This document shows positions 1 to 64,000 of a stretch of 64,000 nt of DNA, piece by piece. Position 1 is the first letter of the stretch; every line of letters starts with the position of its first letter. Source of the stretch: Sulfurospirillum sp. (GTDB lineage: Bacteria; Campylobacterota; Campylobacteria; Campylobacterales; Arcobacteraceae); NCBI GenBank assembly GCA_030491005.1, contig JAKZMJ010000032.1, positions 62,001 through 126,000 on the forward strand, in the 5' to 3' direction. Under the pieces are notes generated by a model that saw nothing but the letters and a program-made list of their open reading frames with translations, was not told where the DNA came from and ran no database searches. The position numbers were made by a program, and so were the translations under genes.

Positions 1-354
1 TTTAAAGAAGACTCAATTGTTTTAGCTTATCCAAGAGAGTTTTCACAAGTTATTTTAAATATAGTATTAAATTGTAAAGATGCTTTTTTAGAAAAAAACA
101 TAAAAAATGCTTTTATTAGATTTTATATAGGGAAAAAAGAAAATAAAACTCTTATTCTAATAACAGATAATGCAGGTGGAATAAAATTTGAAAATGTTGA
201 TTTAATCTTTGATCCATATGTTACAAGTAAAAGTAGTTCAAAAGGTACAGGACTAGGGCTTTATATGTCAAAAATGATAATAGAAAAAAATATGAATGGA
301 AAGTTAAGTGCTAAAAATACAAAAAATGGTGTAATGTTTGAAATTTTAATATAA
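1..354 (+). CDS. sensor histidine kinase, C-terminal ATPase domain (5' end outside window)
   Basis: An open frame runs from base 1 to a TAA at 352-354. It encodes the catalytic ATPase domain of a two-component sensor kinase. Visible motifs are an N-box-like NIVLNCKDA, a G1-like ITDNAGGI and a G2-type GTGLGLYMS close to the C-terminus, which is the normal order and spacing for HATPase_c. The N-terminal sensor and the phospho-accepting histidine lie upstream of the window. The response regulator gene starts 8 bases after the stop, so the two form an operon and are presumably a cognate pair. The stimulus sensed cannot be told from this part. Confidence 0.88.
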   Translation, partial: FKEDSIVLAYPREFSQVILNIVLNCKDAFLEKNIKNAFIRFYIGKKENKTLILITDNAGGIKFENVDLIFDPYVTSKSSSKGTGLGLYMSKMIIEKNMNGKLSAKNTKNGVMFEILI

Positions 355-362
355 GGATAGAA

Positions 363-1043
363 ATGAATGAAGCAATAATAAAACAATTAAAAGATTTTTC
401 TATTCTTTGTGTTGAAGATGAAGATGGTATTAGAAAAAGATTAATAAATACTCTTAAGTACTATTTTACGGATATTTATGAAGCAAAAAGTGGAAATGAA
501 GCTTATGATATATATTTAGAGTATAAACCAAATATTATTATTACTGATATACAAATGAATGATGGTGATGGTATTTCTTTAGTTAGGAAAATTAGAACAA
601 ATGATTTTTACACTAAAATAATAATGCTAACAGCATATTCAACAGAAGAATATTTATTTGATTTAATTAATTATAAAATTGATCACTTTATTTTAAAACC
701 TTTAAATGCAGATGCTTTACTAGAAGGTATTATTCAAGCTTTAGGAGATGAGATAAATCAAGTAATCAAAATAGCACAAAATTTATATTTAAATTTAGAC
801 AAAAGAGAATTAACTTTTAAAAATGAGCATATCTTACTAAGAAAAAGAGAAAAAGATTTTTTACTTCTTTTATATAAAAATAAAAAATCCTGCATTAGCA
901 CATATTCACAAATAGAAGATAAAGTGTGGGATAATAAATATATGAGCGCAAATGCTTTAAAAACTTTTATTAAAGATCTTAGGAAAAAATTACCACTTGA
1001 TATAATCATAAATATTCCTCAAAGTGGCTACAAATTAAAATAA
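363..1043 (+). CDS. OmpR-type response regulator transcription factor
   Basis: This 226-residue protein has a receiver domain (about residues 10-125) followed by a winged-helix DNA-binding domain (about 150-226). The receiver shows the acidic pair in CVEDEDG, the phosphorylation site in ITDIQM (about D61), a Thr in MLTAYS and the conserved Lys in ILKPLNA. The C-terminal part has the OmpR-like recognition helix region and ends in the family-typical SGYKLK. It should be phosphorylated by the kinase encoded just upstream. AGGATAG before the ATG can act as ribosome binding site. The target genes are unknown. Confidence 0.9.
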   Translation: MNEAIIKQLKDFSILCVEDEDGIRKRLINTLKYYFTDIYEAKSGNEAYDIYLEYKPNIIITDIQMNDGDGISLVRKIRTNDFYTKIIMLTAYSTEEYLFDLINYKIDHFILKPLNADALLEGIIQALGDEINQVIKIAQNLYLNLDKRELTFKNEHILLRKREKDFLLLLYKNKKSCISTYSQIEDKVWDNKYMSANALKTFIKDLRKKLPLDIIINIPQSGYKLK

Positions 1044-1132
1044 ACTTAATAAAGAACTACATTCAAGTCATAAGTGAAACAGTAAAAGAAATAAAAGATG
1101 AAATAGCAGAATAGGCTTCGCTAAGTATTGTC

Positions 1133-2455
1133 TTATTTTTGAAATGCAAAAAAATCAATCAACACACCTTTGTTTTTTCTTTTAGAATGCACATAATAAT
1201 TTGCGAAAATTACCTTAGAATAATCTTTTAAAGTTTTTTGAAAATACCAAGATGTTTCAATTACTCTTTGTTTTGCTAAACCTTTTAATAAATAATTTTG
1301 TATTTTATTTCTAATTCTTAAAGGTATACCCGTCATACTTGTTTTATTTAATTTATTAAATAAAACATTGTCATCTTCGGCAATTACAGCGATGATATTT
1401 ATTTTTTCAATTTTTTTATATTTTCTTAGAATATGTGATACTTTTTTTTCACATTCTTTACTAAAAGAAGCTTGGGCAACATCGTTATCATAACACTTGA
1501 TTTGATGAAACATTTTTAAAGCTTTTGTTTTTTTTACCTTAAATTCTTTTTTAAGTTTTACTCTATTTATCGTTTTTTTGATTTTTTTTGATTTTTTGAT
1601 TTTTTGATTTCTAATTATATTTTTTTTCTTAACATTTATTTTTTGTTCTCTTAATTGTAAAATATTTATTTCTAAAACTTTTTTCAATGAATTTGCTTTT
1701 TTCAAATCATATCTATTTGGCTTACATTGCTTACATAAATATATTTTTAAAAGCTTTTTTTGTGCATTTATATAATTCTTACTTGAAGCTTCTTCATAGT
1801 ACTTTAATGCTTTTTGTTTATCTTGTTTTATATATTTTTTATGATAGCTATATTCATATATATTAGCCAAATTCATAATACTTGATAATTCACCTAATAT
1901 GGCCAATTTTTCATAAACCTTAACTGCTTTTTTAATATCTTGTTTTTGTACAGGTTTAATCATATAGATATTTGCACTTGCATAATCTTTCATACTTTTT
2001 ATATCATTATTTTTTACTAGTATTTCTAACCATTTAAGAGATTCTTTTGTATTAGAATATTTATAAAAATCTACTAAATATCTTTGTGCTTTAATATTTC
2101 CTTGTTTTGCTAGTTCTTTATATGATGTTATACTTTTATCTTTATTGAGTTTTTTTCTAAGATTTTTTTTATTTTCAAGTTTTTTTATTGCTTTATTTAA
2201 ATATTTAACTTTATTTTTACCATTTATAAAATAACTTGTATTTTCTTTATAAAATTTTTTATACTCTTTTAATAAAATAATATTTTTACTTTTTACTATA
2301 TCTTTAAAACTATTTTCAAGTTTTTGTATTTGGTTTTTTTGATATGAAAAATTATTTAGATGGTGACTTAAGTCATTAGTTTTAATATTTTCTTGTTTAT
2401 TTTGACAAGCAGTGAAAATAAAAAATATTACTAAACTTAAATAAATATTTTTCAT
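1133..2455 (-). CDS. Sel1-repeat lipoprotein
   Basis: This 440-residue protein starts with a lipoprotein signal: a hydrophobic stretch ending in FTAC, with the lipidated Cys near residue 17. The middle (about residues 105-250) has repeated helical hairpins of Sel1/TPR type, for example the YYEEASSKNYINAQ region. A very Lys-rich linker follows (about 275-315), then a C-terminal domain of about 125 residues. That domain faintly recalls OmpA-like peptidoglycan-binding folds (a helix containing LAKQRVIET and a final strand), but this is weak. The expected location is anchored at a membrane facing the periplasm. It is transcribed divergently from the gene at 2517, and its function is unknown. Confidence 0.7.
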   Translation of the reverse strand: MKNIYLSLVIFFIFTACQNKQENIKTNDLSHHLNNFSYQKNQIQKLENSFKDIVKSKNIILLKEYKKFYKENTSYFINGKNKVKYLNKAIKKLENKKNLRKKLNKDKSITSYKELAKQGNIKAQRYLVDFYKYSNTKESLKWLEILVKNNDIKSMKDYASANIYMIKPVQKQDIKKAVKVYEKLAILGELSSIMNLANIYEYSYHKKYIKQDKQKALKYYEEASSKNYINAQKKLLKIYLCKQCKPNRYDLKKANSLKKVLEINILQLREQKINVKKKNIIRNQKIKKSKKIKKTINRVKLKKEFKVKKTKALKMFHQIKCYDNDVAQASFSKECEKKVSHILRKYKKIEKINIIAVIAEDDNVLFNKLNKTSMTGIPLRIRNKIQNYLLKGLAKQRVIETSWYFQKTLKDYSKVIFANYYVHSKRKNKGVLIDFFAFQK

Positions 2456-2516
2456 AGTAAACCTTTGATATAATATATATAGTTTTTATCATAAAACTCT
2501 TAAGAAACATATTAGA

Positions 2517-2891
2517 TTGTGTATTAGGATAGTTATAGTGGTTTTTTTAGCTTTTTTTGGATTTATTTTTTTCATTATTATATCTTTAAATATATATGAT
2601 AGTTATAATATCAATACTATGAAAAAATATTTGGACAAGTCTTTATGTTCAAATTTAGTTTATTCAAAAGGTTCATACAAAGGACTTTGTAAAAATAAAA
2701 TTATTTTAATAGAAAATAAAATAAATATTTCTTTACCAAAAGATGCAAAAGAGTATCAATATAAAAATATAAACAATATAAAAAAAATAAATTCATATTT
2801 ATTAATAAATGATAAAAATAAAATAAAATTTAATTCTCAAAAAGTTTTAAATACATATTATATACAAATAAAAAAGAAGATAAAAAAATGA
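2517..2891 (+). CDS. small single-pass membrane protein of unknown function
   Basis: A 124-residue ORF with one strong N-terminal transmembrane segment (about residues 4-26) and a Lys- and Asn-rich remainder with two cysteines (about residues 43 and 59). I do not recognise the family. The first possible start is TTG at 2517 and no good ribosome binding site is seen; a GTG at 2538 is an alternative. Its last bases overlap the start of the AAA ATPase gene (ATGA-type 4-base overlap), so the two are translationally coupled. The protein may anchor or partner the ATPase; this is inference. Confidence 0.6.
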   Translation: MCIRIVIVVFLAFFGFIFFIIISLNIYDSYNINTMKKYLDKSLCSNLVYSKGSYKGLCKNKIILIENKINISLPKDAKEYQYKNINNIKKINSYLLINDKNKIKFNSQKVLNTYYIQIKKKIKK

Positions 2892-4621
2892 AAGAAATTA
2901 TAGAATTTATAGAAAATAAAAGCTTAGATACTAGTTCTTATTTAAAAAAGTTAAAATGTTCAAAAGATGCTATAAAAATATTACAATACATAACAAAAGA
3001 ATATGTTTTAGGTAGAAATTCATTACTTGTATTAGATGTTTTAAGCGAATTTTACGATATTTTAAAATACAAACATCTTGAAAAAATAAAAGAAATTAAG
3101 ATTTTATTAGAATTAGGATGGCTTGTTCAAAATACTTTTGAAGATTTAGTATTAAACGAAATTGCTAATATAGAGTTATTAAATATACATATATCCTTGT
3201 CTTCTAGTTTTTTTAAGATACTAGAAGCTAATTCTAAAAAACATATACATACGGAAATAAAACAATATGAAGATCATTTAGAATATTTACAAGATCAATT
3301 TTCTAAAATAGATTTAACTCAAGAATTAAATCAAGTTAAAAAAAACTTTCAAAAAAACTCTCCAAATATAAATAATATAGAATCAAAATTGGTTTTATTA
3401 GAAAATAAAATCCAAAATAGAGTAAAAGTTACAAATAGTAAGATAGTTTTAGAAAACTTCTTTAAAACTAATAATTTGGAAAAAGAGGAAAAGATATTAT
3501 TTTTAGCATTATTAAAAGAAGAATATGGAAGAAGTGATAATTCAATTAGAGATATGAATTCACTTATTGATTTAATTTCATCTAATGATTATGAAAAAAT
3601 TAAAAACAGAAGTTTTTTAGATGATGATTCAAAATTAATATCTAAAACCCTAATTGATTATGATGAGATGTTAATGCCTTTTGGTGGTATAAATAAAACA
3701 TTTTTTATTCCTGATGATGTTTTATCTAATATAGCTCATCCAAACAAGCAGAATAAAACAAGAAAAAAAGTAAAACTTGAAACTTTATTAAAAGAGCAAG
3801 AAATTTTTGAACTAATTGATGGAAATAAGTCTTTAGATGATGTAGTATTAAATGAAACTACAAGAGAAACTATAAATACCTTACTTAAACAAGTTGATAA
3901 AAGTGTTGTTGATAAATTAAAACTTTGGGGAATTAAAGATAAGAAAAAAGGTATTGATGCTAAGATTATTTTTTATGGTAGTTCAGGAACTGGTAAAACA
4001 TTAACATCTCTTGCTATTGCAAAGGTTCTTAAAAAACAAGTTCTTAGTTTTGATTGTTCAAAAATCTTATCTATGTATATAGGTGAGAGTGAGAAAAATG
4101 TTAGAAATATTTTTGATACATTTAATAATTTAACACAAAGAAGCAAAACTCAACCAATTTTACTTTTAAATGAAGCTGATCAATTCTTAAGTACAAGAAC
4201 ATCTAATGTAGCAAGTAGTGGCGATAAAATGCACAATCAAATGCAAAATATTTTTTTAGAACAAATTGAAAGATTTGATGGTATATTAATAGCTACAACC
4301 AATATGATAGATTCTTTAGATAAAGCTTTTTCAAGAAGATTTAACTATAAAATTGAATTTAAAAAACCAAATTTAAAACAAAAAAAAGAATTATGGCTTA
4401 AACTCTTGCCTTCAAACTTTCCACTTTGTGATAAATTTGATGTGAACACCTTGGCAAAATATGACTTAACAGGTGGACAAATTGAACTAGTCATTAAAAA
4501 TACTGCTTATAATTTAGCTATTTTAGATAATCCTATTTTTACAAACAAAGCTTTTGAAAAACATATTAAAAAAGAATTAAAAGGTAACTTTGATAGTGAA
4601 AATATAATGGGATTTTTGTAA
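2888..4621 (+). CDS. AAA-family ATPase
   Basis: A 577-residue protein. The N-terminal half (about 1-320) is helical, with a predicted coiled-coil stretch around 125-170 and no family I can name. The C-terminal half is a classical AAA module: Walker A GSSGTGKT (about residues 362-369), Walker B LLLNEADQF with Asn in place of the usual Asp before Glu-Ala-Asp, an arginine-finger-like FSRRF, and the sensor-2 region LTGGQIELV. Such modules remodel or unfold protein partners. The gene overlaps the preceding membrane-protein gene by 4 bases. The substrate is unknown. Confidence 0.8.
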   Translation: MKEIIEFIENKSLDTSSYLKKLKCSKDAIKILQYITKEYVLGRNSLLVLDVLSEFYDILKYKHLEKIKEIKILLELGWLVQNTFEDLVLNEIANIELLNIHISLSSSFFKILEANSKKHIHTEIKQYEDHLEYLQDQFSKIDLTQELNQVKKNFQKNSPNINNIESKLVLLENKIQNRVKVTNSKIVLENFFKTNNLEKEEKILFLALLKEEYGRSDNSIRDMNSLIDLISSNDYEKIKNRSFLDDDSKLISKTLIDYDEMLMPFGGINKTFFIPDDVLSNIAHPNKQNKTRKKVKLETLLKEQEIFELIDGNKSLDDVVLNETTRETINTLLKQVDKSVVDKLKLWGIKDKKKGIDAKIIFYGSSGTGKTLTSLAIAKVLKKQVLSFDCSKILSMYIGESEKNVRNIFDTFNNLTQRSKTQPILLLNEADQFLSTRTSNVASSGDKMHNQMQNIFLEQIERFDGILIATTNMIDSLDKAFSRRFNYKIEFKKPNLKQKKELWLKLLPSNFPLCDKFDVNTLAKYDLTGGQIELVIKNTAYNLAILDNPIFTNKAFEKHIKKELKGNFDSENIMGFL

Positions 4622-4716
4622 AAAAGTGTAAAAAAGTAAATTAGTATTTTATGAATATTCTAAATATATCTCGTAAGTCACTTTTTATATATTCTTAGAT
4701 AAAATATTTGTACAAT

Positions 4717-4722
4717 TATGAT
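4717..4722 (+). promoter_or_regulatory. candidate -10 element of the nuo operon
   Basis: TATGAT lies 25 bases before nuoA in a T-rich stretch with no clear -35 box, a pattern usual for this phylum. No other candidate promoter stands out in the 125-base gap. A GGA-type ribosome binding site (AAGGA, 4736-4740) lies between it and the ATG. Confidence 0.35.
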
Positions 4723-4746
4723 ACTTAAAAAGTTTAAGGATTTATT

Positions 4747-5136
4747 ATGACTCATATGGATTTTACACATCCTTATTTTGGTGCTTTTCTTATGTTTCTT
4801 ATAACATTTGGTGCTTTTATAACTACGGTTTTTTTAGCAAGACTAATAAGTAGAAGATTAGCAAGACTGGATACCGAAAAACTAAAAACTACTCTTTATG
4901 AATGTGGTCCAGAAGTTACGAAACAGCCAAATACAATATCTGTTCAGTTTTATTTAATGGCTTTATTATTTATTCTTTTTGATATAGAAATTATTTTTAT
5001 GTTTCCTTGGGCTGTTAATTTTAAAACTCTTGCGTGGTTTGGTTTTATTGAGATGATTTTATTTATACTTTTATTAACAATTGGATTCATATACGCTTGG
5101 AAAAAAGGAGCCTTACAATGGCACAGCATAAAGTAG
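4747..5136 (+). CDS. nuoA: NADH-quinone oxidoreductase subunit A
   Basis: A 129-residue membrane subunit of complex I with three transmembrane helices. It carries the family signature YECGPE and the second-helix sequence [15 protein letters not shown], whose acidic residues are conserved in NuoA/ND3. NuoA sits at the junction of the membrane arm and the hydrophilic arm. AAGGA precedes the ATG at the usual distance. It is the first gene of an operon that continues without a break to nuoN, and it overlaps nuoB by 19 bases. Confidence 0.96.
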
Positions 5137-5627
5137 ACTATCTTTCAAATAAAGGTGCACCAATTGCCCTTACAAGTGTAGATAAATTAGTAAATTGGGG
5201 TCGTTCTAACTCTTTATGGCCTTTAACTTATGGTTTGGCCTGTTGTGCTATTGAGATGATGGCTACAGGAGCATCACGTTATGATTTTGATAGATTTGGA
5301 ACTATTTTTAGAGCAAGTCCAAGACAAGCTGATGTAATAGTAATTGCAGGAACTTTAACTAAAAAACATGCTGAATTTATGAGAAGATTATATGATCAAA
5401 TGCCAGATCCAAAATGGGTTATATCTATGGGATCTTGTGCAAATACTGGTGGTATGTTTAATACTTATGCCACAGTTCAAGGAGCAGATAGAATAATTCC
5501 TGTTGATATTTATCTACCTGGTTGTGCTCCACGACCTGAAACTTTACAATATGCTTTAATGATGCTTCAAAAAAAAATAAGAAGAGAATCTATTAGCAGG
5601 TCTATTAAAAAGAAGAGACTAGTTTAA
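5118..5627 (+). CDS. nuoB: NADH-quinone oxidoreductase subunit B
   Basis: This 169-residue protein binds the terminal cluster N2. The tandem cysteines in LACCAIEMM, the Cys in MGSCANTGG and the Cys in LPGCAPRPE are the four expected ligands. The ATG at 5118 is preferred over an in-frame ATG at 5097 because AAAGGAG (5104-5110) is correctly spaced from it and because NuoB proteins begin near this point. The start lies inside nuoA, and the stop shares a base with the nuoC start. Confidence 0.96.
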
Positions 5628-6436
5628 TGAGAAAATATACTAATAAAAAAGATGTACAGAAAAAATCTTATTATAATGATAGATTTTATATAACTCCTAC
5701 TATTGCGAAACTTGATGTGAGTACAGATGAAGTTTATATAAAAGATTTAGAATATTTAAAAACAAAATTTGAAATATTAGATAATTATATTGAAAATGAT
5801 GAATTTGTTTTTTATATAAACCATAAAGATAATATAAAAGTGTTAACTTGCCTAAGAGATAATTTACAATATGATTTATTAATGGAATTATCAGCCATAG
5901 ATTATATAGCAAAGAAAAAAGGTTTTGAAATTTTTTATGAAATGTTATCTTTAACAAAAAAGAAAAGAATTAGAATAAAAACTTTCATACAAGAAAAAGA
6001 AGAATTAAATTCCGTTTATAGCGTTTTTAAAATGGCAAACTGGAGTGAGCGAGAAATGTTTGATATGTATGGTGTGATTATTACTAATCATCCAAATATG
6101 AAGAGAATTTTAATGCCAGATGATTGGTATGATTATCCACTTCGTAAAACATACCCTTTACAAGGAGATGAAAAAGCTTCTTGGTATGAGGTTGATAAAA
6201 TTTTTGGAAAAGAAGCTAGAGATATAATTGGACCAGAAATTAGAGACAGTGCTGCTATAAATAGATATGACACAAAAAGATTTGCAAGATTAGGACATGA
6301 GGTACAGTATGGTGTAGATATTACAAATGGATTGGAACCAGAGCATACACCTTTATCATATCAAGAAGAAAATGGAGTTAAATTTATAAAAAAATTTGAT
6401 CCAAAAGATTCTAAAATATTAAAGAAAAGAAGATAA
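5627..6436 (+). CDS. nuoC: NADH-quinone oxidoreductase subunit C
   Basis: A 269-residue subunit of the hydrophilic arm of complex I. The conserved segment [12 protein letters not shown] and the following [13 protein letters not shown] are diagnostic of NuoC (30-kDa subunit). The protein has an N-terminal extension of about 40 residues and a charged tail with EPEHTPLS, both of which occur in several Campylobacterota versions as far as I recall. NuoC is separate from NuoD here rather than fused. It overlaps nuoB by one base. Confidence 0.94.
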
Positions 6437-6440
6437 TAAG

Positions 6441-7670
6441 ATGCAACAAACAGTTAACAGATTAAAACCTTTTTTTGAAAATATAAATTTTGAAACAAAT
6501 GACAATACTATGATTGTAAATTTTGGACCACAACATCCATCAGCTCATGGACAAATGAGACTTATGTTAGAGCTTAAAGGTGAAGAAGTCATAAAAGCAC
6601 GACCAGGCATTGGATACCTTCATAGAGGTATGGAAAAAATGGGTGAGAATATGATTTATAATGAGTTCTTACCTACAACTGATAGAATGGACTATATAGC
6701 TTCTACATCAAATAATTATGGCTTTGCAATAGCCGTTGAAAAACTTTTAGGTATTGAAGTACCAAGAAGAGCAGAAGTTATTAGAACTATGCTTTTAGAG
6801 TTAAATAGAATTATGTCTCATCTTTTTTGGTTAGCCACTCATGCTCTTGATGTGGGAGCTATGTCTGTATTTTTATATGCTTTTAGAGAAAGAGAATTTG
6901 CGATGGACTTAATAGAAGACTACTGTGGTGCAAGATTAACTCATAGTGCTGTTAGAATTGGAGGAGTTCCTTTAGATTTACCCAATACTTGGTGTTCTGA
7001 TTTAGAAAAATTTCTTAAAATCTTTGAAGAAGAAATACCAAAATATGAAGGTTTACTAACACAAAATAGAATATGGAAAATGAGACTTGAAAATGTTGGA
7101 ATTATAAATGAACAAATGGCAAAGACATGGGCTTGTTCGGGAATCATACTAAGAGCTTCTGGGGTTAAATGGGACTTAAGGCGTGAAATGCCTTATGGTT
7201 TATATCCTGAGCTTAAATTTGATGTACCAGTTGCAACTAAAGGTGATTGTTATTCAAGATATAGGTGTTATATTGAAGAGATGAAAGAATCTTCTAAAAT
7301 ATTAAAGCAGTTAGTTCCTATGTATAAAAGTAGTAAATTAGAATTAATGGCTAATGCTCCTGAGTATATATCTGCTTCAAAAGAAGATATTATGACTCAA
7401 AATTATTCTTTAATGCAACATTTTGTTTTAGTAACTCAAGGAATGAGACCACCTAAGGGTGAAGTTTATGTAGCAACTGAATCACCAAAAGGTGAATTAG
7501 CTTTTATGATTGTAAGTGATGGTAGCCCTTATGCTTACAAGATGAAGCTAAGAGCTCCTTCATTTTGGCATACTGGATTGCTAGAAGATTTACTTCCTGG
7601 GCATCAATTAGCTGATGTTGTTGCTATTATTGGTAATTTAAATGTAGTATTTGGGGAAATTGATCGTTAA
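6441..7670 (+). CDS. nuoD: NADH-quinone oxidoreductase subunit D
   Basis: This 409-residue 49-kDa subunit forms much of the quinone pocket together with NuoB. Characteristic sequences are [10 protein letters not shown] near the N-terminus, GYLHRGMEK, the segment [11 protein letters not shown] with the quinone-pocket Tyr, and a C-terminal [12 protein letters not shown]. It starts 4 bases after nuoC. A 52-base gap follows before the next gene, the longest within the operon. Confidence 0.96.
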
Positions 7671-7722
7671 GTCTAAAAGCTAGTAAAAAAGTAAATTGTG
7701 GAAATAATAGTGGAGATAATAA

Positions 7723-8004
7723 ATGAAAAGATATGACCTAAGACCCTTAAAAGATAAGTTTTATGACAGAATGTTAGAACTTATGAAAACAGATATTAAA
7801 GATGAAGAAAATGCAATATTTATATTTGAAATAGGTGATTTTTCACATATTCAAAAGTCTTCTGATTTGATTTATGATGCTGGTTATACCTTAATGAACT
7901 CAATTAAATTCAACGAAGTAGACTGGACCTTAGTTGTAAAAAAAATCAAACCAGAATCTAAAACTATTGAAGTATTAGATAGTGAAATAAAAAAAGAAAT
8001 CTAA
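7723..8004 (+). CDS. NuoE-position protein of Campylobacterota complex I
   Basis: A 93-residue acidic and basic mixed protein without cysteine. It occupies the place of nuoE but cannot bind the [2Fe-2S] cluster of true NuoE. Small genes at this position (HP1264 in Helicobacter pylori, Cj1575c in Campylobacter jejuni) are known from the phylum, where the NADH-oxidising NuoE and NuoF are absent and flavodoxin has been proposed as electron donor. The gene overlaps the next by one base. The assignment rests on position and size; I see no catalytic motif. Confidence 0.75.
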   Translation: MKRYDLRPLKDKFYDRMLELMKTDIKDEENAIFIFEIGDFSHIQKSSDLIYDAGYTLMNSIKFNEVDWTLVVKKIKPESKTIEVLDSEIKKEI

Positions 8005-8819
8005 TGAATGTAAATGATTTAATTTTAAAAAGTGATTATATTTTAAGCATTGGTACATTTTTATCTTTTAATAATGAAGATTTAAAAAGTACTATTGTGC
8101 AAACTATTAAAAAAAATGAAGCTTCATTTATATACTTAAATCCAATTGATAATTTTGATTTAAAAAAATATTATTCAAAACTTACAAAATATGAAGTAGG
8201 GAGCGAAGAGGGTATTGTAGCTTTATTACTTTATACTTTTGTAAGATCTTCAAATGAAAGAATTCAAACTTACATAGAAGATTTAGATATTGGTTATATA
8301 TCAGCAGAAAGTTCAGCAGGTGAAGAAGAATTTGAAGAAATGTATGAAATGTCTTTAAGTAAAAAAAATAAGATTATTATCTTAGGGGAAGATATTTTTA
8401 CTCATGCAAGAATTGATAATATTATTAAAATATGTTCTTTAATACAAAAATATAGCGATTTTAATATTGTTTGTTTAAATACACAATTTCAAAACTTACT
8501 TAATGAATATATAAATACAAAACTCCAAGATATAAAAGATGTTAATGAATTAAATTCATATAATGGTACTTTGGTTTACCCAATTAAACATAGTGAGAAT
8601 ATTTTAGTAGGAAGTAATTCATTTGCTAATCTTGCAAAAATTAAACATGGAGATGAAGTTTTGGTGGAATTTGATAATCAAACTTTAAAGAAATCTTTTA
8701 TAATTAATGATAATCTGCAAGGAACTATTGCTTTATGTTCAATACTAAATAATGATGATAATAATATTTTCAAAGGATATTGTTATAAACAAGTTAAGAT
8801 TAAAAAGGTTGTTTTATAA
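8004..8819 (+). CDS. NuoF-position protein related to the C-terminal domain of NuoG
   Basis: A 271-residue protein at the nuoF position, equivalent to HP1265/Cj1574c. It lacks the FMN- and NADH-binding glycine motifs and the [4Fe-4S] cysteines of true NuoF. It does resemble the second half of the neighbouring NuoG: both have a GED(I/V) segment, a His three or four residues on, and then KICSLIQKYSDF in this protein against KLCGLVDKYTDF in NuoG. Both also carry an SIG motif after a 'K(S/D)(D/N)' segment. It may therefore be a structural paralogue derived from the NuoG molybdopterin-like domain. It overlaps its neighbours by one base each. Confidence 0.72.
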   Translation: MNVNDLILKSDYILSIGTFLSFNNEDLKSTIVQTIKKNEASFIYLNPIDNFDLKKYYSKLTKYEVGSEEGIVALLLYTFVRSSNERIQTYIEDLDIGYISAESSAGEEEFEEMYEMSLSKKNKIIILGEDIFTHARIDNIIKICSLIQKYSDFNIVCLNTQFQNLLNEYINTKLQDIKDVNELNSYNGTLVYPIKHSENILVGSNSFANLAKIKHGDEVLVEFDNQTLKKSFIINDNLQGTIALCSILNNDDNNIFKGYCYKQVKIKKVVL

Positions 8820-11299
8820 TGAGTGATTTAATTAAGTTAAATATAGATGGTAAAGATATACAAAGTAAAGAAGGTGAAACAATATTAAATATAGCAAGAA
8901 AGAATAATATTTTTATTCCAGCTATTTGTTATTTAACTAGATGTTCACCTACACTAGCTTGTAGATTGTGTTTAGTTGAAGTTGATGGTAAGCAAGTATA
9001 TTCATGTAATGTTAAAGCAAAAGACACAATGCAAATTAAAACTACTACTGCAAATATTGAGACTGAAAGAAAAGCAATCATGGAAGTTTATGATGTAAAT
9101 CATCCTTTACAGTGTGGTGTTTGTGATCAAAGTGGAGATTGTGAGTTACAAAACTATACCTTATATATGAAATTAAATTCTCAAAAATATACTGTAAAAG
9201 ATGTGCATAGACCTGCCTCGAACTGGGGAGTTATGAATTATGACCCAGGGCTTTGTATAGTATGTGAAAAATGTGTAACTGTATGTAAAGATATGGTGGG
9301 TTCTAGTGCATTAAGTACAGTTAAAAGAAATGCTGATCCTCTTGATAAATCGTTTAAAACCTCTATGCCAAAAGATGCTTATGCTATGTGGAATAAGTTA
9401 AATAAATCTTTAATAGGTTTTGATGCTACTTCATGTGTTGATTGTGGTGAGTGTATTTCTGTTTGTCCAGTTGGGGCATTAGTTAGTAATGATTTTCAAT
9501 ATAAATCAAATTCTTGGGAGTTAAGTAAAATTCCAGCAGCAAATCCACATTCAAGTGATTGTTCTTTTATGTATTATGAAGTTAAACACGAATCAATTAT
9601 AAATCATGCAAAGCAAAAAATATATAGAGTTACAAATGAACATCATTATTCTACTTTAAATGGTGCAGGAAGATTTGCTTATGATTTTGAAAATAAAGTT
9701 GAGCAAAAAGATGAAGAAGAATTTAATAAAGCTATTAAGATGTTCAAAGATGTAGAAACTATAAAGTTCAATTCTTATATTACAAATGAAGAAGCTTATA
9801 TCTTACAAAAATTAAAAGACAAACTTTCTTGTAGATTAGTAAATGTTGATGCTTATAATTATAAAAGTTTTATAAATGAATATTCTAAAAATTCTGGTTC
9901 TTCTTTATACTCATCAAATTTAAAAGATATACATAAATCAAACTTTGTCATATCTATAGGTTCATATTTAAAATCTGACTTACCAAATGCAAGGTATGCT
10001 TTTAACAATAGTATAGTTATAAATAAAGGTGCAGGTTTATACTTTCACCCTATAAAAGACCCAATAATGGAAAAAATAGGTAAAAGAGGTAAAAATATAG
10101 AATTCGTTTATCATAAACCTTTAAGCGAAGAATCAATTTTATATTTAATTTTATATAAATTTGGAAAAAATTTACCACCTTTACTGCAAGAATATATATC
10201 TTCATTAAAAGAAACAAGAGTAAGAACAGTAGAACAAACTATAAAAGAAACGATTATAAATGTAGTAAAAGATGAAAATGGTGAAGAAAAAGAAGTAAAA
10301 GAAATAGTATCAAAAAAAATAAGCAAAGAAGAAGAATACGAATATATAAGTTTATTAGATGATATATCTTATGATGGTTCCTTATTAGATACTATAGATA
10401 AGTTATTAGCAAAAAAAGATACCTTTAGTTTAATAGTTGGAGAAGATGTAATAAGTCATCCAAATAGTAAAAACTTAGCTAAGCTTTGTGGTTTGGTTGA
10501 TAAATATACAGATTTTAAGGTAGTAATTATTCCAAGTCAAACAAATACTTTAGGAGTTAGTTTAATTTGTGATTTAGATGAATATGAGAAGGGTCTAACT
10601 ATTGGTTATAATGAAAAAGCCACATATGAGTTATCTGCTTTAGGTGATGGAAACCTTGATATACCAGCTCTTAATCAACAAGAAGGAACTTTTGTAAATA
10701 TCGATAAAAAAGTCATTCCTACAAATGCAGCACTTCCATATAAAGGTTATACTTTAAATGATATTGCTAATAATATTCTTGATATAGATGTTGAGCATAC
10801 AATAGAATATACTAAGGAATTACCAAAACAAAAAGGTTTTAAAGAAATAGATTTTGATGATTTAGTAAATAATATCAATAATTCTAGTGAAGACACTAGA
10901 GGTTATACTTTAGAAACTTTTAACTGCCAAACAAATGATTCATTTGATAAATTAAATTCTTCTATTTTAAAAAACCTAGAAAATAAAGAAAATGAAACTT
11001 TAATTTATAGAGCAAATCCAATTAATCAATTTAATGAATTTACAGCAATTGCACATGAGTTTCAAAAAAACTTAGAGTCTGGTTTATTTGTTTCTAAAGA
11101 ATTAATGAATAAATTAAATCTTCAACAAAATGATAAAGTAATAGTAAATGCAAACAATACACAAATACAATTAAATACATATATAGATGAACAAATTTCA
11201 GGAGATATAGCATATATATCAACTTTTGATAAAAAATTAAATACTAAAAATCTATTTAATACTTACAGATATAATAATGCTGTAATTACAAAGGCTTAG
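8819..11299 (+). CDS. nuoG: NADH-quinone oxidoreductase subunit G
   Basis: An 826-residue iron-sulfur subunit. Cys37, 48, 51 and 63 match cluster N1b. His95, Cys99, 102 and 108 match N5. Two complete CxxCxxCxxxC motifs follow (Cys146-156 and Cys206-216), where canonical NuoG usually supplies ligands for one cluster (N4) here. The four-cysteine N7 site is not present; only Cys248 is seen. The remaining 570 residues are a degenerate molybdopterin-oxidoreductase-like domain. A Lys/Glu-rich insert lies at about residues 460-510. The protein passes electrons through the hydrophilic arm. It ends one base before nuoH. Confidence 0.93.
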   Translation: MSDLIKLNIDGKDIQSKEGETILNIARKNNIFIPAICYLTRCSPTLACRLCLVEVDGKQVYSCNVKAKDTMQIKTTTANIETERKAIMEVYDVNHPLQCGVCDQSGDCELQNYTLYMKLNSQKYTVKDVHRPASNWGVMNYDPGLCIVCEKCVTVCKDMVGSSALSTVKRNADPLDKSFKTSMPKDAYAMWNKLNKSLIGFDATSCVDCGECISVCPVGALVSNDFQYKSNSWELSKIPAANPHSSDCSFMYYEVKHESIINHAKQKIYRVTNEHHYSTLNGAGRFAYDFENKVEQKDEEEFNKAIKMFKDVETIKFNSYITNEEAYILQKLKDKLSCRLVNVDAYNYKSFINEYSKNSGSSLYSSNLKDIHKSNFVISIGSYLKSDLPNARYAFNNSIVINKGAGLYFHPIKDPIMEKIGKRGKNIEFVYHKPLSEESILYLILYKFGKNLPPLLQEYISSLKETRVRTVEQTIKETIINVVKDENGEEKEVKEIVSKKISKEEEYEYISLLDDISYDGSLLDTIDKLLAKKDTFSLIVGEDVISHPNSKNLAKLCGLVDKYTDFKVVIIPSQTNTLGVSLICDLDEYEKGLTIGYNEKATYELSALGDGNLDIPALNQQEGTFVNIDKKVIPTNAALPYKGYTLNDIANNILDIDVEHTIEYTKELPKQKGFKEIDFDDLVNNINNSSEDTRGYTLETFNCQTNDSFDKLNSSILKNLENKENETLIYRANPINQFNEFTAIAHEFQKNLESGLFVSKELMNKLNLQQNDKVIVNANNTQIQLNTYIDEQISGDIAYISTFDKKLNTKNLFNTYRYNNAVITKA

Positions 11300-11300
11300 G

Positions 11301-12293
11301 ATGGAAACAGCTTATATTATAGAAACAATAATAAAAGTCATTATAGTTCTTACAGTATTTTCAGCTCTTGCTGGATTTACAACTTATATTGAAAGAAAAG
11401 TACTTGCATTTATGCAAAGGCGACTGGGACCCACAAATGTAGGACCTTATGGACTTTTACAATTAGCAGCTGATGGTATCAAACTTTTTACAAAAGAAGA
11501 TTTTATTCCTCAAAATGCTGCAAAACCTATATTTATGATAGCTCCTATTATAACAGCTGCGACTGCTTTTATAGCTATGAGTGCTATTCCATTTTTTCCA
11601 GAATTTGAACTTTTTGGATATACGGTTCGTCCTATTATCTCAGATATTAATGTTGGAGTATTATTTGTATTAGGAGTTGCTTCCATTGGACTTTATGGTC
11701 CTTTATTAGCTGGTATGAGTTCTGCTAATAAATGGGCTTTATTAGGAGGGGCTAGAACAGCCATTCAGCTTTTATCGTATGAAGTTGTTTCAGGACTTGC
11801 ACTATTGGCTCCTTTGATGTTAGTTGGAAGTTTATCTTTAATTGATATTAATAATTATCAAAGTGGTGGAGTTATAAATTGGCTTGTATGGACACAACCT
11901 TTAGCTTTTATTTTATTTGTTATTGCTGGTTTTGCTGAGACAAATAGAACACCTTTTGATTTATTAGAACATGAAGCTGAACTAGTAGCAGGTTATGCAA
12001 CTGAGTATTCAGGTATGAGATGGGGAATGTTTTTTATAGGTGAATATGCGAATTTATTTACTGTTTGTTTTTTAATTTCACTTATATTTTTAGGTGGGTT
12101 TAATGATCTTTGGTTCATTCCAGGTGGTTTGGCTATTGTAGGTAAAGTTATGTTTTTAATATTTTTCTTTTTATGGACACGAGCATCTTGGCCTCATATT
12201 AGACCAGATCAATTAATGTGGTTATGTTGGAAAATTTTAATGCCATTAGCAGTAATTAATATATTAATTACTGGTTTTGTGATGATGTTTTAG
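11301..12293 (+). CDS. nuoH: NADH-quinone oxidoreductase subunit H
   Basis: A 330-residue membrane subunit with about eight transmembrane helices that links the quinone site to the proton pumps. Diagnostic sequences are YIERKVLAFMQRRLGP, the loop with ETNRTPFDLLEHEAELVAGY, and the C-terminal RASWPHIRPDQLM. The start ATG follows the nuoG stop directly. Confidence 0.96.
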   Translation: METAYIIETIIKVIIVLTVFSALAGFTTYIERKVLAFMQRRLGPTNVGPYGLLQLAADGIKLFTKEDFIPQNAAKPIFMIAPIITAATAFIAMSAIPFFPEFELFGYTVRPIISDINVGVLFVLGVASIGLYGPLLAGMSSANKWALLGGARTAIQLLSYEVVSGLALLAPLMLVGSLSLIDINNYQSGGVINWLVWTQPLAFILFVIAGFAETNRTPFDLLEHEAELVAGYATEYSGMRWGMFFIGEYANLFTVCFLISLIFLGGFNDLWFIPGGLAIVGKVMFLIFFFLWTRASWPHIRPDQLMWLCWKILMPLAVINILITGFVMMF

Positions 12294-12301
12294 GAGTTAT
12301 G

Positions 12302-12922
12302 ATGATAGATAAATTAAATAATAGAAATATAGATATGGGTGAGTATGTAAATATTGTAGAAGAACAATATCCTACAGATAATTGGTCTATGTTTAAGCAA
12401 GTATGTAAACGATCATTAAAAGGTGAATTATTAACTGGTTTAAAAATTACTTTCATCATGATGAAAGAAGCACTTTTTAATAAAAATATGCATACAGTTC
12501 AATACCCTGAGGAAAAACTTCCTATTAGTAATAGATATAGAGCAGTTCATAAATTATTAGGACTTTTAGAATCAGGTGAAAACAGATGTATTGGTTGTGG
12601 TCTTTGTGAAAAAATCTGTATATCTCAATGTATTAAAATGGATACAAAAATTGATGAAAATTCCAGAAAAGAAGTACTAGAATATACTATTAATATGGGT
12701 CGATGTATTTTTTGTGGTTATTGTGCTGAGGTTTGTCCTGAATTAGCAATAGTTCACGGAGGAAGATATGAAAATGCAAGTGAACAAAGAGCTCATTTTG
12801 CTTTAAAAGAAGATTTATTAACTCCACTTGATAAATTAATCTTTCAAAAAGAATATACAGGTTTTGGTGCTGTATCTCCTGATGCTGATGCAAAAATTAA
12901 AAAAACACCTTTATCTTATTAG
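12302..12922 (+). CDS. nuoI: NADH-quinone oxidoreductase subunit I
   Basis: A subunit of about 206 residues with two ferredoxin-like [4Fe-4S] motifs (N6a and N6b). The first is CIGCGLCEKICISQC, with an extra Cys but without the usual Pro, and the second CIFCGYCAEVCP. Two adjacent ATGs exist at 12299 and 12302; AGGAG at 12292-12296 is better spaced from the second. The gene follows nuoH by a few bases and precedes nuoJ by 8. Confidence 0.95.
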   Translation: MIDKLNNRNIDMGEYVNIVEEQYPTDNWSMFKQVCKRSLKGELLTGLKITFIMMKEALFNKNMHTVQYPEEKLPISNRYRAVHKLLGLLESGENRCIGCGLCEKICISQCIKMDTKIDENSRKEVLEYTINMGRCIFCGYCAEVCPELAIVHGGRYENASEQRAHFALKEDLLTPLDKLIFQKEYTGFGAVSPDADAKIKKTPLSY

Positions 12923-12930
12923 GAGAAATA

Positions 12931-13518
12931 ATGTTTGAGATTGTAGCGTTTTATTTATTTTCATTTTTAACAATTACTATGTTTTGTATTACTGTTTATG
13001 TCAATAATGCTTTATATGCCTTAAGTTCCTTAGCTGCTGGAATGATTTTTATTTCTGCATTTTTCTTTTTACTTGATGCTGATTTTTTAGGAGTCGTTCA
13101 AATTACTGTTTATACAGGTGCTATTATGGCTTTATATGCTTTTGGTATGATGTTTTTTGACTCATTAACTGTTGTAAAAGAAAAGATAAAAAATCCAAGA
13201 TTAGTATTTGTATTATCAGGTTTAATAGCACTTATTATTGTAATAATATTTGTAAGCCCAATAATTACAACAAATATACAAGCACAATATCCAGTTCATC
13301 CATCTTGGGGTAATATTCAAGATATTGGTATAGTTTTATTTACTAAATATTTAATTCCTTTTGAATTAGCAGCTGTTATGTTACTAGTTGCCATGATAGG
13401 TGGGATTATTTTAGCTGGCAAAAAAATGGATGTTTCTTATTCGCTTCTAAGTGAAGATGAGATTGATAAACTTGAAAAAACAAATTTACTACAAGATAAT
13501 GATAAGGATAAAAAATGA
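12931..13518 (+). CDS. nuoJ: NADH-quinone oxidoreductase subunit J
   Basis: A 195-residue membrane subunit with five hydrophobic segments. The segment LGVVQITVYTGAIMALYAFGMMF in the third helix is the NuoJ/ND6 hallmark and contains the pi-bulge region. The charged tail is short. AGGAG precedes the ATG, and the stop overlaps the nuoK start by 4 bases. Confidence 0.95.
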   Translation: MFEIVAFYLFSFLTITMFCITVYVNNALYALSSLAAGMIFISAFFFLLDADFLGVVQITVYTGAIMALYAFGMMFFDSLTVVKEKIKNPRLVFVLSGLIALIIVIIFVSPIITTNIQAQYPVHPSWGNIQDIGIVLFTKYLIPFELAAVMLLVAMIGGIILAGKKMDVSYSLLSEDEIDKLEKTNLLQDNDKDKK

Positions 13519-13814
13519 CACTAAATTCCTATTTGATTTTATCTGCTATACTTTTTACTATAGGAATAGTGGGTGTTATAAGAAGAAAAAACTTATTAAT
13601 GTTATTTTTTGCAACTGAGATTATGCTAAATGCTGTTAATATTGGACTTGCTGCTATTTCTAAGTTTTATGGTGATTTAACTGGTCAGATATTTGCTTTT
13701 TTCATTATAGCAATTGCCGCATCTGAAGTAGCTATTGGACTTGGATTATTAATACTTTGGTTTAAGAAAAAAAATTCAATAAACCTTGATACAATTCAGA
13801 ATATGAAAGGCTAA
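13515..13814 (+). CDS. nuoK: NADH-quinone oxidoreductase subunit K
   Basis: A 99-residue three-helix membrane subunit. The glutamates in FFATEIMLNAVNI and in AASEVAIGLG match the two conserved membrane carboxylates of NuoK/ND4L that take part in proton transfer. It overlaps both nuoJ and nuoL, which indicates coupled translation. Confidence 0.95.
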   Translation: MTLNSYLILSAILFTIGIVGVIRRKNLLMLFFATEIMLNAVNIGLAAISKFYGDLTGQIFAFFIIAIAASEVAIGLGLLILWFKKKNSINLDTIQNMKG

Positions 13815-15703
13815 TGATGGAAAAGTTTTTATACATAGCACTTTTTGCCCCATTATTAGGTTCTTTAGTTGCTGCTTTATTTGCACAAAAACCTAAAATA
13901 CTTTTTGTAGGAATTTTTACTTCGTTGATGTTAGGTATTTCTATGCTGGCATCTTTAAATTTACTTTATCATATATTTACAACAGATCAAATTGTTCATT
14001 TAAGAATGATGGATTGGATAGTTGTTGGTAAATTAGATATTCCTTTTGGTTTCGTTGTAGATCAAATATCTGTTACCATGATGTGTGTGGTAACTTTGGT
14101 ATCAACTATTGTTCATATACACTCAATTGGATATATGGACCATGATAAAAGTTTTAATAGATTTTTTTCATATCTTAGTGCTTTTGTATTTTCTATGATG
14201 ATTTTAGTTATGAGTGATAACTTTGTTGGTTTATTTATTGGTTGGGAAGGAGTAGGATTATGTTCATGGTTATTAATTGGATTTTGGTATCACAAAGGCG
14301 ATGAAAGTAGAGATATAAATCCTTCTGTCTCTCCATCATGGGCTGCAAATGAAGCTTTTATTATGAATAGAATTGCTGATTTAGGTATGCTTGTTGGTAT
14401 ATTTTTAATTTATTGGAATATAGGTTCTTTACAATATGATATTGTTTTTGAAAATATTTCATCATTATCATCTGGTTTAATTGTAGCAATTGGAATTTTT
14501 CTTTTTATTGGTGCCATGGGTAAATCTGCACAGTTTCCTTTTCATACTTGGTTAGCTGATGCTATGGAAGGTCCAACGCCAGTTTCTGCTTTAATTCATG
14601 CAGCTACCATGGTAACTGCTGGTGTGTATTTATTAATAAGAGCAAATGAGATATTTTTAAGCGTACCCCAGTTAGGTTATTTTATAGCTTGTCTTGGTGC
14701 TTTTGTAGCTATTTTTGCTGCATCTATGGCACTTATTAATAATGATATGAAAAAAATCATTGCTTATTCAACTTTATCTCAATTAGGATATATGTTTGTA
14801 GCTGCTGGTTTAGGAGCTTATTGGGTAGCATTATTTCACCTTGCAACTCATGCCTTTTTTAAATCAGTTTTATTTTTAGGAGCTGGAAATGTTATGCATG
14901 CTATGAATAACGAACTTAATATTAAAAAAATGGGTGGACTTCATAAGCATATGAAAGGCACTTCCATTATCATGACTATTGCGTCCCTTGCTCTTGCTGG
15001 TATTTTTCCTTTAGCTGGATTTTTCTCAAAAGATAAGATACTTGAAGCTGCATTTAATGGCGAGGCTTTCTTTTTATGGTTCATATTATGGATAACAGCA
15101 GGATTAACAGCTTTTTATTCATTTAGACTTATAATGCTAGTATTTCATGGTGAAGAAAAATATCATAAATATGATTACAAACCTCATGAAACATATTCTT
15201 TTGTTATTATTGCTATGGCTCCTCTTGCTTTTTTAGCTATTATTGCAGGTTGGTTTGAGCATAGTTTTGTTGTATTTGTAAGTAAATTATTACCATCTTG
15301 GCAAGCAAATAATATAAGTCATTCAACTGCTTATATATTAATAGCTATAACTTCTGCTATTGCTTTATTTGGAATATTTTATGCTGTATATAAGTACAAA
15401 AAAGGTGGCTTTGATAAATCTTGGGATAGCAACAGTATTTATAAAATAGTAAAAAACCAATATTATGTTCCTTGGTTTTATGAAAATATTATTTGCAAAA
15501 CATATCTGAGTTTATCAAAAATAGCTTGGAAGATTGATATTGCATTTATAGATACTATTGTTGATTTAATTGCTAAAACTTTTTATAAAAGTGGTCAAAA
15601 AGCAAGAATTATTCAATCATCGAATTTATCTAATTCGCTTAAAATTATGATAATAGCAATTACAATATTATTAGTGTTTAGCCTAACACTAAGTATTGTA
15701 TAA
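13814..15703 (+). CDS. nuoL: NADH-quinone oxidoreductase subunit L (antiporter-like)
   Basis: A 629-residue antiporter-like proton-pumping subunit with about 16 transmembrane helices. Conserved sequences are FIGWEGVGLCSWLLIGFWY (with the key Glu), FPFHTWLADAMEGPTPVSALIHAATMV and LAFFSKD-like AGFFSKDKI. A C-terminal amphipathic lateral helix followed by a last membrane segment is consistent with NuoL. Two adjacent ATGs (13814 and 13817) are possible starts; the first overlaps the nuoK stop. Confidence 0.96.
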   Translation: MMEKFLYIALFAPLLGSLVAALFAQKPKILFVGIFTSLMLGISMLASLNLLYHIFTTDQIVHLRMMDWIVVGKLDIPFGFVVDQISVTMMCVVTLVSTIVHIHSIGYMDHDKSFNRFFSYLSAFVFSMMILVMSDNFVGLFIGWEGVGLCSWLLIGFWYHKGDESRDINPSVSPSWAANEAFIMNRIADLGMLVGIFLIYWNIGSLQYDIVFENISSLSSGLIVAIGIFLFIGAMGKSAQFPFHTWLADAMEGPTPVSALIHAATMVTAGVYLLIRANEIFLSVPQLGYFIACLGAFVAIFAASMALINNDMKKIIAYSTLSQLGYMFVAAGLGAYWVALFHLATHAFFKSVLFLGAGNVMHAMNNELNIKKMGGLHKHMKGTSIIMTIASLALAGIFPLAGFFSKDKILEAAFNGEAFFLWFILWITAGLTAFYSFRLIMLVFHGEEKYHKYDYKPHETYSFVIIAMAPLAFLAIIAGWFEHSFVVFVSKLLPSWQANNISHSTAYILIAITSAIALFGIFYAVYKYKKGGFDKSWDSNSIYKIVKNQYYVPWFYENIICKTYLSLSKIAWKIDIAFIDTIVDLIAKTFYKSGQKARIIQSSNLSNSLKIMIIAITILLVFSLTLSIV

Positions 15704-15719
15704 GTAAGGGGTTTATAAG

Positions 15720-17252
15720 ATGGATTATATTTTAACAATACTAATATTTTTTCCTGCATTTGCAGCTGTTCTTGGGTTTTTAGTAAATTCAAATTCAATT
15801 AGAGTATATGGTATTATTGTAAGTGCTATAGAGTTTTTATTAAGTATTTTTATGTGGATAAATTTTGATTTAAGTATTGCTGATATGCAGTTTATACAAG
15901 ATATTCCAATAATTTCTACTTATGGAATTCACTATATTGTAGGTATTGATGGTATTTCATTATTTTTAGTTTTAATGACTACATTTATGACTATGATATC
16001 TCTTATAGGTTTAAGTGAAAAAAGAGATTTAAAATACCTTATTCTTAGTGTTTTATTTTTAGAAATGACAATGATAGCAGTTTTTTTAGTATTAGATATG
16101 ATTATATTTTATACATTTTGGGAGCTATCACTTGTACCTATGTTATATATTATCGGAGTTTGGGGTGGAAAATTAAGAATTTATGCTTCTATTAAATTCT
16201 TTTTATATACCTTTACAGCCTCAATTTTTATGCTTTTAGCTATTTTATACTTAGGATATGTTTATTTTCAAACAACAGGTATATGGAGCTTTAGCTTAAT
16301 TAACTGGAATACTATGATTTTACCATTTGATATGCAATTATGGTTATTTGTAGGATTTTTTATTGGTTTTGCTGTAAAGGTGCCTATGTTTCCTTTTCAT
16401 ACTTGGCTTCCTTATGCCCACGGACAAGCTCCAACAATTGGTTCAGTCATACTAGCAGCTATTTTATTAAAGATGGGAACCTATGGTTTTGTAAGAATTT
16501 CTTTGCCTATGTTTCCAGATGCTAGTGTATATTTTATACCATTCATGGCAAGTTTAGCTTTAATTGCTATTATTTATACGGCCATGATAGCTTATGCCCA
16601 AGAAGATATGAAACAAATCATAGCTTATTCATCAGTTTCACATATGGGTGTTATAATCTTAGGAATTTTTGCTTTAAATGTTGAAGGTATTTCTGGTGCT
16701 ATATTTTTGATGATTTCACATGGTATAGTATCAGGTGCTTTATTTATGTTAGTTGGTATGATATATGATAGAAGGCATACAAAATTAATTAAAGATTTTG
16801 GTGGTCTAGCACAAGTTATGCCAAAATTTGCAGTAATATTTGCTTTTATGCTTATGGCTTCGGTTGGACTTCCTTTAACCATAGGTTTTGTAGGTGAATT
16901 TCTAGCCTTATTAGGTTTCTTTAACTACTCACCTGTTTTAACTTTACTTGCAGGTTTTACTATTATCTTAGGTGCTGTTTATATGTTGGTTATGTATAAA
17001 AAATCATTCTTTGGACCTTTAAGTAATGAAAAAAATAAAAACCTTAAAGATTTAAAAGGAAGAGAACTTTTTGCTTTAATACCTTTATTAATCTTAGTTG
17101 TATTATTTGGTATTTATCCAAAACCTATTTTACAACCAGCTGATAAATCTGTAACTAGGCTTATAAATATAATGCAACAAAAGTCTGTAAAAGAGCAAAC
17201 AAGAATAAAAATAATATCTTTAAATAGTATCAAGAAGGTGCAAAATGACTAA
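15720..17252 (+). CDS. nuoM: NADH-quinone oxidoreductase subunit M (antiporter-like)
   Basis: A 510-residue antiporter-like membrane subunit. FWELSLVPMLYIIGVWGG holds the conserved Glu, and VKVPMFPFHTWLPYAHGQAPT is the NuoM/ND4 signature with its pumping lysine nearby. About 14 transmembrane helices are seen. The start is 16 bases after nuoL, preceded by AAGGGG. The last 8 bases overlap nuoN. Confidence 0.96.
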   Translation: MDYILTILIFFPAFAAVLGFLVNSNSIRVYGIIVSAIEFLLSIFMWINFDLSIADMQFIQDIPIISTYGIHYIVGIDGISLFLVLMTTFMTMISLIGLSEKRDLKYLILSVLFLEMTMIAVFLVLDMIIFYTFWELSLVPMLYIIGVWGGKLRIYASIKFFLYTFTASIFMLLAILYLGYVYFQTTGIWSFSLINWNTMILPFDMQLWLFVGFFIGFAVKVPMFPFHTWLPYAHGQAPTIGSVILAAILLKMGTYGFVRISLPMFPDASVYFIPFMASLALIAIIYTAMIAYAQEDMKQIIAYSSVSHMGVIILGIFALNVEGISGAIFLMISHGIVSGALFMLVGMIYDRRHTKLIKDFGGLAQVMPKFAVIFAFMLMASVGLPLTIGFVGEFLALLGFFNYSPVLTLLAGFTIILGAVYMLVMYKKSFFGPLSNEKNKNLKDLKGRELFALIPLLILVVLFGIYPKPILQPADKSVTRLINIMQQKSVKEQTRIKIISLNSIKKVQND

Positions 17253-18741
17253 TGTAATTATTGATTTACCAAGTTTTGCAAGTTTAAATATCGCTACAAT
17301 TGCACCTATGATGACTTTAGTCGTTGGTGCTTTACTTATTTTATGTATTGATTTATTTTCTAAAAATATTGACAAATCTTTATACATTATTTTAAGTGTT
17401 TTATTTTTACTTATAGATTTAGCTTTAGTTTTCAACTTTACAAACAATGCTAATAATAGAGGTTTCTTTGATTTAATGCTACTAGATGGTATATCTATTT
17501 TATCGCAAAGCATTATAATCATGGCATCAATATTTTTTATTTTAACAGCTATTACAAAACTTAGATTTCAAGAACATAGATATCCTGAATATTTTGCTTT
17601 ATATTTATTTATGATTAGTGGATTTCAATTTATGGTAAGTTCAGATTCTTTAATTTTGATTTTTATAGGATTAGAAACTGCATCTATTTCTTTATATACT
17701 CTAATTGCCATGCACAATAAAGACAATGCAATAGAAGCTGCAATTAAATATTTTACTATGGGAGCATTTGCAACTGCATTTTTTGCATTTGGTTCTATGG
17801 TTTTTTATGCGTTAACAAGCAGTGTAGAGCTAAATACAATCGCACAAGTATTAGCTAGTTCTAATTTTGATAATTATCCTTTGATTATGCTAGGTATTAT
17901 TTTTATCTTTGCAGCCTTAGGATTTAAATTATCACTAGTTCCTTTTCATACATGGGTACCTGATGTTTATGAAGGTTCTACTTCTTCTCTTGCTGGTTTC
18001 TTGTCTATTGTTCCTAAAATAGCTGGTTTTATTGTAGCTTTAAGATTTTTTGAGGTTTTTCTTGAATACGGCGATATTTATGTTGAAATGATACTATATA
18101 TAAGTGTCGTTTTAACAATGACTATCCCAAACTTAATAGCACTAGTTCAAACAGATATTAAAAGAATGTTAGCTTATTCTTCTATTTCAAATGCAGGTTT
18201 TGCAATGGCTGCTATATTAATAGGTACTAGCCAAGCAACTACTGGTTTATTTTTATATTGGATATTATTTTTAATTACTAATCTTGGAGCTTTTACTTTT
18301 CTTTGGCTTAATAGAACTAAAGATTATAAAACATTTAAATCAGATCATGCACTTGAAAAATACTCAGGTTTAATTAAAACTTCACCTTTAAGTGCTTTTA
18401 TTTTAGGATTATTATTATTAAGTCTTGCAGGACTTCCTCCTTTTTCTTTATTCTGGGGAAAAATGTATTTAATAAGTAGCTCAGTAAATGCTGATTATAT
18501 GATTCTTGCTGTTATTATGCTTATTAATTCTGCTATTGCTGTTTATTATTATTTAAAACCAATTATTTATATATTTTTCAAAGACCCTATACAAAATCAT
18601 CAAAGGCACCATATGACAAATGCGACAATAAGTACAAAAAGTATAGTAGCTTTTTGTGCAGTTCTTAGTGTGTTTTCCATTTTTTTAATAGATCCATTAT
18701 TAGATATAATATCTTATTATGTTAATATGGCAGGATATTAA
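17245..18741 (+). CDS. nuoN: NADH-quinone oxidoreductase subunit N (antiporter-like)
   Basis: The last subunit of the complex I operon, with 498 residues and about 14 transmembrane helices. IFIGLETASISLYTLIAM carries the conserved Glu, and SLVPFHTWVPDVYEGS is the NuoN signature. The ATG lies inside the end of nuoM, with GAAGGTG as ribosome binding site. A gene for a Bax-like enzyme follows after 3 bases, so transcription may continue into it. Confidence 0.96.
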   Translation: MTNVIIDLPSFASLNIATIAPMMTLVVGALLILCIDLFSKNIDKSLYIILSVLFLLIDLALVFNFTNNANNRGFFDLMLLDGISILSQSIIIMASIFFILTAITKLRFQEHRYPEYFALYLFMISGFQFMVSSDSLILIFIGLETASISLYTLIAMHNKDNAIEAAIKYFTMGAFATAFFAFGSMVFYALTSSVELNTIAQVLASSNFDNYPLIMLGIIFIFAALGFKLSLVPFHTWVPDVYEGSTSSLAGFLSIVPKIAGFIVALRFFEVFLEYGDIYVEMILYISVVLTMTIPNLIALVQTDIKRMLAYSSISNAGFAMAAILIGTSQATTGLFLYWILFLITNLGAFTFLWLNRTKDYKTFKSDHALEKYSGLIKTSPLSAFILGLLLLSLAGLPPFSLFWGKMYLISSSVNADYMILAVIMLINSAIAVYYYLKPIIYIFFKDPIQNHQRHHMTNATISTKSIVAFCAVLSVFSIFLIDPLLDIISYYVNMAGY

Positions 18742-18744
18742 GGT

Positions 18745-19776
18745 ATGAATAAAATATATTTAGTCTTACTTTTTATTGCAATAATTGCAGGAGTTTATTT
18801 TACAAAACAAAATGAAGAGATTAAAAAAAGACATTTAGAGAAGATAGAAATACAAATACAAATACAAAAAGATAAAGAAGAAAAATTAGAAAAAGAAGCT
18901 CAAGAAAAAATAGAATTAGAAAAAAAAGAGCTAGAAAGACAAGCAAAAATAAGAAATGCAATACCCGTTTCTGTTAAAAAAGCAAATTTCTTAAAATATA
19001 TGATTCCAAATGTAATAAGTGTTTTTAATGAATTGCACAAAACTTATTTAGAAGTTGAGAAGCTAATAAGCATAAATCCAAGTGATGAAAGAATATTAAA
19101 ACTAAGAAAAGAATATAAAGTTAAAAATAACAATGATTTATTAAAAGTATTAAAACCCCATCCAATTAGTATAGCCTTAGCCCAAGGTGCGATGGAGAGT
19201 GCTTGGGGAGAGTCAAGGTTTTTTACAGAAGCTAATAATATCTTTGGTATTTGGTCGTTTAATAAAAGTGACAAAAGAATAGCCGCAGGTTCTTTAAGAG
19301 GCGATAAAACGATATATTTAAAAAAATATGAAACGCTAGATGAGTCTATTCGCCATTATTATAGATTTATATCAACAGGTAGGGCATTTAGAGAATTTAA
19401 AACATTGAATTATGTATCAAATGATCCTTTATTATTAATAAATAAATTACATAGATATTCCGAAAAAGGTAAAGATTATGTAAAAGAATTACGCTCTATG
19501 ATTAATTATAATAAATTTAAAAAATATGATATTGAAATAAAACTTCCTATAATTAAAAACATTGAAAACATAGATATTGAAAGTATCAAAAAAGAAGAAA
19601 TAAAAGAAGATATACAAGAAGAAGTAAAGAATATCATTGTAGAAAAAAAGGAAGAACAAAAAGAAGAAGTTGAACTTTTAGATATTGAAAGTATTGAAAA
19701 TTTAGAAATAAAAAAGACTATATCTTCAAATATAGCAAATAAAATATCAAATATAAATAATATTAAGAATGAATAA
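18745..19776 (+). CDS. Bax-like glucosaminidase-domain protein
   Basis: A 343-residue protein with an N-terminal transmembrane anchor (about residues 3-20), a long Lys/Glu coiled coil (about 23-70), a catalytic domain (about 75-250) and a Glu-rich tail. The segment LAQGAMESAWGESRF contains the glutamate expected for the glucosaminidase/Bax fold (GH73-like), and NNIFGIWSF follows as usual. The enzyme probably cuts peptidoglycan glycan strands in the periplasm. It is placed 3 bases after nuoN, which may be co-transcription without a shared role. Confidence 0.78.
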   Translation: MNKIYLVLLFIAIIAGVYFTKQNEEIKKRHLEKIEIQIQIQKDKEEKLEKEAQEKIELEKKELERQAKIRNAIPVSVKKANFLKYMIPNVISVFNELHKTYLEVEKLISINPSDERILKLRKEYKVKNNNDLLKVLKPHPISIALAQGAMESAWGESRFFTEANNIFGIWSFNKSDKRIAAGSLRGDKTIYLKKYETLDESIRHYYRFISTGRAFREFKTLNYVSNDPLLLINKLHRYSEKGKDYVKELRSMINYNKFKKYDIEIKLPIIKNIENIDIESIKKEEIKEDIQEEVKNIIVEKKEEQKEEVELLDIESIENLEIKKTISSNIANKISNINNIKNE

Positions 19777-19946
19777 GTTCAAACATTGAGAGAAATATAT
19801 AGGCATATAAACCTTGTTTTAGTTAAATTAATTTGTAACAATAGATAAAACTTTAAAGAATGTTCTATTTATAATCTCAAATTTAGAACTAAATGTAATA
19901 TTATATGTTAATATTTAAAGATTGATTTACTAAAATAGGAATATGA

Positions 19947-21308
19947 ATGAATAATAAACACTACGATGTAATTATAATTGGTGGGGGAATATCTGGATCT
20001 GCTTTATTTTATGAATTAGCTAGATATACTGATGCAAAAAAAATATGTTTACTTGAAAAATATGATGAGTTAGCCACATTAAATTCAAAAGGTACTAGTA
20101 ATTCTCAGACAATTCATGTAGGAGATATAGAAACAAACTATACTTTAGAAAAAGCAAAGATTACTAAAAGAACTGCAAAAATGATTGAAAAGTTTTGTTT
20201 GCAGTATAACTTACAAAATAAGATTATGTTTTCTCATCAAAAAATGGCTTTAGGTGTTGGAGCTAAAGAAGTTGCATTTATTAAAAATAGGTATGAAGAG
20301 TTTAAAGAAGTATTTCCTTATTTAGAATTATGGGATAAAGAACAAATTAGAAAATTAGAACCAAAATTAGTTTATGCTAATAAAGAACAAACAAAAGATA
20401 GACCTGAACCTATTTTAGCAATGGGTGCAAAAAGTGAATATACAACGGTAGATTTTGGTGAGATGACTAAAGAGATGGCAAAAGCTGCTAAAACTCAAGA
20501 AAATGTTATTACTGATATATTTTATAATGCAGAAGTTGAAAAAATTGAAAAAGTTGATAATATTTATAAAGTAACAACTATATCTAAAACAGAATTTACA
20601 TGTGATTTTGTTGTAGTAAATGCAGGAGCTCATTCTTTATATCTAGCTCATAAAATGGGTTATGGAAAACATATGGGTTCTTTATCAATGGCAGGTAGCT
20701 TTTATATTACAAGTGGTAAGTTTTTAAATGGAAAAGTTTATATGGTACAAAATAACAAATTACCATTTGCAGCACTTCATGGAGATCCTGATATTTTATG
20801 TGATGGAAGAACAAGATTTGGACCAACTGCTTTAGCTTTACTTGTTTTAGAAAGATACAAGGGTTTTAAAACATTTTTTCAATGTTTTAAAACTATGAAC
20901 ATAGATGGAAATATATTAAAAATATTTTGGGATTTAATTAAAGATAGTGAAATCAGATCTTATGTCTTTAGAAACTTTTTATTTGAAGTACCAGGTATTA
21001 ATAAAGGTTTATTTGTTAAAGATGCACAAAAAATCGTTCCATCTTTAAGTGTTGATGATATTGAATATGCTAAAGGTTTTGGTGGAGTTCGACCTCAAGT
21101 TTTAGATAAGAAACAACAAAAATTAATGTTAGGAGAAGCTTCAATTAACCCAGAAAATGGAATATTATTTAATATGACTCCAAGTCCAGGAGCTACATCG
21201 TGTTTAGGAAATGCAGAAAGAGATCTTAAGATTATAAGTAAATATTTAAATTTAAATTTTGATGAAAAAATGTTTTTAAAAGAACTAACTGATGGAGAAG
21301 AAGTCTAA
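19947..21308 (+). CDS. mqo: malate:quinone oxidoreductase, Campylobacterota type
   Basis: A 453-residue FAD-dependent enzyme that oxidises malate to oxaloacetate and reduces the quinone pool. The dinucleotide-binding motif IIGGGISGSALFYEL is at residues 10-24. SNSQTIHVGDIETNY follows where Mqo proteins contact flavin and substrate, and FGGVRPQVLD lies near the C-terminus. No transmembrane helix is seen, as expected for a peripheral membrane enzyme. A gap of 170 bases upstream holds its own promoter region. Mqo feeds electrons to the same quinone pool as the Nuo complex. Confidence 0.85.
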   Translation: MNNKHYDVIIIGGGISGSALFYELARYTDAKKICLLEKYDELATLNSKGTSNSQTIHVGDIETNYTLEKAKITKRTAKMIEKFCLQYNLQNKIMFSHQKMALGVGAKEVAFIKNRYEEFKEVFPYLELWDKEQIRKLEPKLVYANKEQTKDRPEPILAMGAKSEYTTVDFGEMTKEMAKAAKTQENVITDIFYNAEVEKIEKVDNIYKVTTISKTEFTCDFVVVNAGAHSLYLAHKMGYGKHMGSLSMAGSFYITSGKFLNGKVYMVQNNKLPFAALHGDPDILCDGRTRFGPTALALLVLERYKGFKTFFQCFKTMNIDGNILKIFWDLIKDSEIRSYVFRNFLFEVPGINKGLFVKDAQKIVPSLSVDDIEYAKGFGGVRPQVLDKKQQKLMLGEASINPENGILFNMTPSPGATSCLGNAERDLKIISKYLNLNFDEKMFLKELTDGEEV

Positions 21309-21349
21309 TTCTTTAGAGTGCTTAATATTTTATATCAAGTCATCAAATG

Positions 21350-21389
21350 AAAGAAAGTTAGAGCTTAAATAATTATCTAATCTTTCTTT
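21350..21389 (+). terminator. candidate terminator after mqo
   Basis: Near-complementary arms AAAGAAAGTTAGA and TCTAATCTTTCTTT flank a 14-base loop, with one bulged base. It lies 42 bases after the mqo stop and is followed by a mixed T-rich stretch. Confidence 0.4.
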
Positions 21390-21432
21390 GAAAATATTTC
21401 TTGAGTTGATTTCTCTTTTGTATTTTATTTGC

Positions 21433-21438
21433 TATAAT
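21433..21438 (+). promoter_or_regulatory. extended -10 promoter of the aminotransferase gene
   Basis: TATAAT preceded by TGC (extended -10 form, TGCTATAAT) lies 30 bases before the ATG at 21468. The upstream sequence is T-rich without a clear -35 box. Confidence 0.5.
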
Positions 21439-21467
21439 ATTGAAAAATTTAAACAGAAAGAATAACA

Positions 21468-22625
21468 ATGTATAATTTTGATGAAGTAATTAATAGAGCA
21501 AATACCTCTTGTTTAAAGCATGATTTCACAGATGCTTATTTTGGAGATTGTAAAGATTTACAAGCTTTATGGGTAGCTGATATGGATTTTAAAACTCCTG
21601 CTTGTATTACAGATGCTATGAGTAAAAAAATAACACACGGAGTCTTTGGATATACAAGACCTACAAAAACTCTTATAAACTCTGTGGTTTTATGGATGAA
21701 AGATAGACATGATTATACGATAAAAGAAGAATATTTAAGTTTCGTAAATGGTGTTGTCCCTGCGTATAGTTCAGCTATTGAGGCATTTAGTAGTATAGGT
21801 GATGAAATCATACTTCAAACACCAGTTTATTATCCACTTTTTAATCATATAAAAAATAACAATAGAGTATTAATCACAAACCCATTAAAGCAAAATAATG
21901 GCTATTATACTATGGACTTGGAAGATTTAGAGAAAAAAATCACAAAAAAAACAAAGATATTTGTACTTTGCTCACCACATAATCCAGTAGGAAGAGTATG
22001 GAATAAAGAAGAATTACTGGCATTAGGAAATATTTGCCTTAAACATAATATCAAAATAATTTCTGATGAGATTCATGCTGATTTAGTATTTACAAAATTT
22101 ACTGCCATAGCTTCCTTATCAGAAGAAATTGCAAATATAACTCTTACATTAAACTCAGCTGGAAAGACATTTAATATAGCTGGACTTAATTGTGCTTATG
22201 CTATTTGTCATAATGCAAGTATGAAAAGAGTATTTGATAAAGTTTCTATAAAAAGAGAAGTTAATTCTGTTAATTTATTTGGTTTTGTAGCACATGAAGC
22301 TGCTTATACGAAAGGACATTCTTGGTTAGAAGAATTGAAAAAATATTTACAAAGTAATATTGACTTTACACATTCTTTTTTAAAAAAGAATAATTCAAAA
22401 ATAGAGTTTGTAAAACCAGAAGCCACATATTTGTTATGGTTAAATTTTAACGAACTTAATAATACACATGAAGAAAATAAACATACTCTTTTAAATGACG
22501 CAAAAGTTGCACTTAATGATGGTACAAGTTTTGGAAAAGAAGGAAATAACTTTTTTAGATTAAATTGTGCCTTACCCAAAAAAGAATTAGAAAAAGCATT
22601 AAATAAGATAATAAGTGTTTTTTAA
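21468..22625 (+). CDS. MalY/PatB-type aminotransferase (probable cystathionine beta-lyase)
   Basis: A 385-residue PLP enzyme of aminotransferase class I/II, subgroup MalY/PatB. Signs are LWVADMDFKTP and HGVFGYTRPT near the N-terminus, SPHNPVGRVW, ISDEIHADLVF, and the PLP-lysine region SAGKTFNIAGLNCAYAI. Members cleave cystathionine or cysteine to release homocysteine, pyruvate and ammonia. The gene stands alone with its own promoter, and on the 3' side it borders the transposon scar. Confidence 0.85.
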   Translation: MYNFDEVINRANTSCLKHDFTDAYFGDCKDLQALWVADMDFKTPACITDAMSKKITHGVFGYTRPTKTLINSVVLWMKDRHDYTIKEEYLSFVNGVVPAYSSAIEAFSSIGDEIILQTPVYYPLFNHIKNNNRVLITNPLKQNNGYYTMDLEDLEKKITKKTKIFVLCSPHNPVGRVWNKEELLALGNICLKHNIKIISDEIHADLVFTKFTAIASLSEEIANITLTLNSAGKTFNIAGLNCAYAICHNASMKRVFDKVSIKREVNSVNLFGFVAHEAAYTKGHSWLEELKKYLQSNIDFTHSFLKKNNSKIEFVKPEATYLLWLNFNELNNTHEENKHTLLNDAKVALNDGTSFGKEGNNFFRLNCALPKKELEKALNKIISVF

Positions 22626-22673
22626 TAAATTAACTGTTGCATTAAAACAAATTAAATATAATAGAAATTCTAG

Positions 22674-22884
22674 GACTGTTCAAATATCTCTTAATTCTTC
22701 GGGATACTTTTTATAATACACATCTATTTCTATAATATCTCTATCTTTACAATATTTACATTTACCGTTTTTTAGTTCTTGATACGGCAATTAATAATTC
22801 AAACATTATTCTAGTCTTCTGTTATGGACTATAAGTTTGTCCTTTAGTACGACTTATATTTCTCTGCATTAATTTATAATATTT
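22674..22884 (-). mobile_element. left part of a degenerate element interrupted by an IS4-like insertion
   Basis: No intact gene lies here. On the minus strand a short frame ends with a zinc-knuckle-like KCKYCKDRD and stops at about 22697. The outer edge holds TATCTCTTAA (22692-22701), which is exactly inverted near 26204-26213 beyond the nested insertions. I read both sides as halves of one old element. The family is uncertain. The rest of the stretch is AT-rich with stops in all frames. Confidence 0.4.
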
Positions 22885-24316
22885 TAACTTAACTTTCGCA
22901 CCTAAAACAATCAATAAAACATCAAATAACAAGCAGATTATCAATACTTAATCCAAGATTTTCATGTCTATTGACAATATTATTTTAAGTGTAAATAATT
23001 AAAATAATATTATAAAAATAAACTATAAAATAGTATCAAAGAAGCTTTTATACAGTGCTTATTAGCTATAATATGGATATTAAAAAAGAGGTTTATTGAT
23101 GAATATTCAAGAGAAAATAACTAATATTATAAATGGCAAGCTAAAAAATCCAATTTTCAAGACAATGCAAGTACTAAATATAAAAACAATTTTATCTCAA
23201 AGTAAATTCACTAAGAAAGATGGTGTTAGTGTTTATATGGTAGTTATTCATTTTGTCTATATGTTGGTTATGAATAAAAAGATATCAACATTTTCAAATC
23301 AAAGTGATGATAGTTTAAAGAAAGATGTTTACTATAGATTACTTAGCAATAGTAACTACAACTGGAGAAAACTACTATCTTTATCAACATTAAAGATACT
23401 AAAATTACTTCATAAAGTACAAGATAAAAAAGCTGTAAGAGTTTTAATTATTGATGATACAGTTGAGGGAAAAGTTGGTAAAGATATAGAGGGTAGTAGT
23501 GACTACTTATGGAGTAATAAAGAGAAACGAACTATTAGAGGTATCAATGTTGTATCTTTAAATTATAGTGATGGTTTCTCTAACTTGATGTTAGACTTTG
23601 AAATTGCTACAAATAAATATGCAAGAGTAGCACTAGAAAATTTTACTAATATTGTAGATTATAGAAGTAATGCTCACATAAGAAGACTAGAGACACTAAA
23701 AGGCAAATCACAAATAGCAATAGCTATGGTTAAAAGAGCTGTAAATAGTGGTATATATGCTGATTATTTACTTGTTGATAGTTGGTATAGTAAACCTTCA
23801 TTCATTAAAGAGATGAATGAACTAGGATTAAAAGTTATTACAAGAGTAGCAAATAACAATAAAATATGGAACTTTTTAGGAGATAGAAAAACACTAACAG
23901 GTATCTATGATAAATATAAAAAACTAAAAGATATAAAGTTTGGAACCTATGGCAAAAAAGTTAAATATAAATATTTTTCAGTTGTAGTTGAACATAAAAA
24001 AGCTGGTAAAATAAAAATAGTATTTTTAAAGACATCAGATAAATTAATACCAATTGTATCAACAGATTTAGATATCTCAGACGAAACAATTATTGAGACT
24101 TATAGAAGAAGATGGGATATAGAACAAGGTTATAAAGAGCTTCGTGAACACTTTGGATTTAGTACAGAAGAAAATAGAATATATGAAGCTCTTATTGCTA
24201 GAATTACACTATCATTTTTTACATATAATATAGTTAGTTATATCAATCGTATTAGTCATGAACCTAAAACCATAGGTGGATTGTTTAAAGATTTAGAATG
24301 TGAACTCCATACTTTA

Positions 24317-25694
24317 GGGAACCTCTAAAAATAAACTCTAAAAATAAGATATCTATACTTTTTTAAAATTTAATTTATAATAAGCTAAATCACTAAAAAT
24401 TATAAAAAATAAAAAAAATATATCCATATATTTACAATTATAAACTATAAAATAGCTATAAATTCAATTGTTTTATATCTATTTTAACTTTTCATTATTG
24501 GTATCTTTTTTAATCTAACTAACTGTTCATATCTTAGAAAGTTATATGTTAGATTTATAAGTCCTGTAATAGATTTAATTCTATCTAATCCAATTGCTTT
24601 TAAATTTAGAGCAGAGTTCATAGATGTTTTGAAAGTTCCAAATATATGTTCAACTCTTACTCTTGTTTTTGAGTATTTATAATTTTCTTTATGTTGTTTA
24701 TTTGTAAGTGGTGTATTTCTATATGCTCTTTGTATAACTTTACTTTTTACATTAGTATCTTTTAGGTATGTTTCTATTTTATTAGATTTATATGCAGAAT
24801 CTGCATATAAAATATTATCATTTTTATCTATTAAATCTTTTATAGCTTGAGAGTCATGAGTTGATGATGGTGTTACTGTATAGTTTATAATTACTTTAGT
24901 CTTTTGATCTACTGAAATATGATCTTTATATCCAAACTCTCTAGTTTTATATTTTGTTACCCATCTTGCATTACAATCTTTTTGAGATAAGATATTTTTA
25001 TTCTTAGCAAATTCTAAAGGAATGGCACCTTTTTTAATATCTGCATTATCACTTCTTTTATTTCTTTGTTTTGGTACTCTTATAAATGAAGCATCAACAA
25101 GTGTACCTTCTTTAGCTACTACACCACTAGTTGTTAAATTTTTTGTAAATATATCAAATAACTTTTTAGATAAATCTTTCTCTTTCAAGCTTTCTTTAAA
25201 TAAGCATATAGTCTTTTCATCAGGTACATTATCACCTATTTGAAGTCCTAAAAAGTCTAAAAATGACAATCTATCTTTTATTTGAAATTCTGTTTGTTCA
25301 TCTGATAAGTTATAATATCTTTGAAGAATTATTATTTTAAACATTAATAGTTTATCATATGGTTTTCTACCAGCATTACTTTTTCTATCATACTTTATTA
25401 AAGCTTCTTCAATAGGCTGTCGGAATAGTTCCCAATCAATTATTTCATTTAACTTTTGCAAAGGTGGTTGATGTTTTTTAATTTTATCTAGTTGAAATTC
25501 ATAGTCAAATAATCCAGCCATAATATACTCTCTTTTTATAGTAATTTATATTCTAATTATAGCGAAATAGTAGTTGTATATGCTTTAAATTATAGCTTTA
25601 TGGATAGTTTATTGGGATTGAATAAATACTTTATTTTATGATTCTTTAAGTGTTTGAAAATTATTTGATTTTTGGTTTATTTTTAGAGGTGCCC
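24317..25694 (-). mobile_element. IS5-like insertion sequence, apparently intact
   Basis: The 1,378-base element has terminal inverted repeats of about 20 bases (one mismatch) that begin GGGAACCTCTAAAAATAAAC on the left; the right end reads inward as GGGCACCTC and then the same. Flanking TTTA copies at 24313-24316 and 25695-25698 look like a 4-base target duplication (within a CTTTAG match). It carries one full-length transposase on the minus strand, and interrupts the IS4-like transposase. Confidence 0.9.
24484..25521 (-). CDS. IS5-family transposase
   Basis: A 345-residue DDE transposase. The N-terminal part has the DUF772-like region with RKPYDKLLMFKIIILQRYYNLSDEQ. The catalytic triad is visible in LVDASFIRVP, LYADSAYKS and RVRVEHIFGTFK, in IS5 order and spacing. 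Length and motifs appear complete and no stop or frameshift is seen. It should move only its own element. Confidence 0.93.
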   Translation of the reverse strand: MAGLFDYEFQLDKIKKHQPPLQKLNEIIDWELFRQPIEEALIKYDRKSNAGRKPYDKLLMFKIIILQRYYNLSDEQTEFQIKDRLSFLDFLGLQIGDNVPDEKTICLFKESLKEKDLSKKLFDIFTKNLTTSGVVAKEGTLVDASFIRVPKQRNKRSDNADIKKGAIPLEFAKNKNILSQKDCNARWVTKYKTREFGYKDHISVDQKTKVIINYTVTPSSTHDSQAIKDLIDKNDNILYADSAYKSNKIETYLKDTNVKSKVIQRAYRNTPLTNKQHKENYKYSKTRVRVEHIFGTFKTSMNSALNLKAIGLDRIKSITGLINLTYNFLRYEQLVRLKKIPIMKS

Positions 25695-25849
25695 TTTAGC
25701 AATTGCTATGCAAACATTTATATTAATACTCAATGAAATAGCACAAATAGAAGAGATTGTAAATAGAAATGATGATTTCTCTACTATTATTGATATATTA
25801 AAGGATATGACACAGAAGTTACTTGGTTTTAGGTGCGAAAGTTAAGTTA

Positions 25850-26215
25850 TGTTTTTATCATCATAATAATTTCCATTTAAAATATGAAATCGCTGAAAGT
25901 AAGTCAATTTTTAATAAGGTGGCTTTGCATAGTAAATATACTGTCCCTCTTTGTCAATACCATTTCTCGTACCTATCTTTTTAGTATAGCTTTTTAGACA
26001 ATATGGACAAGTTTTATTGTTTTTTTACAGCCATTTGTAAATAATCCTTTTTTAACTCCTATAGTATCGTAGTTTACTTGAGTTTTTAGACCCCTGAATT
26101 TTTCATTAAGTCGAATTTATCAAGTCTTTTTAGAATAAAACAATATCTCAACTACTGAGACTGTAATTTAAGTCAAATGTTGACTTTATATAGCTTTTTT
26201 ATAGTTTTAAGAGAT
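25850..26215 (-). mobile_element. right part of the degenerate element (zinc-ribbon fragment)
   Basis: A gap of 506 bases between the IS4-like end and fliP holds no intact gene. On the minus strand at about 26020-25920 a fragment reads CPYCLKSYTKKIGTRNGIDK and continues EGQYIYY, a zinc-ribbon-like piece. Bases 25937-25962 are identical to 54552-54577 in the second accessory scar. The outer edge carries TTAAGAGATA (26204-26213), the inverse of the left edge near 22692. The remaining sequence up to 26355 is AT-rich and holds the fliP promoter region. Confidence 0.4.
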
Positions 26216-26355
26216 ACCCAAATTTTACTACTTTAGGTTATTTTTTTAAATAAAAAGAATTATATTTTAAAGATATCAATTTTAAAATAAGAATATACAA
26301 TATCTTTAATCGTATTTTTGTTATCATTGCTATTAATTTTACATAAGGATTTTTA

Positions 26356-27084
26356 TTGAGACTAATTTTAAGTTTAATAATGTTTTCAATAGCTCTCTAT
26401 AGTGCGAATGAAGCACCTATGATTAATTTGTCAGTTTCTGCACTTGAAGAGCCTGAGCAGTTTGTTAAGACTATTAATATAGTTATAATATTAACTCTTT
26501 TAGTATTAGCACCAAGTTTATTATTGATGGTTACTAGTTTTACAAGATTGATGATTGTATTTTCACTTTTAAGACAAGCTATGGGTTTACAGCAAACTCC
26601 TCCAAATCAAATTATCATTTCATTATCCTTAATTCTTACAATCTTTATTATGGAACCTTATGCAAAAAAGTCATGGGATGAAGGAATTCAACCATATATG
26701 GATAAGAAGATTTCTTATACTGTAGCATTTGAGAAAGGCATAAAACCTTTTAAAGATTTTATGATTAAAAATACAAGAGAAAAAGATTTGGCACTTTTTT
26801 ATAGAATCAAAAAGGAAGAAAATCCAAAAAATATAGATGATGTTGCATTAACTCTACTTGTTCCTGCTTTTATGATTAGTGAATTAAAAACTGCCTTTGA
26901 GATAGGCTTTTTAATTTTTCTACCTTTTTTAGTAATTGATATTATTGTAGCTTCAATACTTATGTCTTTAGGTATGATGATGTTACCACCTGTGATGATA
27001 TCTTTACCTATTAAGCTAATTTTCTTTATTATCATTGATGGTTGGGCATTGATTATAGGAAATTTAGCCCAATCTTTTAAATAA
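26356..27084 (+). CDS. fliP: flagellar biosynthesis protein FliP
   Basis: A 242-residue membrane protein of the flagellar type III export gate. It has a signal-like N-terminus, then LTLLVLAPSLLLMVTSFTR with TRLMIVFSLLRQAMG, the typical FliP region, and GLQQTPPNQI. The C-terminal helices are LIFLPFLVIDIIVASILMSLGMMMLPP. The start is TTG at 26356, with AAGGA correctly placed. The gene stands alone beside the IS scar; flagellar genes are often scattered in this phylum. The neighbourhood shows no other export gene. Confidence 0.95.
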   Translation: MRLILSLIMFSIALYSANEAPMINLSVSALEEPEQFVKTINIVIILTLLVLAPSLLLMVTSFTRLMIVFSLLRQAMGLQQTPPNQIIISLSLILTIFIMEPYAKKSWDEGIQPYMDKKISYTVAFEKGIKPFKDFMIKNTREKDLALFYRIKKEENPKNIDDVALTLLVPAFMISELKTAFEIGFLIFLPFLVIDIIVASILMSLGMMMLPPVMISLPIKLIFFIIIDGWALIIGNLAQSFK

Positions 27085-27138
27085 ATATTTTGTATTGTAT
27101 TTTATAATAAAGCAAGAAATATTGTTGTACAATTTCTG

Positions 27139-27795
27139 ATGTTAAAAAGGAATATATTATACAATTTAAATTTTTTAAAATCTGTGGGATACTCCTATCA
27201 CAATAATATAAATTTTTCTAAAAGTAAAATGAATAATATAAATTTATCTAATTCAATGAATTCTTTACATTCTCTTGTTAATAATTGTTATTTGTGCGAT
27301 TTATCAAAAACTAGGAAAAATGTACTTTTTGGTCAAGGGAATGTAAATGCTTCCTTGATGATTATCCAAGAACAGCCAAATCATACTGAAGATAAGATGG
27401 GTAGATTTTATTTAGAACAAAGTGGTGAGTTATTAAAAGCTAATATTAAGAATATTTTAAATTTGTCAACAGATGATATCTATATAACAAATACTGTTAA
27501 ATGTATTGATAAAAACAATACTAATAGTGCTTGTTTTAATACTTGTAGTGCTTATCTTTATAAACAAATAGAGTTAGTAAGACCTAAAGTTATTGTATTA
27601 TTAGGGCAGAGGGTGTATTCATATTTATATGGAAATGCTAATTCATTTAAACAAAATATTGGTCAAATATTATCACTAAGTGGTTACCAAACATTAGTAA
27701 CACAAGAGCAGAAGTTTTTGCTAAGAAACCCCTCTTCTAAGCAAGAAGTACATCAAGATTTATTAAAAATAAAACATATATTGGAAGCAAAATGA
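27139..27795 (+). CDS. family-4-like uracil-DNA glycosylase with eroded catalytic motifs
   Basis: A 218-residue protein of the UDG superfamily, family 4 by layout. Cysteines in CYLCDLSKTR and two later ones (in TVKC and ACFNTC) fit the [4Fe-4S] site. Motif A, usually GEAPG..ED, is QEQPNHTED here. Motif B, usually HPA or HPS before LLRNPS, reads QEQKF before LLRNPSS, so the catalytic-loop His-Pro is missing. The fold and cluster seem kept while the active-site motifs have changed, so activity is doubtful. The stop overlaps the next gene by 4 bases. Confidence 0.72.
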   Translation: MLKRNILYNLNFLKSVGYSYHNNINFSKSKMNNINLSNSMNSLHSLVNNCYLCDLSKTRKNVLFGQGNVNASLMIIQEQPNHTEDKMGRFYLEQSGELLKANIKNILNLSTDDIYITNTVKCIDKNNTNSACFNTCSAYLYKQIELVRPKVIVLLGQRVYSYLYGNANSFKQNIGQILSLSGYQTLVTQEQKFLLRNPSSKQEVHQDLLKIKHILEAK

Positions 27796-28907
27796 AGTAT
27801 TTAATTTTTATTTGTATCATTTTTTTTGTAAGTTGTACTAGTACAAAAGTCATTAATCTTGAAAATCAAGTTCAAAATGTACAAAAGAATGATACAAGTA
27901 AAATAAAAATAAAAAATATACATAAAAAAAAGATGAACTTAGAGAAAAGCATTGAAGTAAATAATGAACAAATACAAGAAGAGGTATTAAATCATAATAC
28001 AATAGCTATTATTTATCCTTCTCGTAAAATAGGCAAATATGCTAAGTCAACGATTAACACAATAAGTGGATATCTATTACACAAAACTCAACAATTTCAA
28101 ATGTATACATTTGATACTATTGATGAAAGTAAGGCAAGTATTCAAGAGCAATTAGCTTTAATAAAAGAACAAAATATAAGTAAAGTTATAGCCTTATTTA
28201 CTAAAAAAGGTTTTAATGAAATTAATTTATCACAAAACATTAAACTTGACATATATTTTCCTCTAATAAATAAGCAAGAAATTATTACAAATCATGATAA
28301 TTTTATTTTTGGTGGTATTTCTTATGTCGAACAATTTAATCTATTAGAACAGTTTAGCAATGGCAAAAATACGATGTTTTATTATCCATCATTTATTGGA
28401 AATAAATTAAGAGATTCTTATAAAGATATTTTTACTCCTATTTTAAAAATAAAAACTGTAACAAATAAGAATAATAATTTTAAAAGCTTAGTAGAAGATA
28501 GAAGAGTTTTTTCTAGTACTTTAGTTTTGAATACTCCTATTATTCGTACATCTATGATTTTATCACAATTAACTGCTTTTGAAATATATCCTTATGTGAT
28601 ATTATCTACTCAACTAAACTATACACCCTTATTGATAAAATTAACACAAAAAAAAGATAGAACAAATTTTATACTTGCTAATGCAATATCAGATATTGAT
28701 AGTATTTTATTGGAAGATTTAAAGCTTTTAGGTTCTGATGTGTCTTATAATTGGGTGAATTATTCATCTTTAATTGGTGTATCTTATTTATTAAATGATA
28801 ATAATATAGACGATTTAGTATCTATACAAATACTTGATAATCAAGTTATTTACAATACTAGTTTATATTATGCTACTTCATACGGTTTTAAAAAGATTGA
28901 AAATTAA
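27792..28907 (+). CDS. periplasmic lipoprotein, possibly related to LpoA-type binding proteins
   Basis: A 371-residue protein with a lipoprotein signal (lipobox FVSC, Cys near residue 15). A short Lys/Gln linker leads to a domain that begins IAIIYPSRKIGKYAKS, is followed by TFDTIDES, and contains a GGISYVEQF segment. This order recalls the type-1 periplasmic-binding fold of LpoA-like PBP activators, but similarity is weak and I do not assign a function. It overlaps the UDG-like gene by 4 bases, so the two are co-translated. Confidence 0.6.
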   Translation: MKYLIFICIIFFVSCTSTKVINLENQVQNVQKNDTSKIKIKNIHKKKMNLEKSIEVNNEQIQEEVLNHNTIAIIYPSRKIGKYAKSTINTISGYLLHKTQQFQMYTFDTIDESKASIQEQLALIKEQNISKVIALFTKKGFNEINLSQNIKLDIYFPLINKQEIITNHDNFIFGGISYVEQFNLLEQFSNGKNTMFYYPSFIGNKLRDSYKDIFTPILKIKTVTNKNNNFKSLVEDRRVFSSTLVLNTPIIRTSMILSQLTAFEIYPYVILSTQLNYTPLLIKLTQKKDRTNFILANAISDIDSILLEDLKLLGSDVSYNWVNYSSLIGVSYLLNDNNIDDLVSIQILDNQVIYNTSLYYATSYGFKKIEN

Positions 28908-28927
28908 ATACTTAAGATATATTTAGA

Positions 28928-28933
28928 TATAAT
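28928..28933 (+). promoter_or_regulatory. -10 promoter element of aspS
   Basis: TATAAT lies in the 80-base gap before aspS, 55 bases ahead of the TTG start. It is preceded by TTTAGA without a clear -35 box. Confidence 0.45.
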
Positions 28934-28987
28934 CGCGACAAATAAACATACAAAGCACTTTTTGCTTAAAATAAAATGGAGATTAAT

Positions 28988-30739
28988 TTGAGAACTCATT
29001 ATTGTACACATATAGATGAAACAAATATTAAAGAAACCATTAGTGTCGCTGGTTGGGTAAACAGTAGACGAGATCATGGTGGAATTATATTTATAGATTT
29101 AAGAGATAAAAGTGGTATACTTCAATTAGTAGCAGATCCAAAAGATTCACAAGAAGCTTTGAGCATTGCTGAAACTATAAGAGATGAATTTGTATTAATT
29201 GTAAGTGGAACAATAAGAGCAAGAGGTGAAGGTTTAGAAAATCCAAACCTTAAAACTGGAAAAATTGAACTAGTAATAAAAGAACTTATAATTGAAAACA
29301 AATCAAAAGCTATGCCTTTTGATATAAATGATGATAAAGTAAATGATGAGATTAGATTAAAAAATAGATTCTTAGAACTTCGTTCATCAAAATCTTATGA
29401 TATTTTTAAACTTCGTTCAAAAGCTTCTATGCAGGTTCGTAATACTTTAGATGAATTAGGATTTTTAGATGTAGAAACTCCTATTTTAACAAAATCAACT
29501 CCTGAGGGTGCAAGAGATTATTTAGTACCTTCGCGTGTTCATGGGGGAGAGTTCTATGCACTTCCACAAAGTCCCCAACTATTTAAACAACTTTTAATGG
29601 TATCAGGGTTTGATAAATATTTTCAAATTGCTAAGTGTTTTAGAGATGAAGATTTAAGAGCAGATAGACAGCCTGAATTTACTCAAATAGATGTAGAAAT
29701 GTCATTTTGTAATCAAGAAGATGTTATAGAAGTGGCACAAAAAGTAATATATGATGTATTTACAAAATGTGGTAAAGATATTCCTAAAACATTTAATAGA
29801 ATGACTTACAATGATGCTTTAGAAACTTATGGGACAGATAAGCCTGATATGAGATTTGATATGCCTTTAATTGATGTCATTGATATATTTGCAAATAGCA
29901 CAAATGAAATTTTTGCACAAATTGCAAAAGATAAAAAGAATAATAGAATAAAAGCATTAAGATGTCCAAATGGCGATAAAATATTTTCTAAAAGGCAGAT
30001 GAAAGGCTTTGAGGAATATGTTAGAAAATTTGGAGCTAAGGGTTTAGGATATTTTCAATATAAAGAAGATGGCTTAAAAGGTCCTTTAACTAAGTTTTTT
30101 AGCCAAGCTGATTTAGAAGAGATTATTGCTACAACTAAACTAGAAATTGGTGATGTTGTATTCTTTGGAGCAGGAGATAAAAAGACTGTATGGGATTATA
30201 TGGGAAGATTTAGATTATATTTAGCTTCTTTGATTGATGGTATGATTGACCCTGATGCTTATAAATTTTTATGGGTAGTTGATTTTCCTATGTTTGAAAT
30301 TATTGATGGTAAAGTAAAAGCTTTACATCATCCTTTTACTATGCCAAAAAGCTTAGATAATCTTGAAGACTTAGAAGCTATTGAATCTATTGCTTATGAT
30401 ATTGTACTTAATGGTACTGAATTAGGTGGAGGAAGTATAAGAATTCATAAAGAAGAAATACAAGCTAAAGTATTTGATATTATGGGTATTTCAAAGCAAG
30501 AAGCAAATGAAAAATTTGGTTTTTTACTTGAAGCTTTAAAATATGGGGCTCCATCTCATGGTGGTTTTGCTTTAGGACTTGATAGAATGATAATGCTTTT
30601 AGCAAAAACTGATTCAATTAGAGATGTAATAGCATTTCCAAAAACTCAAAAAGCTCAATGTTTATTAACCAAAGCTCCAAGCCCAGTTGATGAATTACAA
30701 TTAAAAGAACTTAGTTTAAGACTTAGACAACAAGTCTAA
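28988..30739 (+). CDS. aspS: aspartyl-tRNA synthetase
   Basis: A class II synthetase of about 583 residues that charges tRNA-Asp (and in this phylum often tRNA-Asn too). The N-terminal OB fold shows [19 protein letters not shown]. Motif 2 is [15 protein letters not shown] and motif 3 is [21 protein letters not shown] and the GAD-domain insert are also present. The TTG at 28988 is chosen over an in-frame ATG at 28976. GGAG (28978-28981) is spaced for the TTG, and the resulting N-terminus MRTHYC matches AspRS proteins, while the longer form would place the ribosome site inside the gene. Confidence 0.96.
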
Positions 30740-30824
30740 TTTAATATTAAATGTTTGTAAAAGAGAGTGCAAAATAATTATCTATAAGAAGACATATTCT
30801 AAGTTAAATATTAATAATTAATTT

Positions 30825-31112
30825 TTATTTAGCTTTGAATTTATAAATAACTTTATATAATAATTCTTCTTTTTTTAATGCTCCGAAGTTTCTACTATCA
30901 ATACTAAAAGCATTCTCACCTTTTACAAAATAAGAATTAGATTTAATTTTATCAACTCTCTTAATCATCATTCCTTCATATTGATGTCGAAACAATACAA
31001 AATCATTTACTCGTATTTTATTTAAAAAAAAAGGCTTCATACATAAGACCCATTGCCCCTGCTTTAAAAGAGGGAACAATGAAAAACCGTCTATGATGAA
31101 AAGTTTAAGCAT
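30825..31112 (-). CDS. sodX: S26-family peptidase, probable NiSOD maturation protease
   Basis: A 95-residue signal-peptidase-like protein. Ser11 in DGFSLFPLL and Lys51 in GMMIKRV match the Ser-Lys pair of S26 peptidases; SRNFGAL near the C-terminus is the third conserved box. No N-terminal membrane anchor is seen, and the length is that of the NiSOD-linked SodX/CbiX-like proteases. It lies immediately downstream of the NiSOD gene, sharing one base with its stop. The job inferred from this context is to remove the short propeptide so that His1 of the nickel hook is exposed. Confidence 0.82.
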   Translation of the reverse strand: MLKLFIIDGFSLFPLLKQGQWVLCMKPFFLNKIRVNDFVLFRHQYEGMMIKRVDKIKSNSYFVKGENAFSIDSRNFGALKKEELLYKVIYKFKAK

Positions 31113-31567
31113 TAAGAAGGAACGATAATCTCTTCATTTGGTAAATAATTAGATTTAACTTTTTTTGTATTTACACCTTTTATTTTCCAGAATATTTCTG
31201 CAAAATCATTTACTAAAGCTAATAATTCCATAGCCTTATCTCTTGATACATGTTGTCTATTAGCAGACCCTAAAGTCATAATATTATGAACAAGAGCATG
31301 AATTTCAGGGTATTGCTCGATTTGTGGAGCTTTTATGAAATCTCCCCAAATAATTCTAATTTCATGTTTTACTTTTTCAGCTTCTTCTTCTTTTACTGCT
31401 ACATGTCTTGTAATTGTATTAATATAATCTAAAGAATCATTCTTCTCTAAAGCATTCATTAAATCAACCATTCTAATCACACTAAGTGCTGCAATTTGTG
31501 CAACTATTGGATCATAAATACCACAAGGTACATCACAATGAGCTTTTACTGATTCTATTTTAAACAT
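31112..31567 (-). CDS. sodN: nickel superoxide dismutase
   Basis: A 151-residue precursor. Residues 10-20 read HCDVPCGIYDP, the nickel-hook motif that defines NiSOD: after removal of 9 residues, His1, Cys2 and Cys6 and the amino terminus bind nickel. The remainder is the four-helix bundle with HAL(V)HNIMTL-type and KHEIRIIWGDF-like segments normal in the family. The enzyme converts superoxide to oxygen and hydrogen peroxide. It heads a two-gene unit with the maturation protease and lies opposite a nickel-permease-like gene. Confidence 0.95.
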   Translation of the reverse strand: MFKIESVKAHCDVPCGIYDPIVAQIAALSVIRMVDLMNALEKNDSLDYINTITRHVAVKEEEAEKVKHEIRIIWGDFIKAPQIEQYPEIHALVHNIMTLGSANRQHVSRDKAMELLALVNDFAEIFWKIKGVNTKKVKSNYLPNEEIIVPS

Positions 31568-31587
31568 ATTTATCCTTTTATATTTTG

Positions 31588-31614
31588 TTATTTTAAAATG
31601 TTATATTTTAAATA
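31588..31614. promoter_or_regulatory. AT-rich dyad in the sodN/permease divergent region
   Basis: TTATTTTAAAATG and ATATTTTAAATAA form an imperfect inverted repeat 20 to 47 bases ahead of sodN. It lies where a repressor such as a Fur- or NikR-family protein could act. AT-rich dyads arise easily in such sequence, so this is only a candidate. Confidence 0.3.
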
Positions 31615-31731
31615 AGCCACATTTTAGTAAATTATAGATTAAGATTATCTTATAATTTAAACTAAAGTAAATATAAAAATCTATACTTATATATATTTTG
31701 GCTAGAATACGGTTTTTTAAGAAGGGGTGTA

Positions 31732-32373
31732 ATGGAAAGCATAGGATTGTTATTGATATTTTGGTATGGAATTTTACATGCTTTTGGACCAGATCATTTA
31801 ACTGCTATTGCAGACTTTTCAATAGGTAAAAATAAAACAAAAACATTAATGATTACTATATTATTTGCTTTTGGTCATGGAATATCTTTATTTATTTTTG
31901 CAAAACTTTTAGAAATTTATGATATTCCAGAAAGTTTTACTAATTATGGAGATATAATTTCATCTATTGTTATTTTTTCTATGGGAATTTATTTGTTATT
32001 TATGGTTTTTACAAATCAAATTAATATTAATAAACATATTCATAAGGGAAAAGAACATATTCATATTTATTTTGGTAAAAAACATCACCATTCAAAAAAA
32101 GATATGACGTCTGCTTTTACTCTTGGTATTTTAATGGGTATTGGAGGAATTAGAGGAATGCTAGTTACTTTTGCTTTGCTTGATAATTCAAATGTTGATT
32201 TCTTATTAGTATTTATATTTACCTTTGGCGTTATGATTGTTTTTATTTTATTTGGCTTGGGTATATTATATATCAATAAGAACTTGTTAAAATCAGAAAA
32301 AAATATAAAAATAGCTTTTACTAGTGTAGGTATTATTTCTCTTATTGTTGGTTCTAATATTTTAATGGCTTAA
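31732..32373 (+). CDS. nickel/cobalt permease-like membrane protein (UreH/NicO type)
   Basis: A 213-residue protein with six hydrophobic segments. HAFGPDHLTA (His16 to His22) is the HxxxxDH signature of nickel-cobalt transporters and UreH-like proteins. A His-rich loop follows (about residues 102-123: HIHKGKEHIHIY and KKHHHSKK), which probably binds metal. The gene diverges from sodN across a 164-base gap, so it probably supplies nickel for the dismutase. A TAGAAT box at 31703-31708 is a likely -10, and AAGGGG precedes the ATG. Confidence 0.8.
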   Translation: MESIGLLLIFWYGILHAFGPDHLTAIADFSIGKNKTKTLMITILFAFGHGISLFIFAKLLEIYDIPESFTNYGDIISSIVIFSMGIYLLFMVFTNQININKHIHKGKEHIHIYFGKKHHHSKKDMTSAFTLGILMGIGGIRGMLVTFALLDNSNVDFLLVFIFTFGVMIVFILFGLGILYINKNLLKSEKNIKIAFTSVGIISLIVGSNILMA

Positions 32374-32432
32374 TATTTTATAGATAAGTTAATAATTGTC
32401 ACTTATATATAAGTTTTAAATCTTGGAAAAAA

Positions 32433-34421
32433 CTAAAACTCAATAGCATTTTCACTAGTGCTTATAGGTATTTGTACTTCAGGTATTTTAGAAATATCAG
32501 TATAATATTCCTTTTTCCCATTAATTACAGATATCTTCACATTCTTTGGTTTTTCAAATTTTCGCTCTAGCTGTGGATGTAATTCTAAGTATTTAGAATT
32601 AAAATATGCAAAGACAGGAGCAGCTGTTTTACCACCAGTTTCACTTTTTCGCATTTGTCTATTATCATCATTTCCAAACCATATTATAGTTTGCATAGAA
32701 GGAGTAAAACCACAAAACCATACATCTACATTATCATTTGTTGTACCAGTTTTTCCTGCAGCTTCCATACCTTTTATTTTGGCTCTTCGCCCAGTTCCTC
32801 TTTTTACGGTATCTTTTAAAATACTTGTCATTAAATATATTTGTTCAGGTGAGTTTATATATTTTGTTTGTGGTTCAAAGTTTATAAGTACATTATTTTT
32901 ATCAATAATACTTGAAATTATATATGGTTTAACTTGAATACCTTTATTAGAAAATACACTATATGCTTCACTTAAGTCTAAGGGCGAAATTGAAAATGTA
33001 CCAAGGGCTAAAGATAAATCTCTAGGAATATCTTTAATTCCAAATAATTCCAAACCTTTATAAGCTTCATTAATCCCTATTTCATTTACAAGATTAATAG
33101 TAGCTAAATTTTTAGAATAAACTAAAGATTCTCTTAAACTAACTATTCCCTTAAATTTTCCACCATAGTTTTTTGGTTGCCACTTTTTAATTTTATTATT
33201 AATTTTATATTGATATGTTCTTCCAATATCTGTTAATTGTGAAGCAGGAGAATATCCTAAATCTAAAGCAGTTTGATATATAAAAGGCTTAGCAGCAGAG
33301 CCTGGCTGTCTTTTACTTTGTACGACTCTATTAAAAGATGATTTTTTATAATCTATTCCTCCAACTAATGCCAAGATAGCTCCTGTTTTATTTTCAATAG
33401 AAATTATAGAGGCATTTAGTTTTTCGATAAAATACTTTTCTTCAACTTGTTTATCATCTTTTGTTACATTATTACGAGCATTTTTTTGAAGTTTTGCATC
33501 TCTTTTTAAAATTTCATTATATGAAATATTTAAAGCCTCTTTAGCAATATTTTGAGCATCTAAATCAATAGTAAGATTTATAGTATACCCACCTGTTCTG
33601 ATGTCTTCAATATCTTTTTGTAATACTTTTAAGGCATAATCAATGATATAAGGTGCTTTATTTTGAGTTAAGGTTTGTTTGTATACTGTTGGAGATAGTT
33701 TAATGTACTTTTCGTATTCATCTTGATTTATCCAGCCAAGAGTATTTAATCTTGTTATTACTTGATTCGCCCTTGCTAGTGCAAATTTTAGATTTTTTGT
33801 AGGATTGTAAAAACTAGGAGCTCTTGGAAGTCCAACTAAAATAGCAATTTCTTTTAAATTTAACTCATACAGATTTTTTTTAAAATAACCCAATGATGCC
33901 GTCTTAATCCCATAATAACCATGTCCGAAATATACTTGATTTAAATATCGCTCTAATATTTCTTCTTTTGATAATAAAGTTTCAACTTTAATAGCCAATA
34001 ATGCTTCTTTTATTTTTCTAATGATTTTTTTTTCTCTATTTAAAACTAAACCTTTTACTAATTGTTGAGTTAAGGTACTAGCTCCTTCAACAAATGCCCT
34101 TGCTTTTATATCTTTTATTAATGCTCTTGATATTGCATCAAGATTAATTCCATTGTGCTCAAAAAACTGTGTATCTTCTATGGCGATTAGTGCTTCAATA
34201 ATACGAGCTGGTATATCTTGATATTTTACGTATAATCTATGTTCATTTTTAAATATGTTGGCTACAAGGTGTCCATTTTTATCAAAAAACTGTGTTGTTT
34301 TAGGAGGATTATAATTTACAATTTTTTGAACATCTAACTTTATATCTGAGTATAATAATAATAGCCACACAAATATACCAATAATACTAAGTGCAATAAA
34401 ACTAAAAAAATATTTTAACAT
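32433..34421 (-). CDS. mrcA: penicillin-binding protein 1A
   Basis: A 662-residue bifunctional enzyme that polymerises and crosslinks peptidoglycan. One N-terminal transmembrane helix is followed by a GT51 glycosyltransferase domain with EDTQFFEHNGI and GASTLTQQLVKG. The transpeptidase domain shows the SxxK motif in PGSAAKPFIY, SxN in YSKNLAT and KTG in AGKTGTTND. It lies on the periplasmic face. The gene follows the ABC ATPase gene by 2 bases, so gpmI, the ATPase gene and mrcA form one minus-strand transcript. Confidence 0.94.
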   Translation of the reverse strand: MLKYFFSFIALSIIGIFVWLLLLYSDIKLDVQKIVNYNPPKTTQFFDKNGHLVANIFKNEHRLYVKYQDIPARIIEALIAIEDTQFFEHNGINLDAISRALIKDIKARAFVEGASTLTQQLVKGLVLNREKKIIRKIKEALLAIKVETLLSKEEILERYLNQVYFGHGYYGIKTASLGYFKKNLYELNLKEIAILVGLPRAPSFYNPTKNLKFALARANQVITRLNTLGWINQDEYEKYIKLSPTVYKQTLTQNKAPYIIDYALKVLQKDIEDIRTGGYTINLTIDLDAQNIAKEALNISYNEILKRDAKLQKNARNNVTKDDKQVEEKYFIEKLNASIISIENKTGAILALVGGIDYKKSSFNRVVQSKRQPGSAAKPFIYQTALDLGYSPASQLTDIGRTYQYKINNKIKKWQPKNYGGKFKGIVSLRESLVYSKNLATINLVNEIGINEAYKGLELFGIKDIPRDLSLALGTFSISPLDLSEAYSVFSNKGIQVKPYIISSIIDKNNVLINFEPQTKYINSPEQIYLMTSILKDTVKRGTGRRAKIKGMEAAGKTGTTNDNVDVWFCGFTPSMQTIIWFGNDDNRQMRKSETGGKTAAPVFAYFNSKYLELHPQLERKFEKPKNVKISVINGKKEYYTDISKIPEVQIPISTSENAIEF

Positions 34422-34423
34422 CT

Positions 34424-35122
34424 CTACTGTCTAAACTTTTTATTATCAAATCTTGCATTGATTAATTTTTTTGTGTAATTTTGGGAAGGATTATTTAATA
34501 TCTCCATTGTTTTTCCTTGTTCTACTATTTGACCATCTTTTAAAATTATTATATCTTTACAAATATTTTGAATAGAACTAATATCATGAGTAACAAATAA
34601 TATTAATATATCTAATTTTAAAGCTAAAGACTCAATTAAGTTTAGTATAACATTTTTTGAATTATTATCTAATGCTGTTGTTGGTTCATCAAGTAATAAA
34701 ATTTTAATATCATTACTTAAAGCTAAAGCAATGACAATTCTTTGTAATTGTCCCCCACTTAATTGTTTTGGAAATCTACTTAATACAAAATTATCAAGTC
34801 CAACTAGTTTAAGCAATTCTTCTTTTTTTTCTTTAGAACAAAAAAATTGCTTTGAAATTTTTGTCATAGGGGATAAAGAAGTAAAAGGATTTTGTGGAAT
34901 AAAACCAATATTTTGATTTTTTAGTTCAAAAGTGGCTTCGTATTTAAAGCTTACCGTTAATTCATCACTTATTTGATTTATAATTGATTTTAAGCTTAAT
35001 GATTTTCCACTACCACTTTGTCCTATAATAGCTGTTGAACTTGTTACTTTAAACTTAATATTGACTAATTCTTTATCTTTATTTTTAATTAAAAGTTTTG
35101 TAATATCTAAAGTATTTGACAT
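34424..35122 (-). CDS. ABC transporter ATP-binding protein, peptide/nickel-uptake type
   Basis: A 232-residue single ATPase domain. Walker A is GQSGSGKS, the Q-loop PQNPFTSLSP is typical for the oligopeptide/nickel (DppD/NikD) group, the signature is LSGGQLQR, Walker B ILLLDEPTTALD, and the switch His is in VTHD. No permease or binding protein gene is adjacent, so the partner must lie elsewhere or the protein acts alone. It sits between gpmI and mrcA with gaps of 2 bases on either side. Confidence 0.82.
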   Translation of the reverse strand: MSNTLDITKLLIKNKDKELVNIKFKVTSSTAIIGQSGSGKSLSLKSIINQISDELTVSFKYEATFELKNQNIGFIPQNPFTSLSPMTKISKQFFCSKEKKEELLKLVGLDNFVLSRFPKQLSGGQLQRIVIALALSNDIKILLLDEPTTALDNNSKNVILNLIESLALKLDILILFVTHDISSIQNICKDIIILKDGQIVEQGKTMEILNNPSQNYTKKLINARFDNKKFRQ

Positions 35123-35124
35123 AA

Positions 35125-36606
35125 CTATATTAGTGCTTCGTTCATTTCTTTTGGTATTTTTATGTCCATTAATTTTAAGATGGTACTAGCGATATTATTT
35201 AAACTTCCATTTTTAACTTTTTTCACTTCTTTTGAAATCACAAAACAATAAACATCTCCAACTGTATGATTAGTTAATATATTACCATCTTCATCTCTCA
35301 TTTTTTCACAGTTTCCGTGATCTGATGTGATAATTAATTCATAATCTTTTTGCCTTGCTTTATTGATAATCAAACCCAATTCTTTATCAACAGCTTGCAC
35401 TGCTAATATACTTGCTTCATAGTTTCCTGTATGTCCTACCATATCACCATTCGCAAAATTTACAACTATAAAATCATTTTCTTCTTCCATAGCTTTTATA
35501 ACTTCAAGACCAACTTGTGGAGCTGACATTTGGGCTTGTAGGTCATAAGTAGCCACATTTGGTGATGGTATTAAAACTCTTTTTTCATTTAAAAATGCTT
35601 CTTCTTTTCCACCATTAAAGAAAAATGTAACATGTGCATATTTTTCAGTCTCAGCTATATGAACTTGTGAATAGCCATTATTGGATATAATTTCAGATAA
35701 AATATTTTTTGGTATTTCTTTTGTAAATAATGTATTTAAAGGAAGCTTTTCATCATACTGCGTCATTGTGGCTATATTTAATGCCATTTTAGACACTTGA
35801 AATTTATCAAATTTTATATTTGCAATAGCATTTGATATTTGTCTAACTCTATCACTTCTAAAGTTACAAAAAATTATACCGTCATTTTGTTCAAAACCAT
35901 TATAATTTTGAAAAGATAAAGGCTCTATAAATTCATCATATATATTGTTTTCATAAGAATTTTTAATATATTCTAATATATCATTTGATTTATATTTATT
36001 TTTCGCAAACGCAATTACGTCATAAGCTTTTTTTATTCTATCCCAGTTATTATTTCTATCCATTGTAAAATATCTTCCACTTATACTTGCAATTTGTATT
36101 TGTTCATCACAAATATCTATAATTTGATTAATATAAGCACAAGCACTTGTGGGCTGAACATCTCTACCATCACTTATTATATGTATAAATACCTTTTGTT
36201 TATTCATATTTTGAGAAATTTTTGCTAATGCTATTATATGCTTAATATGCGAATGTACACCACCATCGCTTAGTAATGCTATTAGATGTATATTCTTAGA
36301 TTTCAATATAACATCTTTTAAAACAGTATTATTTTTTAGTGTATTATTTTCTATACTTTTATTTATTTTTACTAAATCTTGGTCTAAAACTCTACCAGCT
36401 CCTATAGTCATATGTCCAACTTCAGAATTACCCATTTGACCAGCAGGAAGACCAATAAATTCACCATAAGTGTGAATTAAAGAATGAGGTACATTTTTAA
36501 ACATATAGTCATAAGTTGGAGTTTTGGCATTTTTAAAAGCATTAAAAGCTGTTGATGTATTGTGACCAATGCCATCTGTTATAACTAATATTACTTTTTT
36601 ACTCAT
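35125..36606 (-). CDS. gpmI: phosphoglycerate mutase, cofactor-independent
   Basis: A 493-residue metalloenzyme that interconverts 3- and 2-phosphoglycerate. The catalytic Ser is in GNSEVGHMTIGAG, metal ligands lie in VITDGIGHN near the N-terminus, and the C-terminal metal site is in ITSDHGNCE and in DGGVHSH. Start ATG at 36606. It is divergent from mraY with overlapping promoter regions. Confidence 0.94.
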   Translation of the reverse strand: MSKKVILVITDGIGHNTSTAFNAFKNAKTPTYDYMFKNVPHSLIHTYGEFIGLPAGQMGNSEVGHMTIGAGRVLDQDLVKINKSIENNTLKNNTVLKDVILKSKNIHLIALLSDGGVHSHIKHIIALAKISQNMNKQKVFIHIISDGRDVQPTSACAYINQIIDICDEQIQIASISGRYFTMDRNNNWDRIKKAYDVIAFAKNKYKSNDILEYIKNSYENNIYDEFIEPLSFQNYNGFEQNDGIIFCNFRSDRVRQISNAIANIKFDKFQVSKMALNIATMTQYDEKLPLNTLFTKEIPKNILSEIISNNGYSQVHIAETEKYAHVTFFFNGGKEEAFLNEKRVLIPSPNVATYDLQAQMSAPQVGLEVIKAMEEENDFIVVNFANGDMVGHTGNYEASILAVQAVDKELGLIINKARQKDYELIITSDHGNCEKMRDEDGNILTNHTVGDVYCFVISKEVKKVKNGSLNNIASTILKLMDIKIPKEMNEALI

Positions 36607-36636
36607 GGCTTAAACCTTTTAACATTTATATTATAT

Positions 36637-36642
36637 TATAAT
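36637..36642 (+). promoter_or_regulatory. -10 element of mraY in the gpmI/mraY divergent region
   Basis: TATAAT lies 28 bases before the mraY ATG at 36671. The 64-base gap is almost wholly A and T, and TATAAT-like boxes also read on the minus strand, so the two divergent promoters probably overlap here. Confidence 0.4.
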
Positions 36643-36670
36643 TCTTGCGATTATATCAAAACAAGGAACT

Positions 36671-37759
36671 ATGTTTCCTGAAAATAAAGGTTTGAATTTG
36701 TTTTATTGGTTTTATAGACATTTAGATATTAATATATTTCAATATATATCTGTTCGTGCAGGAATCGCATTTTTTATAGCATTTTTTTTAACTATGTATT
36801 TATTACCAAAATTTATAAAATGGGCTAAATCTAAAAATGCCAGTCAACCAATTTATGAATATGCTCCATCTTCTCATCAAAAAAAAGTAGGAACTCCTAG
36901 TATGGGAGGCGTAATATTTATTTTTACTACAATAATAGCCACACTTCTAACAATTAAATTAAATAATTTTTATGTAGTTGGTGGAATATTAACCTTAATT
37001 CTTTTTACACTTATTGGAATAAAAGATGATTATTCAAAAATTATAAAAAACACAAATAATGCAGGTTTAAGTAAAACAGCAAAATTATCTTTACTAACAA
37101 TAGCATCTTTAATTATAGTTATTATTATATATTCTTACGGACATACAACTACAGTATATTCACCTTTTTTTAAATTCCCATTATTTGATATGGAGATATA
37201 TGCAATAGCTTTTTGGGTTTTAGTACTAATTTCATCCTCAAATGCAGTAAACTTAACAGATGGTTTAGATGGACTTGCTACTGTTCCTTCTATTATGGCT
37301 TTTTTTACCTTATCTGTTATTGTATACATAACTGGTCATGCTATTTTTTCTTCATATTTATTAATGCCTAATATAAAATTAACAGGTGAGTTAGCTATTA
37401 TGGGGGCAGCATTAATTGGCTCATTAATTGCATTTTTATGGTACAACTCTCATCCTGCACAAATTTTTATGGGTGATAGTGGTTCTTTACCATTGGGAGC
37501 TTTTATGGCTTATTTAGCAATAGTATCAAAATCAGAAATTTTATTACTTATGATTGGATTTATTTTTATTATTGAAACTGTATCTGTTATTGTACAAGTT
37601 GGATTTTATAAAATAAAGAAAAAAAGAGTTTTTTTGATGGCTCCTATTCATCATCATTTTGAACAAAAAGGCTGGAAGGAAAATAAAATTATTGTTCGCT
37701 TTTGGATTATATCTTTTATGGCAAATCTTCTAGCACTTATGAGTTTAAAAATTAGATAA
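36671..37759 (+). CDS. mraY: phospho-N-acetylmuramoyl-pentapeptide transferase
   Basis: A 362-residue membrane enzyme that makes lipid I from UDP-MurNAc-pentapeptide and undecaprenyl phosphate. About ten transmembrane helices are seen. The catalytic aspartates are in IKDDY, in [10 protein letters not shown] and in [11 protein letters not shown]; the HHHFE segment near the end is also conserved. AAGGA lies before the ATG. murD follows after 6 bases, so the two wall genes are co-transcribed. Confidence 0.95.
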
Positions 37760-37765
37760 AAATTT

Positions 37766-38941
37766 ATGAATAAAAATAAAAAAATAAGAATTTTAGGTAA
37801 AGGCTTAACAGCTACTTCACTTAAAAATATTTTTAAAAAAGCCATACTTTATGATGACGACAACTTTCATACTTATGATATAAATTCAAATAAAACGACT
37901 ATAGTAAGTCCAGGTATTCCACCATCTAATTATATGGTTCAAAAATCAAAAAACCTTAAAAGTGATTACGATATGTTTGCAAAAAAAATGCCTTTTTCTA
38001 TTTGGGTATCTGGCACGAATGGTAAAACTACTACTTGTGAAATGCTTCAACATATATTAGAAGATAATCAAAGTGTTTGTGGTGGCAATAATGGGGTGCC
38101 TCTTAGTAAACTAAGAATGAAAGCAAAAATTTGGATTTTGGAAACTTCATCTTTTACTTTGCACTATACAAACAAAGCAGCACCAAATTTATATATTTTA
38201 TTACCTATAAATGAAGATCATATATCATGGCATGGTTCATTTGAAGAATATGAGAAAGCAAAATTAAAACCTTTATCTTTAATGAAAGAAGGGGAAATAG
38301 CAATTATCCCTAAAAAATATAAAAATATTAAAAGTAGTGCTTATACAATTTTTTATGATAATTCAGATGATTTATGTGATATTTTTAATATAGACAAAAG
38401 TGATATTAGTTTTAAAGAACCATTTTTAATAGATGCCATTTTAGCACTTTGTGCAAAAAAAATTTTATTTGACTATATTGATTATACTAAAATAAACACC
38501 TTTACATTAGGGGAACATAAACTTGAAAAAATATATGATAAGAAAAAAAGACTATGGATTAACGATAGTAAAGCTACAAATGTTGATGCTACGATTAAAG
38601 CCTTAATACCTTATATGACATATAATATTCATCTTATTTTAGGAGGTGATGACAAAGGTGCTAACTTAATACCACTTTTTGAAGTTTTAAAAAAAATTAA
38701 AGTTATTATTTATGTAATAGGTGCTAATTATGAAAGATTAGTAATTCTTGCTAAAAAACATAAAGTTGCTTATATAAAGTCAAAAAAATTAATACAAAGT
38801 GTAAAAGATATTTCTTTAAATCATGATGGAAATAGCATTGCTATTTTATCCCCTTCTGCATCATCTTTAGATCAGTTTCAGTCCTATTCACATAGAGGTG
38901 ATGAATTCAAAAATTTAGTGTATAACTTAAGCTTAAATTAA
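37766..38941 (+). CDS. murD: UDP-N-acetylmuramoylalanine--D-glutamate ligase
   Basis: A 391-residue ATP-dependent ligase that adds D-Glu to UDP-MurNAc-L-Ala. The ATP loop is VSGTNGKTTT. PINEDHISWHG is the Mur-ligase metal region, and NDSKATNVDATIKAL and LGGDDKGAN are the C-terminal domain marks. It is shorter than the 430-450 residues usual for the family, mainly in the N-terminal domain, which is common in this phylum. No ribosome binding site is clear, but it follows mraY closely. Confidence 0.93.
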   Translation: MNKNKKIRILGKGLTATSLKNIFKKAILYDDDNFHTYDINSNKTTIVSPGIPPSNYMVQKSKNLKSDYDMFAKKMPFSIWVSGTNGKTTTCEMLQHILEDNQSVCGGNNGVPLSKLRMKAKIWILETSSFTLHYTNKAAPNLYILLPINEDHISWHGSFEEYEKAKLKPLSLMKEGEIAIIPKKYKNIKSSAYTIFYDNSDDLCDIFNIDKSDISFKEPFLIDAILALCAKKILFDYIDYTKINTFTLGEHKLEKIYDKKKRLWINDSKATNVDATIKALIPYMTYNIHLILGGDDKGANLIPLFEVLKKIKVIIYVIGANYERLVILAKKHKVAYIKSKKLIQSVKDISLNHDGNSIAILSPSASSLDQFQSYSHRGDEFKNLVYNLSLN

Positions 38942-38977
38942 TAAGTTAAAGAATATAATTTCACTCCAATTTAAGAT

Positions 38978-39053
38978 GGCTCGGTAGCTCAGTCGGTAGA
39001 GCAAAGGACTGAAAATCCTTGTGTCGACAGTTCGATTCTGTCCCGCGCCACCA
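38978..39053 (+). tRNA. trnF: tRNA-Phe (GAA), acceptor stem with one mismatch
   Basis: A 76-base tRNA with encoded CCA. The anticodon loop is CTGAAAA (anticodon GAA). D and T arms are normal. The acceptor strands GGCTCGG and CCGCGCC pair except at the fourth position, T opposite C. A G there would make a perfect stem. It is the only tRNA-Phe seen in the window. Confidence 0.93.
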
Positions 39054-39069
39054 CTTATTTTGTATGGAT

Positions 39070-39146
39070 GCTGATGTAGCTCAGTTGGCTAGAGCAGCTG
39101 ATTTGTAATCAGCAGGTCGGGGGTTCGACTCCCTTCATCAGCTCCA
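39070..39146 (+). tRNA. trnT: tRNA-Thr (TGT)
   Basis: A 77-base tRNA with encoded CCA. Acceptor strands GCTGATG and CATCAGC pair fully, and the anticodon loop TTTGTAA gives TGT, which reads ACA and other ACN codons. It is the second of four tRNA genes in a cluster before tuf. Confidence 0.96.
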
Positions 39147-39214
39147 TTTTTTATATGTCGCGTGTGTATCTAATTTTATAGATTAGCACTTGACCAAAGC
39201 AGTAATTTTTCAAC

Positions 39215-39299
39215 GGGGAGGTTGGAGAGTGGTCAAATCCTGCGGATTGTAAATCCGCCGCCTTAGGCTTCGAAGGTTCAAGTCCTTCTCTCCCCACCA
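39215..39299 (+). tRNA. trnY: tRNA-Tyr (GTA)
   Basis: An 85-base class II tRNA with a long variable arm and encoded CCA. The anticodon loop TTGTAAA gives GTA. Acceptor strands are GGGGAGG and TCTCCCC, with one G-T pair. Confidence 0.96.
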
Positions 39300-39312
39300 T
39301 TGAAATGTTGAT

Positions 39313-39389
<77 letters not shown>

Positions 39390-39542
39390 TTTTATTTATT
39401 GAAACTGGAAGCTAGGTTATACTACTAATTAAAATATATAACTCTATTAAATAAAACTTCCAAATTAAAGCTTATTTTTAGTATTAATTAGTTAAAATGC
39501 ACATCAAAATGTGATGAAACTATATAGTTTTATACAACAACG

Positions 39543-39586
39543 ACCCTCTGAATAGAGAAGCTATCGGGCTTATCTACTCAGAGGGT
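39543..39586. promoter_or_regulatory. long hairpin directly upstream of tuf
   Basis: ACCCTCTGA and TCAGAGGGT form a perfect 9-bp outer stem. An inner stem TAGAGAAGC/GCTTATCTA (one mismatch) extends it over a loop TATCGG. No T-run follows. Instead TATAAT at 39589-39594 begins three bases later. It may end the tRNA transcript, serve as a protein site or be an RNA leader. Confidence 0.6.
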
Positions 39587-39588
39587 AT

Positions 39589-39594
39589 TATAAT
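39589..39594 (+). promoter_or_regulatory. candidate -10 element of tuf
   Basis: TATAAT between the hairpin and the tuf start. Transcription from it would give a very short leader, with AAAGG at 39604-39608 as ribosome binding site. If so, the hairpin lies upstream of the transcript rather than within it. Confidence 0.35.
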
Positions 39595-39615
39595 TAAAAT
39601 TTTAAAGGTGTTTTT

Positions 39616-40824
39616 ATGGCAAAAGAAAAATTCGAACGTAACAAACCGCATGTTAATATTGGTACTATTGGTCATGTAGATCATGGTAAAACTACTTTAA
39701 CAGCAGCAATTTCGGCAGTTCTTACAAAGAAAAATGGTGGAGAGATGATGGATTATGATCAAATCGATAATGCTCCAGAAGAGAGAGAAAGAGGAATTAC
39801 AATTGCTACTTCTCATATAGAGTATGAAACTGATGCTAGGCATTATGCTCATGTAGATTGTCCAGGACATGCTGATTATGTTAAGAATATGATTACAGGT
39901 GCTGCTCAAATGGATGGGGCAATTTTAGTAATTGCTGCAACTGATGGTCCTATGGCACAAACTAGAGAACATATCTTACTTTCTAAACAAGTTGGAGTTC
40001 CTTATATTCTAGTTTTTATGAATAAAGAAGATCAATTAGATGATGAAGATAAAGAAGAAATGTTAGAATTAGTTGAAATGGAAATTAGAGAATTATTATC
40101 TGAATATGATTTTCCAGGTGATGACACTCCTATTATTTCAGGATCTGCATTTAAAGCATTAGAAGAAGCTAAAGCTGATAGTGAAGGTGAGTGGTCTGCT
40201 AAAATTGTAGAATTAATGAATGCAGTTGACACATATATCCCAACTCCAAAAAGAGAAACTGAAAAAGACTTTTTAATGCCTGTTGAAGATGTGTTCTCAA
40301 TTTCTGGAAGAGGTACTGTTGTAACTGGTAGAATTGAAAAAGGTATTGTTAAAATTGGTGAGACTATTGAAATAGTTGGTATTACTGATACTCAAACAAC
40401 TACAGTTACTGGTGTTGAAATGTTTAGAAAAGAGATGGATCAAGGTGAAGCTGGTGATAATTGTGGAGTCTTATTAAGAGGTGTTAAAAAAGAAGATGTT
40501 CAAAGAGGACAAGTTCTTGTTAAGCCAGGAACAATTACTCCACATACAGAATTTAGATGTGAAACATATATTTTATCTAAAGAAGAAGGTGGAAGACATA
40601 CACCATTTTTTAGTGGATATAGACCTCAATTTTATATTAGAACAACAGATGTTACAGGATCAGTAACTTTACCTGAAGGTACAGAAATGGTTATGCCTGG
40701 TGATAATGTTGAAATGAATGTTGTTTTAGTTGCTCCTGTTGCACTTGAAAAAGGTACTAAGTTTGCTATTCGTGAAGGTGGTAGAACTGTTGGTGCTGGT
40801 GTTGTAGCTGAAATTATCAAGTAA
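39616..40824 (+). CDS. tuf: elongation factor Tu
   Basis: A 402-residue GTPase that brings aminoacyl-tRNA to the ribosome. The P-loop is [22 protein letters not shown] is the switch I region, [25 protein letters not shown] the switch II region (positions about 82-106), and NKEDQLDD stands for the usual NKxD. Domains 2 and 3 are full length and end with [11 protein letters not shown]. rpmG follows after 9 bases. The gene lies apart from an S12/S7/fusA cluster. Confidence 0.97.
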
Positions 40825-40833
40825 AGGATAAAT

Positions 40834-41004
40834 ATGGCACATGGATCAAGTATAAAAGTTGGATTAAAGTGTGAAGAGTGTGGTGATATAAATTACACTA
40901 CTTTTAAAAATCCTAAAACTTTTACAGAAAAAATGGAATTAAAAAAATATAGTCCTAGATTAAAAAAACACACTATACATAAAGAAATAAAACTAAAGTC
41001 TTAA
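40834..41004 (+). CDS. rpmG: 50S ribosomal protein L33
   Basis: A 56-residue protein. It begins [19 protein letters not shown] and contains [20 protein letters not shown], ending [11 protein letters not shown]. Only the first zinc-binding pair (CEEC) is present; the second is replaced by YSPRL, so it is a half-motif version. AAGGA precedes the ATG. The stop codon lies in the loop of the following hairpin. It joins tuf to the tRNA-Trp and secE genes. Confidence 0.93.
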
Positions 41005-41017
41005 AAGACTTTAGTTT
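40990..41017 (+). terminator. hairpin terminator overlapping the rpmG stop
   Basis: AAACTAAAGTCT and AGACTTTAGTTT are perfect 12-base arms with loop TAAA, which contains the rpmG stop. The 3' arm ends in TTT, but no long T-run follows. It may mark the end of the tuf-rpmG transcript. Confidence 0.6.
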
Positions 41018-41033
41018 AGCTTTATGTGAAACT

Positions 41034-41109
41034 AGGTTAGTAGCTCCAATGGTAGAGCGCCGGATTCCAAATCCGATGGTTGTGGGTTCGAGTCCCTCCT
41101 GACCTGCCA
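41034..41109 (+). tRNA. trnW: tRNA-Trp (CCA)
   Basis: A 76-base tRNA with the anticodon loop TTCCAAA (anticodon CCA). Acceptor strands AGGTTAG and CTGACCT pair with one T-G pair; the discriminator is G and CCA is encoded. Its place before secE is typical of bacteria. Confidence 0.96.
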
Positions 41110-41178
41110 AGTTTTTTTAAAAAAAGTATTTAACTCTTTTTAAAAGAATTTTTAGTTTAATAATTTTTGGAGTCAATT

Positions 41179-41361
41179 GTGAATAAAATGAAGTCTTATT
41201 ATAAAAGTGTTAGAGAAGAGTTACTTAAAGTTATTTTTCCTATTAAGGAACAAGTAAGAACTGCCTTTATATCTGTTTTTATAGTAGTTACCGTAATATC
41301 GTTGTTTTTAGCACTAATTGATGTGATTATGTCATTAAGCTTAACATCTTTAATGAATTAA
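41179..41361 (+). CDS. secE: preprotein translocase subunit SecE
   Basis: A 60-residue protein with an amphipathic N-terminal helix and one transmembrane segment (about residues 28-50). SVREELLKVIFPIKEQV is the conserved amphipathic region, with Pro where most have WP. The GTG at 41179 is chosen since GGAG (41169-41172) lies 6 bases upstream, while an upstream TTG at 41167 overlaps that site. SecE clamps SecY in the translocon. Confidence 0.9.
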   Translation: MNKMKSYYKSVREELLKVIFPIKEQVRTAFISVFIVVTVISLFLALIDVIMSLSLTSLMN

Positions 41362-41373
41362 GGAATTTAAAAT

Positions 41374-41901
41374 ATGGCACATCAATGGTATGCGATTCAA
41401 ACACACTCAGGAAGTGAATTAACAGTAAAAAGAGCACTTGAAAGACTAGCAGATGAAATGCAAGACGATAAAATTGCTGAAGTCTTGGTTCCTACTGAAG
41501 ATTTAATTGAGATAAAAAAAGGTAAGAAAAATATTATTGAAAGACCTTTATATCCTGCTTATGCCTTTGCTAAAATTGACTTAACAACTGCTTTATGGCA
41601 TGCGATACAATCTATGCCTAAGGTTGGAAGATTTATAGGTGAGTCTAAAAAGCCTACACCTTTATCAAAAAAAGATATAGATTCCATTTTAGATAAAGTA
41701 CATAATAAAGCAGCTGCGAAACCAAAAGTTTCATTTGAAGAAGGAGAAATGGTTCGTATTAAAGAAGGTCCATTTTCTAACTTTAATGGTGTAGTGGAAA
41801 ATTTTGATATGACTTCAGGCTTATTAAAATTAAATGTATCAATTTTTGGACGTAATACTCCTGTTGAAATATCTTATTCACAAGTTGAGAGAATAGTATA
41901 A
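41374..41901 (+). CDS. nusG: transcription termination/antitermination factor NusG
   Basis: A 175-residue protein with the N-terminal NGN domain (WYAIQTHSGSE at residues 4-14; ERPLYPAYAFAKI) and a C-terminal KOW domain (EGEMVRIKEGPFSNFNGVVE). It binds RNA polymerase and couples it to ribosomes or Rho. It follows secE after 12 bases, as usual. Confidence 0.95.
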   Translation: MAHQWYAIQTHSGSELTVKRALERLADEMQDDKIAEVLVPTEDLIEIKKGKKNIIERPLYPAYAFAKIDLTTALWHAIQSMPKVGRFIGESKKPTPLSKKDIDSILDKVHNKAAAKPKVSFEEGEMVRIKEGPFSNFNGVVENFDMTSGLLKLNVSIFGRNTPVEISYSQVERIV

Positions 41902-41996
41902 AAATATAAAAATTGTTTAATCTTTAGGTAAGAAAACTTAAATGAATAGTTTTTTTGCTTAATGACTAATCATTAAAAACATCAAAAAGGAATAGC

Positions 41997-42419
41997 ATGG
42001 CTAAAAAAATAACAGGAATTCTAAAATTACAAATTCCAGCAGGTGCGGCAAATCCGTCGCCACCAGTTGGTCCAGCATTGGGTCAGCGTGGAATAAATAT
42101 TATGGAATTTTGTAAAGCATTTAATGAAAAAACAAAAGATAAAAAAGGTTTTAAAATACCAGTAGAAATATCAATTTTTTCAGATAAAAGTTTTACATTT
42201 GTAGTAAAACAACCACCAATGACTGATTTAATTAAAAAAGTAGCAGGAGTAGCTAAAGGTAGTGATAATCCACTTAAAAACAAAATCGGTACACTAAGCA
42301 AAGAACAAGTATTAGAAATAGTAGATATGAAAATTGCTGATTTAAATACTAATGATAAGCAACAAGCAGCAAAAATTGTTGAAGGTAGTGCTAGGTCTAT
42401 AGGAATTAGCGTAGTATAA
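41997..42419 (+). CDS. rplK: 50S ribosomal protein L11
   Basis: A 140-residue protein that binds the GTPase-associated region of 23S r[31 protein letters not shown] is the conserved N-terminal region, and [11 protein letters not shown] lies at the end. AAGGA precedes the ATG. The gap of 95 bases from nusG holds no clear hairpin. Confidence 0.96.
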
Positions 42420-42436
42420 TTTGGATTTTAAACTTT

Positions 42437-42462
42437 TACCACTAGTTTTAAAATAAGTGGTA
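42437..42462. promoter_or_regulatory. hairpin between rplK and rplA
   Basis: TACCACT and AGTGGTA are perfect arms around a 12-base loop rich in A and T. The gap (114 bases) is unusually long for rplK-rplA. It could be an L1-binding or processing site, or a weak terminator. Confidence 0.45.
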
Positions 42463-42533
42463 GCAAAACATTTGAGTTTTTATAAAAAAATACTAACTTA
42501 AAATTATAAAAAATAAAAATTGCGGAGAATAAA

Positions 42534-43232
42534 ATGGTAAAGAAATCAAAAAGATTTAGAGCGTTATTAGAAAAAATAGAAGATAAACATTATGAATTAA
42601 CAGAAGCTATTAATCTTATTAAAGAATTAAAATCAGCAAAATTTGATGAAAGTGTAGAAATCGCACTTAACTTAAATGTAGATCCAAGACATGCTGATCA
42701 AATGATTAGAGGTTCAGTGATACTTCCAAATGGAACAGGAAAAACTGTTAGAGTTGCAGTTTTTGCTAAAGGTTTAAAAGTTGATGAAGCAAAAGCAGCT
42801 GGTGCTGATATTGTTGGAAATGATGATTTATTAGAAAGTATTCAAGGTGGAGAAATTAATTTTGATGTTTTAATTGCAACTCCTGATTGTATGGGAATGG
42901 TAGGTAAATTAGGAAGAGTATTAGGTCCAAAAGGTTTAATGCCAAATCCTAAAGTAGGTACTGTTACTATGGATGTAACAAAAGCTGTAAATGATGCAAA
43001 AGGTGGACAAGTTACATATAAGGTTGATAAAAAAGGAAATATGCAAGCAGCTATTGCTAAAATTTCTTTTCCAGCTTCTCATATTCAAGAGAATGTTGAA
43101 ACTTTTATAAAAGCTATTAACAAACAAAAACCAGCATCTGCAAAAGGTAGATATATGACTCGTGGTGTTATTTCTTTAACAATGTCTCCTTCAATTAATT
43201 TGGATACTTCTTTATTAATGGATATTAAATAA
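42534..43232 (+). CDS. rplA: 50S ribosomal protein L1
   Basis: A 232-residue protein. [12 protein letters not shown] is at the start, followed by [19 protein letters not shown], and the signature [20 protein letters not shown]1 binds the L1 stalk and often represses its own operon. GGAG lies before the ATG. Confidence 0.96.
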
Positions 43233-43389
43233 GCTAAGGCTTATTTAATATGTAATATTCAATAATGATGATTTGGTCCTTATTGTTGAGTGTTTCAAAG
43301 CACTGATTAAAACTGATGACAGTGGGTTAAAAACTTTAGAGTTTTTACTAATTCCTACTTTAGGTTTCATGGTTTGAAAGGAGGATACA
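43233..43389 (+). promoter_or_regulatory. candidate L10 leader RNA
   Basis: A 157-base gap between rplA and rplJ with several short stem possibilities (TTTAAAAACT region, GGTCC, a TTTAGAGTTT turn) and AAAGGAGG at its end. Bacteria commonly have an L10(L12)4-binding leader here that controls rplJL. The position and length fit; I cannot verify the fold. Confidence 0.4.
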
Positions 43390-43881
43390 ATGAATAAAGA
43401 AAGAAAAACGGAAATTATTAATTATTTATCTTCTGAATTTAAAAATTCACAAGCAGTTGTTATATGTTCTTTTAACGGAATTAGTCATAAAGAACTTGAA
43501 AATTTAAGAAATGATGCAAAAGAAAATAACACAAAAGTAGAAGTAGCAAAAAATACTTTAGTACAAGTTGCTGTTAAGAATGCTGATTTAGGAAGTATTG
43601 AAATTAGTGGTAATAATATATTTTTATGGTCCCAAGATCAAATATCTGCTTGTAAAGTTGCTGATAAGTTTGCAAACTTACAAAACGATAAATTTGAAAT
43701 TAAATCAGGTATTATTGAAGGCAAAATAGCCGACCTTGAAACAGTAAATAAATTCGCTAAATTAGCTTCAAAAGAAGAATTAATTGGTATGTTATTATCT
43801 GTTTGGACTGCACCTGCAAGATATTTTGTATGTGGTCTTGATAATCTTAGAGCAAAAAAAGAAGAAGAAGAAGCAGCATAA
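43390..43881 (+). CDS. rplJ: 50S ribosomal protein L10
   Basis: A 163-residue protein that anchors L7/L12 dimers. The N-terminal region SSEFKNSQAVVICSFNGISHKELE and VAKNTLVQVA are conserved, and the C-terminal helix with Glu/Ala-rich end serves as L12 platform. AAGGAGG is the strong ribosome site. L12 follows. Confidence 0.95.
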   Translation: MNKERKTEIINYLSSEFKNSQAVVICSFNGISHKELENLRNDAKENNTKVEVAKNTLVQVAVKNADLGSIEISGNNIFLWSQDQISACKVADKFANLQNDKFEIKSGIIEGKIADLETVNKFAKLASKEELIGMLLSVWTAPARYFVCGLDNLRAKKEEEEAA

Positions 43882-43931
43882 TTTATATTAAGTTGGAACA
43901 ATAAAAAATTAAATAAAATTAAGGAAATAAA

Positions 43932-44303
43932 ATGGCAATTTCTAAAGAAGATGTATTAGAATATATATCAGGACTTTCAGTATTAGAGTTATCTGATTTA
44001 GTAAAAGATTTTGAAGAAAAATTTGGAGTATCTGCACAACCTACAGTTGTTGCTGGTGCAGGAGCTGGTGCTGTTGAAGATGTTGAAGAACAAACAGAAT
44101 TCGATGTAATAGTTACTAGTTGTGGAGCTAAAAAAATCAATGTTATTAAAGCTATTAGAGCATTAACTGGTTTAGGTTTAAAAGAAGCTAAAACAGCTGC
44201 TGAAGATACACCTTCAACTATTAAAGAAGGTATCTCAAAAGAAGATGCCGAAGCTGCAAAAGCTGATTTAGAAGCAGCAGGAGCTAGTGTAGAAATTAAA
44301 TAA
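43932..44303 (+). CDS. rplL: 50S ribosomal protein L7/L12
   Basis: A 123-residue stalk protein. The N-terminal dimerisation region ([20 protein letters not shown]) is joined by an Ala/Gly hinge to the C-terminal domain with [20 protein letters not shown], which contacts translation factors. A hairpin follows the stop before rpoB. Confidence 0.96.
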
Positions 44304-44321
44304 TTATTTTTATAATTACAG

Positions 44322-44349
44322 TTATATAAGGCGTTTTAGCCTTATATAA
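44322..44349 (+). terminator. attenuator-like hairpin between rplL and rpoB
   Basis: TTATATAAGGC and GCCTTATATAA are perfect 11-base arms around GTTTTA. It lies 19 bases after rplL in the 167-base gap. Partial terminators here lower rpoBC expression relative to the ribosomal genes in other bacteria. The trailing sequence AAATAAG is not a full T-run. Confidence 0.65.
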
Positions 44350-44443
44350 AAATAAGTATTTTTAAAGCTTAAGATTAAATTTCCTATGAATTTTAATACT
44401 ATTCTTTCAAAATACTTTTTAGCTTTTTACAATAAAGGCATAA

Positions 44444-53143
<8,700 letters not shown>

Positions 53144-53150
53144 AGTAAAT

Positions 53151-53181
53151 AATAGCTTGTATAAATATTATATAAGCTATT
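53151..53181 (+). terminator. terminator after rpoC
   Basis: AATAGCTT and AAGCTATT arms around an AT-rich loop, 8 bases after the rpoC stop and followed by GTGTTT. Confidence 0.55.
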
Positions 53182-53215
53182 GTGTTTAAGACTATAGAAG
53201 CCTATATCAATTAAA

Positions 53216-53248
53216 CTTAAGATATGTATTTATAAAATTTATCTTAAG
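53216..53248 (-). terminator. terminator overlapping the end of the DUF1338 gene
   Basis: CTTAAGATA and TATCTTAAG are perfect 9-base arms. One arm covers the stop codon of the minus-strand gene, with an AT-rich loop. It may serve the minus-strand gene or both converging units. Confidence 0.5.
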
Positions 53249-54036
53249 TTTGTACTTTCAAAGATTTTATCAGCAGAACTCATTACAAAACCTTGATATA
53301 AATCATCATCTATATTTGTATATCTTTTTGCAAATTCATAAAAACATGAGGGTATATCATAAGTACCATCTATAAATTTTATTGGTATAATTTGTGCTAA
53401 AGTTGAACTTTGTTCAAGAAAAACTTCTTTATTTCCTTTTATTTCTCCACCTGTATCATTTAATTTATAGCCATTATTTTTTAAAAAAGTATTTACACTT
53501 TCTAAAGTATCAAATTTTTCTAAGTCATTAACAAAAATAGTAAAATGATTTGCACAATATCCAAAGACATAAAACCATGCAGCATATTCACTTTTTGCAT
53601 ATAAGCTTTTATATGTTTTATAAGAAATATCCCAATGCCTTGAAGAACTTAGTAATGCAGACTTATTTAAAATATCTTTGGGTATCTTGGAGACTAAAGA
53701 GTTTAGTATGTCTTGTGTTTCTTTGTCAAATTCTTCAATTTTTAATTCACTTATAAATACTTTTGGATATTTTAAATTTTTATGAATAAAATGGTGAGCA
53801 TCAAGCTTTTTACTTTGAAAATCATAATAATCTTTTTTTTCATAACCTAAAGTAATAAAAAATTTTGCAAGTACATCAATATTACATCTCTTGTGCGACA
53901 AGGTTCTTAGAGCTATGTGGTCATTAATTATTGCTTTAGTTTGAGTTTGTAAAAATAGCTTTTTAATATCAAAAGCTTGTGGTGTTAATTTAATATATTG
54001 GGACCATAATGTAGAAAAAAGATTTTCTATTTGCAT
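53239..54036 (-). CDS. DUF1338 / 2-oxoadipate dioxygenase-decarboxylase-like protein
   Basis: A 265-residue member of the DUF1338 family (HglS/YdcJ-like, non-haem iron). The metal-binding pattern is visible: HIALRTL near residue 39, a second His in ANHFTIFVND, and Glu in CFYEFAKRY. Proven members convert 2-oxoadipate to 2-hydroxyglutarate in lysine breakdown. This one is shorter than the well studied enzymes (about 450 residues), so the substrate is open. It lies between rpoC and the accessory island, with its own terminator. Confidence 0.75.
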   Translation of the reverse strand: MQIENLFSTLWSQYIKLTPQAFDIKKLFLQTQTKAIINDHIALRTLSHKRCNIDVLAKFFITLGYEKKDYYDFQSKKLDAHHFIHKNLKYPKVFISELKIEEFDKETQDILNSLVSKIPKDILNKSALLSSSRHWDISYKTYKSLYAKSEYAAWFYVFGYCANHFTIFVNDLEKFDTLESVNTFLKNNGYKLNDTGGEIKGNKEVFLEQSSTLAQIIPIKFIDGTYDIPSCFYEFAKRYTNIDDDLYQGFVMSSADKIFESTNLR

Positions 54037-54177
54037 ATTTTATCCTTGATATTATTATAATTGCATAAAGCTTTAATAGAGCTTTTTAGACTTTATAAAA
54101 TATGGGTGATTTAAAAAAGAGAATTATTGAATATTAATCTAAATAATTATTTTACTTATTTAATAAAAATAAGCATT

Positions 54178-54555
54178 TTATGTTTTCTTTAAAATAGTTT
54201 TTCTAAGTATATGTAAATACTCATAAGTCTTATCTGCTTTATGGTTTCTATTTTCTGTTTTATCTGCTTTAAATCTTTGATATTCTTTTATTTCTAAACT
54301 ATATTTTCCATATTTTTTCATAATTTTTTCAACATCAGATTTACTCATTAATCCTTCGTTATTATAACTTAAAAATATATATTGAAATTTTGCATTTTTT
54401 ATTAAATCTTCAAAATTATTATGTACTTCACCTTTTTTACAATAGTTTGATCGATTGTATTCTCTTAATCCAGTTTTACCCTTTGGGGTAAAACTATCAT
54501 ATTTAGTAATTGTATTTAACATATGATAATTTGAACTATATTGTCGTTGATTATA
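54178..54555 (-). pseudogene. D12-class adenine DNA methylase, C-terminal fragment
   Basis: On the minus strand the sequence from 54555 reads YNQRQYSSNYHMLNTITKYD, then SFTPKGKTGLREYNRSNYC, and FLSYNNEGLMSK further on. This is the region after the catalytic (D/N)PPY motif and the C-terminal part of Dam-like adenine methylases of class D12. The N-terminal two-thirds with the SAM-binding loop and DPPY is missing. The longest ORF with ATG is 54178-54522 (114 residues), but the methylase-like frame extends further up and is joined in frame to the remnant at 54552-54577. It is non-functional. Confidence 0.75.
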
Positions 54556-54577
54556 CTGTCCCTCTTTGTCAATACCA
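54552..54577 (-). repeat. 26-base repeat shared with the 25.9-kb scar
   Basis: Bases 54552-54577 are identical to 25937-25962 and in the same orientation. In both places the minus strand encodes GIDKEGQY in one frame. Beyond the 26 bases the two loci differ. It marks a fragment of the same lost element in both scars. Confidence 0.85.
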
Positions 54578-54605
54578 ATCCTAAATATATTTATATTCCA
54601 AACCT

Positions 54606-55577
54606 CTAAGCTACCTTTAGTAACACTTCTTTAGCATTATAACATTTATCATTAGCACAATTATAATATGCTTCATCTGGTGTTAAATAATCTATTGCAG
54701 AATGTAATCTCTCTTTATTGTAAATATTGATATATTCATCTATTCCTTTTCTTGCCTCCTTGATATCTTTATATGAAGATGGATATACATCTTCATATTT
54801 TAATGTTCTCCAAAATCTCTCAATAACAATATTGTCAATACTCCTACCTTTTGCATCCATAGATATAGATATATCATTATCTACTAATATTTTAATATGT
54901 TCATTTGCAGTGTATTGGCTACCTTGGTCTGTGTTTACTATTTCAGGTCTTGGATATAGAGATAATGCTTCATTTAATACACTAGTTGTCAAGGATACAT
55001 CCATTGAATTAGATAACTTCCATGATAATATCTTCTTAGTATTCCAATGTATAATAGCAGCCAAATAAACAAAGCCTTTCTCTAGTCGAATATAAGTTAT
55101 ATCTGTACTCCATACTTTATTTGGAGTATCTATGATTACTTGATTTTTATCATTTTTAAACTCTTTTAAAAGGTATGGGTATTTCTTATGTTCTTTATTA
55201 GCTAAAGTAGTTCTAAGCTTAGGATATAATGCTCTTATACCCATAAATTTCATAGCTGTTTTTATCAGTTTTCTACCAACATTTAAACCCAATCTAGCCA
55301 AGAGTTTAACTATCCTTCTAGTACCATAGTATGGGTGCTTAGTGTGTATTAAATCTATAGTATTTAAAAGCTTCATATCTTCATTAGAACTAAATGGTAT
55401 TACAGGTTCATAGTAATATGCTGTTTTAGATATATCTAATAATTTCAATTGCTTATTTAATGATAGTTTATGCTTGATATCAATCATCTCTTTTCTCTTA
55501 TTTAATGATACCAAGCTTACGAGCTTTCCCTCAAGAAAATCTTTCTCTAAAGTTAATTCACCAACTTTCTTTGCCAT
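54606..55577 (-). CDS. IS3-family transposase, catalytic part
   Basis: A 323-residue ORF with the rve integrase core. The DDE residues lie in VWSTDITYIRLE, VNTDQGSQYTAN and IERFWRTLKYED. A leucine-zipper-like helix and an HTH_21-like region with YYGTRRIVKLLARLG precede them. The reading frame is in fact open further upstream (to about 55709), covering LPKNLLNWKKQFLDN of the orfA part, so the original gene was longer or fused. Confidence 0.9.
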   Translation of the reverse strand: MAKKVGELTLEKDFLEGKLVSLVSLNKRKEMIDIKHKLSLNKQLKLLDISKTAYYYEPVIPFSSNEDMKLLNTIDLIHTKHPYYGTRRIVKLLARLGLNVGRKLIKTAMKFMGIRALYPKLRTTLANKEHKKYPYLLKEFKNDKNQVIIDTPNKVWSTDITYIRLEKGFVYLAAIIHWNTKKILSWKLSNSMDVSLTTSVLNEALSLYPRPEIVNTDQGSQYTANEHIKILVDNDISISMDAKGRSIDNIVIERFWRTLKYEDVYPSSYKDIKEARKGIDEYINIYNKERLHSAIDYLTPDEAYYNCANDKCYNAKEVLLKVA

Positions 55578-55855
55578 ATTATCTTTATCTTTTTGTAGTG
55601 TTTCAATTTCTATTTTATACTCTTTAACTAAAGCACTTTTATCAAATGCTAAACTTGCATTATCTAAAAACTGTTTCTTCCAATTTAATAAATTCTTTGG
55701 TAATACATTCGACAGTTTGCCTTGTGATATTAATCACAAGTTGTCCTTTACTCTTATTGTGTTGCTATCTCATTTAATGTCTTTGTTCCCTCTAAAACTT
55801 CTAAAACTAATTTTGCTTTAAAACTTGCTGTATATGTTGTTCTTTTTCTACTCAT
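55578..55855 (-). pseudogene. IS3-like orfA/N-terminal part, broken by a 45-base insert
   Basis: From ATG 55855 the frame reads MSRKRTTYTASFKAKLVLEV and goes on LEGTKTLNEIATQ, then stops at 55754. This is the start of the IS3 helix-turn-helix domain. After an inserted 45-base segment (55710-55754) the expected continuation NVLPKNLLNWKK appears in a frame that runs into the catalytic ORF. Removing the insert with one base correction restores a single long protein. The element cannot make a normal transposase from this copy. Confidence 0.8.
55710..55754. repeat. 45-base hairpin-forming insert inside the IS3-like orfA
   Basis: The insert contains CTTGTGAT and ATCACAAG around ATTA (55721-55740), with a further GACA/TGTC pair outside. 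No second copy is visible in the window. It looks like a miniature palindromic insertion. Confidence 0.55.
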
Positions 55856-55913
55856 GGTATATTATCCTCTTTTCTTATCTTTATATTGTATCTATTGGAA
55901 TAAAAATATTTTA

Positions 55914-56414
55914 TTAATTGGTTGTTTTATCTGGGGACATTATAATACTATGTATCCAAGGTTTTATATGACTAGCAATTAATAATCTTTTTTCATCAAT
56001 TTGTGTTATTGGACATTTCTTTAATGATTTTAATAAATCATTTCTAAAGCGACTTTGCCCAATTCTAATTTTTTGCTTTACAATCTTTTCAGTGATTTTA
56101 ATTTCTTTTTTCTCTTTAAAAACTATATTATCTTTTTTAACGGTAAAGAATCCTAAATCATACTCTTCAATATTTTCTAAAAATTCTGTTAATCCATACA
56201 CCCCTAATGCAATTCTTGTAAATCTATCATCTCTTTGAACTCTTTCTTGAATTGTATTATCAGGTGTTTTACCAGTTTTTTTTCTATACTTCTCAATATT
56301 TTCATAGATATATTTTAATGGAGCAAATCCACCATTTTCATTCATTACCATTTCAATTGCTTCTGAATATGTTAAATTTTCTTTATGCACAATATTTCTC
56401 CTTTGTATAATCAC
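55914..56414 (-). CDS. HARE-HTH/HNH restriction endonuclease, truncated by the IS
   Basis: A 166-residue ORF. Residues about 15-78 match the HARE-HTH (restriction-linked winged helix) layout: SEAIEMVMNENGGFAPLKYI, then TIQERVQRDDRFTRIALGVYGLTEF. The C-terminal part begins an HNH nuclease: RIGQSRFRNDLLKSLKKCPI and LLIASHIKPW, where the HIKPW His belongs to the active site. The remaining HNH ligands that should follow (NG-LL and a distal His) are missing, because the ORF stops at the IS edge. The gene overlaps the methyltransferase by 32 bases, so the two formed a restriction-modification pair. Nuclease activity is probably lost. Confidence 0.78.
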   Translation of the reverse strand: MIIQRRNIVHKENLTYSEAIEMVMNENGGFAPLKYIYENIEKYRKKTGKTPDNTIQERVQRDDRFTRIALGVYGLTEFLENIEEYDLGFFTVKKDNIVFKEKKEIKITEKIVKQKIRIGQSRFRNDLLKSLKKCPITQIDEKRLLIASHIKPWIHSIIMSPDKTTN

Positions 56415-57156
56415 TATTTAAAGCTCTATATCTCCAAATACCACCGACACCAAGTTTTCCACGATTTCCCTCAATATTTTTAATAATTGTACCTTTTAAT
56501 TTTACTTTAAAATTTCTTTTTATCATATCCATACAATAAAATCCAAGTGGTACTACTTCACTATTTTTATATACATCACCAATCACAATAGCAAAGTATC
56601 TGCCTTTTTCTAAGTGTTTTAATGTATTTTCACAAATAATTTTAAATTGTTTCACAAATTCATTTATATTGTCAATTTGCGATAAATCATATTTATTGTC
56701 GGTAAATTTTACTATGTCCATATAAGGTGGGTGGATAAGTACAAATTGTACATTTTTAGAGTTAAATTTTTTTTCTGCAAGCTCACAATTTTCATCTACT
56801 TGTAATTTATCTAATGAATTACAATTATTTATATAAAAATTATCTTCATAACTTCCATCATTCATACTCTCATTTACATAATCTAGCATTTCTGGATTTA
56901 TATCAAATCCTATATATTTACGATTTAATTTTTCACACTCAAAAAGTGTTGTCCCACTTCCCATAAATGGTTCTAGTATTATGTCATTTTCTTTTGTATA
57001 TCTTCTGATTAATTGCTTAGGAATTTGTGGTATAAAATTACCATGGTAAACATTTTTGTGTTTGCCACTCTTATCTCTTTGGTTTATTATCCAAAGAGAA
57101 TCTGTATTTATATCAAGTTCTTTCCAGTTTTGCATATCTAAATCATTATGTTTCAT
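56383..57156 (-). CDS. DNA methyltransferase (N4/N6 type) of a restriction-modification pair
   Basis: A 257-residue SAM-dependent enzyme. Motif I is LEPFMGSGTTLFECEKL (about residues 61-77) and the catalytic motif IV is LIHPPYMDIVKF (about residues 137-148), of the DPPY type with His in place of Asp/Ser. FDINPEML supports SAM binding. Order and size fit small exocyclic-amino methyltransferases that go with HNH nucleases. The endonuclease gene overlaps its 3' end. It appears intact and may still methylate, leaving an orphan enzyme. Confidence 0.82.
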   Translation of the reverse strand: MKHNDLDMQNWKELDINTDSLWIINQRDKSGKHKNVYHGNFIPQIPKQLIRRYTKENDIILEPFMGSGTTLFECEKLNRKYIGFDINPEMLDYVNESMNDGSYEDNFYINNCNSLDKLQVDENCELAEKKFNSKNVQFVLIHPPYMDIVKFTDNKYDLSQIDNINEFVKQFKIICENTLKHLEKGRYFAIVIGDVYKNSEVVPLGFYCMDMIKRNFKVKLKGTIIKNIEGNRGKLGVGGIWRYRALNSDYTKEKYCA

Positions 57157-57648
57157 ATGGATATTTTATCTAAAGAATTCCATGCTTACGATAAAGTAGA
57201 TAAAAAGATATCAATAAATTTAATGATAAATTTAATGATAAATTTAGAACAAGAAAAAGAGAAGAAGCTATACTTTTAAGTTATAAATTAAACTGTAAAT
57301 GAGATTATTAATATAGGGGATATAAAACATCAATCTTATGTGAAAAGTTTGCTTGTGGTAGAAAATGACAACTTAAAATAACCTTTTTTAGTTTATTGCC
57401 AAATAAAATGAATACTAATAAATAAAGTAAATATTGACAAAATATAGCATTCTTATAATAAATTTGTAAGAGGAAAAGATAAAAAATATGCTACCTTTTT
57501 ATTAGCAATACATTTTTTGCTCAAAATTTTACTAAGTGTATGACAATTAGCCTTTTATTCCAAACTTTCTAAATGCAAAGTGATAAGATAAATGTAGGAA
57601 TTATTAAGGATATTTAGATAAAATCTAAAAAAATCATAGGAAATTTTA
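57157..57648. other. gene-poor gap between the methyltransferase and ppaC
   Basis: Most of this 492-base stretch has no supportable gene. A 40-codon ORF from 57160 on the plus strand (beginning MDILSKEFHAYDKV) contains 12-base units repeated in tandem (57216-57227, 57228-57239, then a partial unit) and looks like a worn gene start. The rest is AT-rich with stops in all frames. The last 60 bases hold the ppaC promoter region and an AGGAAATTTTA ribosome site. Confidence 0.5.
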
Positions 57649-58569
57649 ATGGCAATTTATACATGTGGACATACAACTCCAGATTCAGACTCTATTTGTT
57701 CGGCTATCTCTTTAGCTTACTTATTAAATAAAATTGGACGTGAGGCAATACCAGCACGGCAGGGTGAACTTAATCCTGAGACATCTTTTATCTTAGAAAA
57801 ATTTGGTTTTAAAAAACCTTTATTAAAAACAAAATTTGCACAAGAAGAGTTGTTTATAACAGATTATTCTGATCTTGATTTAGCACCAAAAGATATCAAT
57901 GAAGCTATTGTTGTAGGAATTGTAGATCATCATAAATTGGGAGGAATTACAACATCAACTCCTTTAGAGTGTTGGATTAGACCAGTTGGCTGCACTAATA
58001 CTATTGTAAAAGAGATGTATGATTATCATAAAGTTGAAGTACCCAAGGATATTGCAGGTATTATGATGTGTGCTATTTTAAGCGATACGGTAATTTTTAA
58101 ATCACCTACTTGTACTGATATTGATATAAAAGTAGTAAGAGAATTATCACAAATTTGTGGTATTGAAGATTTTGGTGCCTTAGGAATGGAGATGTTTAAA
58201 GTAAAATCACAAGTGCAAGGTGTAAGTGCAAGAGAATTAATTTTAAGAGATTATAAACCTTTTGATATGTATGGAAAAAAGATTGGTATTGGACAACTTG
58301 AAGTTGTAGATTTGAGTATTTTTGATGATATTAAACAAGATTTACAAAATGACTTAAAAGCCCTTAGAGTTGAAAAAAATCTTCATACTGCTTGTTTATT
58401 ATTAACAGATATTATGAAAGAAGGGTCAGAAATATTAGTTTCGTCTGTTGATGAAAAAGTTTTTGAGAAAGCTTTTAATATAAAATTAGAAGATAATAAA
58501 GTTTGGTTAGATGGATGTCTATCAAGAAAAAAGCAAATTATTCCATTTTTAGAACCAGCATTTAAATAG
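57649..58569 (+). CDS. ppaC: manganese-dependent inorganic pyrophosphatase
   Basis: A 306-residue DHH-superfamily enzyme (family II) that hydrolyses pyrophosphate. The N-terminal metal site is GHTTPDSDS (His8, Asp12, Asp14), the hallmark is VDHHK (about residue 97), and the C-terminal DHHA2 domain ends with SRKKQIIPFLEPAF, the family's substrate-binding loop. It lies alone downstream of the accessory island. Confidence 0.94.
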   Translation: MAIYTCGHTTPDSDSICSAISLAYLLNKIGREAIPARQGELNPETSFILEKFGFKKPLLKTKFAQEELFITDYSDLDLAPKDINEAIVVGIVDHHKLGGITTSTPLECWIRPVGCTNTIVKEMYDYHKVEVPKDIAGIMMCAILSDTVIFKSPTCTDIDIKVVRELSQICGIEDFGALGMEMFKVKSQVQGVSARELILRDYKPFDMYGKKIGIGQLEVVDLSIFDDIKQDLQNDLKALRVEKNLHTACLLLTDIMKEGSEILVSSVDEKVFEKAFNIKLEDNKVWLDGCLSRKKQIIPFLEPAFK

Positions 58570-58597
58570 TATTTGATGTGTGAAGGGTACGAAAAAA

Positions 58598-58703
58598 GTA
58601 CTCTTCTTCAGATACCTAAACACATTACAAATTAAGGTGCCTTGCTATGTTCCCATCCTGGGGCATTGTCCTAAAACATAATTGTAAAGGTCTAAAGAAG
58701 AGC
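58598..58703 (-). ncRNA. ffs: signal recognition particle RNA (small bacterial type)
   Basis: The minus strand holds the conserved domain IV: CAGG, ATG, GGAA tetraloop, CAT, AGCA (58643-58660 on the plus strand), which is the CAGG/AGCA symmetric loop recognised by Ffh. Outer stems extend it: GCTCTTCTTTAGA at the 5' end pairs with TCTGAAGAAGAGT at the 3' end. A run of T follows (reading TACTTTTTT), giving termination. Size is about 106 bases, like the 4.5S RNA. No Alu domain is present. It converges with ppaC and follows rpsU on the minus strand. Confidence 0.88.
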
Positions 58704-58746
58704 ATAAAATATACTATATATTAAATATACTTTATGCTCTTCTTTA
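58693..58746. repeat. long inverted repeat at the 5' end of ffs
   Basis: Arms 58693-58713 and 58726-58746 pair at 20 of 21 positions with a 12-base loop. The left arm contains the first 11 bases of the SRP RNA (minus strand), so the sequence just upstream is an inverted copy of that RNA's 5' end. Confidence 0.85.
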
Positions 58747-58751
58747 AAGTT

Positions 58752-58786
58752 TAAGAACTGTAAATATAATAAATTTACAGTTCTTA
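58752..58786 (-). terminator. terminator of rpsU
   Basis: TAAGAACTGTAAAT and ATTTACAGTTCTTA are perfect 14-base arms around ATAATAA, 8 bases beyond the rpsU stop on the minus strand. Confidence 0.75.
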
Positions 58787-58793
58787 ATGACTC

Positions 58794-59006
58794 TTATAAT
58801 CGAGATTCGTATCTTCTTAGCATATACAATCTTTTTAACATTTTTTTTCTTGCATTGATTTTTTGTTTTTTTCTAATCTCTGTCATTGGCTCAAAAAATC
58901 GTCTAGCTCTAGTTTCTGTTACAATTAGATTTCTATCACATTGCTTCTTAAACCTTCTATATGCTTCGTCAAAAGATTCACTATCTTTAACTTTAATGCC
59001 TGGCAC
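58794..59006 (-). CDS. rpsU: 30S ribosomal protein S21
   Basis: A 70-residue basic protein that begins [20 protein letters not shown] and ends [14 protein letters not shown], as in Helicobacter S21. The GTG at 59006 is chosen although an in-frame GTG lies 9 bases upstream (59015), because the family N-terminus is MPGI. A perfect hairpin terminator follows. It precedes ffs on the same strand. Confidence 0.95.
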
Positions 59007-59118
59007 TAAAATCACCCACTTTCTTTTTAAATTTCAAAGATTATACTTGAATTATTCTTAATTAACATTTAAATAATTTTTAGATAAAATAATGTAAATA
59101 AATTGAACGAGGAATATT

Positions 59119-59595
59119 TTGAATTTAACGCATTTAGATGAAAATAATAGACCAAAGATGGTTGATGTATCTATCAAAGAGAATACTCAAAGAATAGCAC
59201 TAGCAAGTGGTCAAATCTCTATGAATGAAGAAGCATATTTGGCTATTATTTCTAATAAGGCTAAAAAAGGCCCAGTTTTACAAACAGCAGTTATAGCTGC
59301 GATTATGGCTGCAAAAAAAACATCTGATATTATTCCTATGTGTCATCCTTTATTACTTAGTTCAATAAATTGTGATATCGAAGAATTAGCACAATTACCT
59401 GGATTTAAATTAAGTGTAAGTGTAAAGCTAAACGGAAAAACAGGTGTAGAAATGGAAGCATTAACAGCTGTATCTGTAGGATTATTGACAATTTATGATA
59501 TGATAAAAGCAATTGATAAATCAATGATAATATCTAATATTAATTTAGAGAAAAAAGTAGGCGGTAAAAGTGGCAATTATGAGAGGTGTACATAA
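59119..59595 (+). CDS. moaC: cyclic pyranopterin monophosphate synthase MoaC
   Basis: A 158-residue enzyme of molybdenum cofactor synthesis; with MoaA it turns GTP into cyclic pyranopterin monophosphate. [29 protein letters not shown] and [19 protein letters not shown] are family marks. IDKSM is close to the usual VDKDM, with Ser for Asp. Start is TTG at 59119 after GAGGAA. Molybdo-enzymes are common in this phylum's respiration. Confidence 0.93.
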
Positions 59596-59600
59596 CAAGC

Positions 59601-59873
59601 ATGTATAATATAAGTGACATAAGTAAAGAAAAATTAAACTTAACATATCCTTGTTTGTGGACATATAAGCTAATTGTAAATGATGATAATGATATTAATA
59701 CGAAAATTGATAAAATTATAAACAATATAAAGCATAAACTTATTTTATCTAAAACAAGTAAAAAGGGTAATTATAAAAGTTATTCTTTAAGTATGGAAGT
59801 AAATAGTGATACTCAAAGAGTAAATTTTTATACCATTTTAAGTGATGAAACTTATATTAAGATGGTACTTTGA
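59601..59873 (+). CDS. DUF493 (YbeD-like) protein
   Basis: A 90-residue protein with the YPCLWTYKLIV and YKSYSLSMEVNSDTQRV layout of the DUF493 family, a small ferredoxin-like fold (YbeD/HP0495), function not settled. The ATG at 59601 is preferred. A GTG at 59586, which overlaps the moaC stop, would add five residues but lacks a proper ribosome site. It follows moaC closely. Confidence 0.78.
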   Translation: MYNISDISKEKLNLTYPCLWTYKLIVNDDNDINTKIDKIINNIKHKLILSKTSKKGNYKSYSLSMEVNSDTQRVNFYTILSDETYIKMVL

Positions 59874-59885
59874 AAGAATTTAATT

Positions 59886-60686
59886 ATGAATAGACGAATA
59901 TTTTTAAAAAATTTTGCTAAAAGTATAGCTTTTACTCCTTTTTTCTTAAAAGATTTGTATGCAAATAATTTAGAAAAACATCACTTTAATGATATTGATA
60001 AAAACCTTAATCCAGTAGCTGATGTTTATTTAGATAATAAGTACAAATATGAACTATTAAGTGTTAGAAATAAATTAAAATTAATTCAAAGACATATAGG
60101 TTATGGAAATTTTAATTTAATTAGTTTTGATCGTATGCTAAAAGTAGCAAGATATGCTTCAAAAATCCAAAGATTTACTAAAAAAGAATTAGAATTTTTA
60201 GAATCAATTTTTTATTATAACCCATCTTCTCATGGTTTTTTTGGAAATAAAATCAGTTCTAATATTACTGATATAATAAAATCAAGAGAAGTTGTAAAAA
60301 TACCTAGAACGGGTCATTATTTATTTAAAGGTCAGCCTGAAAAAACTTATTATGAAATGAAAAAAGATATTGGAAATACTATAATTCTCACATCAGGAGT
60401 AAGGTCAATTGTAAAGCAAACTAAACTTTTTCTTGATAAAGTAAATAGAACAAAAGGAAATTTATCAATAGCATCTCGTTCTCTAGCTCCTCCAGCATTT
60501 ACATATCATAGTATTGGTGATTTTGATGTTGGTAAGAAAGGTTATGGTTATGCAAATTTCACAGAAAGATTTGCATTAACGCAAGAGTTTTTAGAAATGA
60601 AAAAATTAAGATACATAGAAATGAGATATACAGTTAATAATAAGGATGGAGTAAGATATGAACCTTGGCATATTAAAGTTATTTAA
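59886..60686 (+). CDS. M15-type (VanY-like) peptidoglycan carboxypeptidase with Tat-like signal
   Basis: A 266-residue protein. The N-terminus MNRRIFLKNFAKSIAFTPFF has a twin-arginine-type signal (RRIFLK). The C-terminal half has the M15B zinc-site order: YHSIGDFDVGKKGYG (His, Asp) and then YEPWHIKVI at the end (His). Such enzymes cut peptidoglycan stem peptides (D-Ala-D-Ala or L-D). The last 29 bases overlap the start of the Csd4-like gene, which suggests coupled synthesis of two wall hydrolases. Confidence 0.75.
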   Translation: MNRRIFLKNFAKSIAFTPFFLKDLYANNLEKHHFNDIDKNLNPVADVYLDNKYKYELLSVRNKLKLIQRHIGYGNFNLISFDRMLKVARYASKIQRFTKKELEFLESIFYYNPSSHGFFGNKISSNITDIIKSREVVKIPRTGHYLFKGQPEKTYYEMKKDIGNTIILTSGVRSIVKQTKLFLDKVNRTKGNLSIASRSLAPPAFTYHSIGDFDVGKKGYGYANFTERFALTQEFLEMKKLRYIEMRYTVNNKDGVRYEPWHIKVI

Positions 60687-62064
60687 AATATCATTAATAT
60701 TTGCATTGGTGCAAGTTTTAAGTGCGTCAGTACAAAGTTTTGACTTTGATTTAATTAAGAAAGGTAAGACAAGTGAAATTAATAATACCTTATTAATAAT
60801 AGGAGGTATTCAAGGTGATGAACCAGGAGGCTTTACAGCAGCTGCATTATTGTCTACTCATTATGAAATAACAAAAGGTTCTGTTTGGGTTGTTCCAAAT
60901 TTAAATTTTTATTCAATAATCAAAAAATCAAGAGGTCCTTTTGGAGATATGAATAGAAAATTTGCGAAACTAGATCGTAAAGATCCTGATTATAACTCAA
61001 TTCAAAGAATTAAAAACTATATAAAAGCACCTGAGGTAAAAATAGTATTAAACTTACATGACGGAAGTGGTTTTTATAGAAAAAAGTATATAGACAATAT
61101 GCACTCTCCTTATAGATGGGGACAAAGTTCAATCATTGACCAAGAAAAATTAAATGTAGATAAATATGGAAATTTATTAGAAATATCTAATTTAGTTTGT
61201 AATCATGTTAATAAATTTTTAATCAAAAAAAGAGATAGATATAGTGTAAAAAATACTCATACAAAACGCGGTAATGCAGAGATGGAAAAAACTTTGACTT
61301 ATTTTGCAATTAATAATGGCAAAGCTGCCTTTGGAAATGAAGCTAGTAAAACTTTGCCTTTAAATGAAAGAACTTATTACCATTTATTAGCACTTGAAAA
61401 ATATATGAATTTAATGGGAATAGAATATAAAAGAAATTTTGAATTAACACCAAAAGCTATAAAGCACTTGATAACTAACGATATTTATATTAGCTTTAAT
61501 GATGGTAATATAAGACTTCCTTTAGCAAAAATAAGAAAACTATTAAGGTATTTTCCAATTAAAAAAGATGGTACTTTGGAGTTTATACCATCAAATCCTT
61601 TAATGACTATTATTAAAAATAAGAATGTGTATACTATTCATTATGGAAATAATAAACTAGCAAGTTTATCTCCTGATTATTTAGATATGTATGAATTTAA
61701 ACAAAATATTCAAATTAAAGTTGATGGAGTATTAAAAGATTTTAAACTTGGCTCCATTGTTGATGTTTCTAAAAATTTTATGATATCTCCTATAAAGAAT
61801 TTAAGAATTAATGTTATTGGTTATGTAAATAAAAAACACAAAAATGAATCAGGTTTATCGATAACAAAAAAAGAAATTATAAAAAGATATTCAATTGATA
61901 AAAATGGAAAAATTTTTAGAGTTGAATTTTATAAAAAGAAAAAATTTGTAGGAATGCTTCTGATAAATTTTTCTACTAAGTTAAGAATCAAAAAGAATAA
62001 TTTTGTTAATACTCAAGTTAAAAAGATCGTTAAAGAAAATTTTATTTATAGGGATGAAGTATAA
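60658..62064 (+). CDS. Csd4/Pgp1-like DL-carboxypeptidase (cell shape)
   Basis: A 468-residue M14-like protein with a signal peptide (about 1-23). GGIQGDEPGG (about residues 49-58) gives Gln and Glu as zinc ligands and LNLHDGSGFY gives the His; Gln as ligand is the peculiarity described for Helicobacter Csd4. Two C-terminal beta domains follow, as in that enzyme. Csd4/Pgp1 trims tripeptides of peptidoglycan to dipeptides, and its loss makes helical cells straight. The start at 60658 lies inside the preceding peptidase gene. Confidence 0.85.
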   Translation: MNLGILKLFKISLIFALVQVLSASVQSFDFDLIKKGKTSEINNTLLIIGGIQGDEPGGFTAAALLSTHYEITKGSVWVVPNLNFYSIIKKSRGPFGDMNRKFAKLDRKDPDYNSIQRIKNYIKAPEVKIVLNLHDGSGFYRKKYIDNMHSPYRWGQSSIIDQEKLNVDKYGNLLEISNLVCNHVNKFLIKKRDRYSVKNTHTKRGNAEMEKTLTYFAINNGKAAFGNEASKTLPLNERTYYHLLALEKYMNLMGIEYKRNFELTPKAIKHLITNDIYISFNDGNIRLPLAKIRKLLRYFPIKKDGTLEFIPSNPLMTIIKNKNVYTIHYGNNKLASLSPDYLDMYEFKQNIQIKVDGVLKDFKLGSIVDVSKNFMISPIKNLRINVIGYVNKKHKNESGLSITKKEIIKRYSIDKNGKIFRVEFYKKKKFVGMLLINFSTKLRIKKNNFVNTQVKKIVKENFIYRDEV

Positions 62065-62078
62065 TATATAAGATGATA

Positions 62079-62119
62079 TTAGGGTAGTTTTAAATGTGAT
62101 ATATTTAAAACTATCCTAA
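62079..62119. terminator. bidirectional terminator between the shape gene and the cyclophilin
   Basis: Arms 62079-62095 and 62103-62119 (TTAGGGTAGTTTTAAAT and ATTTAAAACTATCCTAA) pair at 16 of 17 positions, plus one G-T, around a 7-base loop. It serves two converging genes. Confidence 0.72.
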
Positions 62120-62123
62120 GATA

Positions 62124-62624
62124 TTATTTCTTATTTTGCATTATTTTGATTGAGACTATAGTATCTTTTTGATTAATTTGATCTAATACTTTAAAACTTT
62201 CTTCATCTTCACTTTCAATTTCACCAAATACAGTATGCCCACCGTCTAAATGAGGACAAGCAACGAAACATATAAAAAATTGAGAACCACCAGTATTTAA
62301 ACCAGCATGAGCCATAGATAAGCTTCCTTTATTATGTACTTGTTTTGAAGCTGATGTTTCACATTTAATGTTCCATGAAGGTCCTCCTCCACCAGTGCCA
62401 TCAGGACAACCACCTTGAGCCATAAAATTAGGAATAACTCTATGAAATGTTAAATTATCATAAAACCCATCATTTGCTAAACAGGCAAAATTTGCTACAG
62501 TATTTGGTGTTTCTTGATGAAATAATTTAATCCATATATCACCTTGATTAGATGTAATTTTTGCATAAGCAAATTTTTCTAATTCTTCTTTTGTGTACTT
62601 ATATACTTTTAATTCTTCTGACAT
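62124..62624 (-). CDS. peptidyl-prolyl isomerase, cyclophilin type
   Basis: A 166-residue cytosolic (no signal) cyclophilin. [42 protein letters not shown] and FGEI are family motifs; Arg in FHRV and Phe in QFFI are the catalytic-site residues. It speeds proline cis-trans folding. It lies just downstream of ftsI on the same strand (15 bases). Confidence 0.93.
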
Positions 62625-62639
62625 TTATATCCTTATAAT

Positions 62640-64000
62640 TTATTTTTTGATTATATCTTGTTTTGGTTTCAAATAGTTTAATTTAACCAAAGTTTGTACT
62701 ATTTCTTTAAATACAGGTGCTGCTGAAGACGCTGCATAATGGTAATACCAATACTTACCCGTTGAAATAGGATTTATAACAGTAACACCAATTGTATATT
62801 TATTATGTTTATCATTAACAAAACCAAAAAAAGAAGAAATGTATTTTTTCAAATAAGCACCTCTTCCTGCGATTTGTGCTGTACCTGTTTTCCCACCTAT
62901 TATTAAACCATCAATATGTGCTGTTCTTCCTGTACCTTTATTGACTGTTTTTATTAACATTCTTTTTATTTCATTTGCAGTTTTTTTTGATACGATTCTT
63001 TTAGGACTATCTTGTTCAATTTTATATTTATTATCATCAATTGAAAAATAAGACAAAATTTTTGGCTTTATTGCTAAGCCATTATTATCAAAAACTGAAT
63101 AAGCTTTTAATAATTGTATAAATGTAGATGTCATACCTTGCCCATAAGACATTGTGGCTTTATATACATTGTCTCTTTTCTTTTTCTCTCCAACAGCTAG
63201 TTGCCAAATTTTTGGTAGTTTTCCTTTTCTCTCATAAGGTAAATCTATACCTGTTTTTTGTTCAAAGCCAAATTTTTTAAAACCTGCATGCATTTCTGTG
63301 GCTTTTAATCTTTGTGCTAATTTTAATATACCTATATTACTTGAATGTATAATAATATCATCTAAGCTTAAATAGTGTTTTTTAAAAACATGATCATCTT
63401 TGATATAATATTTACCAATTTTAATTCTTCCTTTTTTGAAATTATTTTTACCATTTCTTTGTTGTGCCCTATTATGTGCAAATATTAGTTCATTCTTTCT
63501 TACTTTATTTTTATCTAAAAGTAAAGCCATTGTTATAGGTTTTATTACAGAGCCTGGTTCAAATTGATACTCTATTGCATTTACATTAAAAAAAGATATG
63601 TCTTTTTGCTTTATTCTTTGGGGGTTGAATCTATTTGAAGAAGCTAATGATAAAATTTTACCACTTGAACTTTCCATAACAGCTACAATAATTTCATCAG
63701 CAGATAATTTTTTTTTGTAAATATCCAAAATCATTTCAATATCTTTTTGTAAAGTTAAAGGAATATTTAATATTAAATTTGCACCATCTACTCTTTTTTT
63801 TATTGTTGATTTTCTATCAAAAGATATATAAGATAATATATCTCGACTTCCACTTAGTACTCCATCTTTTTTGTTATTAAGTAAAACATTATATTTTCTC
63901 TCTAAACCTTTTCGTCCGTGAAGTTTGATTTTATGACCACTTGTTTTAACTTTCTCTGTTCTACCAATAACAGGGGAAAGGCTATCTCCATAAGAATGCA
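62640..64000 (-). CDS. ftsI: penicillin-binding protein FtsI (PBP3), 5' end outside window
   Basis: The frame is open from 62640 to the window edge; an ATG at 63734 is only internal. The transpeptidase shows the active Ser in PGSVIKPITMAL, the SxN in HSSNIGILK and KTG in IGGKTGTAQIAG. The SYGQGMTSTFIQLLKAYS stretch and upstream GRKGLERKYN near the edge match septal PBPs. It is a membrane-anchored transpeptidase of the division septum. The N-terminal anchor lies beyond 64000. Confidence 0.9.
   Translation of the reverse strand, partial: HSYGDSLSPVIGRTEKVKTSGHKIKLHGRKGLERKYNVLLNNKKDGVLSGSRDILSYISFDRKSTIKKRVDGANLILNIPLTLQKDIEMILDIYKKKLSADEIIVAVMESSSGKILSLASSNRFNPQRIKQKDISFFNVNAIEYQFEPGSVIKPITMALLLDKNKVRKNELIFAHNRAQQRNGKNNFKKGRIKIGKYYIKDDHVFKKHYLSLDDIIIHSSNIGILKLAQRLKATEMHAGFKKFGFEQKTGIDLPYERKGKLPKIWQLAVGEKKKRDNVYKATMSYGQGMTSTFIQLLKAYSVFDNNGLAIKPKILSYFSIDDNKYKIEQDSPKRIVSKKTANEIKRMLIKTVNKGTGRTAHIDGLIIGGKTGTAQIAGRGAYLKKYISSFFGFVNDKHNKYTIGVTVINPISTGKYWYYHYAASSAAPVFKEIVQTLVKLNYLKPKQDIIKK

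Follow-up and report, generated by a model that had tools for sequence, protein, structure and literature searches.

A nickel superoxide dismutase cassette with a SodX-like protease and a UreH/NicO-like permease in an Arcobacteraceae genome

Marine cyanobacteria provide the closest described counterpart of the locus studied here, a sodN-sodX-sodT cluster (PMC4284471) in which nickel superoxide dismutase (NiSOD, SodN), a maturation peptidase and a UreH-family permease are co-localised in Prochlorococcus and Synechococcus (PMC4284471, PMC10119275). The permease of these organisms has six helices, the third and fourth of which are joined by a His-rich loop; the permease described below also has a His-rich loop, and a low-confidence model predicts a similar helix layout for it. 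NiSOD is cytosolic in marine cyanobacteria and the sole SOD in some of them, and a cytosolic NiSOD with a soluble protease of about 90 residues is the norm (PMC8346466). A second point of reference is the NiSOD of Streptomyces coelicolor (1t6u, 1q0d), which shares with our locus the nickel hook, the four-helix fold and a short propeptide without a signal peptide. In the Streptomyces enzyme, Glu17 of the neighbouring subunit holds His1 within a Glu17–Arg47 hydrogen-bond network (PMC5722923). The NiSOD groups listed in a survey that covered 15,899 bacterial genomes include no epsilonproteobacteria (PMC8346466), and in the open-access literature we found no paper naming NiSOD in Campylobacterota.

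SodN and its adjoining protease

We analysed a 64,000-nucleotide stretch (the window) of a Sulfurospirillum sp. genome placed in the family Arcobacteraceae (GCA_030491005.1, contig JAKZMJ010000032.1). The cassette comprises the following features:

30825–31112, minus strand: sodX-like S26 protease gene, 95 aa, with a Ser11/Lys51 dyad and without a membrane anchor (PF10502)
31112–31567, minus strand: sodN, NiSOD precursor, 151 aa (TIGR02753 and PF09055 profiles, AlphaFold/Foldseek)
31508–31540, minus strand: nickel hook HCDVPCGIYDP, SodN residues 10–20, with His1, Cys2 and Cys6 of the mature enzyme
31541–31567, minus strand: predicted propeptide MFKIESVKA, 9 residues (homology to the mature Streptomyces NiSOD N-terminus, a His)
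31568–31731, no strand: divergent sodN-permease intergenic region, 164 bp, 17.7% GC (promoter and terminator scans)
31732–32373, plus strand: putative UreH/NicO-like nickel permease gene (SodT-like), 213 aa (NicO profile, homologue neighbourhoods)
31777–31797, plus strand: HAFGPDH motif, permease residues 16–22 (sequence)
32035–32091, plus strand: His-rich loop (HIHKGKEHIHIYFGKKHHH), permease residues ~102–120, between predicted helices 3 and 4 (sequence)

SodN scored well above the cut-offs of both family profiles, TIGR02753 (167.3 bits, E 2.3e-49, cut-off 90) and PF09055 (156.7 bits, E 5.3e-46, cut-off 25), and solved Streptomyces NiSOD chains matched it at 1e-20 in a sequence search. The HCxxPCxxY hook follows immediately after the short propeptide, and its H, C, D, P, C and Y positions are invariant across the 85 SodN rows of our alignment. 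Cleavage is predicted to fall before His10, and the 9-residue spacing is common to most of the campylobacterote SodN clade. An AlphaFold model built from a six-member SodN alignment was four-helical (pLDDT 83.6) and was matched by Foldseek to the NiSOD structures 1t6u, 1q0d and 3g50 with a probability of 1.00 and a TM-score over the target of 0.86–0.90; NiSOD chains were the only PDB matches at E <= 0.001. Residues 1–16, which comprise the propeptide and part of the hook, were modelled with low confidence, as is unsurprising without the metal. Judged by profiles, hook sequence and predicted fold, 31112–31567 (minus strand) encodes a genuine NiSOD with an intact hook. This bears out the preliminary description of the locus, which had read sodN here with a nickel hook after a 9-residue propeptide.

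The second shell of the active site differs from that of the Streptomyces enzyme, whose Glu17/Arg47 pair (PMC5722923) is Ala/Glu in the campylobacterote clade: all 37 SodN rows of this clade have Ala17 and Glu47 (mature numbering), and most other sampled loci combine His47 with a small residue at position 17. In the window's SodN (31112–31567, minus strand), mature positions 17 and 47 are Ala26 and Glu62. Glu47 was considered as a trait of the campylobacterote clade only and was rejected, as Novosphingobium L128 also has Ala17/Glu47. Whether the Glu17-Arg47-His1 network tunes NiSOD is a question posed in PMC5722923, and a natural Ala17/Glu47 second shell bears on it.

The protease gene starts within the sodN stop codon, with a one-base overlap at a TAATG junction. 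Its product scored above the cut-off for PF10502 (Pfam, S26) and below it for TIGR02754, a model of 90 positions (33.1 bits, E 5.7e-8, cut-off 63.25); four sodN-adjoining relatives also fell short of the TIGR02754 cut-off (28–42 bits). G9, S11, P14 and K51 are invariant in 84/84 aligned sodN-adjacent proteases. The earlier reading of an S26-type protease with a Ser11/Lys51 dyad, joined to sodN, stands on profile, dyad and gene overlap. The signal peptidase I model TIGR02227 fits the protein as well as TIGR02754 does (36.7 bits, likewise below cut-off), which could make it a general signal-peptidase paralogue that is dispensable for SodN, with another enzyme processing the precursor. We regard this as very improbable for a protein of just 95 residues that lacks an anchor and overlaps sodN, the more so as the same gene adjoins sodN in almost every one of 80 loci retrieved from many phyla, a pairing that is not due to chance. 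The protease, while not certified as SodX by the model, most likely works like SodX. Its missing anchor had been taken to suggest a cytosolic enzyme pair; an anchor-less, cytosolic pair does fit, but the feature is ordinary rather than unusual, since this is the norm for cytosolic NiSOD (PMC8346466).

The permease and its nickel link

The facing permease scored below the cut-off of Pfam NicO (20.6 bits, E 3e-4, cut-off 27.7). Its residues H16, A17, F18, G19, D21 and H22 are invariant in 10 aligned homologues, as are H102, H104, H109, H111, H118 and H120 of the loop in the permease homologue alignment; the helix positions and count (about six) come from a low-confidence model (pLDDT 54). Coordinates and motif conservation thus agree with the preliminary description of a UreH/NicO-like permease with HAFGPDH and a His-rich loop. 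The same HAF(G)xDH motif and His-rich loop characterise the UreH/NicO permeases of NiFe-hydrogenase operons, and within this bacterial family hyp operons begin with homologues about 55–72% identical to the window permease, whereas the window permease is linked to sodN.

Close permease homologues were found in 28 genomes of the family; at E <= 0.001 the number is 38, which includes ten marginal cases. Among 15 examined copies without an adjacent sodN, 11 are adjoined by hypB, which is then followed in most cases by hypC and hypD; for one such copy, the neighbouring HypB and HypC were confirmed with Pfam. Besides the window, the permease adjoins sodN in six Arcobacteraceae-type loci, where the two genes diverge, and in 11 loci of Sulfurovum, Thiotrichaceae and Alcanivoracaceae; in Sulfurovum and Thiotrichaceae it lies in line with and upstream of sodN. 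As the sodN-linked permeases of Arcobacteraceae and of Sulfurovum/Thiotrichaceae are far apart in the permease tree, the linkage is either old or of more than one origin. By its hypB/hypC/hypD or sodN neighbours, the permease family is tied to nickel enzymes, and the association of homologues with hyp operons supports the earlier proposal of nickel uptake by the facing permease.

The same association raises the question of which nickel enzyme the permease serves. The window's genome has NiFe hydrogenase genes, located on another contig, and therefore uses nickel beyond NiSOD. It has a single permease copy, close homologues stand first in hyp operons, and some relatives have sodN-sodX with no neighbouring permease (e.g. 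S. arcachonense, L003). It is therefore possible, although on balance unlikely, that SodN and SodX act as described and that the permease mainly serves the hydrogenases, its position beside sodN being historical. However, AH-541-O20 and G448 hold a second permease copy in addition to the sodN-linked one, and the linkage to sodN occurs again, with another gene orientation, in Sulfurovum and Thiotrichaceae. We favour a permease that would supply nickel for SodN.

Two further observations concern the permease neighbourhoods. In AH-541-O20, the sodN-linked and hyp-linked permeases lie about 4 kb apart (L022:4661-5320 and 9667-10317). Beside sodN-less permeases, mostly divergent from them, stands a gene for a protein of about 210 residues with a zinc-ribbon-like N-terminus (L106-L111, L114, L115, L118, L120-L123); it has a weak FtrD-like Pfam match and is a possible regulator. 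Scans of the sodN-permease intergenic region found no terminator and no promoter-like matches beyond chance, and inspection of upstream regions by eye revealed no common regulatory box.

The preliminary description had called the trio a self-sufficient module. All three genes are present, but the arrangement is already known as sodN-sodX-sodT from marine cyanobacteria (PMC4284471), and 'self-sufficient' is a loose term given the relatives without an adjacent permease. Compared with Prochlorococcus and Synechococcus, SodN here belongs to another clade, nearest to Chloroflexota among the sampled loci, the permease is divergent in Arcobacteraceae, and in many campylobacterote relatives an ankyrin gene lies between permease and sodN.

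SOD distribution and SodN phylogeny

The cassette comes from a metagenome bin of 33 contigs with an estimated contamination of 3.4%, and a mis-assembled or contaminant segment therefore had to be considered. This is extremely improbable: the cassette is embedded in a contig of 259 kb, where aspS and a penicillin-binding-protein 1A-like gene flank it, its GC content matches its surroundings (27.9% for sodX-sodN, 27.0% for the window), and the other genome of the genus carries cassette and permease at 92–93% identity. The earlier, provisional placing of the cassette in a campylobacterote is supported.

The genome has one SodN copy. NiSOD is probably its sole SOD, because profile searches, in which positive-control genomes matched each family, found no Fe/Mn-SOD (PF02777), Cu/Zn-SOD (PF00080) or superoxide reductase (PF01880) in this 97%-complete, 33-contig assembly, where a missed SOD is possible. 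Fe/Mn-SOD was likewise absent from the second genome of the genus in the profile search. The preliminary description had contrasted this NiSOD with a phylum relying on iron SOD, and for this genome the contrast is stronger than claimed. Rarity in the phylum was supported as well: SodN was found in 5/397 Campylobacterota genomes (4/69 genera). Within the window's genus, both genomes have it. Across the 104 genomes of the family, 11 had SodN and 69 Fe/Mn-SOD, with 2 having both where about 7 were expected (Fisher p=0.0008, shared ancestry ignored). Fe/Mn-SOD was absent in 9/11 NiSOD carriers of the family, in both Sulfurospirillum carriers and in 23/24 further carriers, that is, in 34/37 overall, several of which are incomplete bins. 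Nickel and iron SODs are thus largely mutually exclusive in the window's family.

The SodN phylogeny across Arcobacteraceae that had been proposed earlier was run with 85 rows and 146 columns and midpoint-rooted. Campylobacterote SodN, from Arcobacteraceae, Sulfurospirillum and Sulfurovum, formed a single group (support 99/96), next to Chloroflexota/Thermoplasmatota SodN and with Thiotrichaceae and one Alcanivoracaceae bin nested inside. Since the tree is short and midpoint-rooted, we can only infer the direction of transfer into the phylum. The nested gammaproteobacterial sodN genes suggest export from Campylobacterota, to Thiotrichaceae, and transfer of permease-sodN-sodX between sulfur-oxidiser lineages. 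The campylobacterote-type permease-sodN-sodX unit was seen in Thiotrichaceae and the Alcanivoracaceae bin at L035, L037, L039, L041, L043 and L045. Flanking genes vary among carriers, so sodN and sodX travel together as a unit. SodN was found in no phage record or viral contig and in only two plasmid records, so nothing points to transport by phages or plasmids.

Proposed function, an upstream ankyrin gene and significance

In this marine, Arcobacter-like bacterium, the cassette is very probably a nickel-dependent superoxide defence unit that replaces iron SOD. The permease would import Ni2+ into the cytoplasm, and SodN would be synthesised as an inactive precursor, from which the co-translated SodX-like Ser/Lys protease would cut nine residues to leave a free N-terminal His. 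Once released, His1, Cys2 and Cys6 would bind nickel, and the assembled NiSOD, presumably a hexamer, would dismutate cytosolic superoxide.

In many relatives a further gene may take part. An ankyrin-repeat gene lies directly 5' of sodN in 14 distinct loci (L005, L018-L023, L026, L029, L030, L034, L040, L097, L100), among which L020 and L100, and L018 and L019, are near kin. Ankyrin-repeat genes were located at, for example, L005:1914-2495 (minus strand) and L002:889-1482 (plus strand). The window and its sister genome have no ankyrin gene before sodN; there the permease adjoins sodN instead. In Pseudomonas and Campylobacter, catalase depends for its activity on ankyrin proteins (AnkB, Cj1386), according to work cited in PMC7567364, which makes an ankyrin partner of SodN a testable guess. 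By this analogy, the ancestral campylobacterote unit might have been permease-ankyrin-SodN-SodX, with the ankyrin protein a dedicated partner in NiSOD maturation or nickel delivery that was lost in the window's genus, and with the clade having swapped iron SOD for nickel; we offer this as speculation, and think it rather improbable as a whole.

Each part of the cassette is of a known type. What is new is the existence of a NiSOD clade in Campylobacterota and the near absence of Fe/Mn-SOD among its carriers, which are undescribed in the open-access literature searched, together with the recurrent ankyrin-repeat gene before sodN in many relatives. The map of NiSOD thereby gains a Campylobacterota lineage with many records from sulfur-oxidiser or deep-sea bins, and the near-exclusive exchange of Fe/Mn-SOD for NiSOD inside one family means that the choice of metal can be studied between close relatives.
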